A stretch of DNA of 64,000 bases from Rhizophagus irregularis. Taxonomy: Eukaryota; Glomeromycota; Glomeromycetes; Glomerales; Glomeraceae. The notes below the pieces were generated by a model. The model saw only the letters and a program-made list of their open reading frames with translations, had not been told where the DNA came from and ran no database searches. Positions 1-64,000 of this stretch are shown here, in pieces. The translations under genes and the position numbers were made by a program. Numbering within the stretch: the stretch's first letter is position 1; each line of letters opens with the position of its first letter. The stretch is from the NCBI RefSeq assembly GCF_026210795.1, contig NC_089429.1, positions 4,464,001-4,528,000 of the forward strand, read 5' to 3'.

Positions 1-1180
1 AGAAAATTTTTCTTTCAATTTCTTGATCAATCGTTGGTTACCGATTTTTGGATGAAGAGACAGTCTACTTTTACATGTGACTTATCTGTAACTTTTCTTA
101 TTCAATGAAAGATTATTAGTATTTATTACATTATTGATATACCGTGCACATTTAAAGGAGATTTAGTATGTCTTAAACAATTACAACACATATTTATTAA
201 TGCTTGCTCTTGGCCAGATATAGTTAACCTATAAACCGTTTCTCCTCCACATAGAGGTGGCGAAATTATTTTTAAAATAAACTTTCTCATCTTACCCATA
301 TTATCATATTTATTATTTTGAACTATGGGACTAAGGACCAAGGATTAAACACAGGTTTCTCTACCCAATTTTAAATTTTATATTCATTCAAGTATGATTT
401 GATGTGTGGAGAGTTGGCTGTACCTTACCTTTGTTTTACTTGACGAAATATAATAGAAGAGGAGAGAAAAAGATAAAAGTAAATCTTTTTTATTAATTCA
501 TGAGTTATTTAAATATTGAAGTAACTATCGATACTCATTGATTATTAGTCAGCAGGTTGAAGATCAATGTGCTGACCCGTTTCTTTGCTATTATTTATTA
601 TGTCCGATCATTATTAAAATTATAATAATTAATTGCAAAATGTTTGGCATAAAATAATTTCAGCTAAACTAGCTAAACTGATTTTTGATGCATAAACAAT
701 CACACGTCCAAAAATAGTGCTAAATATTCATTGATTCATGCGAAGGAAATCACATGACATAATCCTGATACTTTTTTTCGGTTACTATACAAAAATGTTT
801 AATGGTTTAAAGAATTTATTTCATAATCAGAGAAATTGTTATACATACAAGTTAAAATTTATTTGATGGGAAATCGAATTGTGGAAATTTCGTGTATTAT
901 TACAAATTAATAAAAAATTACAGTCTGTTCAATGAAGCATACGAACTTCTGTTTATAAATTATTATCTATAGAACTAAGAGCGCTCTACCTAAAGCATGG
1001 CTTCTTATATAATATAGTATTAACAAAAAAAATATATATATATAAATTTGAAGTTAGGAATCAAGAAATTTAATTTATATTCAATAAATTTATTTCAAAA
1101 TAAATAAATAAATATAATTAGACATACAAAATATATATACATAAAAATTCATAAAATTTTTTACTAAAAATATCTTCTTT
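1..1180. other. AT-rich intergenic region, no gene recognised
   Basis: No convincing coding exon was found. A 71-codon open frame on the minus strand (126-341) has no recognisable domain or partner exon. The sequence is low-complexity AT-rich DNA leading to the 3' end of the first BTB-SPRY gene. Confidence 0.5.
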
Positions 1181-2590
1181 TTAACGAGGCTGAATTCGAA
1201 TTCGGCCAGGATAACATAATGATGCAACCGGATAAAGCTTCGATGGTAAATTATTCCACGCTGATATTTCTGGATATTTTGTACCTTTAACTGTAAAAGA
1301 ACAAGTTCTTTTATTCATATCTATATGTACTGTAATTTTTGCTCCATCTCCGAATGATTGACAATAATTATTGTATACTCTATTTCCTGAATAGCACCTA
1401 CCATTGGAACCTAATACCCATCCAGTAGGTTGGTCACCTGCCCAGGTTTCATAATTGAAATTTTCTGATGCACATACTCCAACCCAAGAAGCACTACAAT
1501 CTTTCTCAATAATAACATCCCATTCAAAAATACCTTCATTTTCAAGTATCATTTTAGCTCTGATATTTTGCCGTACACGAAGATCGTTTGTGGCGCGTAC
1601 AACTTTTCCATTATCCTCAATAATAAGTTTTGACCCACGTGCTGATTCATCCCAAACATAATTGGATTCAGCAAAATCAATTGGTTTTTGTGGTTTTCCT
1701 CGAATTCCATTTGAATCAGAGTCATTTGATAATGCTTTACGTCGATAAACACTTACAATTATTTCAGATGGGATAATTTCCAATGGTTCAATGATTTCAA
1801 TTAATATTCGAGCCTTAATTTGATTGAATTCAATAAATTTAATCAAAGGCTCCAATCTTTTAGCAACTTTTTGACGATCAGTAAATTCATTTTCTAACTT
1901 GATTGAATTTGTGTTTTCCAATTGTTCTAATGTTGGTAATTGTCTCATAAGAATTTTATGTGCATCATTAGAAACTTGTTTTGCTACAAGAATAGCGCTA
2001 TATCGAAAAACTTCATATTCCGGGGTTGCAAATGGTTTTTCTTTTTCATATGTACAGGATAAAAGACATTGAAGTCCCGTAATAGACAATCGACCAAATT
2101 CAATATTATTTAATGAAATATTTGCTACTGTTTCAACTAATAAATTAAGAAGAATGTTATCTTCTGTTAATGGTATTTTTCCCGAAACTTTAGATAGTAA
2201 TTCCGGTGAATAATTTTTTGCAAAATTAGTATTCTTAAGTGTTTTCATAATAAAATCCTGAAGGTCTGGTAATTGAAAATAGTCTGCAGCGTAAAAAGCT
2301 TCAATCGTATTATCTATTGTTAAAGATTCTTCTTTTATTGATCCGGTATAAGTATATTCTAATATAATTTCCATTCCAGCGGAATTAATCTTTGGAAAAG
2401 AAATTTGCTTTTCATAACTTTCTTTCATTCCATTATAAAGTAATCTATCAAATACTTCGGACCTTGCAGCTAAAATTGCTCTACAACCATATAATTTCTT
2501 TTCATCCTCACATACAATTTCTAAATCACTGTATTTTGGATTATTTATTAATAATCTTAAATCTTGTTCTAACGAATATCCTCTCGTCAT
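1181..2590 (-). CDS. BTB-BACK-like-SPRY protein (copy 1)
   Basis: A single uninterrupted frame of 469 codons starts with ATG and MTRGYSLEQD. Residues about 21-120 form a BTB/POZ fold (SDLEIVCEDEKKLYGCRAIL, then the tyrosine-rich EYTYTGSI strand and the AADYFQLPDLQ helix). Residues about 125-300 are a helical BACK-like linker. Residues about 311-469 are a SPRY domain (FEWDVIIEK, WVGVCASENF, GWVLGS, FGDGAKITVHIDM, KRTCSFTV, KLYPVASL). By family knowledge such proteins can act as substrate adaptors of cullin-3 E3 ligases, with BTB binding the cullin and SPRY the target; that role is inferred here. No intron is needed, unlike the kinase genes in this window. The next gene upstream, copy 2, lies 534 bp away on the same strand and is very similar throughout, so this is a tandem duplication. 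Confidence 0.9.
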   Translation of the reverse strand: MTRGYSLEQDLRLLINNPKYSDLEIVCEDEKKLYGCRAILAARSEVFDRLLYNGMKESYEKQISFPKINSAGMEIILEYTYTGSIKEESLTIDNTIEAFYAADYFQLPDLQDFIMKTLKNTNFAKNYSPELLSKVSGKIPLTEDNILLNLLVETVANISLNNIEFGRLSITGLQCLLSCTYEKEKPFATPEYEVFRYSAILVAKQVSNDAHKILMRQLPTLEQLENTNSIKLENEFTDRQKVAKRLEPLIKFIEFNQIKARILIEIIEPLEIIPSEIIVSVYRRKALSNDSDSNGIRGKPQKPIDFAESNYVWDESARGSKLIIEDNGKVVRATNDLRVRQNIRAKMILENEGIFEWDVIIEKDCSASWVGVCASENFNYETWAGDQPTGWVLGSNGRCYSGNRVYNNYCQSFGDGAKITVHIDMNKRTCSFTVKGTKYPEISAWNNLPSKLYPVASLCYPGRIRIQPR

Positions 2591-2690
2591 TTTTTTTTAA
2601 AAAAAAAAATTTTTTCTTTTTGCCAGCCGATGATTCATTCTATTTTTGAACTATAACCTTAATATTTGTACTATGTTGTACTAATCGGAA
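2591..2690 (-). promoter_or_regulatory. BTB-family upstream block, copy 1
   Basis: Directly before the ATG there is a run of T followed by a run of A (read on minus, about 2590-2620). At 2665-2683 lies the family motif, read on minus as AGTACAACATAGTACAAA, about 75-93 bp upstream of the start. The same pair of elements precedes the other BTB genes in the window. A promoter role is inferred from position and conservation only. Confidence 0.5.
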
Positions 2691-3124
2691 AATCATTTGT
2701 CCGAAATACTTTAGCTGCGCCTTCACGTTACTCATTAAATAAATCACAACATATTTCTCATACAATGCAATAAAAAAATACTTATATATATTTCCCTTTT
2801 TCAATTTATCTGCTGTTTATAATTAATTATTCTTATCATTGAAAATTGCAGCAGGAGCGATATTATTGTATTTACAATGTATTTTTCCGAAAGGATATTT
2901 TTTTTTAATCATACGTTTTAATAGTTAAATCCATATATTAAATTAATTGGTATTCTTTTTTGTACCAATAGCAAATAATATTATTTCAATATCACATAAT
3001 ATTAATATAATTTATGTGACGAAAATTTAATAAATTATTTTTTTTATTAAAAAAAGCGAAAAAAAAATTATAGAGCGTATAAAAAAAAGTTAAGTCACAA
3101 AATTTTTACTTAAAATATCTTTTT
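2691..3124. other. AT-rich intergenic spacer
   Basis: Spacer between tandem BTB-SPRY copies 1 and 2. It contains the distal promoter of copy 1 and the 3' flank of copy 2. No further gene or repeat was recognised. Confidence 0.5.
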
Positions 3125-4537
3125 TTAATGAGATTGAATTCGAAAACGACCAGGAGAAGCTAATGATACTACTGGATAAAGCTTTGATGGTAAGTTATCC
3201 CATAATGATACCTTAGGATATTTTGTACCATTAACTGTAAAAGCACAAGTCCTATTGTCCATGTCTAGATGTACTGTAATTTTTGCTCCATCTCCAAATC
3301 TAGAACAATAATTTCCTATTCTTTTTCCTGAATTACAATAACTACCATCTGAACCCAATACCCAACCAGTAGGTTGATTTCCTGCAAAGTATTCATAACT
3401 AAAATTTTCTGATGCACATACTCCAACCCAAGAAGCACTACAATCTTTCTCAATAATAACATCCCATTCAAAAATACCATTATTTTCAAATAACATTTTA
3501 GCTCTGACATTTTGACATATATAAAGATCGTCTGTGGCACGCACAACTTTTCCTTTATCATCAATGATGAGTTTTGGTCCACATACTGACTCATCCCAAA
3601 CATAATCGGATTCAACAAAATCGATTGATTTTTGGGGCCTTCCACGAATTCCATTTGAAATTAAATCATTTGATAATGCTCTACGTCGATAAACACTTAC
3701 AATTATTTCAGGTGGAATAATTCCTAACGGCTCAATGATTTCAACTAATATTCGGGCCTTAATTTGGTTAAAGTCAATAAATTTAGTTAAAGGTTCCAAT
3801 TTTTTAGCAACTTTTTGATGATCAGTAAATTTATTTTCTACTTTTATCATTTCAGTTTCATTTTCTAATTGTTCTAATGTTGGTAATTGTCTCATGAGAA
3901 GTTTATGTGCATCATTAGAAACTTGTTTTGCTGCAAGAATAGCGCTATATCGAAAAACCTCATATTCTGGGGTTGCAAATGGGGTTTCTTTTTCATATGT
4001 ACAGGATAAAAGACATTGAAGACCTGCAATAGATAATCGACCAAATTCAATATCATTTAATGGTTTAACTGCTACTGCTTCAACCAATAAATTTAGAAAA
4101 TTATTATCTTCTGTTAATGGCATTTTTTCCGAAATTTTAGATAATAATTCTGGTGAATAATTTTTTGCAAAATTAGTATTCTTAACTGTTTTCATGATAA
4201 AATCCTGAAGGTCTGGTAATTGAAAATAGTCGGCAGCGTAAAAAGCTTCAACAGTATTATCTTTTGTTAAAGATTCTTCTTTTATTGAACCAGTATAAGT
4301 ATATTCTAATATAATTTCCATTCCAGCGGAATTAATTTTTGGTAAAGAAATTTGTTTTTCATAACTTTCTTTCATTCCATTATAAAGTAATCTATCAAAT
4401 ACTTCGGACCTTGCGGCCAAAATTGCTCTACAACCATATAATTTCTTTTCATCTTCACATAAAATTTCTATATCGCTATATTTTGGATTATTTATTAATA
4501 ATTTTAAATCCTGTTCTAACGAATATCCTCTGGTCAT
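3125..4537 (-). CDS. BTB-BACK-like-SPRY protein (copy 2)
   Basis: One open frame of 470 codons from ATG. The domain order and lengths are those of copy 1: BTB at about 21-120, BACK-like linker, SPRY from about 312 to the end. It keeps the SPRY core strands (FEWDVIIEK, WVGVCASENF, GWVLGSDG, FGDGAKITVHLDM, KRTCAFTV... as NRTCAFTV). The most variable stretch between copies 1 and 2 is the loop after GWVLGS (NGRCYSGNRVYNN against DGSYCNSGKRIGN), as expected if the SPRY recognition loop diverges while the BTB stays fixed. The start is the first ATG after the T/A block and aligns with all other family members. A cullin-adaptor role is a family-level inference. Confidence 0.9.
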   Translation of the reverse strand: MTRGYSLEQDLKLLINNPKYSDIEILCEDEKKLYGCRAILAARSEVFDRLLYNGMKESYEKQISLPKINSAGMEIILEYTYTGSIKEESLTKDNTVEAFYAADYFQLPDLQDFIMKTVKNTNFAKNYSPELLSKISEKMPLTEDNNFLNLLVEAVAVKPLNDIEFGRLSIAGLQCLLSCTYEKETPFATPEYEVFRYSAILAAKQVSNDAHKLLMRQLPTLEQLENETEMIKVENKFTDHQKVAKKLEPLTKFIDFNQIKARILVEIIEPLGIIPPEIIVSVYRRRALSNDLISNGIRGRPQKSIDFVESDYVWDESVCGPKLIIDDKGKVVRATDDLYICQNVRAKMLFENNGIFEWDVIIEKDCSASWVGVCASENFSYEYFAGNQPTGWVLGSDGSYCNSGKRIGNYCSRFGDGAKITVHLDMDNRTCAFTVNGTKYPKVSLWDNLPSKLYPVVSLASPGRFRIQSH

Positions 4538-4650
4538 TTTTAAAAAAAAAAATTTTTTTTTTTTTGAAACAGAAGTTTCCTATTTTTGTACTATAATTAT
4601 AATATTTATTATGTATCACAAATTAGATTTGCACTATGTTGTACTAACCG
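4538..4650 (-). promoter_or_regulatory. BTB-family upstream block, copy 2
   Basis: A run of A and T sits immediately upstream of the ATG (4538-4565). The family motif at 4628-4647 reads on minus TTAGTACAACATAGTGCAAA, 91-110 bp before the start. It carries one change (GTGC for GTAC) in the second half-site. Confidence 0.5.
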
Positions 4651-4748
4651 GAAAATCCTTATATCCCGATACACTATTAGCTGCGCCTTTATGTTTTATA
4701 TACTCCTTCATTAAATAAATCAACATTTCTTACAATGCAATCATATAT

Positions 4749-4873
4749 ACTTATTGTGTAGTATTTAGGCAATAACGTGCTGTTTTCGATTGAGGCCATT
4801 TGACAGGGTACAATCTGGGCGCCAAATTGCTGAAATCGAAACAGCAGAGTCTTGAGAGATCTATACAATAAGT
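4749..4873. mobile_element. Small MITE-like inverted-repeat element
   Basis: The ends ACTTATTGTGTAG (4749-4761) and CTATACAATAAGT (4861-4873) are imperfect inverted repeats. A second pair of arms, CTGTTTTCGATT and AATCGAAACAG, lies inside them. The 125-bp unit has no coding capacity and is less AT-rich than its flanks, as is typical of a miniature inverted-repeat element. A target duplication was not resolved. Confidence 0.4.
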
Positions 4874-5654
4874 GTTTTATTATATAGACTCAAAGATCAC
4901 ACTATTAAATCGGTCACGAGTTTATCATAGTCTATTTAAGGTTTTATGTAATGATTTATAATGTAACAAAGCAGTATTCATTTATTATATATATCATCAA
5001 TAAATTTATTCAACAGATTCAACAGATGTAAAAAAAGTACAGTGTGATCCTATAAGGATATATTATTGTTTACGTGGCCAAATCTTTACCAATCATCTGC
5101 TATCATTGGTTAATAATCGTGATATTTATCAACGCAAAGCACAATAACTTATAATAATAAAGATATTTATATACCGTATATATTTTCCTTTTTTAGATGA
5201 TTACTAATTTATACTTTGTTTACATATGATTAAATATTCTTATTATTGGAAATTGCAGGTGCAATATTTATTATCTTTACAATTTTTTTTAAAAAAATGT
5301 ATAGGCGCGCAAAAGGTTTTTGATTTTTCCGAAAAGATTTTTTTTTTCGTATGTTTTAATAGTACTTTTTTTTATCATAGTAAATAAATTATTAATAAAT
5401 AAATTAAAGCTTATCATTTTTACCATTTTGTTACGTACATGATCGTCATTTTTTTTGAAAAGAATCACGTTTTTTTTTAATTTTCTTAATAGCTAAATCC
5501 ATATTTATGCGTTTATTAGGTTAATTTTTTCAACAACCAGAATTACCCAATAGAAAATAATATTAAATCATAATTTAACAAATTATTTCTTTATTTTTTA
5601 TTAAAAAAAAAAATATATATAAATGTATATAGCGTATAAAAATGTTCAAGTTAT

Positions 5655-5900
5655 TAAATTTGTACTATTTTTTGATGAGGTTGAAATTCGAATACGGCCA
5701 GGAGGTGTAATAATACTACAGGAGAAGCTCTTGAAGTTAATTGTTCCAACCTTATATTTCTGTTGACTGTAAAAAGTACATGTTCTTTTATTCATTTCTA
5801 AATGAACAGTAATTCCTACACCATCTCGCTCCAAACGAGGGATAATAATTACATGTCCGATTACCAAATTCACAGCAAGAACCCAGAACCAATACTCACT
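5655..5900 (-). pseudogene. SPRY-domain relic of a BTB-SPRY gene
   Basis: On the minus strand, fragments match the end of the family: DGVGITVHLEMNKRTCTF corresponds to FGDGAKITVHLDMNKRTCSF, and near the end PGRIRI is preserved. Between them the frame is shifted and residues are missing. The BTB and BACK parts are absent. It lies between copy 2 (minus) and copy 3 (plus), so it is probably the surviving 3' end of a third minus-strand copy. Confidence 0.7.
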
Positions 5901-6719
5901 GAGACTGAAAAATATATCATCAAAATGTAAATAAATTAAATCTTCAAATGAAGATAATGGATTAGTTAAAATCATTCTTAAAAAATATATAAGAAACCAG
6001 TATGGTGACTACCTATTTTCTGGTCAGAAATCAAAGAAATAATAAAAATAGCAAAAAGAGAAGCCCAAGAAAAATATGATATAACGAGAAAAAAAGAAAA
6101 AACTGAAAAAACTGTAATAATAATCAAAGAGTAGGAAACTAAATAACTTCATGTTATATGGTATCCCCGACAGCACAGAATAATAAGAATGAAGACAACA
6201 ATAAAGAAACAGTAACCAAATTATCTATCTTTAATGAAAATGATTTGATTAAAGTATATAACGATCATTTGTTATAATTCTAGAAATTTTCACTGCTTAC
6301 TATTTGCTATTGACGTTATTCCGAATTCAGCCTTATCAAAAGAATTAAAGAATGACGTCAAAATTAAATATTAACTATTTTAATTTATTGTTATAAATGA
6401 TACTCACTAATAGTGTATTTCGTTACGAGTAAAAAGTTACATTATATACGAGTCAAAATATAGTTGTGGGTTTTCCAGAAAACAGCCTAATTTTTTCGTA
6501 AATTAACTATAAAAAGTATTTGAACGTTTATAAAATATAATATTTTAAACTATGTAGTATAAATATTTATTTTAGAAACCGCTCGTCTTGTTATTTATTA
6601 TCGAATTCATTACTTAGCTTAAACATCATATTTCTTTAATTCTTTAGTAGTACACTGTACACGTAAAACCAAATATTGTTGATCATGAAGGCGCAGGTAA
6701 ATAGTTCAGATCGTCAGAT

Positions 6720-6867
6720 GATCCTCCTTGTACGACATAGTACAAAATTTAAATTACTCACACAAAAACACAAACACACCATATAAACAAAACAAGGCTT
6801 AAAATATAATCATTTTAAAAATATTCCCTTTTTTTTTAAAAAAAAAAAAAAATTGTATTTTTAAGAA
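6720..6867 (+). promoter_or_regulatory. BTB-family upstream block, copy 3
   Basis: The motif TTGTACGACATAGTACAAA at 6728-6746 is a near-perfect inverted repeat, TTGTAC and GTACAA around a 6-bp spacer. It lies 122-140 bp before the ATG. A T-run/A-run block (about 6829-6852) follows. Both elements recur upstream of the other family members. Confidence 0.55.
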
Positions 6868-8286
6868 ATGTCGAGAGGATATTCGTTAGAACAAGATCTA
6901 AAATTATTAATAAATAATCCTAAATATAGCGATATAGAAATTTTATGTGAAGATGAAAAGAAATTATATGGTTGTAGAGCAATTTTGGCCGCAAGGTCCG
7001 AAGTATTTGATAGATTACTTTATAACGGAATGAAGGAAAGTTATGAAAATCAAATTTCTTTACCAAAAATTAATTCTGCTGCAATGGAAATTATATTAGA
7101 ATATACTTATACGGGATCAATTAAAGAAGAATCTTTAACAAAAGATAATACAATTGAAGCTTTTTACGCTGCTGACTATTTTCAATTACCAGACCTTCAG
7201 CATTTTATCATGAAAACCTTCAAAAATACTTTAGAAAAAGATTATTATGAAAATTATTCACCAGAATTATTGTCTAAATTTGCGGGAAAAATGCCATTAA
7301 CGGAAGATAATATTTTATTAAATTTATTGGTTGAGGCGGTAGCGAATATTCCATTAAATACTATTGAATTTGGTCGTTTATCCATTGAAGGTCTTCGATA
7401 TCTTTTATATTGTACACATGAAAAAGAAGCCCCTTTTTCAACTACAGAATATGAAGTTTTTCGATATAGTGCTATTCTTGCAGCAAAACAAGTTTCTAAT
7501 GGTGCATATAAAACTCTTATTGAAAGGTTACCAACCTTGGAACAAATTGAACAATTAGGAAATTCAATACAAGTACAAAATAAGTTTATTACTGATCACC
7601 AAAAAGTTGCTAAAGAATTGGAACCTTTGGTTCAATTAACTGATTTTAGGCGAATTAATGGTCGAATATTAGTTAATATCATTGAACCGTTAGGAATTGC
7701 TCCGAATGAAATAATTTTGGATGTTTATCGATATAATACATTGTCAAATAATTCAATTTTAAATAGTACTAGAGGAATACCAAAAATGATATATGTCTGG
7801 GATGAATCATCATGTGGATCAAAACTTATTATTGAGGATAATGGAAAAGTTGTACATGCACCAAGTAATCTTAATTCACTCCAAAGTGTAAGAGCTAAAA
7901 TGGTATTAGAAAATAAAGGTATTTTTGAATGGGATGTTATTATTGAGAAAGATTGTAGTTCTGCTTGGGTTGGAGTATGCTCGTCAGAAAATTTTAATTA
8001 TGAAACCTTTGCAGGTTATCAATTAACTGGATGGGTATTTGGTTCTAGTAGTGGTTATTGTTATAATTCTGGAGATTGTATAAACAATTATTGTCCATCA
8101 TTTGGTGATGGCACAAAAGTTACTGTCCATTTAGATATGAATAAAAGAACATGTTCTTTCACAGTCAATGGTACAAAATATCCAAAAGTGTCATCATGGA
8201 ATAATTTACCATCTAAGCTTTATCCGGTAGTATCATTACGTTATCCTGGTCGAATTCGAATTCAGGCTCACCAAAGTAATATTTAA
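6868..8286 (+). CDS. BTB-BACK-like-SPRY protein (copy 3)
   Basis: One open frame of 472 codons starting MSRGYSLEQD. BTB lies at about 21-120 with the same core as copies 1 and 2 (SDIEILCEDEKKLYGCRAIL). A few residues are inserted after the BTB (KNTLEKDYYENYSPEL), a feature shared with the copies at 41766 and 56331 but not with copies 1 and 2. SPRY occupies about 312-468, with FEWDVIIEK, AWVGVCSSENF, FGDGTKVTVHLDM and KRTCSFTVNGTKYP. It is divergently oriented to copies 1 and 2. By the post-BTB insertion it groups with the right-hand copies, so the local array has been rearranged as well as duplicated. Confidence 0.9.
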   Translation: MSRGYSLEQDLKLLINNPKYSDIEILCEDEKKLYGCRAILAARSEVFDRLLYNGMKESYENQISLPKINSAAMEIILEYTYTGSIKEESLTKDNTIEAFYAADYFQLPDLQHFIMKTFKNTLEKDYYENYSPELLSKFAGKMPLTEDNILLNLLVEAVANIPLNTIEFGRLSIEGLRYLLYCTHEKEAPFSTTEYEVFRYSAILAAKQVSNGAYKTLIERLPTLEQIEQLGNSIQVQNKFITDHQKVAKELEPLVQLTDFRRINGRILVNIIEPLGIAPNEIILDVYRYNTLSNNSILNSTRGIPKMIYVWDESSCGSKLIIEDNGKVVHAPSNLNSLQSVRAKMVLENKGIFEWDVIIEKDCSSAWVGVCSSENFNYETFAGYQLTGWVFGSSSGYCYNSGDCINNYCPSFGDGTKVTVHLDMNKRTCSFTVNGTKYPKVSSWNNLPSKLYPVVSLRYPGRIRIQAHQSNI

Positions 8287-9310
8287 TAAATTATTAAATT
8301 ATTGAAGAAAGGAATTTTATTTATTCATTTTATATTAAAAGGTTAAGATTTGGTTCATATTATTCTTTTACGATATAAATTATGTAATATAAAAATAATA
8401 AATTTTTTCATCAATCATTATTTATTTATATTATTTTCACTGTTTTTTTATTTTAAATTATTTCCTAAAAAAAGACTATTTGCTGACTTAACTGAAGCCA
8501 AATGTTAAAATTGTTTTAGCATTTATTATTTTAGTTTTAGATGATTGTTACGATTGTTAAAAGCTATAATAAGTTTAAATAACTTACAGTATGTTTAATT
8601 TAAGTTAAAATTAACTTTTGTACGGACTTTAATAATTTTTTTGTTATCACGATAATTTTTTTGTCAACACTGCGATATCATAACGTTTGCGCTCGGAGAA
8701 AATAGTACGACGGCTTAGGTGGTCGGAGTAAGGAAGGATACGTAAAAATCTTACATCACACAGAGTTACTGCACTTTATTTTTTCTGAAGTAGATCAATC
8801 ACATCAGTCATTCTTACTCATTATCAGTATTTATAAATCATTTATTTCATTTATTTAAAAAGGGGTACGGTCCCTTTATTTACAGAAATATTTTCTACTT
8901 TATCTTTATTTTACAGACATCTTTCAATCCATTTAAACTTTAGATATTATGATAATGTTCAAACTCGCACAAAGTTTACCCAAGATTAGACAGACAATTA
9001 GACCCGTTAGACATTGTATTAGACGACAGTCAACAATTGATGAGGAATAATGGTGTTTAGTAAGTTTGTTAAGGGTATAAATAACGTAATTTTTTACTAT
9101 ATAAGAATTAGATAAATAAACCCATAAATCTGAAAAGCTTCGAAACGTTTTTACGCCTGATGTTTTAAATATTCTTTATGCCGGGTGGCCTAATAGGATT
9201 TGTCGCTAGTGCTACGTATGTCATATAATTTCACTAATTTTAAAATATAAGTTACGAGAAAAATATTACTTCTTTTGGAAATTGAATATTATTTTACATT
9301 AATAAATAAC
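8287..9310. other. AT-rich intergenic region
   Basis: No gene was recognised downstream of BTB copy 3. A short less AT-rich patch at about 8680-8760 has no open frame of note. The region ends at the left terminus of the foldback element. Confidence 0.4.
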
Positions 9311-9312
9311 TA

Positions 9313-10724
9313 GTGTACTTTTGGATATAGTGAGTGAGTTTATTTTTGAAAGTATACTAATAAATTTATAAAAGATTTTTTTATAACAATAGATTGTGTT
9401 AGTGAGATTTATAAAAAAATTTTCTATGATTTTTTTTTAATAACAATATATTGGTAATAGACAATTAACTTATTAACTGAAGTTAATAATTGTTTTTAGT
9501 AAGATTTTTTTTATAGTTCACAGTAACACTAATATTACTGATAAGTAGTATAAATAAAACAATAGATAACATTTAATAAGGTTAATAAAAAAATTTTCCA
9601 AGATTTTTTTAATGGTATAGTACAATAGATAGATATTTCTGAGATTTATATTAATAACAATAGGTATGCTAAATTTTTGGTGATTATTTTTTTTTAATAA
9701 CAATAATAGATTGGTATCATAGTACAATGGATGGTATAGTACAATGGATTGATTTAATAAAATTTTTTGTGTTTTTTTTTAATAACAATAGATTGGTAAT
9801 AGACAATAAAAAATGTTGCAAAAACATTAAAAACTGAACTGATAATGAATTGGCAAATCAGATTGGTTTTCAATAATTACTAGTCGCAGTAATAATTGTC
9901 TATCACCAATCTATTGTTATTAAAAAAAAGTCACCAAAAATTTTATCATACCTATTGTTATTAAAATAAATCCCAAGAAATTTTATACCTAGTATCTTTT
10001 GTACTAAACCAATTAATTTGTCATAAAAAATTCCAGAAACTGATCTATTGTATTAATAAAAAACCTTAGAAAATTCTTTATATCTATCCATTATAAGTTA
10101 TAACATACCAATCTGTTGTTATCAAAAAATTTTTTATATTGATCTAATGACTCTATTGTTAAAAAAAAGTTCAGAAAGTATATTTATATCAATCTATTAT
10201 TAAAAAAAAAAATTCAGAAAATTTTTTTATATCTATTCATTGTACCAATCTATTGTTAAAAAAATCTCAAATTTTTTTTATATATCTTAATCTATTTTAT
10301 AAAAGTTTATTAAGTTATCTATTACCTATTAGTAGTATTAGTATTACTGGAAAAAATTTTACAAAAAAACAATTATTAACTTAATAAGTTAATAATTGTT
10401 ATTAGTTATTAAAAAAATCACAAAAAACTTATTAAATAAATCTATTGTACTATGATACCAATCTATTGTTTAATATTAAAAAAAAAATCACCAAAAATTT
10501 AGCATACCTATTGTTATTAATATTAATCCCAGAAAATTTTATTATATCTATCTATTGTACTATACCATTATATTATTAAAAAAAAAAATCCTAGAAAATT
10601 TTTTTATACCAAACTATTATTAAAAAAAGTCTCATTAAATTTTTTTATAAATCTCACTAAACACAATCTATTGTTATAAAAAAATCTTTTATTAATTTAT
10701 TAGTATACTTTTACAAAAGTACAC
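9313..10724. mobile_element. Large foldback (inverted-repeat) element, 1.4 kb
   Basis: The left end (GTGTACTTTTG, from 9313) and right end (CAAAAGTACAC, to 10724) are inverted repeats, each flanked by TA. The similarity continues inward as imperfect arms of several hundred bases: AGTATACTAATAAATT, then TAACAATAGATTGTGTT and further blocks such as AACAATAGGTATGCT on the left all reappear reverse-complemented on the right. The centre lies near 9840-9890. The left arm carries about 25 extra bases close to its end. There is no coding capacity. It is consistent with a non-autonomous mariner-type or foldback element, although TA is self-complementary and therefore weak evidence for a target duplication. 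Confidence 0.6.
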
Positions 10725-10730
10725 TATTTT

Positions 10731-11930
10731 TTTTGATTTTTAGCTAACAAAAACGTCAAGTATGATGTTTTCAGCTAATAAAAATCAAATTTCCTTGATT
10801 TTTAATAACAAAAACGTCAAGTCTGACGTTTTCAGCTAATAAAAATCATTTTTCCTTGATTTTTAATAACAAAAACGTCAAGTCTGACGTTTTCAGCTAA
10901 TAAAAATCATTTTCCCTTGATTTTTAATAACAAAAACGTCAAGTCTGACGTTTTTAGCTAATAAAAATCATTTTCCCTTGATTTTTAATAACAAAAACGT
11001 TTTTAGCTAATAAAAATCATTTTCCTTGATTTTTAATAACAAAAACGTTTTTAGCTAATAAAAATCATTTTCCTTGATTTTTAATAACAAAAACGTCAAG
11101 TCTGACGTTTTTAGCTAATAAAAATCATTTTTCCTTGATTTTTAATAACAAAAACGTCAAGTCTGACGTTTTTAGCTAATAAAAATCAAATTTTCTTGAT
11201 TTTTAATAACAAAAACGTCAAGTCTGACGTTTTTAGCTAATAAAAATCAAATTTTCTTGATTTTTAATAACAAAAACGTCAAGTCTGACGTTTTTAGCTA
11301 ATAAAAATCATTTTCCTTGATTTTTAATAACAAAAACGTCGAGTCTGACGTTTTTAGCTAATAAAAATCATTTTTCCTTGATTTTTAATAACAAAAACGT
11401 CAAGTCTGACGTTCTTAGCTAATAAAAATCATTTTCCCTTGATTTTTAATAACAAAAACGTTTTTAGCTAACAAAAATCATTTTCCTTGATTTTTAATAA
11501 CAAAAACGTCAAGTCTGACGTTTTTAGCTAATAAAAATCAAATTTTCTTGATTTTTAATAACAAAAACGTCAAGTCTGACGTTTTTAGCTAATAAAAATC
11601 AAATTTTCTTGATTTTTAATAACAAAAACGTCAAGTCTGACGTTTTTAGCTAATAAAAATCAAATTTTCTTGATTTTTAATAACAAAAACGTCAAGTCTG
11701 ACGTTTTTAGCTAATAAAAATCAAATTTTCTTGATTTTTAATAACAAAAACGTCAAGTCTGACGTTTTTAGCTAATAAAAATCAAATTTTCTTGATTTTT
11801 AATAACAAAAACGTCAAGTCTGACGTTTTTAGCTAATAAAAATCATTTTTCCTTGATTTTTAATAACAAAAACGTCAAGTCTGACGTTTTTAGCTAATAA
11901 AAATCAAATTTTCTTGATTTTAATTACAAA
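10731..11930. repeat. Hairpin satellite, subfamily A (61-bp unit)
   Basis: About 20 tandem copies of a 61-bp unit built round the palindrome AAAACGTCA-AGTC-TGACGTTTT. Outer arms (TTGATTTTTAATAAC and GCTAATAAAAATCAA) are also roughly complementary, so each unit can fold into a nested hairpin. Three short units (near 11000, 11045 and 11460) lack the CAAGTCTGACG core half. Units in the second half of the block are nearly identical, which suggests recent spread by unequal exchange. Confidence 0.9.
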
Positions 11931-12778
11931 ATCATCAGACTTTTGATTAAAAAAAATCATTTTTTTTTGATTTTTTAATCACAAAAACGTCAAGTCTGAC
12001 GTTTTTGATTAAAAAAATCATTTTTTTTTTGATTTTTTAATCACAGAAACGTCAAGTCTGACGTTTTTGATTAAAAAAATCATTTTTTTTTTATTTTTTA
12101 ATCACAAAAATGTCAAGTCTGACATTTTTGATTAAAAAAATCATTTTTTTTTGATTTTTTAATCACAGAAACGTCAAGTCTGACGTTTTTGATTAAAAAA
12201 ATCATTTTTTTTGATTTTTTAATCACAAAAACGTCAAGTCTGACGTTTTTGATTAAAAAAATCATTTTTTTTTTGATTTTTTAATCACAGAAACGTCAAG
12301 TCTGACGTTTTTGATTAAAAAAATCATTTTTTTTTGATTTTTTAATCACAGAAACGTCAAGTCTGACGTTTTTGATTAAAAAAATCATTTTTTTTGATTT
12401 TTTAATCACAGAAACGTCAAGTCTGACGTTTTTGATTAAAAAAATCATTTTTTTTATTTTTTAATCACAGAAACGTCAAGTCTGACGTTTTTGATTAAAA
12501 AAATCATTTTTTTTTGATTTTTTAATCACAGAAACGTCAAGTCTGACGTTTTTGATTAAAAAAATCATTTTTTTTGATTTTTTAATCACAGAAACGTCAA
12601 GTTGATTAAAAAAATCAATTATTTTGACGTTTTTGATTAAAAAAAATCAATTATTTTTGATTTTTCAATCACAAAAACGTCAAGTCTGACGTTTTGATTA
12701 AAAAAAAATCAATTTTTTTTTTTATTTTTCAATCACAAAAACGTCAAATTTTTGACGTTTTTGATTAAAAAAAAAAAT
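11931..12778. repeat. Hairpin satellite, subfamily B
   Basis: About 13 units follow subfamily A without a break. They keep the ACGTCA-AGTC-TGACGT core but have different outer arms (TGATTTTTTAATCAC and TTGATTAAAAAAATCA). The unit is about 60-63 bp, with slippage in the T-runs. One unit at 12106-12129 has both arms changed together to ATGTCA/TGACAT. The last copies (12600-12778) are degenerate and truncated. Confidence 0.9.
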
Positions 12779-12902
12779 TTTTTTTTTTACATTTTAATAA
12801 AAAATGATCAACATACTATTTCATGATCTGTCAAGTTAACATTCTTTTTGAGCAGCACAGTTAAACTCAGCGCAAAAAGTTTCCATAGTGAATGTTCACT
12901 TT

Positions 12903-12978
12903 CTCTGTACATGTACATGTACTGTACATGTTCATGTTCATGTTCATGTTCATGTTCATGTACATGTACAAGTACATA
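12903..12978. repeat. Hexamer microsatellite (TACATG / TTCATG)
   Basis: Successive units of TACATG and then TTCATG follow one another, with short alternations such as GTACATGTACATGTAC. The tract is partly self-complementary. It sits about 120 bp beyond the satellite. Confidence 0.75.
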
Positions 12979-14970
12979 ATAATATAAAGATTAACTGGAG
13001 ACTTTTTTACCAAAAAGGCAATTTTTTTCGTATCCACGGCAACTGTGCATGTGGTGATTTTTAAAAATGGAATGGGAAAATTTTGGCGAAAATCTGGTCA
13101 AAATGGGATGATCGACTAAAATTTTTTCCCCTTAAAGATAAAAATTACCAGAAAATCTTATCTTTGGGTTAATTTAGCTAATTTAAACTTATTTTTAACA
13201 AAATATTATGCTTTTAGTTGAGAATAATTTCGCTTGATATACATTTTACGTTATGATATTTTACACACGTGATAGTATGATAGTATCGTTATCCAATCAT
13301 TTCCGGAATAGTTTTTATAATTTTGCTTTATTAATTAAAGGACGATGTCAATAAATAAAATACTGTAAATTAGCGTTAAATATTTATTTCCTTACCTCAG
13401 TTAAAGAATACTTTATGAATTAAATAATTTTTTTGTACATAACAATATCAGTATCACGTGTGCCATCTGACTAAGCTGCTTAATCAATATTAAATCCTGC
13501 AATTTTATTTAAAATTTTTAATTTGAGAATTTTGAATCCATTTCATTACTTTTTTTTCTTGAATACATAGAAAGAAAGTACTAGTTTTGATATATACTCA
13601 ATGAGCCTAACTAAATACTTACTATTTTTCACATAGATAGTGGCTATTATTTATTATACTTGTAGAAACATCTATATTAATGCTAGCTGTTAATATTTTA
13701 TAATTTTAATATCAAAATTAATAAATGATATTCTTTTTATTACTTTTCTTATATTGAATTGATTTGTAATTTCAAAAATAACATTTATTTCAACCCATTT
13801 TTGTATCAGATTTTATCCTTATCGTACTCCAAATCCAATAAATCGTGGTTTCAATAAAATCAAAACTTAAGTTTATAAACAAGATAGGTGTGAGCATAAA
13901 AATAACATTATACCAGGAATTTCATTCATATAAGTATACGTAAGTATCAAATGATTTGAAGAGTAAATTAAAATCATTCTGGATGAATTAATTAAATTGG
14001 TACATATCCATAATCACGCTAAGAGATTATTGGCATAATTTCATTATATTTTAATGACGTCATAATTCTTTTTAATCAAGATATTGAAATAAAGTCTTTC
14101 AAAAAAGAATCAAGCGTTGATTTATTAATTCTCTAAATAATTTATGACTTGGAAAATGGTAAATTAAAAATAATTTAATTTAGCCTTAAAAAGTTTATGT
14201 TTCGGTACATTTCTTCTTTCTCACCAATATAAAGAACTCAATGAATAAAATAATTAAAATGTTCTTATCAGGTTAGTATTTCTATATTAATACCAAATTA
14301 TTATTTAAATTAAACCTAACTTTCAATTATCTTGAGTTTAATTTGTTAAAGAAAGTGGATGAGCAAAGGTATAATATTAAAATATTGCTTCCAATTTGCT
14401 TTACTCGCATATTTAATTATAGAAAAATATACATGGTTCAATTGGTTCATCATTTACTTTAGGAGTCTAAATAATCAAAGCCCATGACTGAATCAAAATC
14501 ATGCCAGTTCAGTATTAATCGGTTATGGTATGATCTCAAAAATCGGGTTTAAACTGGTTATATGGTAATTGTGATCTCAAAAATTTGAAAGCTTTAATAA
14601 CTGGTTTATTTTAATATGATTATACCCCATTTATTTATTTTGTATACATGAAGTCATAATTGTACTCAAATTAAAGAAAATATCATAAAATTATTGATTA
14701 TTGTTCGAATTGCCAAATGCCAATGAAGTTATCTATTCTTCATATGCAAATGTGCTATAAATATTTTATCTTGTGAAAATTGTGAAATTAATCTATATAA
14801 ATTTTTTTCGTGACAAATACAAATTAAATAAGCTCAATTATGTTCAACAATTCATCATTTAAATTATCAACTTTAATATATTTTCCTATTTTAGTTAAAA
14901 GAAAAATATTATAAAATTGTTGAAGTGAAATATTATAGACACTATTTATTTTGTGCGTAAATAAAATATT
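12979..14970. other. AT-rich intergenic region
   Basis: About 2 kb without a recognisable exon. A short imperfect direct repeat occurs at about 14520-14600 (two copies of a GGTTAT...GTGATCTCAAAAAT segment). It is bounded on the right by the 3' end of the first kinase gene. Confidence 0.4.
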
Positions 14971-17322
14971 TTACTTACTATTTTTTTGATTTTCATTCGT
15001 TTCGTTCTTTAATTCTTCAAAATTACGCTTTCTTGAAGAATTTACAGGTACAATTAAACTTTGAGTGGCGGAATTTGTATTTTGTATGGATAATCTAAAA
15101 AATATACGATATAATTATTTATTTTATATTATTAACAAGTTATATGTATTTATATATTAATTAATTACCTTTGAATATTATCTATATCAAATTCATATTC
15201 TTGTGTAATATATTCTAAAAAATTAATAAAAGTTATCTATGTTAAATATAAATTTAAAGAAGCAAATTCAATTATTATCATCTGACCGTCTAATTAACGT
15301 TTCAAGTTTTTTCGTTGGTGGTAAATTATAATACACTATAACATACCTTGTTTCATATGCAATGAAACCATTGAACCTATAGTTGAAGCTTTAGAAATCA
15401 AATCACTTAATGCTCTACTTGTATAAATTGCTTTTGGATGAGGCTTTTCACTAAATTCTGGTCCAAGTTTCTTTAATTGTATTAATTCCAATCTTTTTTT
15501 TTCAGCTTGTTCAAATTGATACCAAATCGCAGTATAAAGAGTGTTGTAGATTTCATTAATAATTGGTCTTTTTGAAGGATTGGAATCCCAACATTTTTTC
15601 ATTAAATCGGCATAACATTCAGGAGTATCTTCTGTAATTTTAGGTCGTTCTCCATCAAGAATTTTAAAGATGAGATTATGATCATGTTCAACATTAGCAA
15701 AAGGTTTACAACCTGTTGTGAGTTCCCACATAATCATACCAAAACTATATACATCAGATTCTTTTGAAAATGCAGCACCTTTAAATATTTCTGGTGCAAT
15801 ATAAGGTATTACTCCATATATTTCATTATTTGATAATGTATTATTTGCAGGTTGCGATAATCCTAAGTCTCCAACTTTCCAATATGTAGACAATAACATA
15901 TTTCCACTATGAAAATCTCGATGTATAAAATTCTTATAATGAATACTATAGAGTCTAAATACAAAATTTAGTAGTTAATAAATTTACTATAAATATAGGT
16001 AATAATTATAAATATACAATAAATACCCAAATGATATTCTTTGTAAAATAAGCAATTTATTGTTCCATGTAATATTTATAAAGTTCTTTTGCAAATAATT
16101 ATGCAAATTTCCACCTTTTGCATAATTCAATATTATCATATATTCTTTTGTTATAGGATCTTGTGTAATGCCATAATAGCCAATAACACCAAAATTGTCA
16201 TCATTACATTGATAAAGTGATCTTAACTAAAGTATAAATAAATCAATTATATATATATATGTGTGTGTATTAAAAACACATTGCAAGTATATAAAATGTA
16301 AATATTACCTCATTTAAAAAGTATTTACTGATATTTTGTGAATCATGTAATTTTTTTACAGCAACATCAGTTCCTTCCCAAGTCGCTTTATAAATAATAC
16401 TGAATCCTCCTTCCGCCATTTTCTTTAAATTCGTAATGTGAGAATATGGAATCCACTCTATTTTTCTGGCTGGTGAACGAAGTTTATCGCTAATATACAA
16501 ATACACTGTAGTTGGATTGTAAGTTGTCATGTTGTACATATAATTAGCAATCGAATGAAAATTATGATTTTGGATTCTTGTAGAAACAAGAAATTCTTCT
16601 ATAATGTAATTTCCACTTCTAATATTTGTAATATCAATTTTAATGAATAAAATTCTTTTGCATTTCTTACATTGAGATTGATCAACAATTCCAAAAATAA
16701 TATTTGTTGTTAAACAATACCTACATCCAGTATAAATTATATGGCAATGTAAACACCATTTTTGACAATAAGATTTTGACTCTTGGTGTATATATTTTAG
16801 TTCTTTATAACAAACTATACAATGGTTATAACTATCCCACCATGGTAAATATAGAATCGGAATGGACTTTTTATTCAAAGTTGATTTTACCCATCCGGAA
16901 GAAATCTGATAATCTGGTAGCTGACTCTCGTAATAACACCGTTTACAGCATATATAATTAGTGTGCCGACAATTTGTATTTCTTGCTACTACTTGTGTAA
17001 AGTATAAAATCTCAGAGCAATATTCACACCATTCTTGAATATTTGTTGTATAAAAATCATTTCTAGTTGCTTTATGTTTAATACACTGAGAATTATTTGT
17101 ACTTATAAGTACGTCCAAGTATGTATTATTGCCTGTTATATATTGAATATGCCAAAATAAACAAACTTTGCAATATTTTTGGTCATACTTAAGTGACTTG
17201 GAGTATTCAGTTCCACAACAATTACATTTATCCTCATTATTTTTAAATGGAATAAATAAAACAGGTACAGGACTAGATTTTAAATTTGGCGTAGGATCAA
17301 ATGGATCATTATCTGTGTTCAT
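14971..17322 (-). CDS. Zinc-ribbon-like plus TKL protein kinase (gene A), 5 exons
   Basis: Proposed exons on minus are 16309-17322, 16027-16226, 15347-15954, 15169-15214 and 14971-15094. All introns are GT-AG and the phases agree, giving 663 residues. The start is the ATG at 17322; the frame runs 15 bases further up only to a TTG. Residues about 1-285 hold repeated CxxC pairs (CNCC...CKVC, CIVC...CQKWC, CRYC...CKKC), suggesting zinc-ribbon-like modules. The kinase domain starts near 286. It has a glycine loop (AEGGFSIIYKA), the VAVKK lysine (about 323), HRDFHSGN (about 416), GDLGLS in place of DFG, IAPE, and CW...KRP as in the TKL group. All core residues are present, so activity is plausible. 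The last exon's stop overlaps a possible further donor (GTAAGT at 14970-14975), so the C-terminus may differ. It is tandem with gene B. Confidence 0.8.
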
Positions 17323-18165
17323 AATGTTGTATTTCAAGAAAATAGTTTACAAAAGTTAAATGTAAAAGTTATAAAGCAATATTATATATTTTATGGGGAT
17401 ACAATAACAAAGTGAAATTCTACGGAACTTTCTTTAAAGAATCAATAATATTCTATATAGAAATTCTATAATTATGCATGTTGAAAATCATGCAGAAATT
17501 TCGTAGTTTAATTCTCCGTCAATGAAGTAAACCTGTACTACCAATCTGAAATTTGTGTGTTTATTGACGATCAATTTGACCCAGAAATTAAAAATTTGTT
17601 TAAATAAATTTTTATTTTAATTTTTAATTTTTTTTTTTTTTTGTCGAACTCAAAAAATTCTTATGATAATCAAGTAACGATAAAAAAACTTTCTTAATAA
17701 ACTAAAACGTGTTATTTCATCAACTTTGATTATCTGCTTTGGGAAGTAAACCCTGCTGTTGCAAGTAATTTACTGACCATGATACAAGTTGAGTTGATAA
17801 TTTTTACATCCTAATAAGGTAATAATCATTTCGACATTTTGATTTTCTACTAAATTATTATTAAGTTCTTAAGTCATAAATAAGAAAAAAAAGTCTTAAT
17901 AAAATTTTACAGAAATTGTTAATAAATATCAGATATAATTTATAAAAACAAATACATTTATTATGATATTAATGTATCTGAATGCATATTATTAACCGTC
18001 CTCCAATTTTTATATAAATTTTTATTTCATTTTCAAGTTACGATATTGAGGCAAACTACCAGAATCTCATTTAAATGTAAATAAACAGACAATAAAGAAT
18101 TCATTTAAATTTATTTATTTTCTTTTATCAGTTATTATACCATTGTTAAATTTCAAGGATTATCA
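17323..18165. other. Intergenic region upstream of kinase gene A
   Basis: AT-rich, with a poly-T tract near 17625-17642. It probably contains the promoter of gene A. No repeat or gene was recognised. Confidence 0.4.
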
Positions 18166-18270
18166 ATTGTCCGAAGCGAAGCGAAGGACAATATACAGTA
18201 TGTTTACGCACTATGAAAAAAAAAAGATCACGTGAATTCTCTGTCCGCCACGTGATCGTCACCCAATGAA
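18166..18270. promoter_or_regulatory. Hairpin next to paired E-boxes and a CCAAT box
   Basis: ATTGTCC (18166-18172) and GGACAAT (18186-18192) form a hairpin around a GAAGC-repeat loop. Further on, GATCACGTG (18226-18234) and CACGTGATC (18249-18257) are an exact inverted pair of E-boxes (CACGTG). CCAAT follows at about 18262. The patch is clearly less AT-rich than its surroundings. It could be a promoter whose gene was not found, or part of a repeat. Function is inferred only from the motifs. Confidence 0.4.
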
Positions 18271-20228
18271 ATCGCAAATTTTAGTTTTTCGCTCCGGACT
18301 TACAACGGTCAGTTCTCGTTTCCTTGTCTTGTTTAATAATCACAAATTTAATTTTGTTTATGTGAATTAAATTAAAATTAATAAGGAAAAAGAATTAATA
18401 AGAAATTATAGATTTAAATAAAACCTGTGATAATATCATACTGGTGATAATACTGCGTCAGAAATGTAAAAGAAAAATCATCAAACTTTTATAAATATAA
18501 AATCACCAAATATTTTACTCAAAATTATAATTGTATGAAAGAACTAAATTATAAATAAAAAAAACATGTTTCATTTTGTCTTACAAACACTTATTAATTG
18601 TTGTTTACTGTATTTATGGAGGAATACTTCTTAGAAAATTATAACCTTTCAGATAACATAAAAATCTTATTCTTTATTTAAAAAAAGAAAAATTGGATAG
18701 AAAACGATTGTGAATTGATATCTCATACAAGCTTTGAATATAATTTGTTCTTGGTACTTCAATAATATATTGTACAATGAAATATATTTAAACATTAAGT
18801 TTTGCAAAAACTTTTGGTCTGTAGTCTGTACGACTGTACGTGTTTGAAAAAAATTTATTAAATGGTAACTCGCTCGCTCGAATGCTGATCCTTAAATAAT
18901 AATATATTCCTTTTATAAGATTCCATAATTAGGAAGTATACCCTGTAAGAAAACTTATAATAAAATATGGGATAGTTTTTTGACCAATTAACAAATATAT
19001 TACTATATTATAATAATAATTAATCTCAACCCATGCCTTTTCATAATTTCGATTTTTTCTCTGTACAACGCTTATATTAATAGGGACGTAAAGTAAAGTA
19101 AGTTTCGGAGTGATGATATCGATGATATCCAAAAGAAGCTAACTTCACCTGATCGATTACATCTCAGCCATGATGAATGAACAAGCCAACAAGGCTTATC
19201 AAACGTGAACCTTCTAGAATTAAATGATCTTTTTTACTTAAAAAGTACAAATTTGTTAAAAGGGATGAGTTTTGTAAAAAAAATTTATTTAATAATATTA
19301 TTAGTTATTATAAACGACAGAAATTATTTGTTTTCGGTTTCAATAATAGATGTTTTTATTAAAAGGTATTTTAATAAACTACATTATAATGTCACGCACT
19401 TACTACCTACCGACCTAGAATAATTTATTTATTTTATTATGATTTATTATTTATTAATTTTTTATTAACTCACTAAAAATTACTTTGTTTGTTTTTGCTT
19501 ACCGGGTATTCTTCAATTTCTGTAAAATTTTATTTAAACGTTTGTCAGCGACTGGTTTGATTGGTTTAAATCAAATCTACTGTCAAGATAATTATTTATA
19601 AAATAATCTAACCTTAATGACTTTTATGTTCATCCAATAATATCGTCAAAATGTAATATTTATACGTTAATTTATTGTATTCAGAGTAATATTCATACGT
19701 GTAAAATACATGGTAATGAGAATTACGTGTTGTTTTATTAATAAATTTATATTTACTTTTAACTTAAACATTTACGATATGTTCTTCAATTTCATGGCTT
19801 TTTCGATCTCTCTGTCTAATGGTCAAAATGTTTTATATTCCTAAACAAAATTTATCCTTTAATTCTGGTGGTTTATCAACTAATTTTGACAAATACAGGT
19901 AATGAATAGAATTTAAAATCGTGTAACACAAAGTTTCTAAACAATTGCTATTCGAAGTCACATTTCTAAATTCCTGATATCACAGAAGTTTCTATTCATA
20001 AGATTCTGTGTTAACATTGTTATTAACTTTAATATGCATTTCTTTTTTTTAAAAAAAGAAATAAAATAAAATAAATAGAATAAAAATGATAAAAAATTTA
20101 TTTAGTAAAATCTTCAGTTGCATCTTGTTTCCTTGGATTTATTGGATTACTTCTGAAATCTTATTTTGACACTGAATTGGCCAAAACATTTATTAAAAAC
20201 AATAATAGAAAACTTTTAATTTGTACCT
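18271..20228. other. AT-rich intergenic region
   Basis: Nearly 2 kb with no supported exon. Short open frames at 18929-19132 and 19205-19423 lack domain features and resemble random AT-rich DNA. Confidence 0.4.
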
Positions 20229-23200
20229 TTAAATTTCGTTTATATCAAACTCATATTCTTTTGTAATATATTCTAAAGAAAAAGAATCAAGTAATTAATA
20301 AATTCCTTTACATATTGATTACAAAAAACAACTTAATACCTTTCTTGTTGATTGATTCTTCAATAAGTTTATTATCTAAGATGAGAATAATTATTAAATG
20401 TTAAAATGTTGTAATATTGTCCAAATTTATAGAAAAAATAATCAGTTTACATACTTGGTTTCGTATTAAACGTTATAATTGAAGGTGAACCAGTTAAAGA
20501 GCTTAATGATCTGCTTGTATAAATTGCTTTTGGATGAGGTTTTTCATTAAAAGTTGGTCCAAGCATTTTTGATTTTATTAATTCTAATCTTATTTCTTCA
20601 GCTTGATTAAAATATTTGGCATCCATTCCCATATTTGACCAAGAATTAAAAATGTCACAAACATCCGTTGCCAAAGGTCTCTTTTTAGGATCAGGATTCC
20701 AACATTTTTTCATTAAATTAGCAAAATCTTCTGGAGTGTCGTCAGTAATATTAGGACGTTTTCCATCAATAATTTTATAAATTAAATCAATATCATGTTC
20801 AACATTAGCAAAAGGTTTACAACCAGTTGTTAATTCCCACATAATCATGCCCATACAATAAATATCAGATGATTTAGAAAATTTGACGCCTTTAAATATT
20901 TCTGGTGCAATATAAGGTATCACTCCATATATACTGCTATCATGTGGAATGTCATTTGCAGGCTGTGATAATCCTAAATCTCCAATTAGATATTGATTTA
21001 TTTTACATGAATCATTTTCAATTATTTCAATCAATATATTTCCACTATGAAAATCTCGATGTACGAAATCTTTTTCATGAATAGTTTGAAGTCTAAAATA
21101 AAAAATTGATTATTAATAAGATTTTATTTAAATAATTTCAAAATCATTATTAATTAAATTAAGTTATAAATACCCATCTGAAATTCGCCACAAAATGTGC
21201 AATTTTTTCTTCCATGTAATCTCTGCAAAATTCTCTTGTAAATAATTATGCAAATCCCCTCCATTTGCATATTTCATTATAAACATAAGTTCTTTTGTTA
21301 TAGGATCTTTTGTGATACCATGACATTTAATAATACATTCAAATTTACTATCATAACATTGATAAAGTGATTTTAACTAAAATTTCATAGTTCAAATTAG
21401 TATATTTATATAAATATTTTTTTAAAAATAAATTTTGAAAATTAATTACCTCATTTAGAAAATATTTATTTGGTTCTTGAGAATTTAAAATTTTTTTTAT
21501 AGCAACAACGTTTCCATTAATTAAAGCTTGATAAATAATACCAAATCCTCCTTCTGCTATTTTTTTTAAAATATTAATTTGTGAATATGAAACCCATTTT
21601 ATTTTCGGTTTTGTAGAGTGATAATCAAACTTATTTCGAATAAAACTATATATATTTAACGGATTAGAATCTTTGTTGGTATTATTAATATAATTAGAAA
21701 TTCCATAATATTTATCATTATTATCAACATTTGTAAAATATAAAAATTTGTCAATATTATAATTTCCACTGATTTCAATAATAAAAATTCTTTTACATTT
21801 ACTACATTTAGATTGGTTTGTATATCCAAAAATAATATTTGTTGCCAAACAATATCTACATCCAGTATAAAATATAAAACAGTTTGAACACAATTTTTGA
21901 CAATCACCTTCGAATCCAAGGAGTTTATTACAAACTATACATTGATTATAAGCATCCCACCATGGTAAATAAAGAATTGGAATGGTTTTTTCAATCAAAG
22001 TTGATTTAACACATTCAAAAGAAATTTTATAGCAATTTGAACATAGCTTATACTCAGAATCAATTGAAGTCTGTTCGTAAATTAATTTTCCACATAATTT
22101 GCAACTTTCAGTAATTTTTTCATAATAATAAATTATATTATTATTTGTAACTATTTTATCAAAGAACAAAATTGTAGTGCGAATTTCACCCCATTTTATG
22201 ACTTGTGCACAAATATCTGGATTATGGTCATGTGTATTTATAATATCACATATATAGTGTACGTCTTTGATTGTATATTTGGTATTTTTAGTTATAAATT
22301 TAATATGCAAATTTAAACAATATCTACAATATTTTTGCTTTAATGAAGGAGTCACATAATATGTCATATTACAATAATGACATTTATCTTCATTGTTATT
22401 AAAAGGAATAAACATAATTGGTAAATTTGGTATCTGGTTTAAAGAATTTTCATTATTTCCTAGTAAACTTGTAATTTGATCATACGAACTCCAACGTATC
22501 AATGGTTTTAAGGGAATAAGATCAAGATTTTTGATAAACTTATATAATTCAAGTGGATTAGAATTTTTATCAGTATTATTCATATAATTGGAAATCTGTT
22601 TATAGATATCTGTATTGATTTCTAGATATTTTTTTTAAATCTTTATCATTTCGATTGTAATAAGTGATATTCTTTTGCATTTCTTACATTGAGATTCACC
22701 TGTAATTCCAAAAATAATATTCGTCGTCAAACAATGTCTACATCCAGTATAAATTATAATGCAGTATGAACACCATTTTTGACAATCAGTTTTAAATTCT
22801 AGCGTTCGATTGCAAACTATACAACTATTACTAACATCCCACCATGGTAAATAAAGAATTGAAATTGGTGAAGTTGATCCTATCCATCCAGAAAAAATTT
22901 TATAACAACAAGAACACGACTCAAAATAACTACCTAAAGGCATAGATTTAGATATTACTTGGTTAAAATATTTAACACACTTAATGCTAGTGTTTTCATA
23001 CTCAATATGTGCATTCAAGTATATAACATTATTATTATCATTAAAATTATTTAATAAGCATGTATTGTATTCAATATTCCTAACGCTAGCATTATCATCT
23101 TCAAGATACTTTGATAAGCAATTTTTGCAAAATTTTTGACGTAAATAACTTGCCTCAGAGTATTTATTTCCACAAAAATTACATATCATCTCACTTTCAT

Positions 23201-23339
23201 TAAATGGAATAAATAGAATTGGTACAGGACTAGATTTTAATTTTGGTGTTGGATTAAAAGAATTTTCATTAACTTTTAAATTATATTTACGGTAAAAACT
23301 AACAATATTTTCCAAAACTTTAGTTGCTTTACTGGTCAT
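20229..23339 (-). CDS. TKL kinase with duplicated zinc-ribbon module and an internal stop (gene B)
   Basis: Proposed exons on minus are 21450-23339, 21174-21376, 20455-21092, 20340-20375 and 20229-20272. Phases are consistent, giving 937 codons with one internal TAA at 22635-22637. The first 235 codons are a complete cysteine module like that of gene A (CNFC...CKNC, CIVC, CQKWC, CRHC, CKKC). After the stop the same frame continues through a linker resembling the start of the kinase domain (IRWSSYDQI) and then enters a second full module (CHYC...CRYC, CKLC, CIVC, CSKC). The kinase follows: EGGFGIIYQA, VAIKK, HRDFHSGN, GDLGLSQ, IAPE, CWNPDPKKRP. A cryptic 78-bp GT-AG intron (GTAAGA to ATACAG) would skip the stop but lose the CKKC pair. 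The alternatives are two genes, with translation of the second from ATG at 22583, or an ageing pseudogene. The kinase half itself looks intact. Confidence 0.7.
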
Positions 23340-23529
23340 TTTTGTTATAATTCAAAAATATTTTTTTTAATAATGTTTATAATTTTTTAATTGATTCAAA
23401 GGACGATAGGAATTTGTCAGTAGGTTTGTTTACTCGAAATAGATACTCTATTATGAATCTTAAACTTGTTAAACCAGCGCCACCGGAATTCATATCCTTT
23501 TGGTAATATTTATGTTACGAATTATATCA

Positions 23530-24095
23530 CATGATGATCCGAAAGTTCCCGAGTACCTAATCTGTATTTGAATCGTGTAACATTCTGTATAAGCACATAA
23601 ATTAAAACTAGTTGTAACCTGTTACTTTGCACCAGGATTGGTCATATGATCAGCGTACTTTTTTTGAATTTGTTTAATGTCACATAATAAACTGGCCAAT
23701 GAAAATACATGATGATCACTTACACTTCCGAAAGTTCCCGAGTACTTAATCTGTATTTGAATCGTGTAACATTCTGTATAAGCACATAAAATTAAATTAA
23801 AACTAGTTGTAACCTGTTACTTTGCACCAGGATTGGTCATATGATCAGCGTACTTTTTTGAATTTGTTTAATGTCACATAATAAACTGGCCAATGAAAAT
23901 ACATGATGATCACTTACACTTCCGAAAGTTCCCGAGTACTTAATCTGTATTTGAATCGTGTAACATTCTGTATAAGCACATAAAATTAAATTAAAACTAG
24001 TTGTAACCTGTTACTTTGCACCAGGATTGGTCATATGATCAGCGTACTTTTTTGAATTTTGTTTAATGTCACATAATAAACTAGCCAATGGAAGT
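23530..24095. repeat. Tandem repeat of about 190 bp, three copies
   Basis: The anchor GAAAGTTCCCGAGTAC recurs at 23541, 23730 and 23924. Each copy runs through GTAACATTCTGTATAAGCAC, TTTGCACCAGGATTGG and CACATAATAAACTGGCC. Copies differ by only a few bases and small indels, so the expansion is recent. No open frame runs through it. It lies upstream of kinase gene B on that gene's strand. Confidence 0.85.
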
Positions 24096-25228
24096 AAGGT
24101 TGAACAATTTTAGAATTTATTTATACAGGTAATCTAAACGTTACAATTTTTTAATTATATGGATATAAACAAGTTCTAAAATTCCATATAATCTGAGCCT
24201 AAAGAGCTAAAATAACTATTCCTTTTTTTTTTTCTAAATTATTGAAAAAAAATCATTAAATTTGCCATAGCACTCCACCCAATATATCATTTACAAATCT
24301 CTGACTGATCCAGAAAATATTTAAATTTTTATTTTTAAATCATAAAATTGATTATTAAATAATTATCGCTAAAAAAGAAAAAAAAAAGGAAAAAAATCCT
24401 GTACTTGCCGATTTGCTACAACATGTTCATCCAGGTTACTTCGGTATCGTCCACAATCCCCTCACCAAACCAAAAAGATAAAAAAAAAAATATTAGTAAT
24501 TAATTAATGCTAAGAAAATTAAAAAGCAAAAAAATTAAAACGGAAAAAGATTATACGACTATCTACCAGAATATATAGCATCTGGTATTATTTTTAAAAC
24601 TTTTAAAATTTTCCTATCCCACAGTTTCAGCAAAAAAAAATAATAATAATTTTGTATATACTATTTGATTGGTTTGGTGGAAAATAACAACTTCGTTATA
24701 AGAACATAAAAGGATTATAGTTCCTAAGATAGTTACATTAACGGGGGCTGACAAAATTTTTTTGCATTAAGAATACTCAAATCTAAACTACTATAAGCAA
24801 AAATAATTGAAAATAAGGCTACAATAAGTTTAATCATGGAACTACTGTGAACCCAAAAAATTACAATTCATCTTTTTATTATCATTAAAAAAATATAAGC
24901 CCTTAAATACTAACATATAAAAGTTACGAGGAATGAACTTTTTTTATATAAATAATAATTTCTGTTCATACCATACTGCATAATATAATTCTGATAAGTA
25001 ATATTTTATGTAATTCTTTCTAACGTATTTTATAACTATCCACTGTCATAAAGATCTTGCAAACAAACGTAAGAAATTAAACAACCATTTTTTGAACTTA
25101 ATTCCGGTCAAAGTAGTCATAATTCTGGTCAAAATCGCCATAATGCGGGCCAGGTTTCTTATTTTCGGGGGATGTTTAATTTCGGAACGGTACGGTATAT
25201 TTATATTTTAAGGGATTGTACAATAAAA
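24096..25228. other. AT-rich intergenic region
   Basis: Low-complexity A-rich runs (about 24230-24260 and 24370-24400) and a small patch with repeated TTCTGGTCA/TTCCGGTCA words near 25095-25135 that also occur at 36085-36210. No gene was recognised. Confidence 0.4.
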
Positions 25229-25794
25229 TTATTTTATGTTTAAGTCAGTTCTAGTTTCATTCAATAGGTTTGCATTTTTTTTTTCAACTACCATTTGATT
25301 ATATAATACTGTAAAGATGGATCCGGTTGATATTCCAATTAGTACCAATGGTAGAAAGTAATGATATTTTAAACCTAATAAAGAAAGGAAATACTTTTTA
25401 TTTTTAATTATAATATAAAAATGTTAAATTTTAGAATTATTTAATATATACCTTCAGAAAAAACATCTCTTATTCTTAATTTACTAGTTACTAAAAGAAA
25501 AAGATCGATATCAATACAAGTATTAATTATTATATGTTAAAACAAAAATATGAATAAAAAAAATAACTCAATAATAAGTTTCATTTATTAATATTATAAC
25601 ATACCAATAGGTTCATCAGATAACAATAAACTTTCTAATAAAGATTCTAAATATTCATATTTATCATCATCTGTTTTGCAATACTTACTAAGAATTAATT
25701 CCGCCTCATATTTTTGATTATAATTTTTAGTGAAATGAATATATAATTTCTTTATTTCATGTTTACTAAGTTTAAGTTTAATTATTTCTTTCAT
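25229..25794 (-). CDS. Small single-pass membrane protein, unknown function, 3 exons
   Basis: Proposed exons on minus are 25605-25794, 25452-25490 and 25229-25374, with GT-AG introns (GTATGT and GTATAT donors) and consistent phases. The product is 124 residues. The first exon (ATG at 25794) is charged and helical (KLKLSKHEIKKLYIHF, ESLLESLLLSDEP). Exon 2 is only 39 nt and basic. Exon 3 carries one hydrophobic stretch of about 20 residues (FLPLVLIGISTGSIFTVLY, about residues 82-100), followed by a polar tail ending in LNIK. The likely topology is a single transmembrane helix near the C-terminus. I do not recognise a family. The frame across three exons supports a real gene; expression is unknown. 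Confidence 0.55.
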
Positions 25795-26394
25795 AAATAT
25801 TTGCCGTTTTAATATAATTAATTAAATTTATAATTTTTTTTTGAAAAAAAAAGTTTATTTTTTTGAGCTAAATAAAATTTGATTACAGTAATTATGATAT
25901 TTGATGAGTAATTCTAACTATTTGGTATTATCAGCATCATATGACTTTATGAATATATAGCTAGTTACCAGTTATGGATCATTGGGATTTTGCCAGATTT
26001 CAATAAAAAAGAGATAATGATGGGCCCGGAAAAATTATACTAAATATTTCCAGAGTATAGAAAGCTTATTACCAGCTTAGCTAGTTATGTATAAATATTA
26101 TCCTGAAAATATTCAACAATATCCCGATGGTTCGTGATTTTGATGATCAAAAATCTTGAAAGAAAATGTCAATCAAATATTAGTTTAGTTTATTTTATAT
26201 TTACATCCAACATTATATAATCACAATTAAATTTACAATAAAATCCATAATTTATTGCAAAGATATATAAAAATTCAATTGATAATATATAATATATAAA
26301 GAAAATTATTTAAATTACAAACTAAGAAACGCGTAAAATATTTACTACTCTAATCAAATAATTCAAAATAAAATTTCCAATATCGTTTGTTATT

Positions 26395-28689
26395 TTAAAA
26401 TCCATCTAAAAAAAGAATAATTATAAATAATATAAATTAGAATTAAAATATTATTTTATACAATATTAAAGAAAAATATTAAGAAACTAACCATCGGGAA
26501 TCTCAAAATCATCTTGATCTTCTGAATGAAGGTTTGGATTATTATGTATTTCGTCATCATCTATAAAAGGACAAACGTTTTTAATTTAAACATTGCGAAT
26601 TTATAGCAAAAAATTTTACTTACCATTAACTGATCCTTTCATTTGTTGCATTGTTTCTTTTTTATGATCAATTGGAAAGTCTAAATTTTTAAATAAATAA
26701 ATAAGTAAGATTATAATAAATATTGCTTAATAAAATTTGGAATAATAATACTTACCATTTTTTGAACTTATTTGTAACCTTTTAAATACTTTAGATAATC
26801 TTTTACTACCACCTAAAATCGAGATAAATTTATATCATTATTTCAAAAATTTGAATAATATAAATATATAAATAAATTACCTTTAAAAAGACTATTTATT
26901 TTTGATGTTTTATTAATCTTCTGATCGTTCGAATTATTAAAATCCTCAACTAAAAAATGAAAATTTGATTAATAAATATTTCATCAAATGAAAATCTCAA
27001 TAAATACCTACTATTATCAGGAATATTAAAATCATATGTTTTACTATGAAATGCTATTTAAAAAATAAGAAAATAGGTTATAAATTATTATAATAGTTAA
27101 TAAAATAACAATAAAAAAGCTAACCTTCTTGTTCTTCTATAATGAGCATAATCATTTAAATTAAAAAAAACAAAATTAGTAACGTCATCATATCTTAATC
27201 AATAAACAAAAAACAAAAAACTTAATAAATAATACCTTCTGTTACATTTTTTGGTTCGGGTAAATTTTCAAATTGATGAACTTTGCTTGTAAATAATCTG
27301 CTGCTTATGTAATTTGTGCTAGTTTTTATTTCAAAATTATTCACTGCTTTTGACTGGAAAAATTCATTTGGCATATTTTGATATGATAGATTAATTTCTC
27401 TTATTTTTTTCATAAGAGATTGTAAATCAAGTCTTTTTAATGGATCAGCATCCCAACATTGTACCATTAAACTTTTATATTCTAAAGGAATATCTGACAT
27501 AATTTCTGGTCTCATTCCATTAATTATATCCATTGCAAGATTATAATCATCATGCTTATAATCAATAAATGGTGAATATCCGGATGAAATTTCCCACATA
27601 AGTATTGCAATACTATAAATATCAGATGCAAAAGTATATTCTTTTCCATTAATAACTTCTGGTGCTATGTAAGGAAGATTTCCATATATACTTTTTGATG
27701 ATTTATCAGCAGGCCCACACAATCCAAGATCACTAATAATCCATCTATCACTAAATTGTGAATATAATATGTTTCCAGAGTGCAAGTCTCTATGAATTGC
27801 TTTTTCAAGATGAATAAAATGAAGCGCATTAATTATTTCAAAAGCAACTTTAATTTTTTCCTTCCATGTAAGTTGATTATAATTTTGTTGTAAATATTCT
27901 CTTAAATTTATATCCATTTTTCTCATTACAAGCATGTAATTTCTATTTGATATATCTTGTGTTAAACCAAAGCAAGTGACAATAATAGCATGTTTATTGC
28001 CTATAGTTAAATGTGATTTAGCCTAAATGATAACATGCCATTATTAATGCAAAAATCTTTAAATTTCATAAAAAAATTTAAAATATAGTCATATATACCT
28101 CTTCAAACCAACTTTGATTAGCATTTTCAACATTTTCTAATTTTTTAAGTATTACTGCAATAGTACCAAATCTTTCTAATTGCTGTTCATTAGAATTCCA
28201 TTTTTCATAACTTCCACCAATCCAACCTGCTGTATAAATTTCCGAGAATCCACCTTTTGTTAGATATTTAATATTTTTTAGATTGTTATATGGAATCCAT
28301 TCAACTACCATTTTTGGTATACGTGTTTCCAATTGACATTTCTGTATTAAATTATCAATATCATTATTTCCGGATGTCCAATTTTTAAAATTTGCTTTTA
28401 AATAATTTCGAACACAATATTCACAATATAATGTTGCTAAACATTCTTGATTACAATTTTCACAAATTCTTTTTGTTCCTGAATTAAAAAAAATTTTACT
28501 TCGGTCATAATTTTCAGTTATATAATTTATTGCTTCAGTTTTTTCATCATCTGTAAGAAGTTTATCAGCTAGAATAAATTGTTCTTGAAATTCATATCGT
28601 TTGTGCATGTCAGTGTGAATATTATAATCAGTTAACGAATACGCTCTATTAACTGTTGCATAAATTAATTCCCATCGAATAGTAGACAT
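26395..28689 (-). CDS. TKL protein kinase with micro-exon tail (gene C), 9 exons
   Basis: Proposed exons on minus are 28099-28689, 27236-28022, 27125-27136, 27012-27053, 26881-26949, 26756-26812, 26624-26680, 26492-26560 and 26395-26405. All are GT-AG with agreeing phases, giving 564 residues. Residues about 80-115 hold a small cysteine cluster (CENCNQECLATLYCEYC). The kinase starts near 126: KGGFSEIYTAGW loop, an insertion of about 20 residues, VILKK lysine, WFEE in helix C at the first exon junction, HRDLHSGN (about 274-276), SDLGLCGPAD in place of DFG, YIAPEV, CWDADPLKR. The tail (about residue 460 onward) is acidic and basic low complexity encoded by seven exons of 11-69 nt. All six internal tail exons are multiples of three in phase 1. 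Gene D at 37805 is a close paralogue on plus. A cytosolic signalling kinase is the likely role; substrates are unknown. Confidence 0.8.
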
Positions 28690-30949
28690 AATGCAATTTT
28701 TATAATAAAGGTTTAAAATGAAAACTTTTTTTATTTAACTATTAAAATAAAAACAAATATAAATTGGAAAATGAAATTTTTTTTTTAAAAAAGAAAAAAA
28801 ATTTAATTTCAAAAATCCCGAAAAAAATAAATAGTGTAACATAATTTTGAATTTTAGTATGATCCGAATGTTATGTAACAGTTATACAAACAAGTTTAAA
28901 ATAAACACGATAAACTATTTTTAGACATGCTTATCGCTATAATAAATATTTTTACATTTTTATAAATAAATATTGTAACTAAAAATACACATTATAGTTT
29001 AACCGAGAAATCTAAGTGTAAATCAATTTATTTAATTTGTTGAAAGAATTAAAAAGAATGAAAAATATTGATGATATTGTACTACTTTGTGATTAACAAC
29101 AGTACATGCTGAATCTTTTTTTGTAAACAAAAAGACCTAGGTTTTATTTTAAAAATGATGAGGAATTATAATTAAATCATTTGTTAATATATTAATTAGT
29201 ACGTAAGTAGTTACCAAAATGTCACTAGCGATTTGGTATCAAAATTGAATTAATCGAATCAGAATCAATTTTATTTAAAAAAATTGAAAATATTCTAAAT
29301 AATATAATTAATATGTTTAAAATATGAATCATAATTAGTATTTACCCATTCAGAGGGGATATCGGGTTACATTTCAAATGATTTAACATTCTATAGACTT
29401 GAGTCATCATTTGATCAGCATAATAATGTCATCTTTTGTGTTATCCATATTTTTATTAATATGTCATACTTAGTCATAAAAGATATATATGTATATATAC
29501 TGTATATAGCGCATGAGAATTCTCAAGTATTCTGGTAAAAATGGTGTTATTCATACCGAGTCATGAAAGATCAGTGTTTATGATTGATGATACAACATGA
29601 GTAAAATTTCATAGAAAATAGTGAACTGAAAAACTATAAAATCACCTTTTTCGCACTCAAAAAATCCACATTTTAATATACAAAAAAAGACCTTTAAGTC
29701 CTATAATCCATTACTCTTTCAACCAACTGCAAAAAACCAATACAATACAACTGACTGACGGCCTAGTGGGTTATTATTGTTTGAATTTTGTTTTCAACAC
29801 AAAATTCAACTGCGGATCACGAAAAAACATAAGGATTTAAGGCAAGTATTTCCGTTGTATGGCTCTACTTGCTTTATGGGCGTGCGTCATTTTTAAGTGT
29901 TATGACATAGGGGTTTATGTGTTCATAGTACGTACCATATGCTACAGGCTAGTAGTCATCTGCTTTGTGCACAAAGTCGTAGCTACAATGATGCCATATA
30001 GGTGGTCCCACAAGCTGACTCATATGGGAGGGCAGGCCGTGGTGCCCGTGGAAGTGACACATATTTCTATGTCATGGGCATACTTGATTATTGATATATG
30101 CTAACATAATATTATATATTTTATCTTCAGTAATTAGGTAATTATTACAGCACTATTGATTTTTGAAATCATCGCTGAGAACATTTAATAGAGCGTTACT
30201 TTTCCTATCACAAATATGCCAATCCTTCCATAACCTTATGTTTAAACGCATTTTTGACTCCAAACTTATCATTATTGCTATTTTTACACTATCCGATAAA
30301 ATGTTTTTTTTTCATAAATTTTAAATTTTCCATTCAATCAATTCAAGCATTTAAATATTATTATTATTCCATAATAACTGTTTTCGTCTTTTTGAATATT
30401 ACATTCACCATTGTATATCTCGCATATAACTTTATAGTATTATATACTAAATTCAACATTATTTGTTTAATATATATATTTTTTAGTTACAAATACATGC
30501 TAAATCATGATAGACATACAGTAATTAATTTTCAATTTCATTTTAAAGAATGTTTTATTATTTTATTTATGAGAATATTTATAAATAAAAAAATAAATAA
30601 AAAAAAAACCATTTGTTCACAAATTTTATTAACTTCTTGGCAATTACAATCTATAAATATATAATAATATTGTTATCGTGTAAACAATTTCTTCAATTTT
30701 GTGTATTTTCTTGAAATATCCATTTAAAATTAACAACTTACAAATCAAAAATTACTGATAATAATCATTTAAGTGAATAAAAGATTTAAGATTCTACCTT
30801 CAAGGAGCTCAGTCTTGTGTTTTGGGCGAAACCGAAACTAAAATTTTGGCGAAACTTCTGAAACTTCCGTAACTTGGTAAAACATGTTTTATTTATTTTT
30901 TTGTAATACATGACTGGTTTAACAAACAAAATAATTATAAATCAAGAAA
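28690..30949. other. Intergenic region with a local composition island
   Basis: 28690-29000 holds the presumed promoter of kinase gene C, including a T/A tract at about 28778-28803. Around 29850-30075 there is a patch much richer in G and C than its surroundings, with words such as GGAGGGCAGGCCGTGGTGC. It has short open frames but no recognised domain. The 136-codon frame at 30254-30664 is AT-driven and unconvincing. Confidence 0.4.
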
Positions 30950-32210
30950 GTCTTGATAAGGATTCAGATGTGTATCAATTAATATTTGATGAATTTCTTC
31001 AGTGGATTTTCTATACCATAATAAGGCAATTCTTTTTTCGCATTTACATGGTAATAGGCTGAAAATTTATACATATTTTCAACTTTATTTAAGCTTAAAC
31101 AGGTCCTTCTTTTACTATATATCCAACCAAGACCTCACCGACGATCAACAGGCAATTATTTGCTTGCATCCAGCTGCATGAGGTGTGAAGGAAAAAAGTT
31201 TAAGTGCTAGTTGAACTAGGTAATCCTCAACTTTAGGAAATTTATCCTTAAGAAAACCATCAAGTATATGGAGTTTCAGTATCATTCATTTCAATATCAA
31301 AAGGTTTTCCTCATGTACGATATCGTTTCATTTGATGCATTAATTCTTTACGTTTCTTCCATTTTCATAAAATTTTATTTGCTATCATTAATAAATCCCT
31401 AAAAAGCCCTCATACCCAGCAAATTTCTAAAGTATTTATTTAATTATTTGGTATAATAAATTTAATTTAGTAAATAATTTTACAATAATAACAATATTAT
31501 TTTTTTTTAAAAAAAAATAAGGCATATGATTTACACGTTACAATCATTACATTTAGTAATTATTTTTATATATTATTATAACCATTAGAAATACATAATT
31601 CAAAATAATATAATTATATACAGTAATTTACTATTAAACATTAATAAATTGTAATTTTAAATAAATTCTAATTTTTTTTTTAAAAAAAAATAACCATAGT
31701 GTTCGTTTTAATTATTAATTATTATTATAGGAATTACAGATAAATATGATCCAAACTTACTAGTATAATACTGATGTAAAAAAAGCATAATAAATATATC
31801 AGATCAGCAAATTCAGCGTGACGACAATTAAAAATTGAAATACACTGCTGGCGAAAAACTCAATAATCATTATTAGGTAATTTTTTAATTGCAGCTCCAA
31901 GTTTTGTAAGTCCAAGAAAAATCAGCAAGGGTGCAAGACTGAGATTCTAACACTGAAATTGATTGTTTAATAGGACGTAAGGTAAATGCTAACGAATATA
32001 CATCATCAAAAAATGCACGCGATCGTAAAACTGATAATACTGCTGTTGAAAGGTTTTCTGGTTTTCACATTTTAACTATAGAAGCAAAAAATGAAATTAT
32101 TAGTTGAATTAGTAATTAAATGACTGATTCAAAATCTTACATTTTCTAATAGTGCTTTATGGTGCATAATTGAATCAACACAGTCAAAATCAATTACCAA
32201 ATACTGTAGT
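30950..32210 (-). pseudogene. Degraded hAT-type (RNase H-like) transposase
   Basis: On minus, several fragments read like the C-terminal half of hAT-family transposases. They include a segment with FFDDVYSLAFTLRPIKQS (about 31965-32020), one with LALKLFSFTPHAAGC (about 31160-31210), and one with FSAYYHVNAKKELPYYG (about 31010-31065), where the hAT dimerisation region is expected. They are in the right order but separated by stops and frameshifts, and by an AT-rich insertion at about 31430-31830. Fragments upstream (MHHKALLENV, about 32150) extend the relic. It is non-functional. Identification rests on remembered family motifs and was not checked by search. Confidence 0.55.
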
Positions 32211-32354
32211 ATGTGAAATATATAGCATCTTAGGTTAAATTTATTATAGGGATTAAATTCAAGCAACAAATATTACTATACATTACTATACTCATAAAAA
32301 AATTCAAATATAAAATGCTAGGAAAATAAAATATACTGTAAATTTGATACAAAT

Positions 32355-33104
32355 TTACATATTATATTCATGAATAATTGATTTAGACAAATTAAGAAGT
32401 CTCTCAGACTTTTCCTTTGATTTTTTCTTATGATTTTCCTTTTCTTCTAATGTTAATTCTTCAGCTATTCTATTGCTGGCACTGTAAAATGATAAACAAA
32501 TAATATTTCCCACATTATCTGTTCTAACTTTAATATCTTCTATCTCAGTTTTCAAAAATCTTGAAGGTAAGGTAGAATAGACGAGACTGACAATCAAAAT
32601 GTCAGAATCTTCAAAATAAATTGGTTTTGGTGGGTCTTCATTAAATATCTCATCCAAATCAAATGTATTACGAGATAATAGCTTAGATACTTCTTGCACA
32701 TGGAACGCCACTATTTTATCATTAATATCATAAGAAATAAGGAAATCAACCGTAACATCCACACAATAGTCTTCAACACTAGAATCACTGTCCACAAAAT
32801 AGACTGACAAAATTGTCTGTCTTCGAAATATTTGAAAATTACATTTCTGAAAACTTTAATAGGCCTTAAATCATGAAATAGATTATTTTGTATTGAATCT
32901 TACGTAATGGTTAAAATACATTTGTTACAAAGTTCAAAATAACAAACATACCATGCTTTTTCTGTGAGCTAAAGTAATGCAATTAGGCACAAAATAAATA
33001 AACAAAAAAAAAGTGAAAAGAAGGAAATCTACAAGACTTACATCATCTAATTTAATTTGTTCAAGAATTTGATGAGAACTATCCATATCCAATTGCGTAT
33101 GCAT
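32355..33104 (-). CDS. DUF2283-like protein, tentative two-exon model
   Basis: The main exon (32355-32846 on minus) follows a TTTTCAG acceptor and encodes 163 residues. A possible first exon (33042-33104) has an ATG, 21 codons and a GTAAGT donor in matching phase, giving 184 residues in all. The intron would be about 195 bp, longer than others here, so a further small exon may be missing. The protein shows two related segments, VDVTVDFLISYDINDKIVAF and DIKVRTDNVGNIICLSF, each ending in a short helix with a Ser motif (EVSKLL, SASNRI). They resemble the DUF2283 fold, a small beta-rich domain of unknown function. The C-terminus is a charged Lys/Glu helix. No functional inference is justified beyond the fold resemblance. 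Confidence 0.45.
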
Positions 33105-33716
33105 CTTTAGTACACGTTTTTATCCAAGTACCTTTGTAGAGAATCCTTGTGATAGGTTATAATTAGCCGGGGAACAACTGTTTGCAATATAACTCTATAC
33201 GGACAACTTTATTATTACCTATCGCTTGTTGGGCAACTGCTTTATTAATTGTTAACATGGCGTTGGGTTGAAGGACACCTATTGATATAAGAAAGCTGCA
33301 CATTTTGATAAAAGGTATATAGAGTAGTTGGGTATGTTAGTATACTATTTGTTAGAATGAATTGCTACCGCACTTATTCCATCACCACCATTATACTCAC
33401 GCTTGTAGTTTTGTGGACTATAATCAATCACACCCACAATATACACCATACAAATTACTGAAATATTAGATATTTGTCTTACGTTAAAAAATTTCTTGGG
33501 GCAATATATTGGTCAAAAAAAATTTTTACCGCCTAATAAAATATTCGAGAGATTATTCTAATTTATTCTAATGAATAAAAATGAACAATAATAATGTCAT
33601 CAGTAACTCTACCTAACGCAGTATCTGACTCCTTATGATATCATTTAGTCGTATTATTTTAAATTTTCTGATATCATTTGCTGATAACAAGCCACCAATC
33701 AAGAGTATAAAAGGAC
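33105..33716. other. Intergenic region, no gene recognised
   Basis: Slightly less AT-rich than average, with scattered open stretches on minus but no recognisable motif. It may contain an old transposon relic. Confidence 0.3.
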
Positions 33717-34430
33717 TAATTATGTTTAATTTAAACGTTGCAAAATTAAAAAATTTATAGCAGAAATTTCACTTACCATTAACTGACTCTTTCATTTGTT
33801 GTATTGTTTCTTTTTCATGATCATTTTGAATGTCTTTATTTTAAATAAAAAAAATTAATGCTTGCTTAATAAACAATTAAATTTTAGAATCATATTACTT
33901 ACCATTCTTCGAACTTATCTTTAACGTTTCAAATACCTTAGAAGAGCTTTTATTACTGGCTAAAATTGACATATAATAGTACTATATTATTATTATTTAA
34001 AGATAATTAAATATACATATAAATAAATTACCTTTAAAAATACTACTTATTTTTGATATTTTATTGATTTTCTGATCGTTAAAATCATCAACTAAAAAAT
34101 CATATACTTTACTATAAAGCGCTATTTTTTTTAAGAAAAAATCATAATAAATAATAAATTGACAGTAAAAAAAGGTTAACAATTATTTAAATTAAAAACA
34201 AATTAGTAATTATGAAAAAAATTATTAATATATTAAGTAATACCTTTCGTTGCAATTTTTTGCTAAATTTTAAAAAGTTAAAAAAAAAATAATTATTTTT
34301 GACAATGACTTGAGTTACTAAACTCTAAACAGTGTAACTATATGATCTAAATGTCATGTGGCAATTACACAACCAATTATAAACAACGTAACAAATAAAT
34401 ATTTTTACATTTCTAGAAATAAATAACAAA
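33717..34430 (-). pseudogene. Kinase-tail relic 1 (gene C family, kinase exons lost)
   Basis: On minus the segment matches, in order, the upstream region of gene C (about 34330-34430: the GTGTAAC...ATTACACAA and AAATATTTTTACATTT words), then the very end of kinase exon 2 with its donor (about 34245), then tail exons equivalent to gene C exons 4, 5, 6 and 7, with introns and splice sites still visible. Everything encoding the cysteine cluster and the kinase is absent. It therefore looks like an internal deletion that joined promoter to tail. Confidence 0.65.
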
Positions 34431-35379
34431 AATAAGGTACATACTCGTGTACACGTGACCTCGTAACTGCGGCACTATCGTGTCTTGCAAATATGACCAG
34501 CTGAGTTCCATAGCAACTATTAATTGTTTGATGTAAAAGAATCAAATAATCGTTATGGTTACTTTGAATTATTTTAATTTGATAATTATACAGTATATAT
34601 ATGAATGCAAAAAAATAAACTCTTGAAAAATTATGAGAAAATGAACATTCTTAGGTCCTTAAATTTTAATTTATTCTATTCTAAACACTATAAAAAAATT
34701 CTAGTTTCAGAACACGCAAATCATTGCGAACCATTCAAATGATTTTTCCCATATATTAATTTATTTGTGGCTGAAAATGGCAGAAGTTCGTGAAAATTTA
34801 CACCGCTTTATCACAATATATAATATTTCGTTATTGTTATAATGAAATATTAATAGATTAATATTTGGGCCAATTAGACCATTTTATCTAATAATAGAAA
34901 TAAAGTTAGTGTATAATATGATAAAACGTTATGAATTTAACTGATATAAAATTATTAAATAATAATTATAGACTAAAAAATTTTAATTGATGCGAATATA
35001 CGATGCAAAATAAAAATTTATTAATAGAAAAATAATTAACTGATGCAAATAACTATAACTCATACTCTTTATATCGATGATATCAATACATAAAATTTAT
35101 TTTGATACAATCATACATTATTTATTAGAAAAAGTTCCTTACATTATTATAGAAACAAGTCGAAATACTGTATAAATATTTAAGAGATTTTATTTTTTCT
35201 AATTTATAATAACTTGGTTTCAATTATTATTAATATCTTTATTTTTTTCTGAAATCTTCTTGTTTTTAATCTTTACATGATATTTCTTATCGTTTCTTTC
35301 TCGTTGACTTTTTTTCTTTGTTTCTTCTTTGTTTTTTCTTTGTTTTAATATTGATTTTAGATTTATTGATAAGATATAA
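34431..35379. other. AT-rich intergenic region
   Basis: No coding signal was found. T-rich words occur at about 35245-35345 (TTTCTT-rich tract). Confidence 0.35.
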
Positions 35380-35890
35380 TATAAAAAAAATTATTTAAAT
35401 TACAAACTAAGAAACCGCGTAAAATATTTTACTATTCTTAAATCTTAGCGTTTAAATAATTTATTTATTAAAATCCATCTAAAAAAGGATACATATAAAT
35501 AGTACAAATTAATAATCAAGATTATTTAAACAATATTAAGAAAAATATTAAGAAAAATAACCATCAGGAATCGCCAATTTATCCTGATATTCTGAATGAA
35601 GGTTTGGATTATTATATATTTCGTCATCATTTATAAGAGGACAAAAATATTTAGTTTAAAAATTTGCAAAATTAAAAATTTATGGCAAAACTTATACTCA
35701 CCATTAACTGATTCTTTCATTTGTCACATTATTTCTTTTTTATGATCATTTCGAATGTCTATATTTTTTTAAATAATTAATAATTAAATATCGTTTAATA
35801 AACAATTAATGTTTAGAATCATATTACTTACCATCCTTTGAACTTATCTTTAACGGTTTAAATACCTTAGATAATCGGTTCATACCCAAA
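35380..35890 (-). pseudogene. Kinase-tail relic 2 (gene C family)
   Basis: On minus the segment matches gene C from its 3' flank through tail exons 9, 8, 7 and 6: the TGGATTTTAA end, the DDEIYNNPNLHSEYQ-like exon, and the KESVNG-like exon. It breaks off at about 35890 where a different repeat begins. The kinase part is missing. It is a second partial duplicate on the same strand as gene C. Confidence 0.65.
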
Positions 35891-35914
35891 TCAAAAAATG
35901 TGTAACCCGACTCC

Positions 35915-36356
35915 AAAACGGCGGGTATTGCCCGTTTATCTTTTTGTTAGATATGACCCGGGTATTACCCGGATAAAAACCTCAATAAATATATAAATCA
36001 AGATATTTATCAAATATAAGAAGTCTTTTAGAAGTATTGCTAAAACTCATCAGTAATGACCATCAACACACCATTTAGATCTGGCCGAAATTATATTTTA
36101 GCCAGAATTAATAAGAATCTCTTTTGGTCATAAATTATCTCGTGGCGACTAACGATCACCAAGTGACATTCACATTAATTCTGGCCAGAGTTAACATCTT
36201 AATTCTGGCAAAATTTATGGAGCAATTACCTGAGGGTATTTATGTGTCAACATAAAACGGATACAAAACGGGTATTACCTATTTGTTATTCCGTAACCTG
36301 GATACTCATAAATACCTGAGTATACCCAGTATAAACGGGTAATGGCCCGCAGCTCT
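35915..36356. mobile_element. MITE-like element with GGGTATTACCC-type ends
   Basis: The left end (GCGGGTATTGCCCGTTTAT, about 35920) and right end (ATAAACGGGTAATGGCCCGC, about 36333-36352) are imperfect inverted repeats. Further GGGTAT/ATACCC words lie inside. There is no coding capacity. It truncates kinase-tail relic 2. The interior includes TTCTGGCCAGAATTAA-like words. Confidence 0.5.
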
Positions 36357-36527
36357 ATTTTATATACTTTTTATGGGGAGCTAATGTAGTTGTTATTCTC
36401 GGCATCTGGAAGAAAATGTTAAGTAAAGTTAATCTTAGTTATGAAGAATTATCGGAAATTAGACAAATTACTAATTCAATTGAAATTGTTGGTGGTAGAT
36501 ATAAATTTAGTATCGCTCTTTACTAAT
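36357..36527 (+). other. Possible coding relic, unidentified
   Basis: An open stretch of about 55 codons on plus (containing LSYEELSEIRQITNSIEI and ending IALY-stop) has protein-like composition, unlike its flanks. No start in context or partner exon was found. It may be a leftover exon of a transposon. Confidence 0.2.
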
Positions 36528-37804
36528 ATAATTTAATAAAATTTCTTCGTTTAAAGGGAATGACGGGTTATTTTTAGCCTACTTTCCGTTTAAAGGTAAT
36601 AATAGGTTAACATAAATTTGTTACAAAATAATATAATATGATAATAATTAATCACTATAGGTTTTTGTCTTTAGTTAAGATATAAATATGATGAATTAAA
36701 TTGAATCCAACTTTCATTACTAAATTAAATAAACAAATAGTATTAGAATATTGTAAGTTGTTAAAAATGCATCAATGATTAAATAATTTTTTACCTACTT
36801 ACAATCTTATAATATTGATCTTTCAAAAATGTGATTGTTCTTTGCTAATAATAATATCTATTGTTTTATATTTGCTCGGTATTTTGGAAAAATTTTACAA
36901 AAAACTCATGAACCATCAGGATATTCTTCAAGAATTTTACGAAAGTGGTGATTTTTCTTGCATTAAAAAGTGAATAGAAAGTGATAACAGGAAAATTAGA
37001 GTTTGAAATAAGGATCATTTTATAGAGTCGCTCATCGAATAGATATAGCCATCAATAATGTCATCCAGATATATCCATGTATTATTATCTTATACTATTA
37101 AATATTTATCTCCAACTATAATAATTTTTTTTTCCTACAATAAAAATTATTAAAAAAATAATAACTGAATTTTTTTTTTAAAAAAAAGGTTTCATTGAGT
37201 AAAGAAAATTAATTTTAATTTTTACAAGCTCATTATGTCACGAAAAAGGCAATAAATTTTGCCTAAAAAATATGTTATTGTATTATAATTTCGAAATATT
37301 ATGCAAATAAAACTTTATAATCAAAATTGAATTTTTGATTTTCGCTTTTTCATTCGAATTTTCAAATTTGGTTCATTTAAACATCAAATTGCCAATGAAA
37401 GAGACACAAATACGGCAATTGAAATTTTATTTTACTACGAATTTAAAGGTGTTTCCATTTTTTGAGTTCTATGATGATTTGTTAAAATAATTGGTTTCTT
37501 TCCAAAAACATCTTCAAAATTAAATTTACAGAAAATAATCCTAGTCTACAATAGTTTAACTTTAACGTCATTTGTACCTTTGTAATTTTCACATCAATAA
37601 TAGAAGATCCAAGTTGCCGGTGATGACATACTTTTTTGTCTATTTTGTATGATCAGATGATCATCATTGCGGCACATGACAGGTTAGTAGACAATATTAA
37701 AATTTTGGTGGTTGCACAACTTATTTGTTTAACCGTCTATCGAGACTTTATTTTTATTTTTATTTTTTTTTTTGCATTATTAAAATAATTTGTTTTCTAC
37801 AAAA
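36528..37804. other. Intergenic region upstream of kinase gene D
   Basis: AT-rich, with a T/A tract at about 37168-37188 and a poly-T tract just before the gene (37750-37773). No further gene was seen. Confidence 0.4.
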
Positions 37805-39678
37805 ATGTCTAATATTCGGAGAGAATTAATACGAGCTGTAATTAGTAGATCATTTACATCAATTGATTTTAATATTTACGTTAACTTTTATGAACAAAAC
37901 GAATTTCGTAAACAATTCGTTCTTGCTGATAATTCTCTTACAGAAGAAGAAAAAACTGAAGCAATAAGAATACTTAATATAGATTATGACCGAAATAAAA
38001 TTAAAAATAATAATGGAACAAGAAGAGTTTGTGAAAATTGTAACCAAAAATGTTTAGCTACATTATATTGTGAATATTGTGTTCGAAATTATTTAAAATA
38101 TAATTTTTCAAATTGGACTTCTGGAAATAATGTTATTGATAATTTAATAAAAAATTGTCAAATGGAAACAATTACGCCAACTGCTATTATTGAATGGATC
38201 CCATATAATAATTTAGAAAATATTAAATATCTGACAAAAGGTGGATTCTCAGAGATTTATACAGCTAAGTGGATTGATGGAAGATATAAAGAATGGAATT
38301 CTAAGGAACAGCAATTGAAAAGGTCTAAAACTATTACAGTAATACTTAAAGAATTAAAAAATGTTGAAAATGCAAGTCAAAGTTGGTTTGAAGAGGTTTG
38401 TAAGTTAAAAATATTTAAAGAACTTTAAAATAATAAATTTTATTATTAATAATTAAATTTTAAATTTTAAGGCTAAATCACATTTAACTTTAAGCAACAA
38501 ACTTTCATCTATTGTTCAATGTTTTGGTTTAACACAAAATCCATCAAATGGAAATTATTTACTAGTAATGTTGAAGTATAATATGAATTTAAGAGAATAT
38601 TTACAACAAAATAATAATCAACTTACATGGAATGAAAGAATTGAAATTACTTTTTCAGTTATTAATAGACTTTATTTTATTCATAAAGAGAATTCAATTC
38701 ATAGAGATTTGCATTCTGGAAATATATTATATTCACAGTTTAATGATGGTTGGCGGATTAGTGATCTTGGATTTTGTGGTCCTGCAGACAAGCCATCAAC
38801 AAGTATATATGGAAATCTTCCTTACATAGCTCCTGAAGTTATTAACGGAAAAGGTTATACTTTTAGATCTGATATTTATAGTATTGCAATGCTCATGTGG
38901 GAAATTTCATTTGGACAGCCTCCATTTATGAATTATGAACATGATTATATTCTTGCAATTAATATCATTGATGGTATAAGACCAAAAATTTTATCAGAAA
39001 TTCCTTTGAAATATAAAAGTTTAATGGAGCAATGTTGGGATGCTAATCCACTAAAAAGACCTGATGCTAAGACACTTAATAAAAAAATTAATGAAATTAA
39101 ATCATATTATCAAAATAATTCAAATGAATTACCTCAATTAATAACAAAGTTAGATAAGAAAACAAGCAATATTTTAAGTAGTAAACTATTTACAAGTAAA
39201 ATTCATAAATTTGAAAATCTACCTGAACCAAAAAATGCAACAGAAGGTATACTTTTTAATGTTCATTAACTATTTAATTTTTTTCTTTAATATTATAATT
39301 AATGATACACTTTTTTTTTTAATTAAATAATAATAGAAGAACAAAAAGGTAATATAAAATTAATAATATTATTGTATAAATCCTTTAATTAATAAATAAA
39401 TTGAGATAATCTCTTTTTTTTAAAAATAGCATTTTATATCAGTAGATCAAATAATTTTAGTCTTTCTGATAATAGTAAGTATTTATTAAAATAACATTGA
39501 ATTTTTATATAAATAAAATATCATATTGATTGGTTTTCATTATAGCTAGTAATCCTAGTAAATCAATTAAAATTAATTTTAAAGGTACTAATTTATTTTT
39601 ATATTAAAGTTTTATAATGAATAAATACTAATTTATATCTTAATTACTATAGATAATGATAGTAAAGAATCATCCTAA
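37805..39678 (+). CDS. TKL protein kinase with shortened tail (gene D), 6 exons
   Basis: Proposed exons are 37805-38395, 38472-39246, 39337-39348, 39430-39474, 39546-39584 and 39653-39678, giving 495 residues with consistent phases. The start is the ATG at 37805; the frame extends 15 bases further up only to a TTG. Exon 1 is exactly 591 nt, as in gene C, and ends at the same WFEE position (donor GTTTGT). It has the cysteine cluster CENCNQKCLATLYCEYC, loop KGGFSEIYTAKW, VILKE at the lysine position, HRDLHSGN, SDLGFCGPAD, YIAPEV and CWDANPLKRP. The tail exons of 12, 45 and 39 nt are all phase-1 and multiples of three. Exon 6 meets a TAA, while exons like gene C's 7-9 persist downstream as relics, so the tail is truncated relative to gene C. 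The kinase core is intact. Confidence 0.8.
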
Positions 39679-40085
39679 AAAATTGAAAATGGAGAATGGT
39701 AAAATCTTAAAATATGTAATTCTAATTTTCGTTGAAGATAAGAATGAATATTCTATTAAATTTTGATTTATTTTATAATAGTAGACGAACAAAATGACTA
39801 TGAGAGAGAAATAATGTAACAACGATCAAATATTAGTATTAATGGTAAGTAAAATAAATTATTATTTATAATAATGATCGAGTATTATTATTCTAATTTA
39901 TCTTATTTATATAATAGATGAAGTACAAGATAATCCAAATCTTCATTCAGAATAAAAAGATAAAACTCCCGATGGTTTGTTTATAATTTAAATATTTTTT
40001 TAGTAAAATTTTAAAAAATAATAAATATATTTATTTACTAATATAATTATTTCTCTAGACGGATTATAAATTGATTTTCAATTAA
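39679..40085 (+). pseudogene. Relic tail exons downstream of kinase gene D
   Basis: After the stop in exon 6, sequences matching gene C tail exons continue. One at about 39917-39975 would encode DEVQDNPNLHSE and then a stop, and a final ACGGATTATAA exon follows at about 40060, with AG/GT signals still recognisable. They show that gene D once had the full tail. Confidence 0.55.
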
Positions 40086-40369
40086 TTTGAAAGTAAATTC
40101 ATTTTTAATATTTATTATCTTGTTTTGAAATTATTTAAACACTAAGATTAGAGTAGTAAAAAAAAGATTCTTAGTTTGTAATTAAATAATTCAATCCTCT
40201 ATTTTTTTTATAGGACTTTTCAATTATTAAATAAAGATATTATAAATTATCATAAAATATTATGTGTAAAAGTAATTCTGTAACAACGCATTAGTATTTA
40301 CAATAAAAAATAATTTACAAATCATTCATTTGATTATTATTTTACGCTCCAAATAACCTTAATTATTTA

Positions 40370-40640
40370 TGGCATAATATTAGGGCGAAAATAATACTAG
40401 AAGGTAAAAGCATTTTTGAATGGGGATGTTATTATTGGGTAAAATGTACATATGCTTGGATTGGAGTATGTTCATCAGAAAATTTTAATTGTGAAACTTT
40501 TGCAGGAACTCAATCTACCGGATGGGTATTAGGTTCTGGTGGTTATTGTTGTAATTCTGGTAATTATATAAAAAATTATTGTCCATTATTCGGAGATGGC
40601 ACAAAATTACAGTTCACCTAGATATGAATAAAAGAACTTG
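40370..40640 (+). pseudogene. SPRY relic of a BTB-SPRY gene
   Basis: Fragments match SPRY strands (WIGVCSSENFNCETFAGTQS, GWVLGSGG, KNYCPLFGDGTK, MNKRTCAF) with a frameshift after FEW and another in the DGTK strand. The 5' half of the gene is absent. The copy at 53455 is its duplicate. Confidence 0.75.
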
Positions 40641-41031
40641 TGCTTTTATGGCCAATGATACAAAACATCAAAGATATTTAATTGTGAATTATAGAATAAA
40701 AATTTTTGCGTCATTATTTTTTAGCTAAGAGTTTGGGAATTTAAAAGAATCTTTCAGTAGATCGAGATTTAATTCGTTTAAAAAATATGTTTACTTACGA
40801 AATGATATGCTAAATGTTTCATAATGTAAAATTTGATGTAAACATTTTGATAGGAGATCAATCTTTCTATTGTGACTTAAATAAACTTACGTTGGCCGCA
40901 GTTACTTTGTCGATTTACTAAAATCGGCAAATCTAATTTTATTTGTAACCAAACCTTTTAACCATAAGAATATCACTGAAATAAATTACAAAATATATTT
41001 TTTTGGTAAAGAAAAAAAACTTTAAAAAATA

Positions 41032-41199
41032 ATGAGAGGATATTCATTAGGAGAAGTAGAGAAGATGACTTAAGATTATTAATATATAATCCAAAGTATA
41101 GTGATGTAGAAATTTTGCGAGGATGAAAAGAAATTATACAGTATGGTTTATATAGAACAATTTTGGCTGCAAGATCTGAAATGTTTGAGAAAACTCTTG
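41032..41199 (+). pseudogene. BTB relic
   Basis: It starts ATGAGAGGATATTCATTAG like the intact genes. Frameshifts follow within 40 bases, and the similarity ends at AARSEMFE. The flank just upstream (CACTGAAATAAATTACAAAAT) matches the one before the relic at 58335, so these two relics form their own pair. Confidence 0.7.
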
Positions 41200-41654
41200 A
41201 ATCGGAGTGATTTAAGTGTATCAGAATTAACATAGTTTTATCATATTCATTTTTTTAAATTTATATTTATTGCAGTTTTTAGATTTCTGTGTACGTTGCG
41301 ATTACTGAGTGATTATAATTACAGGACGTCCAGTTTTTGTCTAATTTTATTTTATAAAGTAATTTATATGAGTAGCAGAATTTTGAAAATGGCAATAAGT
41401 AAATTAGAGCATTATGGAATAAAAAATTATTTGTTTTCAGTTATTTTCAGGAATAATCCCAGCAGATTTTATTAATTATATCGATATTAATTTATCGGAC
41501 AATCACATATTCAAACTCCAATTAACGCAATTGTTTACCAGCATAAATTGACATATCTAATCCTTCAAGAATGTGTATCAGGTTTAAATTTTTAACCGAT
41601 GTAGGTCGATCATCTCCTTCATTAAGGCGTGGCTAATGTCGGATATATTTTTTC

Positions 41655-41765
41655 CCATAGATGGTACAACATAACACAAATGCGAGCAAATACTAATTAA
41701 GTATTTAAATTCCTAAAATATAATCATTTATATATTTCTATTTTCTTTTTTTTTAAAAAAAAAAA
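41655..41765 (+). promoter_or_regulatory. BTB-family upstream block, copy 4
   Basis: The motif GGTACAACATAACACAAA lies at 41663-41680, 86-103 bp before the ATG, followed by a T-run/A-run block ending directly at the start codon (41748-41765). It is almost identical to the block before the gene at 56331. Confidence 0.5.
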
Positions 41766-43175
41766 ATGAGAGGAAATTCATTAGAAAAAGATTTGAGCTT
41801 ATTAATAAATAATCAAGAATATAGTGATATAGAAATTTTATGTGAAGATGAAAAGAAATTATATGGTTGTAGAGCAATTTTAGCAGCAAGATCCGAAGTA
41901 TTTGATAGATTACTTTATAATGGGATGAAAGAAAGTTATGAAACCAAAATTTCTTTCCCAAAGATTAATTCTGCTGGTATGAAAATTGTATTAGAATATA
42001 CTTATACGGGATCAATTAAAATAGAATCATTAACAAAGGATAATATAATTGAAGCATTTTACGCTGCTGACTATTTTCAATTACCAGGTCTTCAGGATTT
42101 TATTATGAATACATTCAAAAATACATTAGAAAAAAATTGTGATGAAAATTATTCACCAGAATTACTAACTAAACTTGCAGGGAAAATGCCATTAACAGAA
42201 GATAATATTCTACTAAATTTATTGGTTGAAGCGATAGCAGTTATACCATTAAACACCATTGAATTTGGTCGATTGTCTATTACAGGACTTAGATATCTTT
42301 TATCTTGTACACATGAAAAAGAAAAGTCTTTTGCAACCCCAGAATATGAAGTTTTTCGATATGGCGCTATTCTTGCAGCAAAACAAGTTTCAAATGAAGC
42401 ATATAATACTCTTATGGAACAGTTACCAACTTTAGAACAAATAAGACAAGAGAATCCAGTACAAACAAAAAACAAAATTATTGCCGATCACCAAAAAGTT
42501 GCCAAAGAGTTAGAGCATTTAGTTAAATTAATTGATTTTAGGCGAATTAAAGGTCAAATATTAGTTAATATTATTGAGCCGCTTGGCATTACCCCGATTG
42601 AAATTATTTTAAATGTTTATCGATATAATACATTATCGTTTAATTCAGATTTAAATGATACCCGAGGAATGCCTTTCAATTATGTTTATGATGAGTCAGC
42701 ATGTGGATCAAAACTTATTATTGAGGATAATGGAAAAGTCGTATGCGCACCAAATAATAATTTTACCGATTGGCAAAGTGTTAGTATTAAAGTGACTTTA
42801 GGAAATAAAAATTTTTTTGAATGGGATGTTATTATTGAGAAATTCTGTGAAAGTGCTGCTGTTGGAGTATGTGCATTAGAAAATTTTAATTATGAAACTT
42901 GGGCAGGGTATCAAACTACTGGATGGGTATTATCCTCCCAAGGTAGTAGTGTTAATTCAAATAATTGGTTAGGAAATTATTGCCCTTCATTCGGAGATGG
43001 CACAAAAGTCACTGTTCACTTAGATATGAATAAAAGAACTTGCGCTTTTACAGTCAATGGAACAAAATATCCAGAAGTATCAGCTTGGAATAATTTACCA
43101 TCAAAGCTCTATCCAGTAGTATCATTAAAATACCCTGGTCGATTTAGAATTCAACCTCATAAAAAAAATAATTAA
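41766..43175 (+). CDS. BTB-BACK-like-SPRY protein (copy 4)
   Basis: A single frame of 469 codons from ATG, starting MRGNSLEKDL. BTB at about 19-118 (SDIEILCEDEKKLYGCRAIL), the post-BTB insertion KNTLEKNCDENYSPEL, BACK-like linker, then SPRY from about 316 (YVYDESACGSKL, FEWDVIIEK, AAVGVCALENF, GWVLSSQG, FGDGTKVTVHLDM, KRTCAFTV). Compared with copies 1-3 the first SPRY motif has VGV preceded by AA instead of SW. It is nearly identical to copy 5 at 56331 and differs mainly in the SPRY part (for example, two extra residues after RG). That makes the pair a recent segmental duplication. Confidence 0.9.
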   Translation: MRGNSLEKDLSLLINNQEYSDIEILCEDEKKLYGCRAILAARSEVFDRLLYNGMKESYETKISFPKINSAGMKIVLEYTYTGSIKIESLTKDNIIEAFYAADYFQLPGLQDFIMNTFKNTLEKNCDENYSPELLTKLAGKMPLTEDNILLNLLVEAIAVIPLNTIEFGRLSITGLRYLLSCTHEKEKSFATPEYEVFRYGAILAAKQVSNEAYNTLMEQLPTLEQIRQENPVQTKNKIIADHQKVAKELEHLVKLIDFRRIKGQILVNIIEPLGITPIEIILNVYRYNTLSFNSDLNDTRGMPFNYVYDESACGSKLIIEDNGKVVCAPNNNFTDWQSVSIKVTLGNKNFFEWDVIIEKFCESAAVGVCALENFNYETWAGYQTTGWVLSSQGSSVNSNNWLGNYCPSFGDGTKVTVHLDMNKRTCAFTVNGTKYPEVSAWNNLPSKLYPVVSLKYPGRFRIQPHKKNN

Positions 43176-45799
43176 TTGTGAAATTATAGAATAAAATTTT
43201 TTTATTGGAACTGAAAATGAAGAGCTAATTAAAGATATTTTCTTTAAAAGTTTTTTATGACGATTAAGTTAAATGTTTAAAAATTCAAACTTATCTGAAT
43301 ATTATAAATGTTGATGTAACAAATATTTTAATGTATATAAATCCTTAGCCATGCCGATCAAATATTTTGTCATTTGACAGCCGAGATTCGTTATGATTTT
43401 TGAACATATGATTTAAATCTAATCTTTTATTCTTTGATAAAAAGACTTCTATAAAATGGCTAGTCATTTTTAGTTACTAATTAAGTAAATGATGTACTGT
43501 ATGGCAAGCTGAGTTGGACAAAATTATCGGACATTGTGCGGTAAAAAATCATGCATGGCTAGACAAAATGTCACCCCGTGTCTGACATTTTACCTGTTTA
43601 TGCTTAATTTTCATCTGTCCCGTGCTTGATATTTATCTGTACGTGCTTGATATTTTTGATGTTTATCTATGATCTATCATGTGATTGATGTTTTTATCTG
43701 TTCGTGCTTGGTATTTTTATCTGTCCATGCTTGAGGTTTTATCTATCTGTACTTGGTGTTTTTGTCCAATTGTATTTGATTTAATCCAACTATATTTGAT
43801 AATTTTATCTTGTCAAAAATTAGTTTCTTTGTCAGCATAGGGTTGATATTTTGTCAATCACATGTTTTTTAAGTTTAGCATAGTTTATGTATGGGTATGC
43901 GAAAGAAATGAGTTCACAGTCAAAAGAAATTATAGAAAGATCAATAGTAGAATACGAAGTAATGTTAAAAATTCAAGAGAAGCACAAGCACACAGAATGT
44001 AATATTTTACACGAAATTAATTTTAATTTTATACAGATTCTTAATCAACAATCAGAGATTTGATTAGGAAAAAGTAAAGATTGGGAGTTAATAAGAGGCG
44101 TTTTTAATAACAGATTTAACAAGATTTCATCGAAGATAGAAGTAAAAAATTTAACTGATGATCTTTGGTATTTCTGTTATATCAATGTAGAATAAATATT
44201 TGGAATAAAAGATGTGACGAGGTAAATGAGATAGAAAAGAAAAAAGGAATAAAGAAGATGGATAAAAGAAAGCGTAAAATAAAGGAGTATGAGGTAGATA
44301 TTGAAGAAAATAAAGAAAAATCAAAAAAAACAAGTAGAAAATAATAAAAAAAGATAAAAACAGATAGAAAAAAAGATTAAATTAGTAACAAAAGATAGAT
44401 TGATCGGAAGGTTCACTGAGGTAGGCAATATTATATTAATTCAGATTATCTTAATTATTAGTTTAGAATTAATTGTTTAGTATAGTATAGGATAGATATA
44501 CTTTAGTTATAGAGGATAATTTAATTTTTTATTAAATTTTCTTCTAAGTGTTTAATAATTATGTAATCAATTAATATTATTGAATTGTTAATTAATCAAC
44601 GCGTTACTAATTTTTTTTTTTAAAAAAAAAAGAAAAAAGTTTAGCATAGTTTTTACACGAAGAATTTTTTTTTATTTTATTAGCTTTTTTTTTATAAAAC
44701 AATTTTGTAGAGAATTTTTATTTTTAATATAGGCAAAGGCTTTTTTTGATAGAATTTCTTTTGGAATTTTTTTTGATAAAAAATTTTGTTAGAGATTTTT
44801 TTTTATTGATAGGGACATTTCTAAGTTTTTTTTTTGATGGATAATTTCGTTAAAAAATTTAAATTTTATTGGAGAATTTTTTTTAATAAGAATTTTTTTT
44901 TTGACATATAACTTAATTTGTTGTAACAATTTTTTTAACAGGAGAAATTTTTTTTTTTGTAGAAAATTCTTTGGTGAATTTTTTTAATAGGAAAGATTTT
45001 TTTTGATAGAGAATTTCGTTAAGAATTTTTTTTAATAGGAATTTTTTTAATAGGTTAGAATCTTTAAATAGGGAAATGTGTTTTTTGACGGAAGATTTTT
45101 GTTAGAAATTTTCTTCAATCAGGATATTTTTTTTTGATTGAGAATTTCATTAGAGAATTGTTGGTTGAAATTTTTTTTGTTTTTTTGATGGAGAATTTTG
45201 TTAGAAGTCTTAATAGAAAATTTATCGATCTTTTTAGCGATAGTATGCTTTTGGATGATAAATTTCTGACGATCATCTTCCAAATTTATTCACTTTTTCG
45301 CTTAATTTGTAGTTTGTCATACGATCTACATGCATTTTTTCATAATTTCGGAAATGCTCAATGTGAACTTTTTTGATTCAATTTTATATAGCTATATATA
45401 TTGCTAATTGCAATTGCAATTGCAATAGCTATATAGCTATAGACGTTGTTATTGCAATATTGCTTCTTTGATATCATTAGAATAAAATTACAAAATATTC
45501 ATTTTTGTGCCACTTTCGCTACATATTAACTTGAGGCATCAAACAATAAGTTTTATATTTGTATTTGATTTTGTTGATCTTTATTGATTTTCAATAAAAA
45601 TAGATTCAAATATATTTCTTTTTCGTTAAAAAAATTGAAACGTGTAGATGATCATGTAGATCTTGTGATAATCAAAATAAAAAAGTGTTAGACGAAAATT
45701 TTTTTCAAAAATTTTTCTTTTTTTATAAATTTTTTTACATTTTTTTCTATTTGTAAGATTAAATATTTGGATATTACATAATCACAAATTAAATTTATA
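43176..45799. other. Intergenic region rich in low-complexity repeats
   Basis: 43600-43800 has about six degenerate copies of a CTGTCCGTGCTTGATATTT-type word (about 28 bp). An open frame of 51 codons from the ATG at 43908 looks protein-like but has no recognised family. 44640-45200 is a long T-rich stretch of degenerate GAGAATTTTTTTT/AATAGG words. 45395-45460 is a palindromic AGCTATATA/TTGCAATTGCAAT cluster. Confidence 0.5.
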
Positions 45800-45807
45800 A
45801 GTGTATT

Positions 45808-45880
45808 TATTGCCGTTTTCAGAAATGTTGACAATTCAAAAATGGTGATCATTTTGCCGATCGAACACACCGAACACACC
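45808..45880 (+). repeat. Left terminal inverted repeat
   Basis: Exact reverse complement of 49343-49415. It begins TATTGCCGTTTTCAGAAATG and ends in two CGAACACACC words. Additional imperfect copies of that word continue to about 45930. Confidence 0.9.
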
Positions 45881-45933
45881 AAACACACGCCGAACACAAA
45901 CTGAATCACAAACTGAACACAAACTGAACACAA

Positions 45934-47816
45934 ATGTTATACAAAATATTACATGAAAAACTGACGCGAAGTCGTAAATGTTACAATTTTTGTTTTTTTT
46001 TCATTACAATTATTTTAATGTCAAGCTTAAAGTCAAGAAAATACCTTATAGGTTTATGTTTTCTTTGCCAAGAATGCTTATATTGTAGTAAAAACTGTAG
46101 TAATAGAGGTTGTAGGTGCAGAAATAATAAAGAAGTAACTCCAGAACATAAAAAAAGACAACCAAGAAAATATTATTCACGCGCTTTTCAACCTAAAAAC
46201 TCAATTAAATCATACCAGTTAGATGAATTAAAACGCGCAAATGAAGATTATGGATATAAAATGGACTTTTCTAAAGAATTTAATTTTTCATTGTGTACTA
46301 AATGTCATAATAAGTATAATCGTTTAGGTAAAAAAGTAGATAAAAATCAAGAGGAAGAAATTGAAATTATCATGGATGCAGATGATCCATTTCCTCTTGA
46401 AATTGCAGATACAAGTACGTTACGAAATATTTCTCCAAGTCTTTCATCAATCAATATATCTGGAACCGCAGATACAAACACATCACAGAATTTTTCTTCA
46501 AGACCATCATCTGAACCAAATGTGGATTCTTTGGCAAGTGAACCTCTTTCATTTGAAATCAAATTCAAACTAATCCTCAAATTTTCCGATGGAAAATGCT
46601 ATCCTGCTAAATGGGAATTTATCACAGTAGAAGATTTTTATGAATTTAAAAATGGTTTGGAAAATTTAATTCAATTACAACTTGAGGACCAAGTAATTTT
46701 CCAAGATGATTATATTATTTCATATAAGCATGAAAAGGGAAGTGGTTTAGGAACACAATTAGCAAGTACAAGAGACTGGGAAGAATTCTTAAAGGAATAT
46801 AATTGTATAACTTCTAATAATAAAGTATTAGTAATTATTATTACAATGAAGAAAAAACTTACTAACAAGCGAATTCATTTCAGGTAAATAATTTGCATTA
46901 ATTTAATTATCTTTAAAATATATAAAATTAATATTATTAACCAGAAAATATTAAATTTTTTTGTATTAGTGATGAAGATGATGAAGAAACGGGTAAGAAA
47001 AAGAAAAAAAGCACCAGTGATGATAGGAATAAAAGAAATAAGGAAAAAACTTCCTTGAACCAAATTCCAAAGGAAAAAAACATCAATGAAGAAGATGCAG
47101 AAATTGCGAAAAATGTTATGGAATTGCACTCTAAATGGTATTGTAACGAACATGAGAGAAGTTGCTATGTTGATTTAACAAGACATATTATCCTTACAAC
47201 AAATCATTTATCTACATGGGCGAGATCTATTGTAAGTTGAATTTTTAACATAGTTATCACGTTACAATTGTTATATCATATAATACATTCATTTAATAAT
47301 ATTCATATATATTATATACGTTTGTTTATTTTATAGAAAAATAATCTGGCTACCTTTGATGAACCTCCAACATTGCCATTATTTGATGCTGCAATTTCAG
47401 TAAAGAGAAATAATTTACAAAATTCAAATATTTCAACTTCAAATCCCTTTTACCCTTCTTCATCTAATATTACTACATCACCATCTTTTATTGCTATGCC
47501 TTTTCCCTTTTACAATCCAGGTATGTTTAACAATCAACAAAATTTACAATTTCAAGCGAATTGTATGCCTAATAATTTTTCACAAGTACCACAAACAAAT
47601 ACTTCACTTCATGTTTTATCAATTGAGGAATTTTTTGAGAATTTATCAAAGGAATTTGGCGAAAATATTTTTGAAGAAGTGAAAAATAAATTTATACAAG
47701 AAACAATTGATGTTTTGGATATATTTGATCTTAAAGAATCTGATTGGCAAGATTTAAACGTAAAAATTGGTTTAAAAACCAAAATCATTAGAGAAGCAGA
47801 AAAATATAGAAAATAG
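45934..47816 (+). CDS. Transposon-borne cysteine-rich protein with SAM-like C-terminus, 3 exons
   Basis: Proposed exons are 45934-46883, 46970-47231 and 47337-47816 (GTAAAT and GTAAGT donors, phases 2 and 0). They give 563 residues from the first ATG, or 535 from the ATG at 46018, which I prefer because it avoids reading into the terminal region. The N-terminus has a cysteine cluster (CFLCQECLYC, CSNRGCRC) then a basic stretch and a second pair (CTKCHNKY), suggesting metal binding. The middle has a Ser/Thr-rich linker and a folded segment (SFEIKFKLILKFSDGKCYPAKWEF...). Exon 2 holds an acidic/lysine-rich stretch and WYCNEHERSCYVDLTRHI...WARSI. The last 60 residues (ENLSKEFGENIFEEV...LKESDWQDLNVKIGLKTKII) look like a SAM domain. 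The role is unknown; it is carried between the same TIRs as the transposase, so it may assist or regulate transposition. Confidence 0.7.
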
Positions 47817-47937
47817 ATCAATTATATTGTGATAGTTTGTAATATGAATTTTTTTTTGATACGATCATAATAGAAGTAAATAATAAAAAGTAACTGACGC
47901 GTCCATTTTATAATATAATTACTTTATTGATAAAGTA

Positions 47938-49130
47938 TTAAAGATACAATGATTTTTGGAAAAATGATTGAGCCATAGCAGGAGTAATTTGTGCACATGC
48001 TACTGTTAAAGTAAAATAAGGATCAGGGCAATTTTCTACATAATTTCTATTTCTTTTCAACCAGCCTTTAATTGAAGAAAAAGCAGTTTCAATTGGGTTT
48101 AAATCTGGTGAGTATGGTGGAAGAAATAAAATTTTACATCCAATTGATTCAATAAAATTAACTAAAAATTCATCATGATGGATTTGAGCGTTATCCATTA
48201 TTAAAACACTGTTCTTTTGGGGAAACGGATTCATATTTGGAAGCTATATGCATGTGTAACGCATAAATATTTGTTAATTTTTGTCCTATTAATTAAAAAA
48301 AGTCAAGCTAAAAAATTACACTTACTACTTTAGCCAAAATAAAATTAATAAATCGTTCTTTAGTACAACTTCCTTGCATAATATCTAATGAAATAATCCC
48401 ATCTAAAGACAAAGCTGGAAGTAACGTATAACGTGTTCCTCTAACAAATACAACTTTTTTTACCGCTGCTTGATTTCGCGGAGAATACCCATATTGTCTA
48501 CAGGATGTACGTTCATCTTTTGAACTTTCATCTATAAAAATAAGTTGTTCAGGTTGATAATATGTTCCAATAGTCATTATATAATGACCACATAAAATAT
48601 CACTCCTTTCTTTAGCGTGTTTTTCTAACTTTTAAATTAAAAATAAATTTAATTAATAATTTCAAATTTTAAAATAAAATTAGATCGTTAAATTTGAATA
48701 AACCTTTTTATGTGTAATTCCACAATACTTCAAATAACGCCATATTGTTGTATTGGAAACCCTTTTACCGGTTCTTCTTGCCATCTCAACAGCCATTTCA
48801 TCTAAATACATATCAGGCTTTTCTTTAATCATTTGTATCAAGATCTTTAAAACAAAAATTAAAATTTAATATACTAAAATAAATAATAAACACATTTTCA
48901 TAAAATTATATTATACAAACTTTTATGTCTGAATTATTAAAAATTTTTCTTTGTCCCTTTTGATCTTGTATTGGATCTTTAACATCTTTCCAAAGTATAT
49001 AGTAATTTAATACTCTATATATTGTTTTTTCGCTTACATAAAGAAATCTAGAAATTTTTTCTATCGAATAACCATCATTCCATAAATATACAATTCTCCA
49101 TTTGATATCTTCACTATATTTTTTTGGCAT
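47938..49130 (-). CDS. DD34E transposase (IS630-Tc1-mariner superfamily), 4 exons
   Basis: Proposed exons on minus are 48921-49130, 48704-48844, 48326-48628 and 47938-48243, all phase 0, giving 319 residues. The start is the ATG of MPKKYSEDIKWRIVYLW. Residues 1-60 form a helix-turn-helix (GYSIEKISRFLYVSEKTIYR). A second DNA-binding half lies in exon 2 (MYLDEMAVEMARRTGKRVS, ending ITHKK). The catalytic core is complete: D at about 150 (IFIDESSKDER), D at about 235 (LIMDNAQIHH) and E at about 270 (PYSPDLNPIE), with 34 residues between the last two. DDE enzymes of this group cut and paste DNA in the nucleus using two metal ions. Introns are small and the first donor is GTTTGT. The frame is intact, so the enzyme may be functional. 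Members normally duplicate only TA, which does not fit the 8-bp repeats at this element's flanks. Confidence 0.85.
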
Positions 49131-49342
49131 ATTCTAAAGAAAATATACATTTTAATATACTTATAATGAAAATTTCACACAATTTTATATCTAAATAATT
49201 AAAATTTTGACCAACTTTACTAAAGTTCAGCTCGTAATTTCGAATAAACAGAAGGAGAAGACCAGGGACAACGTCAAAAAAAAAAATAAATAAATATTTA
49301 TTCACGTATTTATCATATTTATTTTGTGTTCAGTTTGTGTTC

Positions 49343-49415
49343 GGTGTGTTCGGTGTGTTCGATCGGCAAAATGATCACCATTTTTGAATTGTCAACATTT
49401 CTGAAAACGGCAATA
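49343..49415 (-). repeat. Right terminal inverted repeat
   Basis: Exact reverse complement of 45808-45880. It ends CGGCAATA and is followed directly by AGTGTATT, the same 8 bases that precede the left terminus. Confidence 0.9.
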
Positions 49416-49640
49416 AGTGTATTTCTTTTAGAAAATAATGTGATATTTCATAAAAAATATTTTTTCTTACTATTTTTATTTTTAAACTACTTGAATTTAT
49501 AATTAATGAAAGAATTAATTCAAAATTCATGTCAGGTCATTTTCAAATTTTTATCATCTCAGTTCTTAATTTTTATATTACATTTATTTTTTATATAAAA
49601 TTTTTTTAAATTAAACTTCTTTTTCCAAATATACTATAAT

Positions 49641-52600
49641 CTCCACTTTGGCCAAATGAAATCAACTTCATTTATTAATTAAAAGTTGTTCAAGCATGTT
49701 GAAACCACTTGAATATTAATTTTCATGAATATAGGTATAGTGCTTAGAGAAAATTGCATTTCTTGATGATATTAACTCTCTTTTCTGTTTTTTAATTTAG
49801 AGCGTAATATTTCCACTTTGGGCAAATGAAATCAACTTTATTTATTAAATGAAAGTTGTTCAGGCAGGTTGAAACTACTTGAATATTAATTTTCATGAAT
49901 GTAGGTGTAGTGCTCAGAGAAAATTGCATTTTTCTTGATGATATTAATTCTGTTTTCTGTTTTTTAACTTAGAGCGTAATATTTCCACTTTAGACAAATG
50001 AAATCAACTTTATTTATTAATTGAAAGTTGTTCAGGCAGGTTGAAACCATTTGAATATTAATTTTCATGAATGTAGGTGTAGTGCTTAGAGAAAATTGCA
50101 TTTTTCTTGATGATATTAACTCTCTTTTCTGTTTTTATTTAGAGCGTAATATTTCCACTTTAGACAAATGAAATCAACTTTATTTATTAATTGAAAGTTG
50201 TTCAGGCAGGTTGAAACTACTTGAATATTAATTTTCATGAATGTAGGTATAGTGCTCAGAGAAAATTGCATTTTTCTTGATGATATTAACTCTCTTTTCT
50301 GTTTTTATTTAGAGTGTAATATTTCCACTTTAGACAAATGAAATCAACTTTATTTATTAATTGAAAGTTGTTCAGGCAGGTTGAAACCATTTGAATATTA
50401 ATTTTCATGAATGTAGATGTAGTGCTTAGAGAAAATTGCATTTTTCTTGATGATATTAACTCTCTTTTTTGTGTTTTAATTTAGAGCGTAATATTTCCAC
50501 TTTAGACAAATGAATCAACTTTATTTATTAATTGAAAGTTGTTCAGGCAGGTTAAAACAACTTGAACATTAATTTTCATGAATGTAGATGTAGTGCTTAG
50601 AGAAAATTGCATTTTTCTTGATGATATTAACTCTCTTTTTTGTGTTTTAATTTAGAGCGTAATATTTCCACTTTAGACAAATGAATCAACTTTATTTATT
50701 AATTGAAAGTTGTTCAGGCAGGTTAAAACAACTTGAACATTAATTTTCATGAATGTAGGTGTAGTGCTCAGAGAAAATTGCATTTTCTTGATGATATTAA
50801 CTCTCTTTTCTGTTTTTTTAATTTAGAGCGTAATATTTCCACTTTAGACAAATGAAATCAACTTTATTTATTAATTGAAAGTTGTTCAGGCAGGTTGAAA
50901 CCATTTGAATATTAATTTTCATGAATGTAGGTATAGTGCTCAGAGAAAATTGCATTTTCTTGATGATATTAACTCTCTTTTCTGTTTTTTTAATTTAGAG
51001 CGTAATATTTCCACTTTAGACAAATGAAATCAACTTTATTTATTAATTGAAAGTTGTTCAGGCAGGTTGAAACCACTTGAGTATTAATTTTCATGAATGT
51101 AGATGTAGTGCTTAGAGAAAATTGCATTTTCTTGATGATATTAACTCTCTTTTCTGTTTTTTTAATTTAGAGCGTAATATTTCCACTTTAGACAAATGAA
51201 ATCAACTTTATTTATTAATTGAAAGTTGTTCAGGCAGGTTGAAACTACTTGAATATTAATTTTCATGAATGTAGGTGTAGTGCTCAGAGAAAATTGCATT
51301 TTTCTTGATGATATTAACTCTCTTTTCTGTTTTTTAATTTATAGCGTAATATTTCCACTTTGGGCAAATGAAATCAACTTTATTTATTAAATGAAAGTTG
51401 TTCAGGCAGGTTGAAACTACTTGAATATTAATTTTCATGAATGTAGGTATAGTGCTCAGAGAAAATTGCATTTTTCTTGATGATATTAACTCTCTTTTCT
51501 GTTTTTATTTAGAGCGTAATATTTCCACTTTAGACAAATGAAATCAACTTTATTTATTAATTGAAAGTTGTTCAGGCAGGTTGAAACCATTTGAATATTA
51601 ATTTTCATGAATGTAGATGTAGTGCTTAGAGAAAATTGCATTTTTCTTGATGATATTAACTCTCTTTTTTGTGTTTTAATTTAGAGCGTAATATTTCCAC
51701 TTTAGACAAATGAATCAACTTTATTTATTAATTGAAAGTTGTTCAGGCAGGTTAAAACAACTTGAACATTAATTTTCATGAATGTAGGTGTAGTGCTTAG
51801 AGAAAATTGCATTTTTCTTGATGATATTAACTCTCTTTTCTGTTTTTTTAATTTAGAGCGTAATATTTCTACTTTAGACAAATGAAATCAACTTTATTTA
51901 TTAATTGAAAGTTGTTCAGGCAGGTTGAAACTACTTGAATATTAATTTTCATGAATGTAGGTGTAATGCTCAGAGAAAATTGCATTTTTCTTGATGATAT
52001 TAACTCTCTTTTCTGTTTTTTAATTTATAGCGTAATATTTCCACTTTGGGCAAATGAAATCAACTTTATTTATTAAATGAAAGTTGTTCAGGCAGGTTGA
52101 AACTACTTGAATATTAATTTTAATGAATGTAGGTATAGTGCTCAGAGAAAATTGCATTTTTCTTGATGATATTAACTCTCTTTTCTGTTTTTATTTAGAG
52201 CGTAATATTTCCACTTTAGACAAATGAAATCAACTTTATTTATTAATTGAAAGTTGTTCAGGCAGGTTGAAACCATTTGAATATTAATTTTCATGAATGT
52301 AGATGTAGTGCTTAGAGAAAATTGCATTTTTCTTGATGATATTAATTCTGTTTTCTGTTTTTTAACTTAGAGCGTAATATTTCCACTTTAGACAAATGAA
52401 ATCAACTTTATTTATTAATTGAAAGTTGTTCAGGCAGGTTGAAACCATTTGAATATTAATTTTCATGAATATAGGTATAGTGCTTAGAGAAAATTGCATT
52501 TCTTGATGATATTAACTTACTTTTCTGTTTTTTAATTTAGAGCGTAATATTTCCACTTTGGGCAAATGAAATCAACTTTATTTATTAAATGAAAGTTGTT

Positions 52601-52810
52601 CAGGCAGGTTGAAACCACTTGAATATTAATTTTCATGAATGTAGGTGTAGTGCTCAGAGAAAATTGCATTTTTCTTGATGATATTAACTCTCTTTTCTGT
52701 TTTTTAATTTAGAGCGTAATATTTCCACTTTAGACAAATGAATCAACTTTATTTATTAATTGAAAGTTGTTTAGGCAGGTTGAAACTACTTGAATATTAG
52801 TTTTCATAAG
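49641..52810. repeat. Minisatellite of about 170 bp, about 19 copies
   Basis: The anchor (T)TTCCACTTT recurs at 49811, 49983, 50153, 50323, 50495, 50667, 50837, 51010, 51179, 51352, 51522, 51694, 51866, 52038, 52208, 52379, 52551 and 52721, plus a divergent first copy at 49641. Variants (GGGCAAATG against AGACAAATG; GAATCAAC against GAAATCAAC) recur in groups. For example, the TATAGCG/GGGC type at 51352 and 52038 lies 686 bp apart, which is four units. That indicates higher-order repeats. No open frame. It starts some 220 bp beyond the transposon. Confidence 0.9.
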
Positions 52811-53312
52811 ATTTCATTTTTTTGTAGCTGTATTAACTTTAGAACACTTATTACAGCTTATGTAATTATTTTAAATTATAAAAATTAATTTATATTATTG
52901 GCTAATTATAATCACATGATACTATTTGATTTAATAATTTAATAAAATATTATTATTTAAAATTAAATTCATATAAATGCAACTAATATTAATAATTATA
53001 ATTTAAGCAGTAAATTTATTGACCAATTCTTGTACATTCTATGCTCAAATTTTGTAATTTCTTTGATCAAATCAATATAAATTCAGTATAAATTATGGTC
53101 AATCATACAAATGGTGCATTTTTGTGATATGGAATTGTGCATTTTCCTGTATCCTTATATATAGTTTAGATACATTATTTTTAAGAAAAAATTGTATAAA
53201 TCTTATTAAAACATGATTTTTTATAGGGTCTAATTATAATAAAATTTTATTATTCAGTAACAATTCAATTTATTTATATCAAAGAATTTTTTTAATTATA
53301 AATGTTATATTT
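52811..53312. other. AT-rich intergenic region
   Basis: No gene was recognised. It may form the interior of the Helitron-like sequence whose 3' end follows, but no 5' TC terminus was identified. Confidence 0.35.
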
Positions 53313-53348
53313 GGGGGACGAAGTCCCCCAGCAAATCGCATATTCTAG
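53313..53348 (+). mobile_element. Helitron-like 3' terminus (hairpin plus CTAG)
   Basis: GGGGGAC-GAA-GTCCCCC (53313-53329) is a GC-rich perfect 7-bp hairpin. Fifteen bases later comes CTAG followed by T (53345-53349). A subterminal hairpin followed shortly by CTRR-T is the described 3' end of Helitrons. The body and 5' end were not found, so this may be a short non-autonomous copy or a fragment. Confidence 0.5.
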
Positions 53349-53454
53349 TTTTTTATAAAAAATTGATTGAAATTTTTTATTAAATTTTACAATTTTAATA
53401 AATAAATGGTTTTCTAATAGTACTATTCTCTAAATAAAATTAATTATTATTTAT

Positions 53455-53812
53455 GGCATAATGTTAGGGCAAAAATGTTACTAGAAGGTAAAAGCATTTT
53501 TGAATGGAATGTTATTATTGAGAAAAATTGTACATATACTTGGGTTGGAGTATGTTCATCAGAAAATTTTATTTATGAAACTTTGCAGGGACTCAATCTA
53601 CTGGATGGGTATTAGTAGTTATATTAAAAATTATTGTCAATTATCTGGATGGAACAAAAGTTACAGTTCACTTAAATATGAATAAAAGAATTTTGCTTTT
53701 ACAGCCAATGGTACAAAATATCTAGAAGTATCATCATGGAATAATTTACTATCAAAGCTTTATCCAGTGACATAATTATGTTATCCTGGTCGAATTCAAA
53801 TTCAACATTGTT
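53455..53812 (+). pseudogene. SPRY relic of a BTB-SPRY gene (duplicate of 40370)
   Basis: Fragments FEWNVIIEKNCTYTWVGVCS, LNMNKRI and a C-terminal RIQIQHC-stop match the SPRY domain, with several frameshifts. Both flanks also match the relic at 40370: upstream TTATTTATGGCATAATRTTA, downstream GGAATTTAAAAGAATCTTT. The whole stretch is therefore part of a segmental duplication. Confidence 0.75.
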
Positions 53813-55149
53813 AAAAGATATTTAATTGTGTAAAAATTTTTATTTAGCTAACAACAGAGTTTTGGAATTTAAAAGAATCTTTTTAGTAGATCGAGATTAT
53901 TTAATTCGTTCAAAAAATATGTTTACATATGAAATATTATTAGTTCTATTATTATTTTCTTTTTTTCTTAATCGATCGAACCACGTGAACAAAACATAAT
54001 CAAGGCTATAAATGTAAACATTTTGATAGGAGATTGAAAGTGACGTAAATAAAAATTACATTAGCCATAGTTACTTTGTCTATTTACTAAATCCGCATCC
54101 CTTTAACCATAGTTATTGACCTCCAAGTCTTACCATGCTAATCAACTTTTTAATTCTTGGAATCAACATAAGTCAAACAAGCCTTTTCACGACGTCTAGG
54201 TATTAGTTATACTGTGAAGTACCAGGCGAATGCCGAATGGATACAAACACATACTCTTACGGGGTAATAGATATATATATCGGAAATGATATGAGAATTT
54301 GGAACACCATCATAGTCAGCGCGGAAAAAAACCTTGGAAAAATTTTGGAAAAATTCTGGTTAAATATAAAAATTCTGGTTTTAGATGGTATTACCAAATA
54401 TATAATAATCTTTTAACTTTTTTTTATTCATGCATATACAATATGGAATAACCAGAAAAGACGTACTGGCTTTAAATAATCATATTGTAATAAACTACTG
54501 AAATAATAAATAATAAAATTAAAGATAAAAAACTTTTTTGCAATATAAATTTATTAAATGAAATTTCCGGTATTTACAAAATATTCCAGAAATCTGCTAT
54601 GCCACAACCGAACAATTTTGGGATTAGAATCAAGTTATATGTTTCCAATGCAGTTGTAGATGAACTTTCAACTATAAAAGACAACCTGCTATAAGTCTTC
54701 AAGATAAACTCCATCAAGCTCGACAATATCAGTTCTTGTTTTTTGGAATCACAACACATTGATAAAGCTATCAGCCACCTACTAAAATAAAAAAAAGAAA
54801 GTTAATCTCCAGCGTACAGGATTACAATTTATCAGTTCCCATTTTTACCTTTACCCCTGGTACGCGAGATAGAATTAAGGTTCTGAACTTTTGCCAATTT
54901 GTCCATGTCCAAAAGTTTTAATTTCGACCAGTGCAATTTTCCGATAATGGAACTAGTTTAAGAGAACTCCTTCAACCTCATCCAGGACTTCAAGCTCAGC
55001 GCAATTCTCACAGATAATAATTTTCTCAATGTGGGTAATAGAAAACCTTTTGATTTTAGCGTACCAAAAGACCTCATCCCTTTATATCAAATGGGCCTAT
55101 ATAATCTAATACGAACAACAAGAAGAAAAAAAAAATACCCTTACTTTTA
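53813..55149. other. Inserted region with possible coding relics
   Basis: This part, absent from the paralogous segment before copy 4, contains minus-strand open stretches at 54574-54759 and about 54960-55080 (with CENCAELEVLDEVEGV). They look like remnants of a leucine-rich or F-box-type protein. The evidence is weak and frames are broken. Confidence 0.3.
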
Positions 55150-56085
55150 GAAGCCGTGAATGGCTAAACAAATTAAAGACAAGGAAAGAATTTCACGAAC
55201 GTGAAGTAGAATATCAAGCACAAATACTAGCTGATAAACAAGAAATGAAGCTTCTTGGCACATCGTACAACAGATTGGAACATCGCAAGTGTTTAATATT
55301 CGTTCTAATAGAATATAGAATGCTTATCATAAACGGATAACTTCTATTCTTGATCATCGTAATAAATACAAGCATCTGAGACACGTCGCCCAGCTTGATC
55401 AAGAATATAGAGAATTTGAATTGAAATATTTCAATTTTGCTATTGCAAGTCACCCCAATATCACGATAAAGGCGATACTTCTGATGAACCAAGACTCTTG
55501 AATTGCGCCCTAATAAGTGTGATATTAATGTTAATCTCAATTTAGACTCGTTTAAGTCGTCTCATATGATTAATAAACCTTGACCTATGGTCAATCCTGA
55601 TACCGGCTGTGCTAGTTCTCCTTTTATGAAGTAAAAGTTTCCTACCATCACGCCCAATCATCTGTTACCCTGTGGACTCCCAGTTGGTTAGGCTCTAATG
55701 ACTATTATTTTTTAATTTTCTCTGTAATGAGTCCAGATAACCCTTTTCAAGTAGCTATATAGGATAACACTTTAGTCTACATCTACAAAATATTCATCAT
55801 TTTTGACATAAACAATTTAGCATAGTGTGAATCACTCCACCTCTGACAGTATTTACAGGTGGCCAAAGAAAATACGGACCATTTATAATTTTCCTTACTT
55901 GGTTGTTTTCTCCTCTTGGCGGGAGAGTCCCATGAGTGATCTTGGATCCCTCTCTTCTTCAAGGTCAGAGATCATCGCCTCCTTAGGATCACGATTTGGT
56001 TGTTAGGGTTAGAATTATTCTTGGCTTAATGTATATTTTGTCCTTATAGTTTGTACTGCAACTTTGTACCTTCTGCGTTATAAAA
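55150..56085 (+). pseudogene. Degraded coding sequence, probably of a mobile element
   Basis: A plus-strand stretch reads as protein with at least one frameshift and one stop (ARNYKHLRHVAQLDQEYREF-like segment near 55370-55420, then LRPNKCDINVNLNLDSFKSS near 55506-55565). The sequence is less AT-rich than the window. It ends in TGCGTTATAAAAATAAAT just before the point where similarity to the copy-4 segment resumes (TATCTAATCC), as expected for an insertion. The family was not identified. Confidence 0.35.
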
Positions 56086-56221
56086 ATAAATATCTAATCC
56101 TCCAAGAATGTGTACATCAAGCAGGCCTCGCTGGATAATAATAATTTAAATTTTTAACCGGTGTAGGTCGATCATCTCCTTCATTAAGGTGTGGCTAATA
56201 ATGTCGAATATATTTTTTCCC

Positions 56222-56330
56222 ATAGGAATGGTACAACATAACACAAATGCGAGCAAATACTAATTAAGTATTTAAATTCCTAAAATATAATCATTTATAT
56301 ATTTCTATTTTCTTTTTTTTTAAAAAAAAA
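56222..56330 (+). promoter_or_regulatory. BTB-family upstream block, copy 5
   Basis: The motif GGTACAACATAACACAAA is at 56230-56247, 84-101 bp before the ATG. The T-run/A-run block (56314-56330) abuts the start codon. Nearly identical to the block of copy 4. Confidence 0.5.
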
Positions 56331-57722
56331 ATGAGAGGAAATTCATTAGAAAAAGATTTGAGCTTATTAATAAATAATCAAAAATATAGTGATATAGAAA
56401 TTTTATGTGAAGATGAAAAAAAATTATATGGTTGTAGAGCAATTTTAGCAGCAAGATCCGAAGTATTTGATAGATTACTTTATAATGGGATGAAAGAAAG
56501 TTATGAAACCAAAATTTCTTTTCCAAAGATTAATTCTGCTGGTATGAAAATTGTATTAGAATATACTTATACGGGATCAATTAAAATAGAATCATTAACA
56601 AAGGATAATATAATTGAAGCATTTTATGCTGCTGACTATTTTCAATTACCAGATCTTCAGGATTTTATTATGAATACATTCAAAAATACATTAGAAAAAA
56701 ATTGCGATGAAAATTATTCACCAGAATTACTATCTAAACTTGCAGAGAAAATGCCATTAACAGAAGATAATATTCTACTGAATTTATTGGTTGAAGCGGT
56801 AGCAGTTATACCATTAAACACCATTGAATTTGGTCGATTGTCTATTACAGGACTTAGATATCTTTTATCTTATACACATGAAGAAGAACCTCTTTTTGCA
56901 ACCCCAGAATATGAAGTTTTTCGATATGGCGCTATCCTTGCAGCAAAACAAGTTTCAAATGAAGCATATAATACTCTTATGGAACAGTTACCAAATTTAG
57001 AACAAATAAGACAAGAGAATCCAGTACAAATAAAAAACAAAATTATTGACGATCACCAAAAAGTTGCCAAAGAGTTGGAGCCTTTAGTTAAATTAATTGA
57101 TTTTAGGCGAATCAAAGGTCAAATATTAGTTAATATTATTGAGCCGCTTGGCATTACCCCAATTGAAATTATTTTAAATGTTTATCGATATAATACATTA
57201 TCGTTTAATTCAGATTTAAATGATACCCGAGGCAATTATGTTTATGATGAGTCAGCATGTGGATCAAAACTTATTATTGAGGATAATGGAAAAGTCGTAT
57301 GTGCACCAAATAATCTTACTGATTGGCAAAGTGTTAGTGTTAAAGTAGCTTTAGGAAATAAAGATGTTTTTGAATGGGATGTTATTATTGAGAAATGCTG
57401 TACAAGTGCTGCTGTTGGAGTATGTGCATCAGAAAATTTTAATTATGAAACTTGGGCAGGATATCAAGCTACTGGATGGGTATTATCCTCCCAAGGTAGT
57501 AGTGTTAATTCAAATGTATGGTTAGGAAATTATTGCCCTTCATTCGGAGATGGCACAAAAATCACTGTTCACTTAGATATGAATAAAAGAACTTGCGCTT
57601 TTACAGTCAATGGAACAAAATATCCAGAAGTATTAGCTTGGAATAATTTACCATCAAAGCTCTATCCAGTAGTATCATTAAAATACCCTGGTCGATTTAG
57701 AATTCAACCTCATAAAAAATAA
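56331..57722 (+). CDS. BTB-BACK-like-SPRY protein (copy 5)
   Basis: A single frame of 463 codons, MRGNSLEKDL at the start. The BTB half is almost identical to copy 4 (for example, KYSDIEILCEDEKKLYGCRA). Differences are concentrated from the BACK-like linker onward (LSYTHEEEPLFATPE against LSCTHEKEKSFATPE) and in SPRY (DVFEWDVIIEKCCTSAAVGV against NFFEWDVIIEKFCESAAVGV; ASENF against ALENF). It ends HKK-stop. It is the duplicate partner of copy 4. A role as ubiquitin-ligase adaptor is a family-level inference. Confidence 0.9.
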   Translation: MRGNSLEKDLSLLINNQKYSDIEILCEDEKKLYGCRAILAARSEVFDRLLYNGMKESYETKISFPKINSAGMKIVLEYTYTGSIKIESLTKDNIIEAFYAADYFQLPDLQDFIMNTFKNTLEKNCDENYSPELLSKLAEKMPLTEDNILLNLLVEAVAVIPLNTIEFGRLSITGLRYLLSYTHEEEPLFATPEYEVFRYGAILAAKQVSNEAYNTLMEQLPNLEQIRQENPVQIKNKIIDDHQKVAKELEPLVKLIDFRRIKGQILVNIIEPLGITPIEIILNVYRYNTLSFNSDLNDTRGNYVYDESACGSKLIIEDNGKVVCAPNNLTDWQSVSVKVALGNKDVFEWDVIIEKCCTSAAVGVCASENFNYETWAGYQATGWVLSSQGSSVNSNVWLGNYCPSFGDGTKITVHLDMNKRTCAFTVNGTKYPEVLAWNNLPSKLYPVVSLKYPGRFRIQPHKK

Positions 57723-58334
57723 TAGTGAAATTATAGAATAAAATTTTTTTATTGAAACTGAAAATGAGGACTTGAAAAAGATAATTCGAAAAAATAATGT
57801 TCTAAATATTCTCAAGTGATGTTATAGCTAATTAAAAATAAGTTTTTAATGATGATTAATTTAAATGTTTAGAATTCATAACTATCATTGCCTGAATATT
57901 ATAAATATGATATTGAACTAACTGATTGATTAATGTTTCTGCAACTAACAAATATTTTAATGTATTAAATCGGGAAATAAATCCTTCTAAATTACTAAGC
58001 CATGCTGATCAAAATATTTTTCGAGATTCGTTATGATTTTTGAACACATGATTTATTATAGATTAGATTATTATTGAAATCACAAGACTTTGATAAAATG
58101 ACTAGCTATTTTAGTTCGATTATACTGTATCTACTAATTAAGTAAATGATGTTCTGTAAAAAAAAATGTCATTATTTATTTACTGTTTATTTATACTATT
58201 ACCTCCCTACAGTAGCATTAAATTTCTAAATTTGTAAAATATCGACACTTCACTTTATTTATAAGGTATACTGAATAGAATTTATCACTGAAATAAACTA
58301 CAAAATCTTTCTTTCCTAAAGAAATTCAAAAATA
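57723..58334. other. AT-rich intergenic region
   Basis: It matches the 3' flank of copy 4 for the first few hundred bases (for example, the GAGATTCGTTATGATTTTTGAAC words), consistent with the segmental duplication. No gene. Confidence 0.5.
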
Positions 58335-59190
58335 ATGAAGGAAATTCTTTAGAAAAAGATTTAAGTTTACTAATAAATAATTTATAGTAATATAGAAAAT
58401 TTTATGTGAGATGAAAAGAAATTATATGGTTTAGAATGATTTTAGCTGCGAAACCTGAAATGTTTGTAGTGAACTAAAAATTTCTTTTCCAACAATTAAT
58501 TTCTCTATTATGGGAACTATTTTAGAACACTTTTATACAGGATCAATTAAAGATAAAACCTTATCAAAAGATAATATAATCGAATCTTTTGATGCTGCGG
58601 ATTGTTACCAATTACTAGACCTTCAAAAATCTGTTTTCATAAATAATGAACTTTGAAGAATTATGCAAATAATCATTTATAGAATTATTGTAATTCTTAG
58701 TCCATGAAATTCCATAAGGGTTAGTTCAGAAATATGTGGAAATTCATACTACACCCCATATATCTTACATGGATCCAATATTTTAACCTTCGAATCCATA
58801 GATCTACGCGGAAAATACCATGTGTTTTGTCACAGGGTACTCGGAAGTATTGGAATTATTCAGATTTCCACATATTTACATTTTAAGTGGAAAAAATTTC
58901 CTGGAGCGATTCCATACATTAAGTACTATCGAATTTGGTCGGTTGTCTATTGTAGTTCTTAAATGATTTTTATGATGTTTTCCGGTATAGTGCTATACTT
59001 GCATCAAAACAAATTTCTGATGGCTGCTGCTACGAAAGAACGATTAAAATAATTAGAATAATTAGGAACTTAAACTCAGTTAAAGTGAAAAAAAAAAATT
59101 ATTACCGATCAAAAAGTTGCATTTTAATCATATTAAAGGTCAAATAATAGTTAATATCATTGGAGTCATAACATGATGGAATGAAAGTAA
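58335..59190 (+). pseudogene. BTB relic interrupted by a MITE
   Basis: It begins ATGAAGGAAATTCTTTAGAA, a frameshifted version of the family start, and follows the BTB through LEHFYTGSIKDKTLSKDNII and into the BACK-like region (TIEFGRLSIV, after 58920). A foreign 192-bp stretch (58717-58908) splits it. The SPRY part is lacking, although a FEWDVV-like trace occurs near 59461. Confidence 0.7.
58717..58908. mobile_element. MITE-like insertion in the BTB relic
   Basis: The inserted 192 bases are flanked by ATTCCATA on both sides (58709-58716 and 58909-58916). Inside, AAATATGTGGAAAT and ATTTCCACATATTT are inverted copies near the two ends, though not exactly terminal. An 8-bp target duplication would suit an hAT-type non-autonomous element. 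Confidence 0.5.
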
Positions 59191-59506
59191 GTTATGAAAT
59201 TGTATTCCTGAAATTAGTTAATATAGATTATGACAATAATTTATAAGATATTAATTTGAGAAGAATTTTAATACGCAATAGCTGAAGTTTTTATGCTGCA
59301 TATTATTTTCACTTGTTCAAAACTTCTAAAAATGTTATCATATACCGGAATACAATAGCCACTATTTAAAAACTTGTTATTTAATGAAATGCAGAAAGTC
59401 GCATGTCACTAAATATTAAATGGTGATATCGCGCATACAAAAATATTAAGCAGGTAATATTGAATGGGATGTTGTTTATAATGGGCTTGAATCGGGGCGA
59501 TTTAAG

Positions 59507-60940
59507 CCCTATAAAAAAATTGGATACGTTTTTTATAAAGTTTTTATACGATTTTTTTTCCTTAGAAATAACGTATCATAATAGGATACGGAAAAATGCA
59601 CAATTCCGTATCACCAAAAATATGGTTTGGATACGGAATTTGCACGGGATTTATATGGAATTTACATGATTTGATCACTGATTTTATCACGAAATTTATA
59701 CGATTTGGTCACTGAATTTACTATTTGTATTACAGTTTACTATAATTGTATTTACATAAATCTAATTTCACTTTGTTTATTTTTTATTTTTTATTTAATT
59801 TAATAAAGTACAAATACATTATGAAAATTCCCTCTTTATTAAAACCACCTATTGCAACCTAAATTATCTATAAGTTCAGGTTCATTTGGATCAAACAACC
59901 TAAAAGAACAAAAAAAAGAAACATAAGAACGTCTAACTTAATTGGAAACAAAACCCCCCTTCATATAGTATCTGCAATCGTCCAAGTCACCAAAGGTCAG
60001 CATTCCTACAAAAAAAGAAAGAGAACTCCAGAATGTCTGACCTACATAAATGAAAAGAATTATGAAGCATCTGATGAAAAAGAAACCAAAACAACAAAAT
60101 AAATCCAAAACTGACCTACAAAAAAAGAAGACTCTAAAGCAACAAAACTGAAACAACCTACAAAAAGAAAAGGACTCCCAAACTGATCTACAAAAAAAAA
60201 AAAGAAACTGAATATTCTCACAAAAAAAATCTGCTGGCCTATGAAATTAAATAAAAAAGAAAGGGGAATAAAGAATAAACCAAAAAAAATATTTTTTAAA
60301 AAAGAGGGATAACGAAGTTAGGAAAGTTAAAAAAAAATTTTTTTTTAAAGGGAGGACGTCAAAGTTAGAAAAATAAAAATTTTTTTATAAAGAGGAAATA
60401 GAAATAGAAAGAAGAAATTTTTTTTAAAAAAAAAAGAAGAGTGGGAATAAAAGAAAAAATTTTTTTTTAAGGGAGTGACGAAAAAAATTTTTTTTTCAAA
60501 GGAGAACGAAAAAAAAATTTTTTTAAAGTGAGGTACGAAAAAAAAAATTATTTTTAAAAGGGGGTGACGAAGAAAGAAGAAAAATCTAGAAAAAATAACA
60601 AAAATAAGACAAGAGAAAGAGAAAGGAAAGGAAAGACAGAAAGGAAGATCGGAAGATCAAACTCATCAAAGTAAGGGTTTATATAAAAAACAAAAAACGT
60701 ATCATAACAAAACAATAAACAATCATGTGATCTCGTGTTATGATGGGTAAAATTATCTTAAGTTTAAAAATTCCGTATACATTCCGCATGATTAATTTTT
60801 TCCGTATACATTAGTTTTTTTAAAAAATGTTCAAAATGAATTGCTTATTAAATATACGGAATTTGTATACGGAATCTATAAAAACGTACATAAAATGTAT
60901 ACAAAACGTATCCTTTCCGTATACATATTTCTTATAGGGA
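59507..60940. mobile_element. Non-autonomous DNA transposon, 1.43 kb, AAG-flanked
   Basis: The ends CCCTATAA (59507) and TTATAGGG (to 60940) begin imperfect inverted repeats of about 50 bp that include GGATACGTTTT and its complement AAAACGTATCC. AAG precedes the left end and follows the right end. The same flanks occur joined, with a single AAG, at about 41197-41240 (TTGAATCGGAGTGATTTAAG continuing GTGTATCAGAATTAA), an empty site. The interior is low-complexity: CTGACCTACAAAAAA-type repeats (59880-60230) and alternating A/T-run and GGGGTGACGA words (60290-60600). No open frame of note. A 3-bp duplication suits CACTA or PIF/Harbinger types. Confidence 0.75.
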
Positions 60941-61198
60941 AGTGTATAAGAATTAATAATATTTTATCATTTTTAATTTTTAATTATCATTTATATTTAA
61001 CAAATTAAAGCGTTGTAGTATAGTTAAACAATCAGATATATTAAAGGCGTACATTTGTAGCTAGTACTAATGACGGATATATTTTTTCCCATAGTATAGT
61101 GCAACATGGAACAAATCTAAATTTATACGCGAGCATAAACTAACAAGGAATTTAAATTTAAGTCCCTAAAACAATCATTTAAATAAATTTTTTTAAAA
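60941..61198 (+). promoter_or_regulatory. Decayed upstream region of the 61199 BTB relic
   Basis: The family motif survives as AGTGCAACATGGAACAAA at 61098-61115, 84-101 bp before the relic's ATG. The word GCGAGCATAAACTAA also matches the upstream regions of copies 4 and 5. Confidence 0.45.
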
Positions 61199-63000
61199 AT
61201 GACAAGAGAATATTCACATATCGGCTGATCAGAAAAGCCTCCCCATAATTTTATACACTAATGACAATAAGTAACCCATCAGTTATATAATGAACCCATC
61301 AACTGAGCTTAAATATTAATTGGCTTGATTTTTCCAATCAGCCGATATGATTAGAAAAAGATTTAAGGTTATTAATAAATAATCCAAGGTATAGTGATGT
61401 AGAAATTTTATGAGAGAGAAAAGAAATTATATGATTGTAGAATGATTTTGGCTACAAGGTTCGAAGTGCTTCACAGTCTATTTTATAATGGAATAAAGAA
61501 AGTTATGAAAATCCAAAAATTAGTTCTTCTGCCATGGAAATTATAATAGACTTATACAGGATCAATTAAGGATGGAATTTTAACAAAAGACAATATAATT
61601 GAATTTTCGATTCTAATACTGCGAATTATTTCAATTATTTAACCTTCAGGAATTTGTTAAGAAAATTTTCAAAGATAATAATATAGAAAAGAATTACGAT
61701 TCACCAGAATTATTATCTAAAGTTGTGAAAACAATGTCACTAACAGAGGATAATGTTTTTCTAAACTAATTTAATGAGCAGAAATTACATTCAAATCTTT
61801 TTAACGAAATTTAAATTATCATAACAAACTGCAAGAAACAATGTGTTAGGGGTATGTTTGGGGGAAGTATTATAATTATATAAGGTTTATGTCACTTTAT
61901 GATATTTGTCATCCATTTCTTAGCATCATGTATTATTTTATTCAACTATTTATATTATCATCATTATTATATTATTTTTAACATTAAACTTTTCGAAACT
62001 TCTGAATCACTTAATATTTATTTAAAAATATTCGTTCAATACAATATTAACATTTAATTAAATAATTTTTTAATTCTTAGCAAGACGGATTATACCAGAT
62101 CAATCAAGAAAAGTCCTCAACTGTTATAATTATTTTTATTTCCTTTAATTGTTAGTGACACGCATTTCTTTATTATATTCTATGTAAATTTATAAAATAA
62201 GATTAGAAATGCATAGTATATGATAAATATACACTATCTACTAACGCCACGTTTTATACGTGACTGAACATAATACTAAACCTTAGCTATTATAATTATA
62301 TATTACAATATTTGAAATTTATGAAATTGTATATAATTAATTAAAGTTGTGGATTATCGGAAAATAGTATTTTTAAATTTATCAGTCGAGTCAGTAGCAA
62401 CTAATACGTTGCATTTTTTAGTAAGCCTTGCAAACTTTCAAATATAAATTACTTGAATCAAAAAGTCAATCAAGTATTAGTAGTTGATATCATAGAGCCG
62501 CTAGAAACTAATATAATTGAAATATTAGGTTTAAATAATTTTTTAATAAAAATTTAAATAATATACGAGTGATACTAACGCCAATATACGATTATTGATT
62601 ATTACTTGAGATGAGGATCAAAATTTATTGAGGATAATGGAAAGCTAGATATAATTTAGACTAAATGTTAGACCTAAACTGACGAATAAGCGTTTGTTCA
62701 TATCTTAGTTCATATGCGAGCTATCATATTGGCAGCTTTCTTAACGTCATCAAAATTTTTTTGGAGAATTATCAAATTTCAAATGATTGTGAAAAACTTT
62801 TGAAACTGAAATAGTATATGATATTATTATTTATGTAGTATGCAGTAGTAAATCTTGAAAGTATAAGAATATTAACTATGATTGTTTATTAAAAAATTTC
62901 TCGCTTTACGGACAATGACCGAAAATACAAGAATAAACTAGTAATTTTCCAAATAATATCATTACGTCATAACAACCGAATTCAAATTCAAGATTATAAA
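61199..63000 (+). pseudogene. Long BTB-SPRY pseudogene interrupted by a MITE
   Basis: It starts ATGACAAGAGAATATTCA and is then split by a 133-bp insertion. It resumes at 61350 (LEKDLRLLINNPRYSDVEIL) and follows the BTB with many frameshifts to about 61770. Later fragments match the linker (DIIEPLETNIIEIL near 62490-62530), the start of SPRY (IEDNGK near 62620) and the C-terminus (RIQIQDYK near 62975). The intervening 61800-62440 is diverged beyond recognition. It is the oldest-looking copy in the window. Confidence 0.7.
61217..61349. mobile_element. 133-bp MITE inside BTB pseudogene
   Basis: CATATCGGCTGAT at the left end and ATCAGCCGATATG at the right end are exact 13-bp inverted repeats, continuing imperfectly (AGAAAA and TTTTTCC). 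It interrupts what was TATTCATTAGAA in the ancestral gene (the form at 41043). There is no coding capacity. The target duplication is at most one or two bases and is ambiguous. Confidence 0.75.
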
Positions 63001-63880
63001 AAAAATGTTTTAATTATGGAAATTTCAAAATAAAAAATTTCCTATACCATCATTCTTATATTTACACGATTATTATTTTAAAAAAGATAATTCAAATAAT
63101 TTACTAATGTATTATCACATCATTCTATGTTGATAGAATCCTTTCGTAAGAAAAAATGCATCATATAATACACCTTGTATTTAATACATATGAAAACTAA
63201 AGATCGTAATAATATTTATAATTTTTTTTGCGAAGACCAGTGCGAATTACTTTATAGTAAGACGAAAAATTATAAAAAAAGAATACAGTTGTATCAAAAT
63301 TGACCCGATAATGCTACACGATTGTCATATTTCAATATGGCTAATACAGTAGTTGAGACGAATAGTTGTGCTAAAAAAGGTGTTGATTACGTTACGCTAA
63401 TAATATATTATACTCAATAGTGCGTATGTAAACCTTTTAAGTATGTAGAGTATGCAATATAAGAATTTTATTATTTAGCTTGTTAAATTAAAAATTAAAA
63501 AGAGTCGTATGCAATTAAAATCCAATTATAATTTCAATTTTTTTTTATTATGTTATATTTCGTATTCAAAATCTTCCATTCATACGTCTTCGGCAAGTTA
63601 GTATTCGCCATAGACATTAAAAATGCGAAGAAAAAGCAAAATATTCAACTCAATAATTTAAATAATGAATGTATTATTAACAATTCAATTATAGTATTAT
63701 TAGGCACGTACACGTACGTCGCACAGTTGTACAGTACAATAGTTTTTGTTATATATTACATAATAATAGATTCGCAAATTACATTTTTGTAATACTTCAC
63801 ATGACTATACTCCACTCATTTGACCAATCGGACTCCACAACTTTCTGTATCACTCTACAGTACGTAATGGATGAGGCCAC
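63001..63880. other. AT-rich intergenic region
   Basis: No gene was recognised. The open frame at 63550-63792 lacks domain features. The region ends in the upstream block of the next BTB gene. Confidence 0.4.
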
Positions 63881-63949
63881 GTATGATGTACGACATAGTA
63901 CAAATCTAAATTTGTACAAAAACTTTATAAATAAGAACTCTAAATAGAC

Positions 63950-63980
<31 letters not shown>

Positions 63981-63989
63981 TTATAAGAA
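63881..63989 (+). promoter_or_regulatory. BTB-family upstream block, edge copy
   Basis: The motif TGTACGACATAGTACAAA lies at 63887-63904, 86-103 bp before the ATG. A long T-run/A-run block (63951-63980) follows, then TTATAAGAA directly before the start, as in copy 3. Confidence 0.55.
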
Positions 63990-64000
63990 ATGACGAGAGG
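63990..64000 (+). CDS. Start of a further BTB-family gene (cut by window edge)
   Basis: ATGACGAGAGG is the same first 11 bases as copy 1 and follows the full family upstream block. The rest lies beyond the window. Identity is inferred from the start and the promoter only. Confidence 0.65.

Follow-up and report, generated by a model that had tools for sequence, protein, structure and literature searches.

Structure of the element in the window

The window analysed here is a stretch of 64,000 nucleotides from Rhizophagus irregularis (contig NC_089429.1, positions 4,464,001 to 4,528,000), and it holds at 45810–49413 (all positions are those of the window) an apparently intact cut-and-paste transposon of the IS630-Tc1-mariner type, belonging to a lineage that carries two genes. 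The element lies between T-TA at 45807–45809, a T followed by the left TA of the target TTAA, and TA-A at 49414–49416, the right TA followed by the final A; the two TAs form the target-site duplication, as read from empty sites and from miniature and full-length copies. The left terminal inverted repeat (45810–45880, plus strand) starts TTGCCGTTTTC and matches the right repeat (49343–49413, minus strand) exactly over 71 bp from 45810, or over 73 bp with the TA included, and the inversion is 94% identical over 100 nt. The element is probably young. Within and behind the left end, GAACACA(CC/AACT) repeats at 45861–45934 (plus strand) are possible binding sites.

Both genes lie within this single pair of long ends, and they converge. 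The transposase gene is on the minus strand and is predicted to have four exons, at 48921–49130 (helix-turn-helix), 48704–48844, 48326–48628 (first catalytic D) and 47938–48243 (second D and the E), encoding 319 aa with no stop. Its product has the DDE_3 domain (E=3.5e-28, 98.7 bits against a cut-off of 28.6) and the N-terminal helix-turn-helix (HTH_23 and HTH_Tnp_IS630, both above cut-off) that mark members of the superfamily. The catalytic residues are D150, D235 and E270, with the 34 residues between the last two that define a DD34E enzyme, and each of the three is kept in 21 of 23 aligned family sequences.

The accessory gene, on the plus strand, has three predicted exons encoding 535 aa: 46018–46883, with CxxCxxCxxC..CxC and CxxC motifs; 46970–47231, with a CxxHxxxCx6H motif; and 47337–47816, with a C-terminal SAM-like domain and the stop TAG. 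Exon borders of both genes are predictions, read by eye from GT-AG sites. Three statements of a preliminary description of this DNA, namely the exact 73-bp inverted ends, the undisrupted DD34E transposase inside them and the convergent cysteine-rich, SAM-like gene between the same ends, are thus borne out.

The putative zinc ligands of the accessory protein are well conserved: the eight cysteines of exon 1 together with C347, C354 and H361 are kept in nearly all aligned rows with letters at these positions, and H350 in 16 of 20. Judged from this pattern, it is likely that the Cys/His clusters bind zinc. Pfam SAM_1 was matched by four of the seven accessory members scanned, near-copies among them (best E 9.1e-6), and in that scan the window's own protein gave no SAM_1 match; a profile of the C-terminal region matches solved SAM domains with E 4.5e-4 and weaker. 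SAM domains often self-associate. Ten exon-1 proteins gave scattered weak matches only against Pfam, the best match of exon 1 in the Protein Data Bank had an E of 0.099, and a scan of viral contigs found no relatives of the gene. Two single-sequence AlphaFold models (mean pLDDT 49 and 46) were too poor for use. For the middle of exon 1 the pattern suggested a PB1-type fold, a candidate that gained no supporting result and that we do not claim.

The two genes form one unit

A single gene is a usual, non-defining trait of IS630-Tc1-mariner elements, and it is not what we found here: among the matches listed, a convergent transposase of the same family accompanies 46 of 56 accessory-gene loci. 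This count drew on 57 of 109 accessory rows, aimed at every place with one or two rows each, and on 68 of the rows listed from 179 transposase matches; because both searches score best candidates only, the linkage counts are lower bounds. From the transposase side, an accessory match lies within 8 kb of 39 of the 48 family DDE_3 matches, compared with 1 of the 102 other DDE_3 matches listed (the list gave 150 of the 151 matches, all of which entered the comparison). Eighteen transposase places among the matches listed had no accessory match, and four of these were fetched. Matched ends enclose both genes in 18 of 20 fetched pairs, and one further two-gene element with both ends was found at L083. 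The possibility, raised at the outset, that the second gene might occur mostly outside such inverted repeats is therefore not borne out in the loci seen.

The association persists in families in which the accessory protein shares no more than 25–36% identity with that of the window. In 8 of 11 comparisons between families, dN/dS was 0.24–0.38 for the accessory gene and 0.15–0.23 for the transposase, values to be read with the dS above 1, near or beyond saturation, of several of the 11 (L051–W, where W is the window element, L055–L059, L065–L068 and L062–L068 included). The three weaker comparisons are L052–W and L052–L065, with accessory ratios of 0.65 and 0.63, and W–L061, with 0.36 for the accessory gene and 0.39 for the transposase. 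As judged by these ratios, the accessory gene is under purifying selection between families. Among eight pairs of sibling copies (dS at most 0.04) the ratios spread from 0.08 to 2.0 across the two genes, and therefore no clear constraint is visible in recent copies. The two genes also share their descent, with a Mantel rho of 0.59 over 23 loci that was equalled in 0 of 5000 permutations.

The same genome provides one-gene relatives for comparison. Eight Tc1-like elements (L085–L092) share the DDE_3 transposase, their best cross-matches being 22–26% identical to the two-gene transposases, and differ from the two-gene elements in having one intronless main ORF of 326–346 aa and no accessory match within 8 kb. 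Six of the eight span about 1.3–1.7 kb and have clear ends of 28–34 bp, in which CAGT or ATACA stands close to the tip. In a tree of sequences from this genome only, a branch supported at 100/100 separates the 16 two-gene rows from the 8 one-gene rows; two-gene rows L053, L054, L056, L060, L067, L069 and L082, partly near-copies and partly decayed, were omitted. The two-gene transposases thus stand apart from this genome's Tc1-like transposases, with which members of the narrow Tc1 family (CAGT ends, one gene) would be expected to group.

The accessory gene is accordingly a regular part of this lineage, selectively maintained between families, and miniature copies whose ends are of this kind lie scattered through the genome. 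With the genes linked, convergent and enclosed together across diverged families, and with transposases that group apart, the data support the earlier suggestion that this is a distinct lineage equipped with an accessory protein.

A possible role for the accessory protein

These comparisons enable us to propose a model for this two-gene IS630-Tc1-mariner lineage, which doubles TA within TTAA, in which the accessory protein helps in transposition. The transposase would cut at the TTGCCG/CGGCAA ends and join the cut ends across the TA in the middle of TTAA. Through its Cys/His clusters and SAM-like domain, the accessory protein would assist by binding DNA in the ends or close to them, perhaps at the GAACACA repeats, and by holding the ends and the transposase together. 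Taken as a whole, we regard this explanation as reasonably probable, the function of the accessory protein being inferred from its sequence features. It is also conceivable, and here we are tentative, that the second protein is an obligate, zinc-binding, SAM-assembling end-binding factor of a fungal IS630-Tc1-mariner clade, one that possibly narrows the target from TA to TTAA; if so, this would be multi-protein mariner transposition outside ciliates. The dozens of two-gene copies, with one-gene relatives as controls in the same genome, make the contribution of such a helper directly testable.

If the accessory protein instead protected or regulated the element, by blocking host silencing or controlling the element's own promoters, and had no part in cutting or joining, one would expect to see the same linkage and selection, and a protein of the same zinc/SAM make-up. 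The distribution of the subterminal repeats leans this way, since across 20 elements the motifs are commoner at the accessory end, upstream of the accessory gene, than at the other (23 versus 10, or 18 versus 6 without the window element). Against this, the motif was picked after looking at the sequences, and the window element has GAACACA repeats at both ends. The end-binding model, for its part, is weakened by the 10 of the 20 elements that have no GAACACA-like repeats at their accessory end; as a general feature of the family, subterminal repeats are only partly supported. We consider a purely regulatory or protective role somewhat unlikely.

It is improbable that the accessory gene was captured from the host and travels as a passenger of no use to the element. 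Such an origin would account for the 10 of 56 listed accessory loci that have no convergent transposase, and in particular for L073 and L075, where long accessory coding matches stand with neither ends nor transposase. However, four of those ten (L071, L076, L079 and L080) look like decayed elements because a family end is retained beside the gene, and L076 and L080 also keep scraps of the transposase. Moreover, a useless passenger fits poorly with a pair that has stayed together across families with accessory proteins this divergent, and with dN/dS near 0.3 in most comparisons between families.

Target site and the flanking 8-bp match

The sequence AGTGTATT does stand on both outer sides of the window element, as first described, at 45800–45807 and again at 49416–49423, where its initial A coincides with the final A of TTAA. 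By base composition, a chance match of 8 bp at the register seen has a probability of about 1.3e-4. From this match it had been proposed that the element makes an 8-bp target duplication, a feature of elements such as hAT, P and Merlin, and that its target cutting is altered. Neither proposal agrees with the other copies, which show TA duplication only, the usual IS630-Tc1-mariner trait.

Element-free close paralogous sites read TTAA at the insertion point in all 20 cases fetched, and in 18 of them AGTGTATT already stands on both sides of that TTAA; therefore, the match requires no duplication by the window element. All 25 readable miniature copies (MITEs) read TTA|element|TAA, and none has an 8-bp repeat. 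These come from a search that scored 40 of 85 candidates and in which every terminal match began at the same base; L021, L024 and L028, being duplicates, were removed, and the count leaves aside an inner pair in L008. One MITE, L025, has an empty site of its own in the window (from 45750 onwards), which is TTAA without the 8-bp repeat. The 19 other full-length copies with placed ends likewise show TTA|element|TAA without an 8-bp repeat, making 20 of 20 with TTAA when the window copy is included, a result into which the TTA is partly built because most of these ends were placed by a motif that starts TTAT; the MITEs were not selected in this manner. An inverted match covers both ends in 15 of 18 loci (that of L057 extends past them), the ends of L056, L064 and L069 were placed by the motif alone, and L061 and L070, with an incomplete pair of ends, were left out of the count. 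For comparison, TTAA makes up 14.7% of the 7357 TA sites in the window.

Among copies of the host repeat, C4:1636118-1636731 is closest to that of the window (its left flank matches at 100%, and its right-flank bit score is one step below identity); it has the doubled 8 bp, as do copies with flanks 93–99% alike. Since the doubling is common to 18 of 20 close copies, these included, its simplest reading is that it predates the insertion. One complication is a more diverged copy, L099, with a single occurrence of the 8 bp, which places the doubling at an earlier point in the history of the host repeat; six others (L093–L098) lack the 8 bp. A short tandem duplication within the host repeat, by which TTAA was created at the junction, would explain the doubled 8 bp, and we judge both copies flanking the element to be pre-existing host DNA. 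A direct repeat flanking one copy of a transposon can thus be host sequence.

The strongest form of the opposing argument is that AGTGTATT originally stood only once in the host repeat, that the element did make the duplication and that the element-free sites are excision scars (8 bp, TA, 8 bp) which multiplied with the host repeat. It draws on the AGTGTATT at both ends of the window copy and on the single or absent 8 bp in L099 and L093–L098, by which the doubled state is probably derived. Given the uniform absence of such a repeat from the MITEs and other full-length copies, the plain TTAA of the L025 empty site and a doubled state most simply older than the insertion, we hold this to be very improbable. 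A composite, in which a one-gene DD34E element sits beside or nested with an unrelated accessory-gene element, could draw on the ordinary one-gene elements of this genome, and is rejected as more improbable still by the shared long ends around both genes (in the window and at 18 of 20 fetched loci), by the convergent order that recurs at 46 of 56 listed loci and by transposases that form their own group.

Comparison with known systems

Transposition by just one protein encoded in the element itself is usually exemplified by Tc1/mariner elements. Elsewhere among cut-and-paste transposons, PIF/Harbinger and CACTA (En/Spm) elements carry a transposase together with a DNA-binding helper gene; their transposases are of other families and their target duplications differ, and the analogy with the two-gene element is one of plan only. 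What is new here is a mariner-type family in R. irregularis that regularly carries a conserved second gene, which is rare for such elements. Our literature search, which covered titles and the openings of abstracts and so gives a weak negative, found no description of a two-gene Tc1/mariner element in fungi. Tc1-Mariner families have been reported in R. irregularis, in a paper whose main text does not use the word 'accessory' (PMC11075540).

Likened by description alone, the TBE and Anchois elements of ciliates appear to be the nearest precedent. Tc1/mariner elements typically encode the transposase only, and a 2025 paper calls the accessory proteins of TBE elements surprising for this group (PMC12242761). 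TBE elements of Oxytricha share with the two-gene element a Tc1/mariner-type DDE transposase accompanied by additional proteins. These evolve under purifying selection and have been proposed to act as accessory factors, and zinc fingers are predicted in one of them (PMC12242761). They differ in having two extra proteins, described as one of 57 kDa with zinc finger and kinase and one of 22 kDa with no predicted domain, and telomere-like ends, whereas the R. irregularis element carries a single additional gene, whose product has a SAM-like domain, and its ends are of the TTGCC/TCGCC type. Sardine, Thon and Anchois of Paramecium and Tec of Euplotes also combine an IS630/Tc1-type transposase with extra ORFs (PMC3464196, PMC7325037), which unlike the accessory gene are described as hypothetical or as tyrosine recombinases. 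Anchois, at 3.6 kb with short terminal inverted repeats and two hypothetical ORFs, has by its description a plan much like that of the two-gene element. The Sardine and Thon transposases are given as DD35E in one place and with a 32-aa spacer in another, and those of TBE and Tec as DD34E (PMC3464196, PMC7325037).

Organization of the two-gene lineage

The window element measures 3604 bp (45810–49413) and together with its target occupies 45807–49416, as T-TA, element, TA-A. As first described, its ends are exactly inverted, over 71 bp or, counting the TA, 73 bp. The transposase gene lies on the minus strand (four exons, 319 aa), matches DDE_3 and helix-turn-helix profiles, has a D/D/E spacing of 34 and converges with a plus-strand accessory gene (three exons, 535 aa), the splice sites of both being read from the DNA. 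Searching the genome (146.7 Mb in 32 contigs, the window being part of contig C1) gave at least 109 matches to the accessory protein and at least 179 to the transposase.

Among the matches listed, merged into places, a convergent transposase lay within 8 kb of 46 of 56 accessory loci, with one further locus having a transposase nearby in the other orientation and nine having none within 8 kb; conversely, 47 of 65 listed transposase places had an accessory gene. Matched ends enclosed both genes in 18 of 20 fetched pairs (L061 and L070 had no complete end pair), spanning 3.2–3.6 kb apart from L067 and L069, whose lengths of 4.3 and 5.1 kb between ends suggest later insertions inside them. These counts uphold and strengthen the proposal that the accessory gene sits within the same ends as the transposase. 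We also fetched every accessory locus without a convergent transposase (ten), together with four of the 18 transposase loci where the accessory gene was missing. Four of the former have a family end beside the gene, two of these with transposase scraps, and four are fragments; long accessory matches at L073:1640–3213 and L075:1964–3044, free of family ends and transposase, may be either elements in decay or genes that the host has adopted. Two of the four transposase loci do hold an accessory gene overlooked by the first search, one is decayed, and the last has an end and no accessory match. Among the loci fetched, none was a complete element of this lineage with the transposase gene alone.

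Other transposases of this genome provide a control. A DDE_3 profile found 151 matches, 150 of them listed; of the 48 that belong to the two-gene lineage, 39 have an accessory match no more than 8 kb away, compared with one of the other 102, this exception sitting ~2 kb from the two-gene element fetched as L065. Each of eight other DDE_3 elements fetched has one intronless main ORF (326–346 aa), six with clear short ends (28–34 bp) and a span of ~1.3–1.7 kb; inverted matches in L087 and L092 are weaker and AT-rich. A branch with 100/100 support splits 16 two-gene from eight one-gene transposases, and best matches across the groups are 22–26% identical.

Ciliate Tc1/mariner elements likewise carry accessory proteins, according to published accounts. 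TBE encodes two that are under purifying selection, one with zinc finger and kinase and the other of 22 kDa, and tests in E. coli showed DNA binding unchanged (PMC12242761); the extra genes are a tyrosine recombinase and hypothetical ORFs in Sardine and Thon, and two hypothetical ORFs in Anchois (PMC3464196). TBE and Tec are classed as DD34E, with three ORFs apparently for Tec (PMC7325037). The accessory-bearing plan is thus already known; since these precedents are ciliate and no title or abstract opening listed in literature searches described a fungal two-gene Tc1/mariner case, the fungal two-gene lineage appears to be the new part.

Constraint and possible role of the accessory protein

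In eight of 11 between-family comparisons dN/dS was 0.24–0.38 for the accessory gene and 0.15–0.23 for the transposase, with dS above 1 in several. Two comparisons with the two-gene element L052 gave accessory values of 0.63–0.65, and the window element against L061 gave 0.36 (accessory) and 0.39 (transposase); eight near-identical sibling pairs, scattered from 0.08 to 2.0, are uninformative. Furthermore, accessory and transposase protein distances are correlated (Mantel rho 0.59, 0/5000 permutations as high).

Alignment shows cysteines 14, 17, 20, 23, 32, 34, 93 and 96 kept in most rows, as are C347/H350/C354/H361 (weakest H350, 16/20), and this conservation suggests that the accessory protein binds zinc. 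The C-terminal region matches SAM_1 in four of seven members (best 9.1e-6) and its profile retrieves solved SAM domains, for example that of Caskin-2. A Pfam search gave no convincing family for exon 1.

In our model, the transposase would act as in other Tc1/mariner elements, with excision at the ends and insertion at TA, here inside TTAA, and the accessory protein would most likely be a helper at the ends that binds DNA and self-associates. The two 180-bp ends of the window element hold nine copies of GAACACA, compared with at most three in any of 200 single-base shuffles; a related motif is absent from the accessory end in 10 of 20 elements. The main rival explanation is a role for the accessory protein in anti-silencing or regulation.

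Target site and the flanking 8-bp repeat

AGTGTATT does stand on both sides of the window element, as the preliminary description noted, but its reading as an 8-bp target duplication fails against element-free sites, MITEs and other family copies. The flanks (left 45501–45806, 306 bp; right 49417–49720, 304 bp) are part of a host repeat that is dispersed through the genome in many copies. Genome searching matched both flanks at full length, four bases apart, at 20 places, all of which we fetched. The four bases are TTAA in all 20, and AGTGTATT flanks them on both sides in 18, so the 8 bp are doubled in element-free sites closely related to the target; L037 and L046 each have a single mismatched base in one of the two flanking copies. 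We therefore reject duplication of these 8 bp by the element.

Eight further host-repeat copies (L093–L100) align less cleanly; AGTGTATT is present once in L099 and absent from L093–L098, so the doubling is probably derived within the host repeat. L100 has the doubled unit and TTAA in inverted orientation. Host-repeat subgroups at the insertion point thus have the unit doubled, single, absent or inverted. Several host-repeat copies are 98–100% identical, and on this ground the insertion looks recent. The doubled 8 bp could in principle be a transposon excision scar; however, the doubled state is common to copies with flanks 0 to 7% off the window's, including the nearest (C4:1636118–1636731), and the 8-bp repeat is in none of the other transposon-family copies read. 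The doubling is more simply explained by a small tandem duplication of ~10 bp, which would have predated the insertion and created TTAA at its junction.

Altered target cutting, also proposed earlier, was not borne out, the other copies checked fitting TA duplication in TTAA. A family-end search gave MITEs of 308–481 bp, and all 25 distinct ones readable at both ends have TTA|TTGCC...GGCAA|TAA. Direct repeats at their flanks never exceed 3 bp, save for one 5-bp match in shifted register (L015). TTA/TAA also borders all 20 full-length elements with placed ends, the window's included, the TTA being partly built in by the motif used to place most of them, which begins TTAT. Only 14.7% of the window's TA sites lie in TTAA, and so the preference is real, at least in the MITE set. 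Nor is it unusual in the IS630-Tc1-mariner superfamily for TA duplication to occur inside a longer preferred target, bacterial IS630 using CTAG. One MITE, L025, is inserted in another host-repeat copy, its empty site corresponding to TTAA at window ~45750–45780.

The MITE family (L003–L030; 16 of the 25 read are 461–463 bp) shares the window element's end at ~80–85% identity and has GAACACA repeats inside; six MITEs that were compared resemble the window element chiefly over the terminal ~80 bp and in copies of these repeats. The window element, the only full-length copy with a MITE-type end among 41 matches listed (40 of 85 candidates scored), may supply their transposase. A tandem array (49642–52807) of a 172-bp unit (18.5 copies, 94% match) lies near it, and in many other parts of the genome pieces of this unit come after the host repeat.
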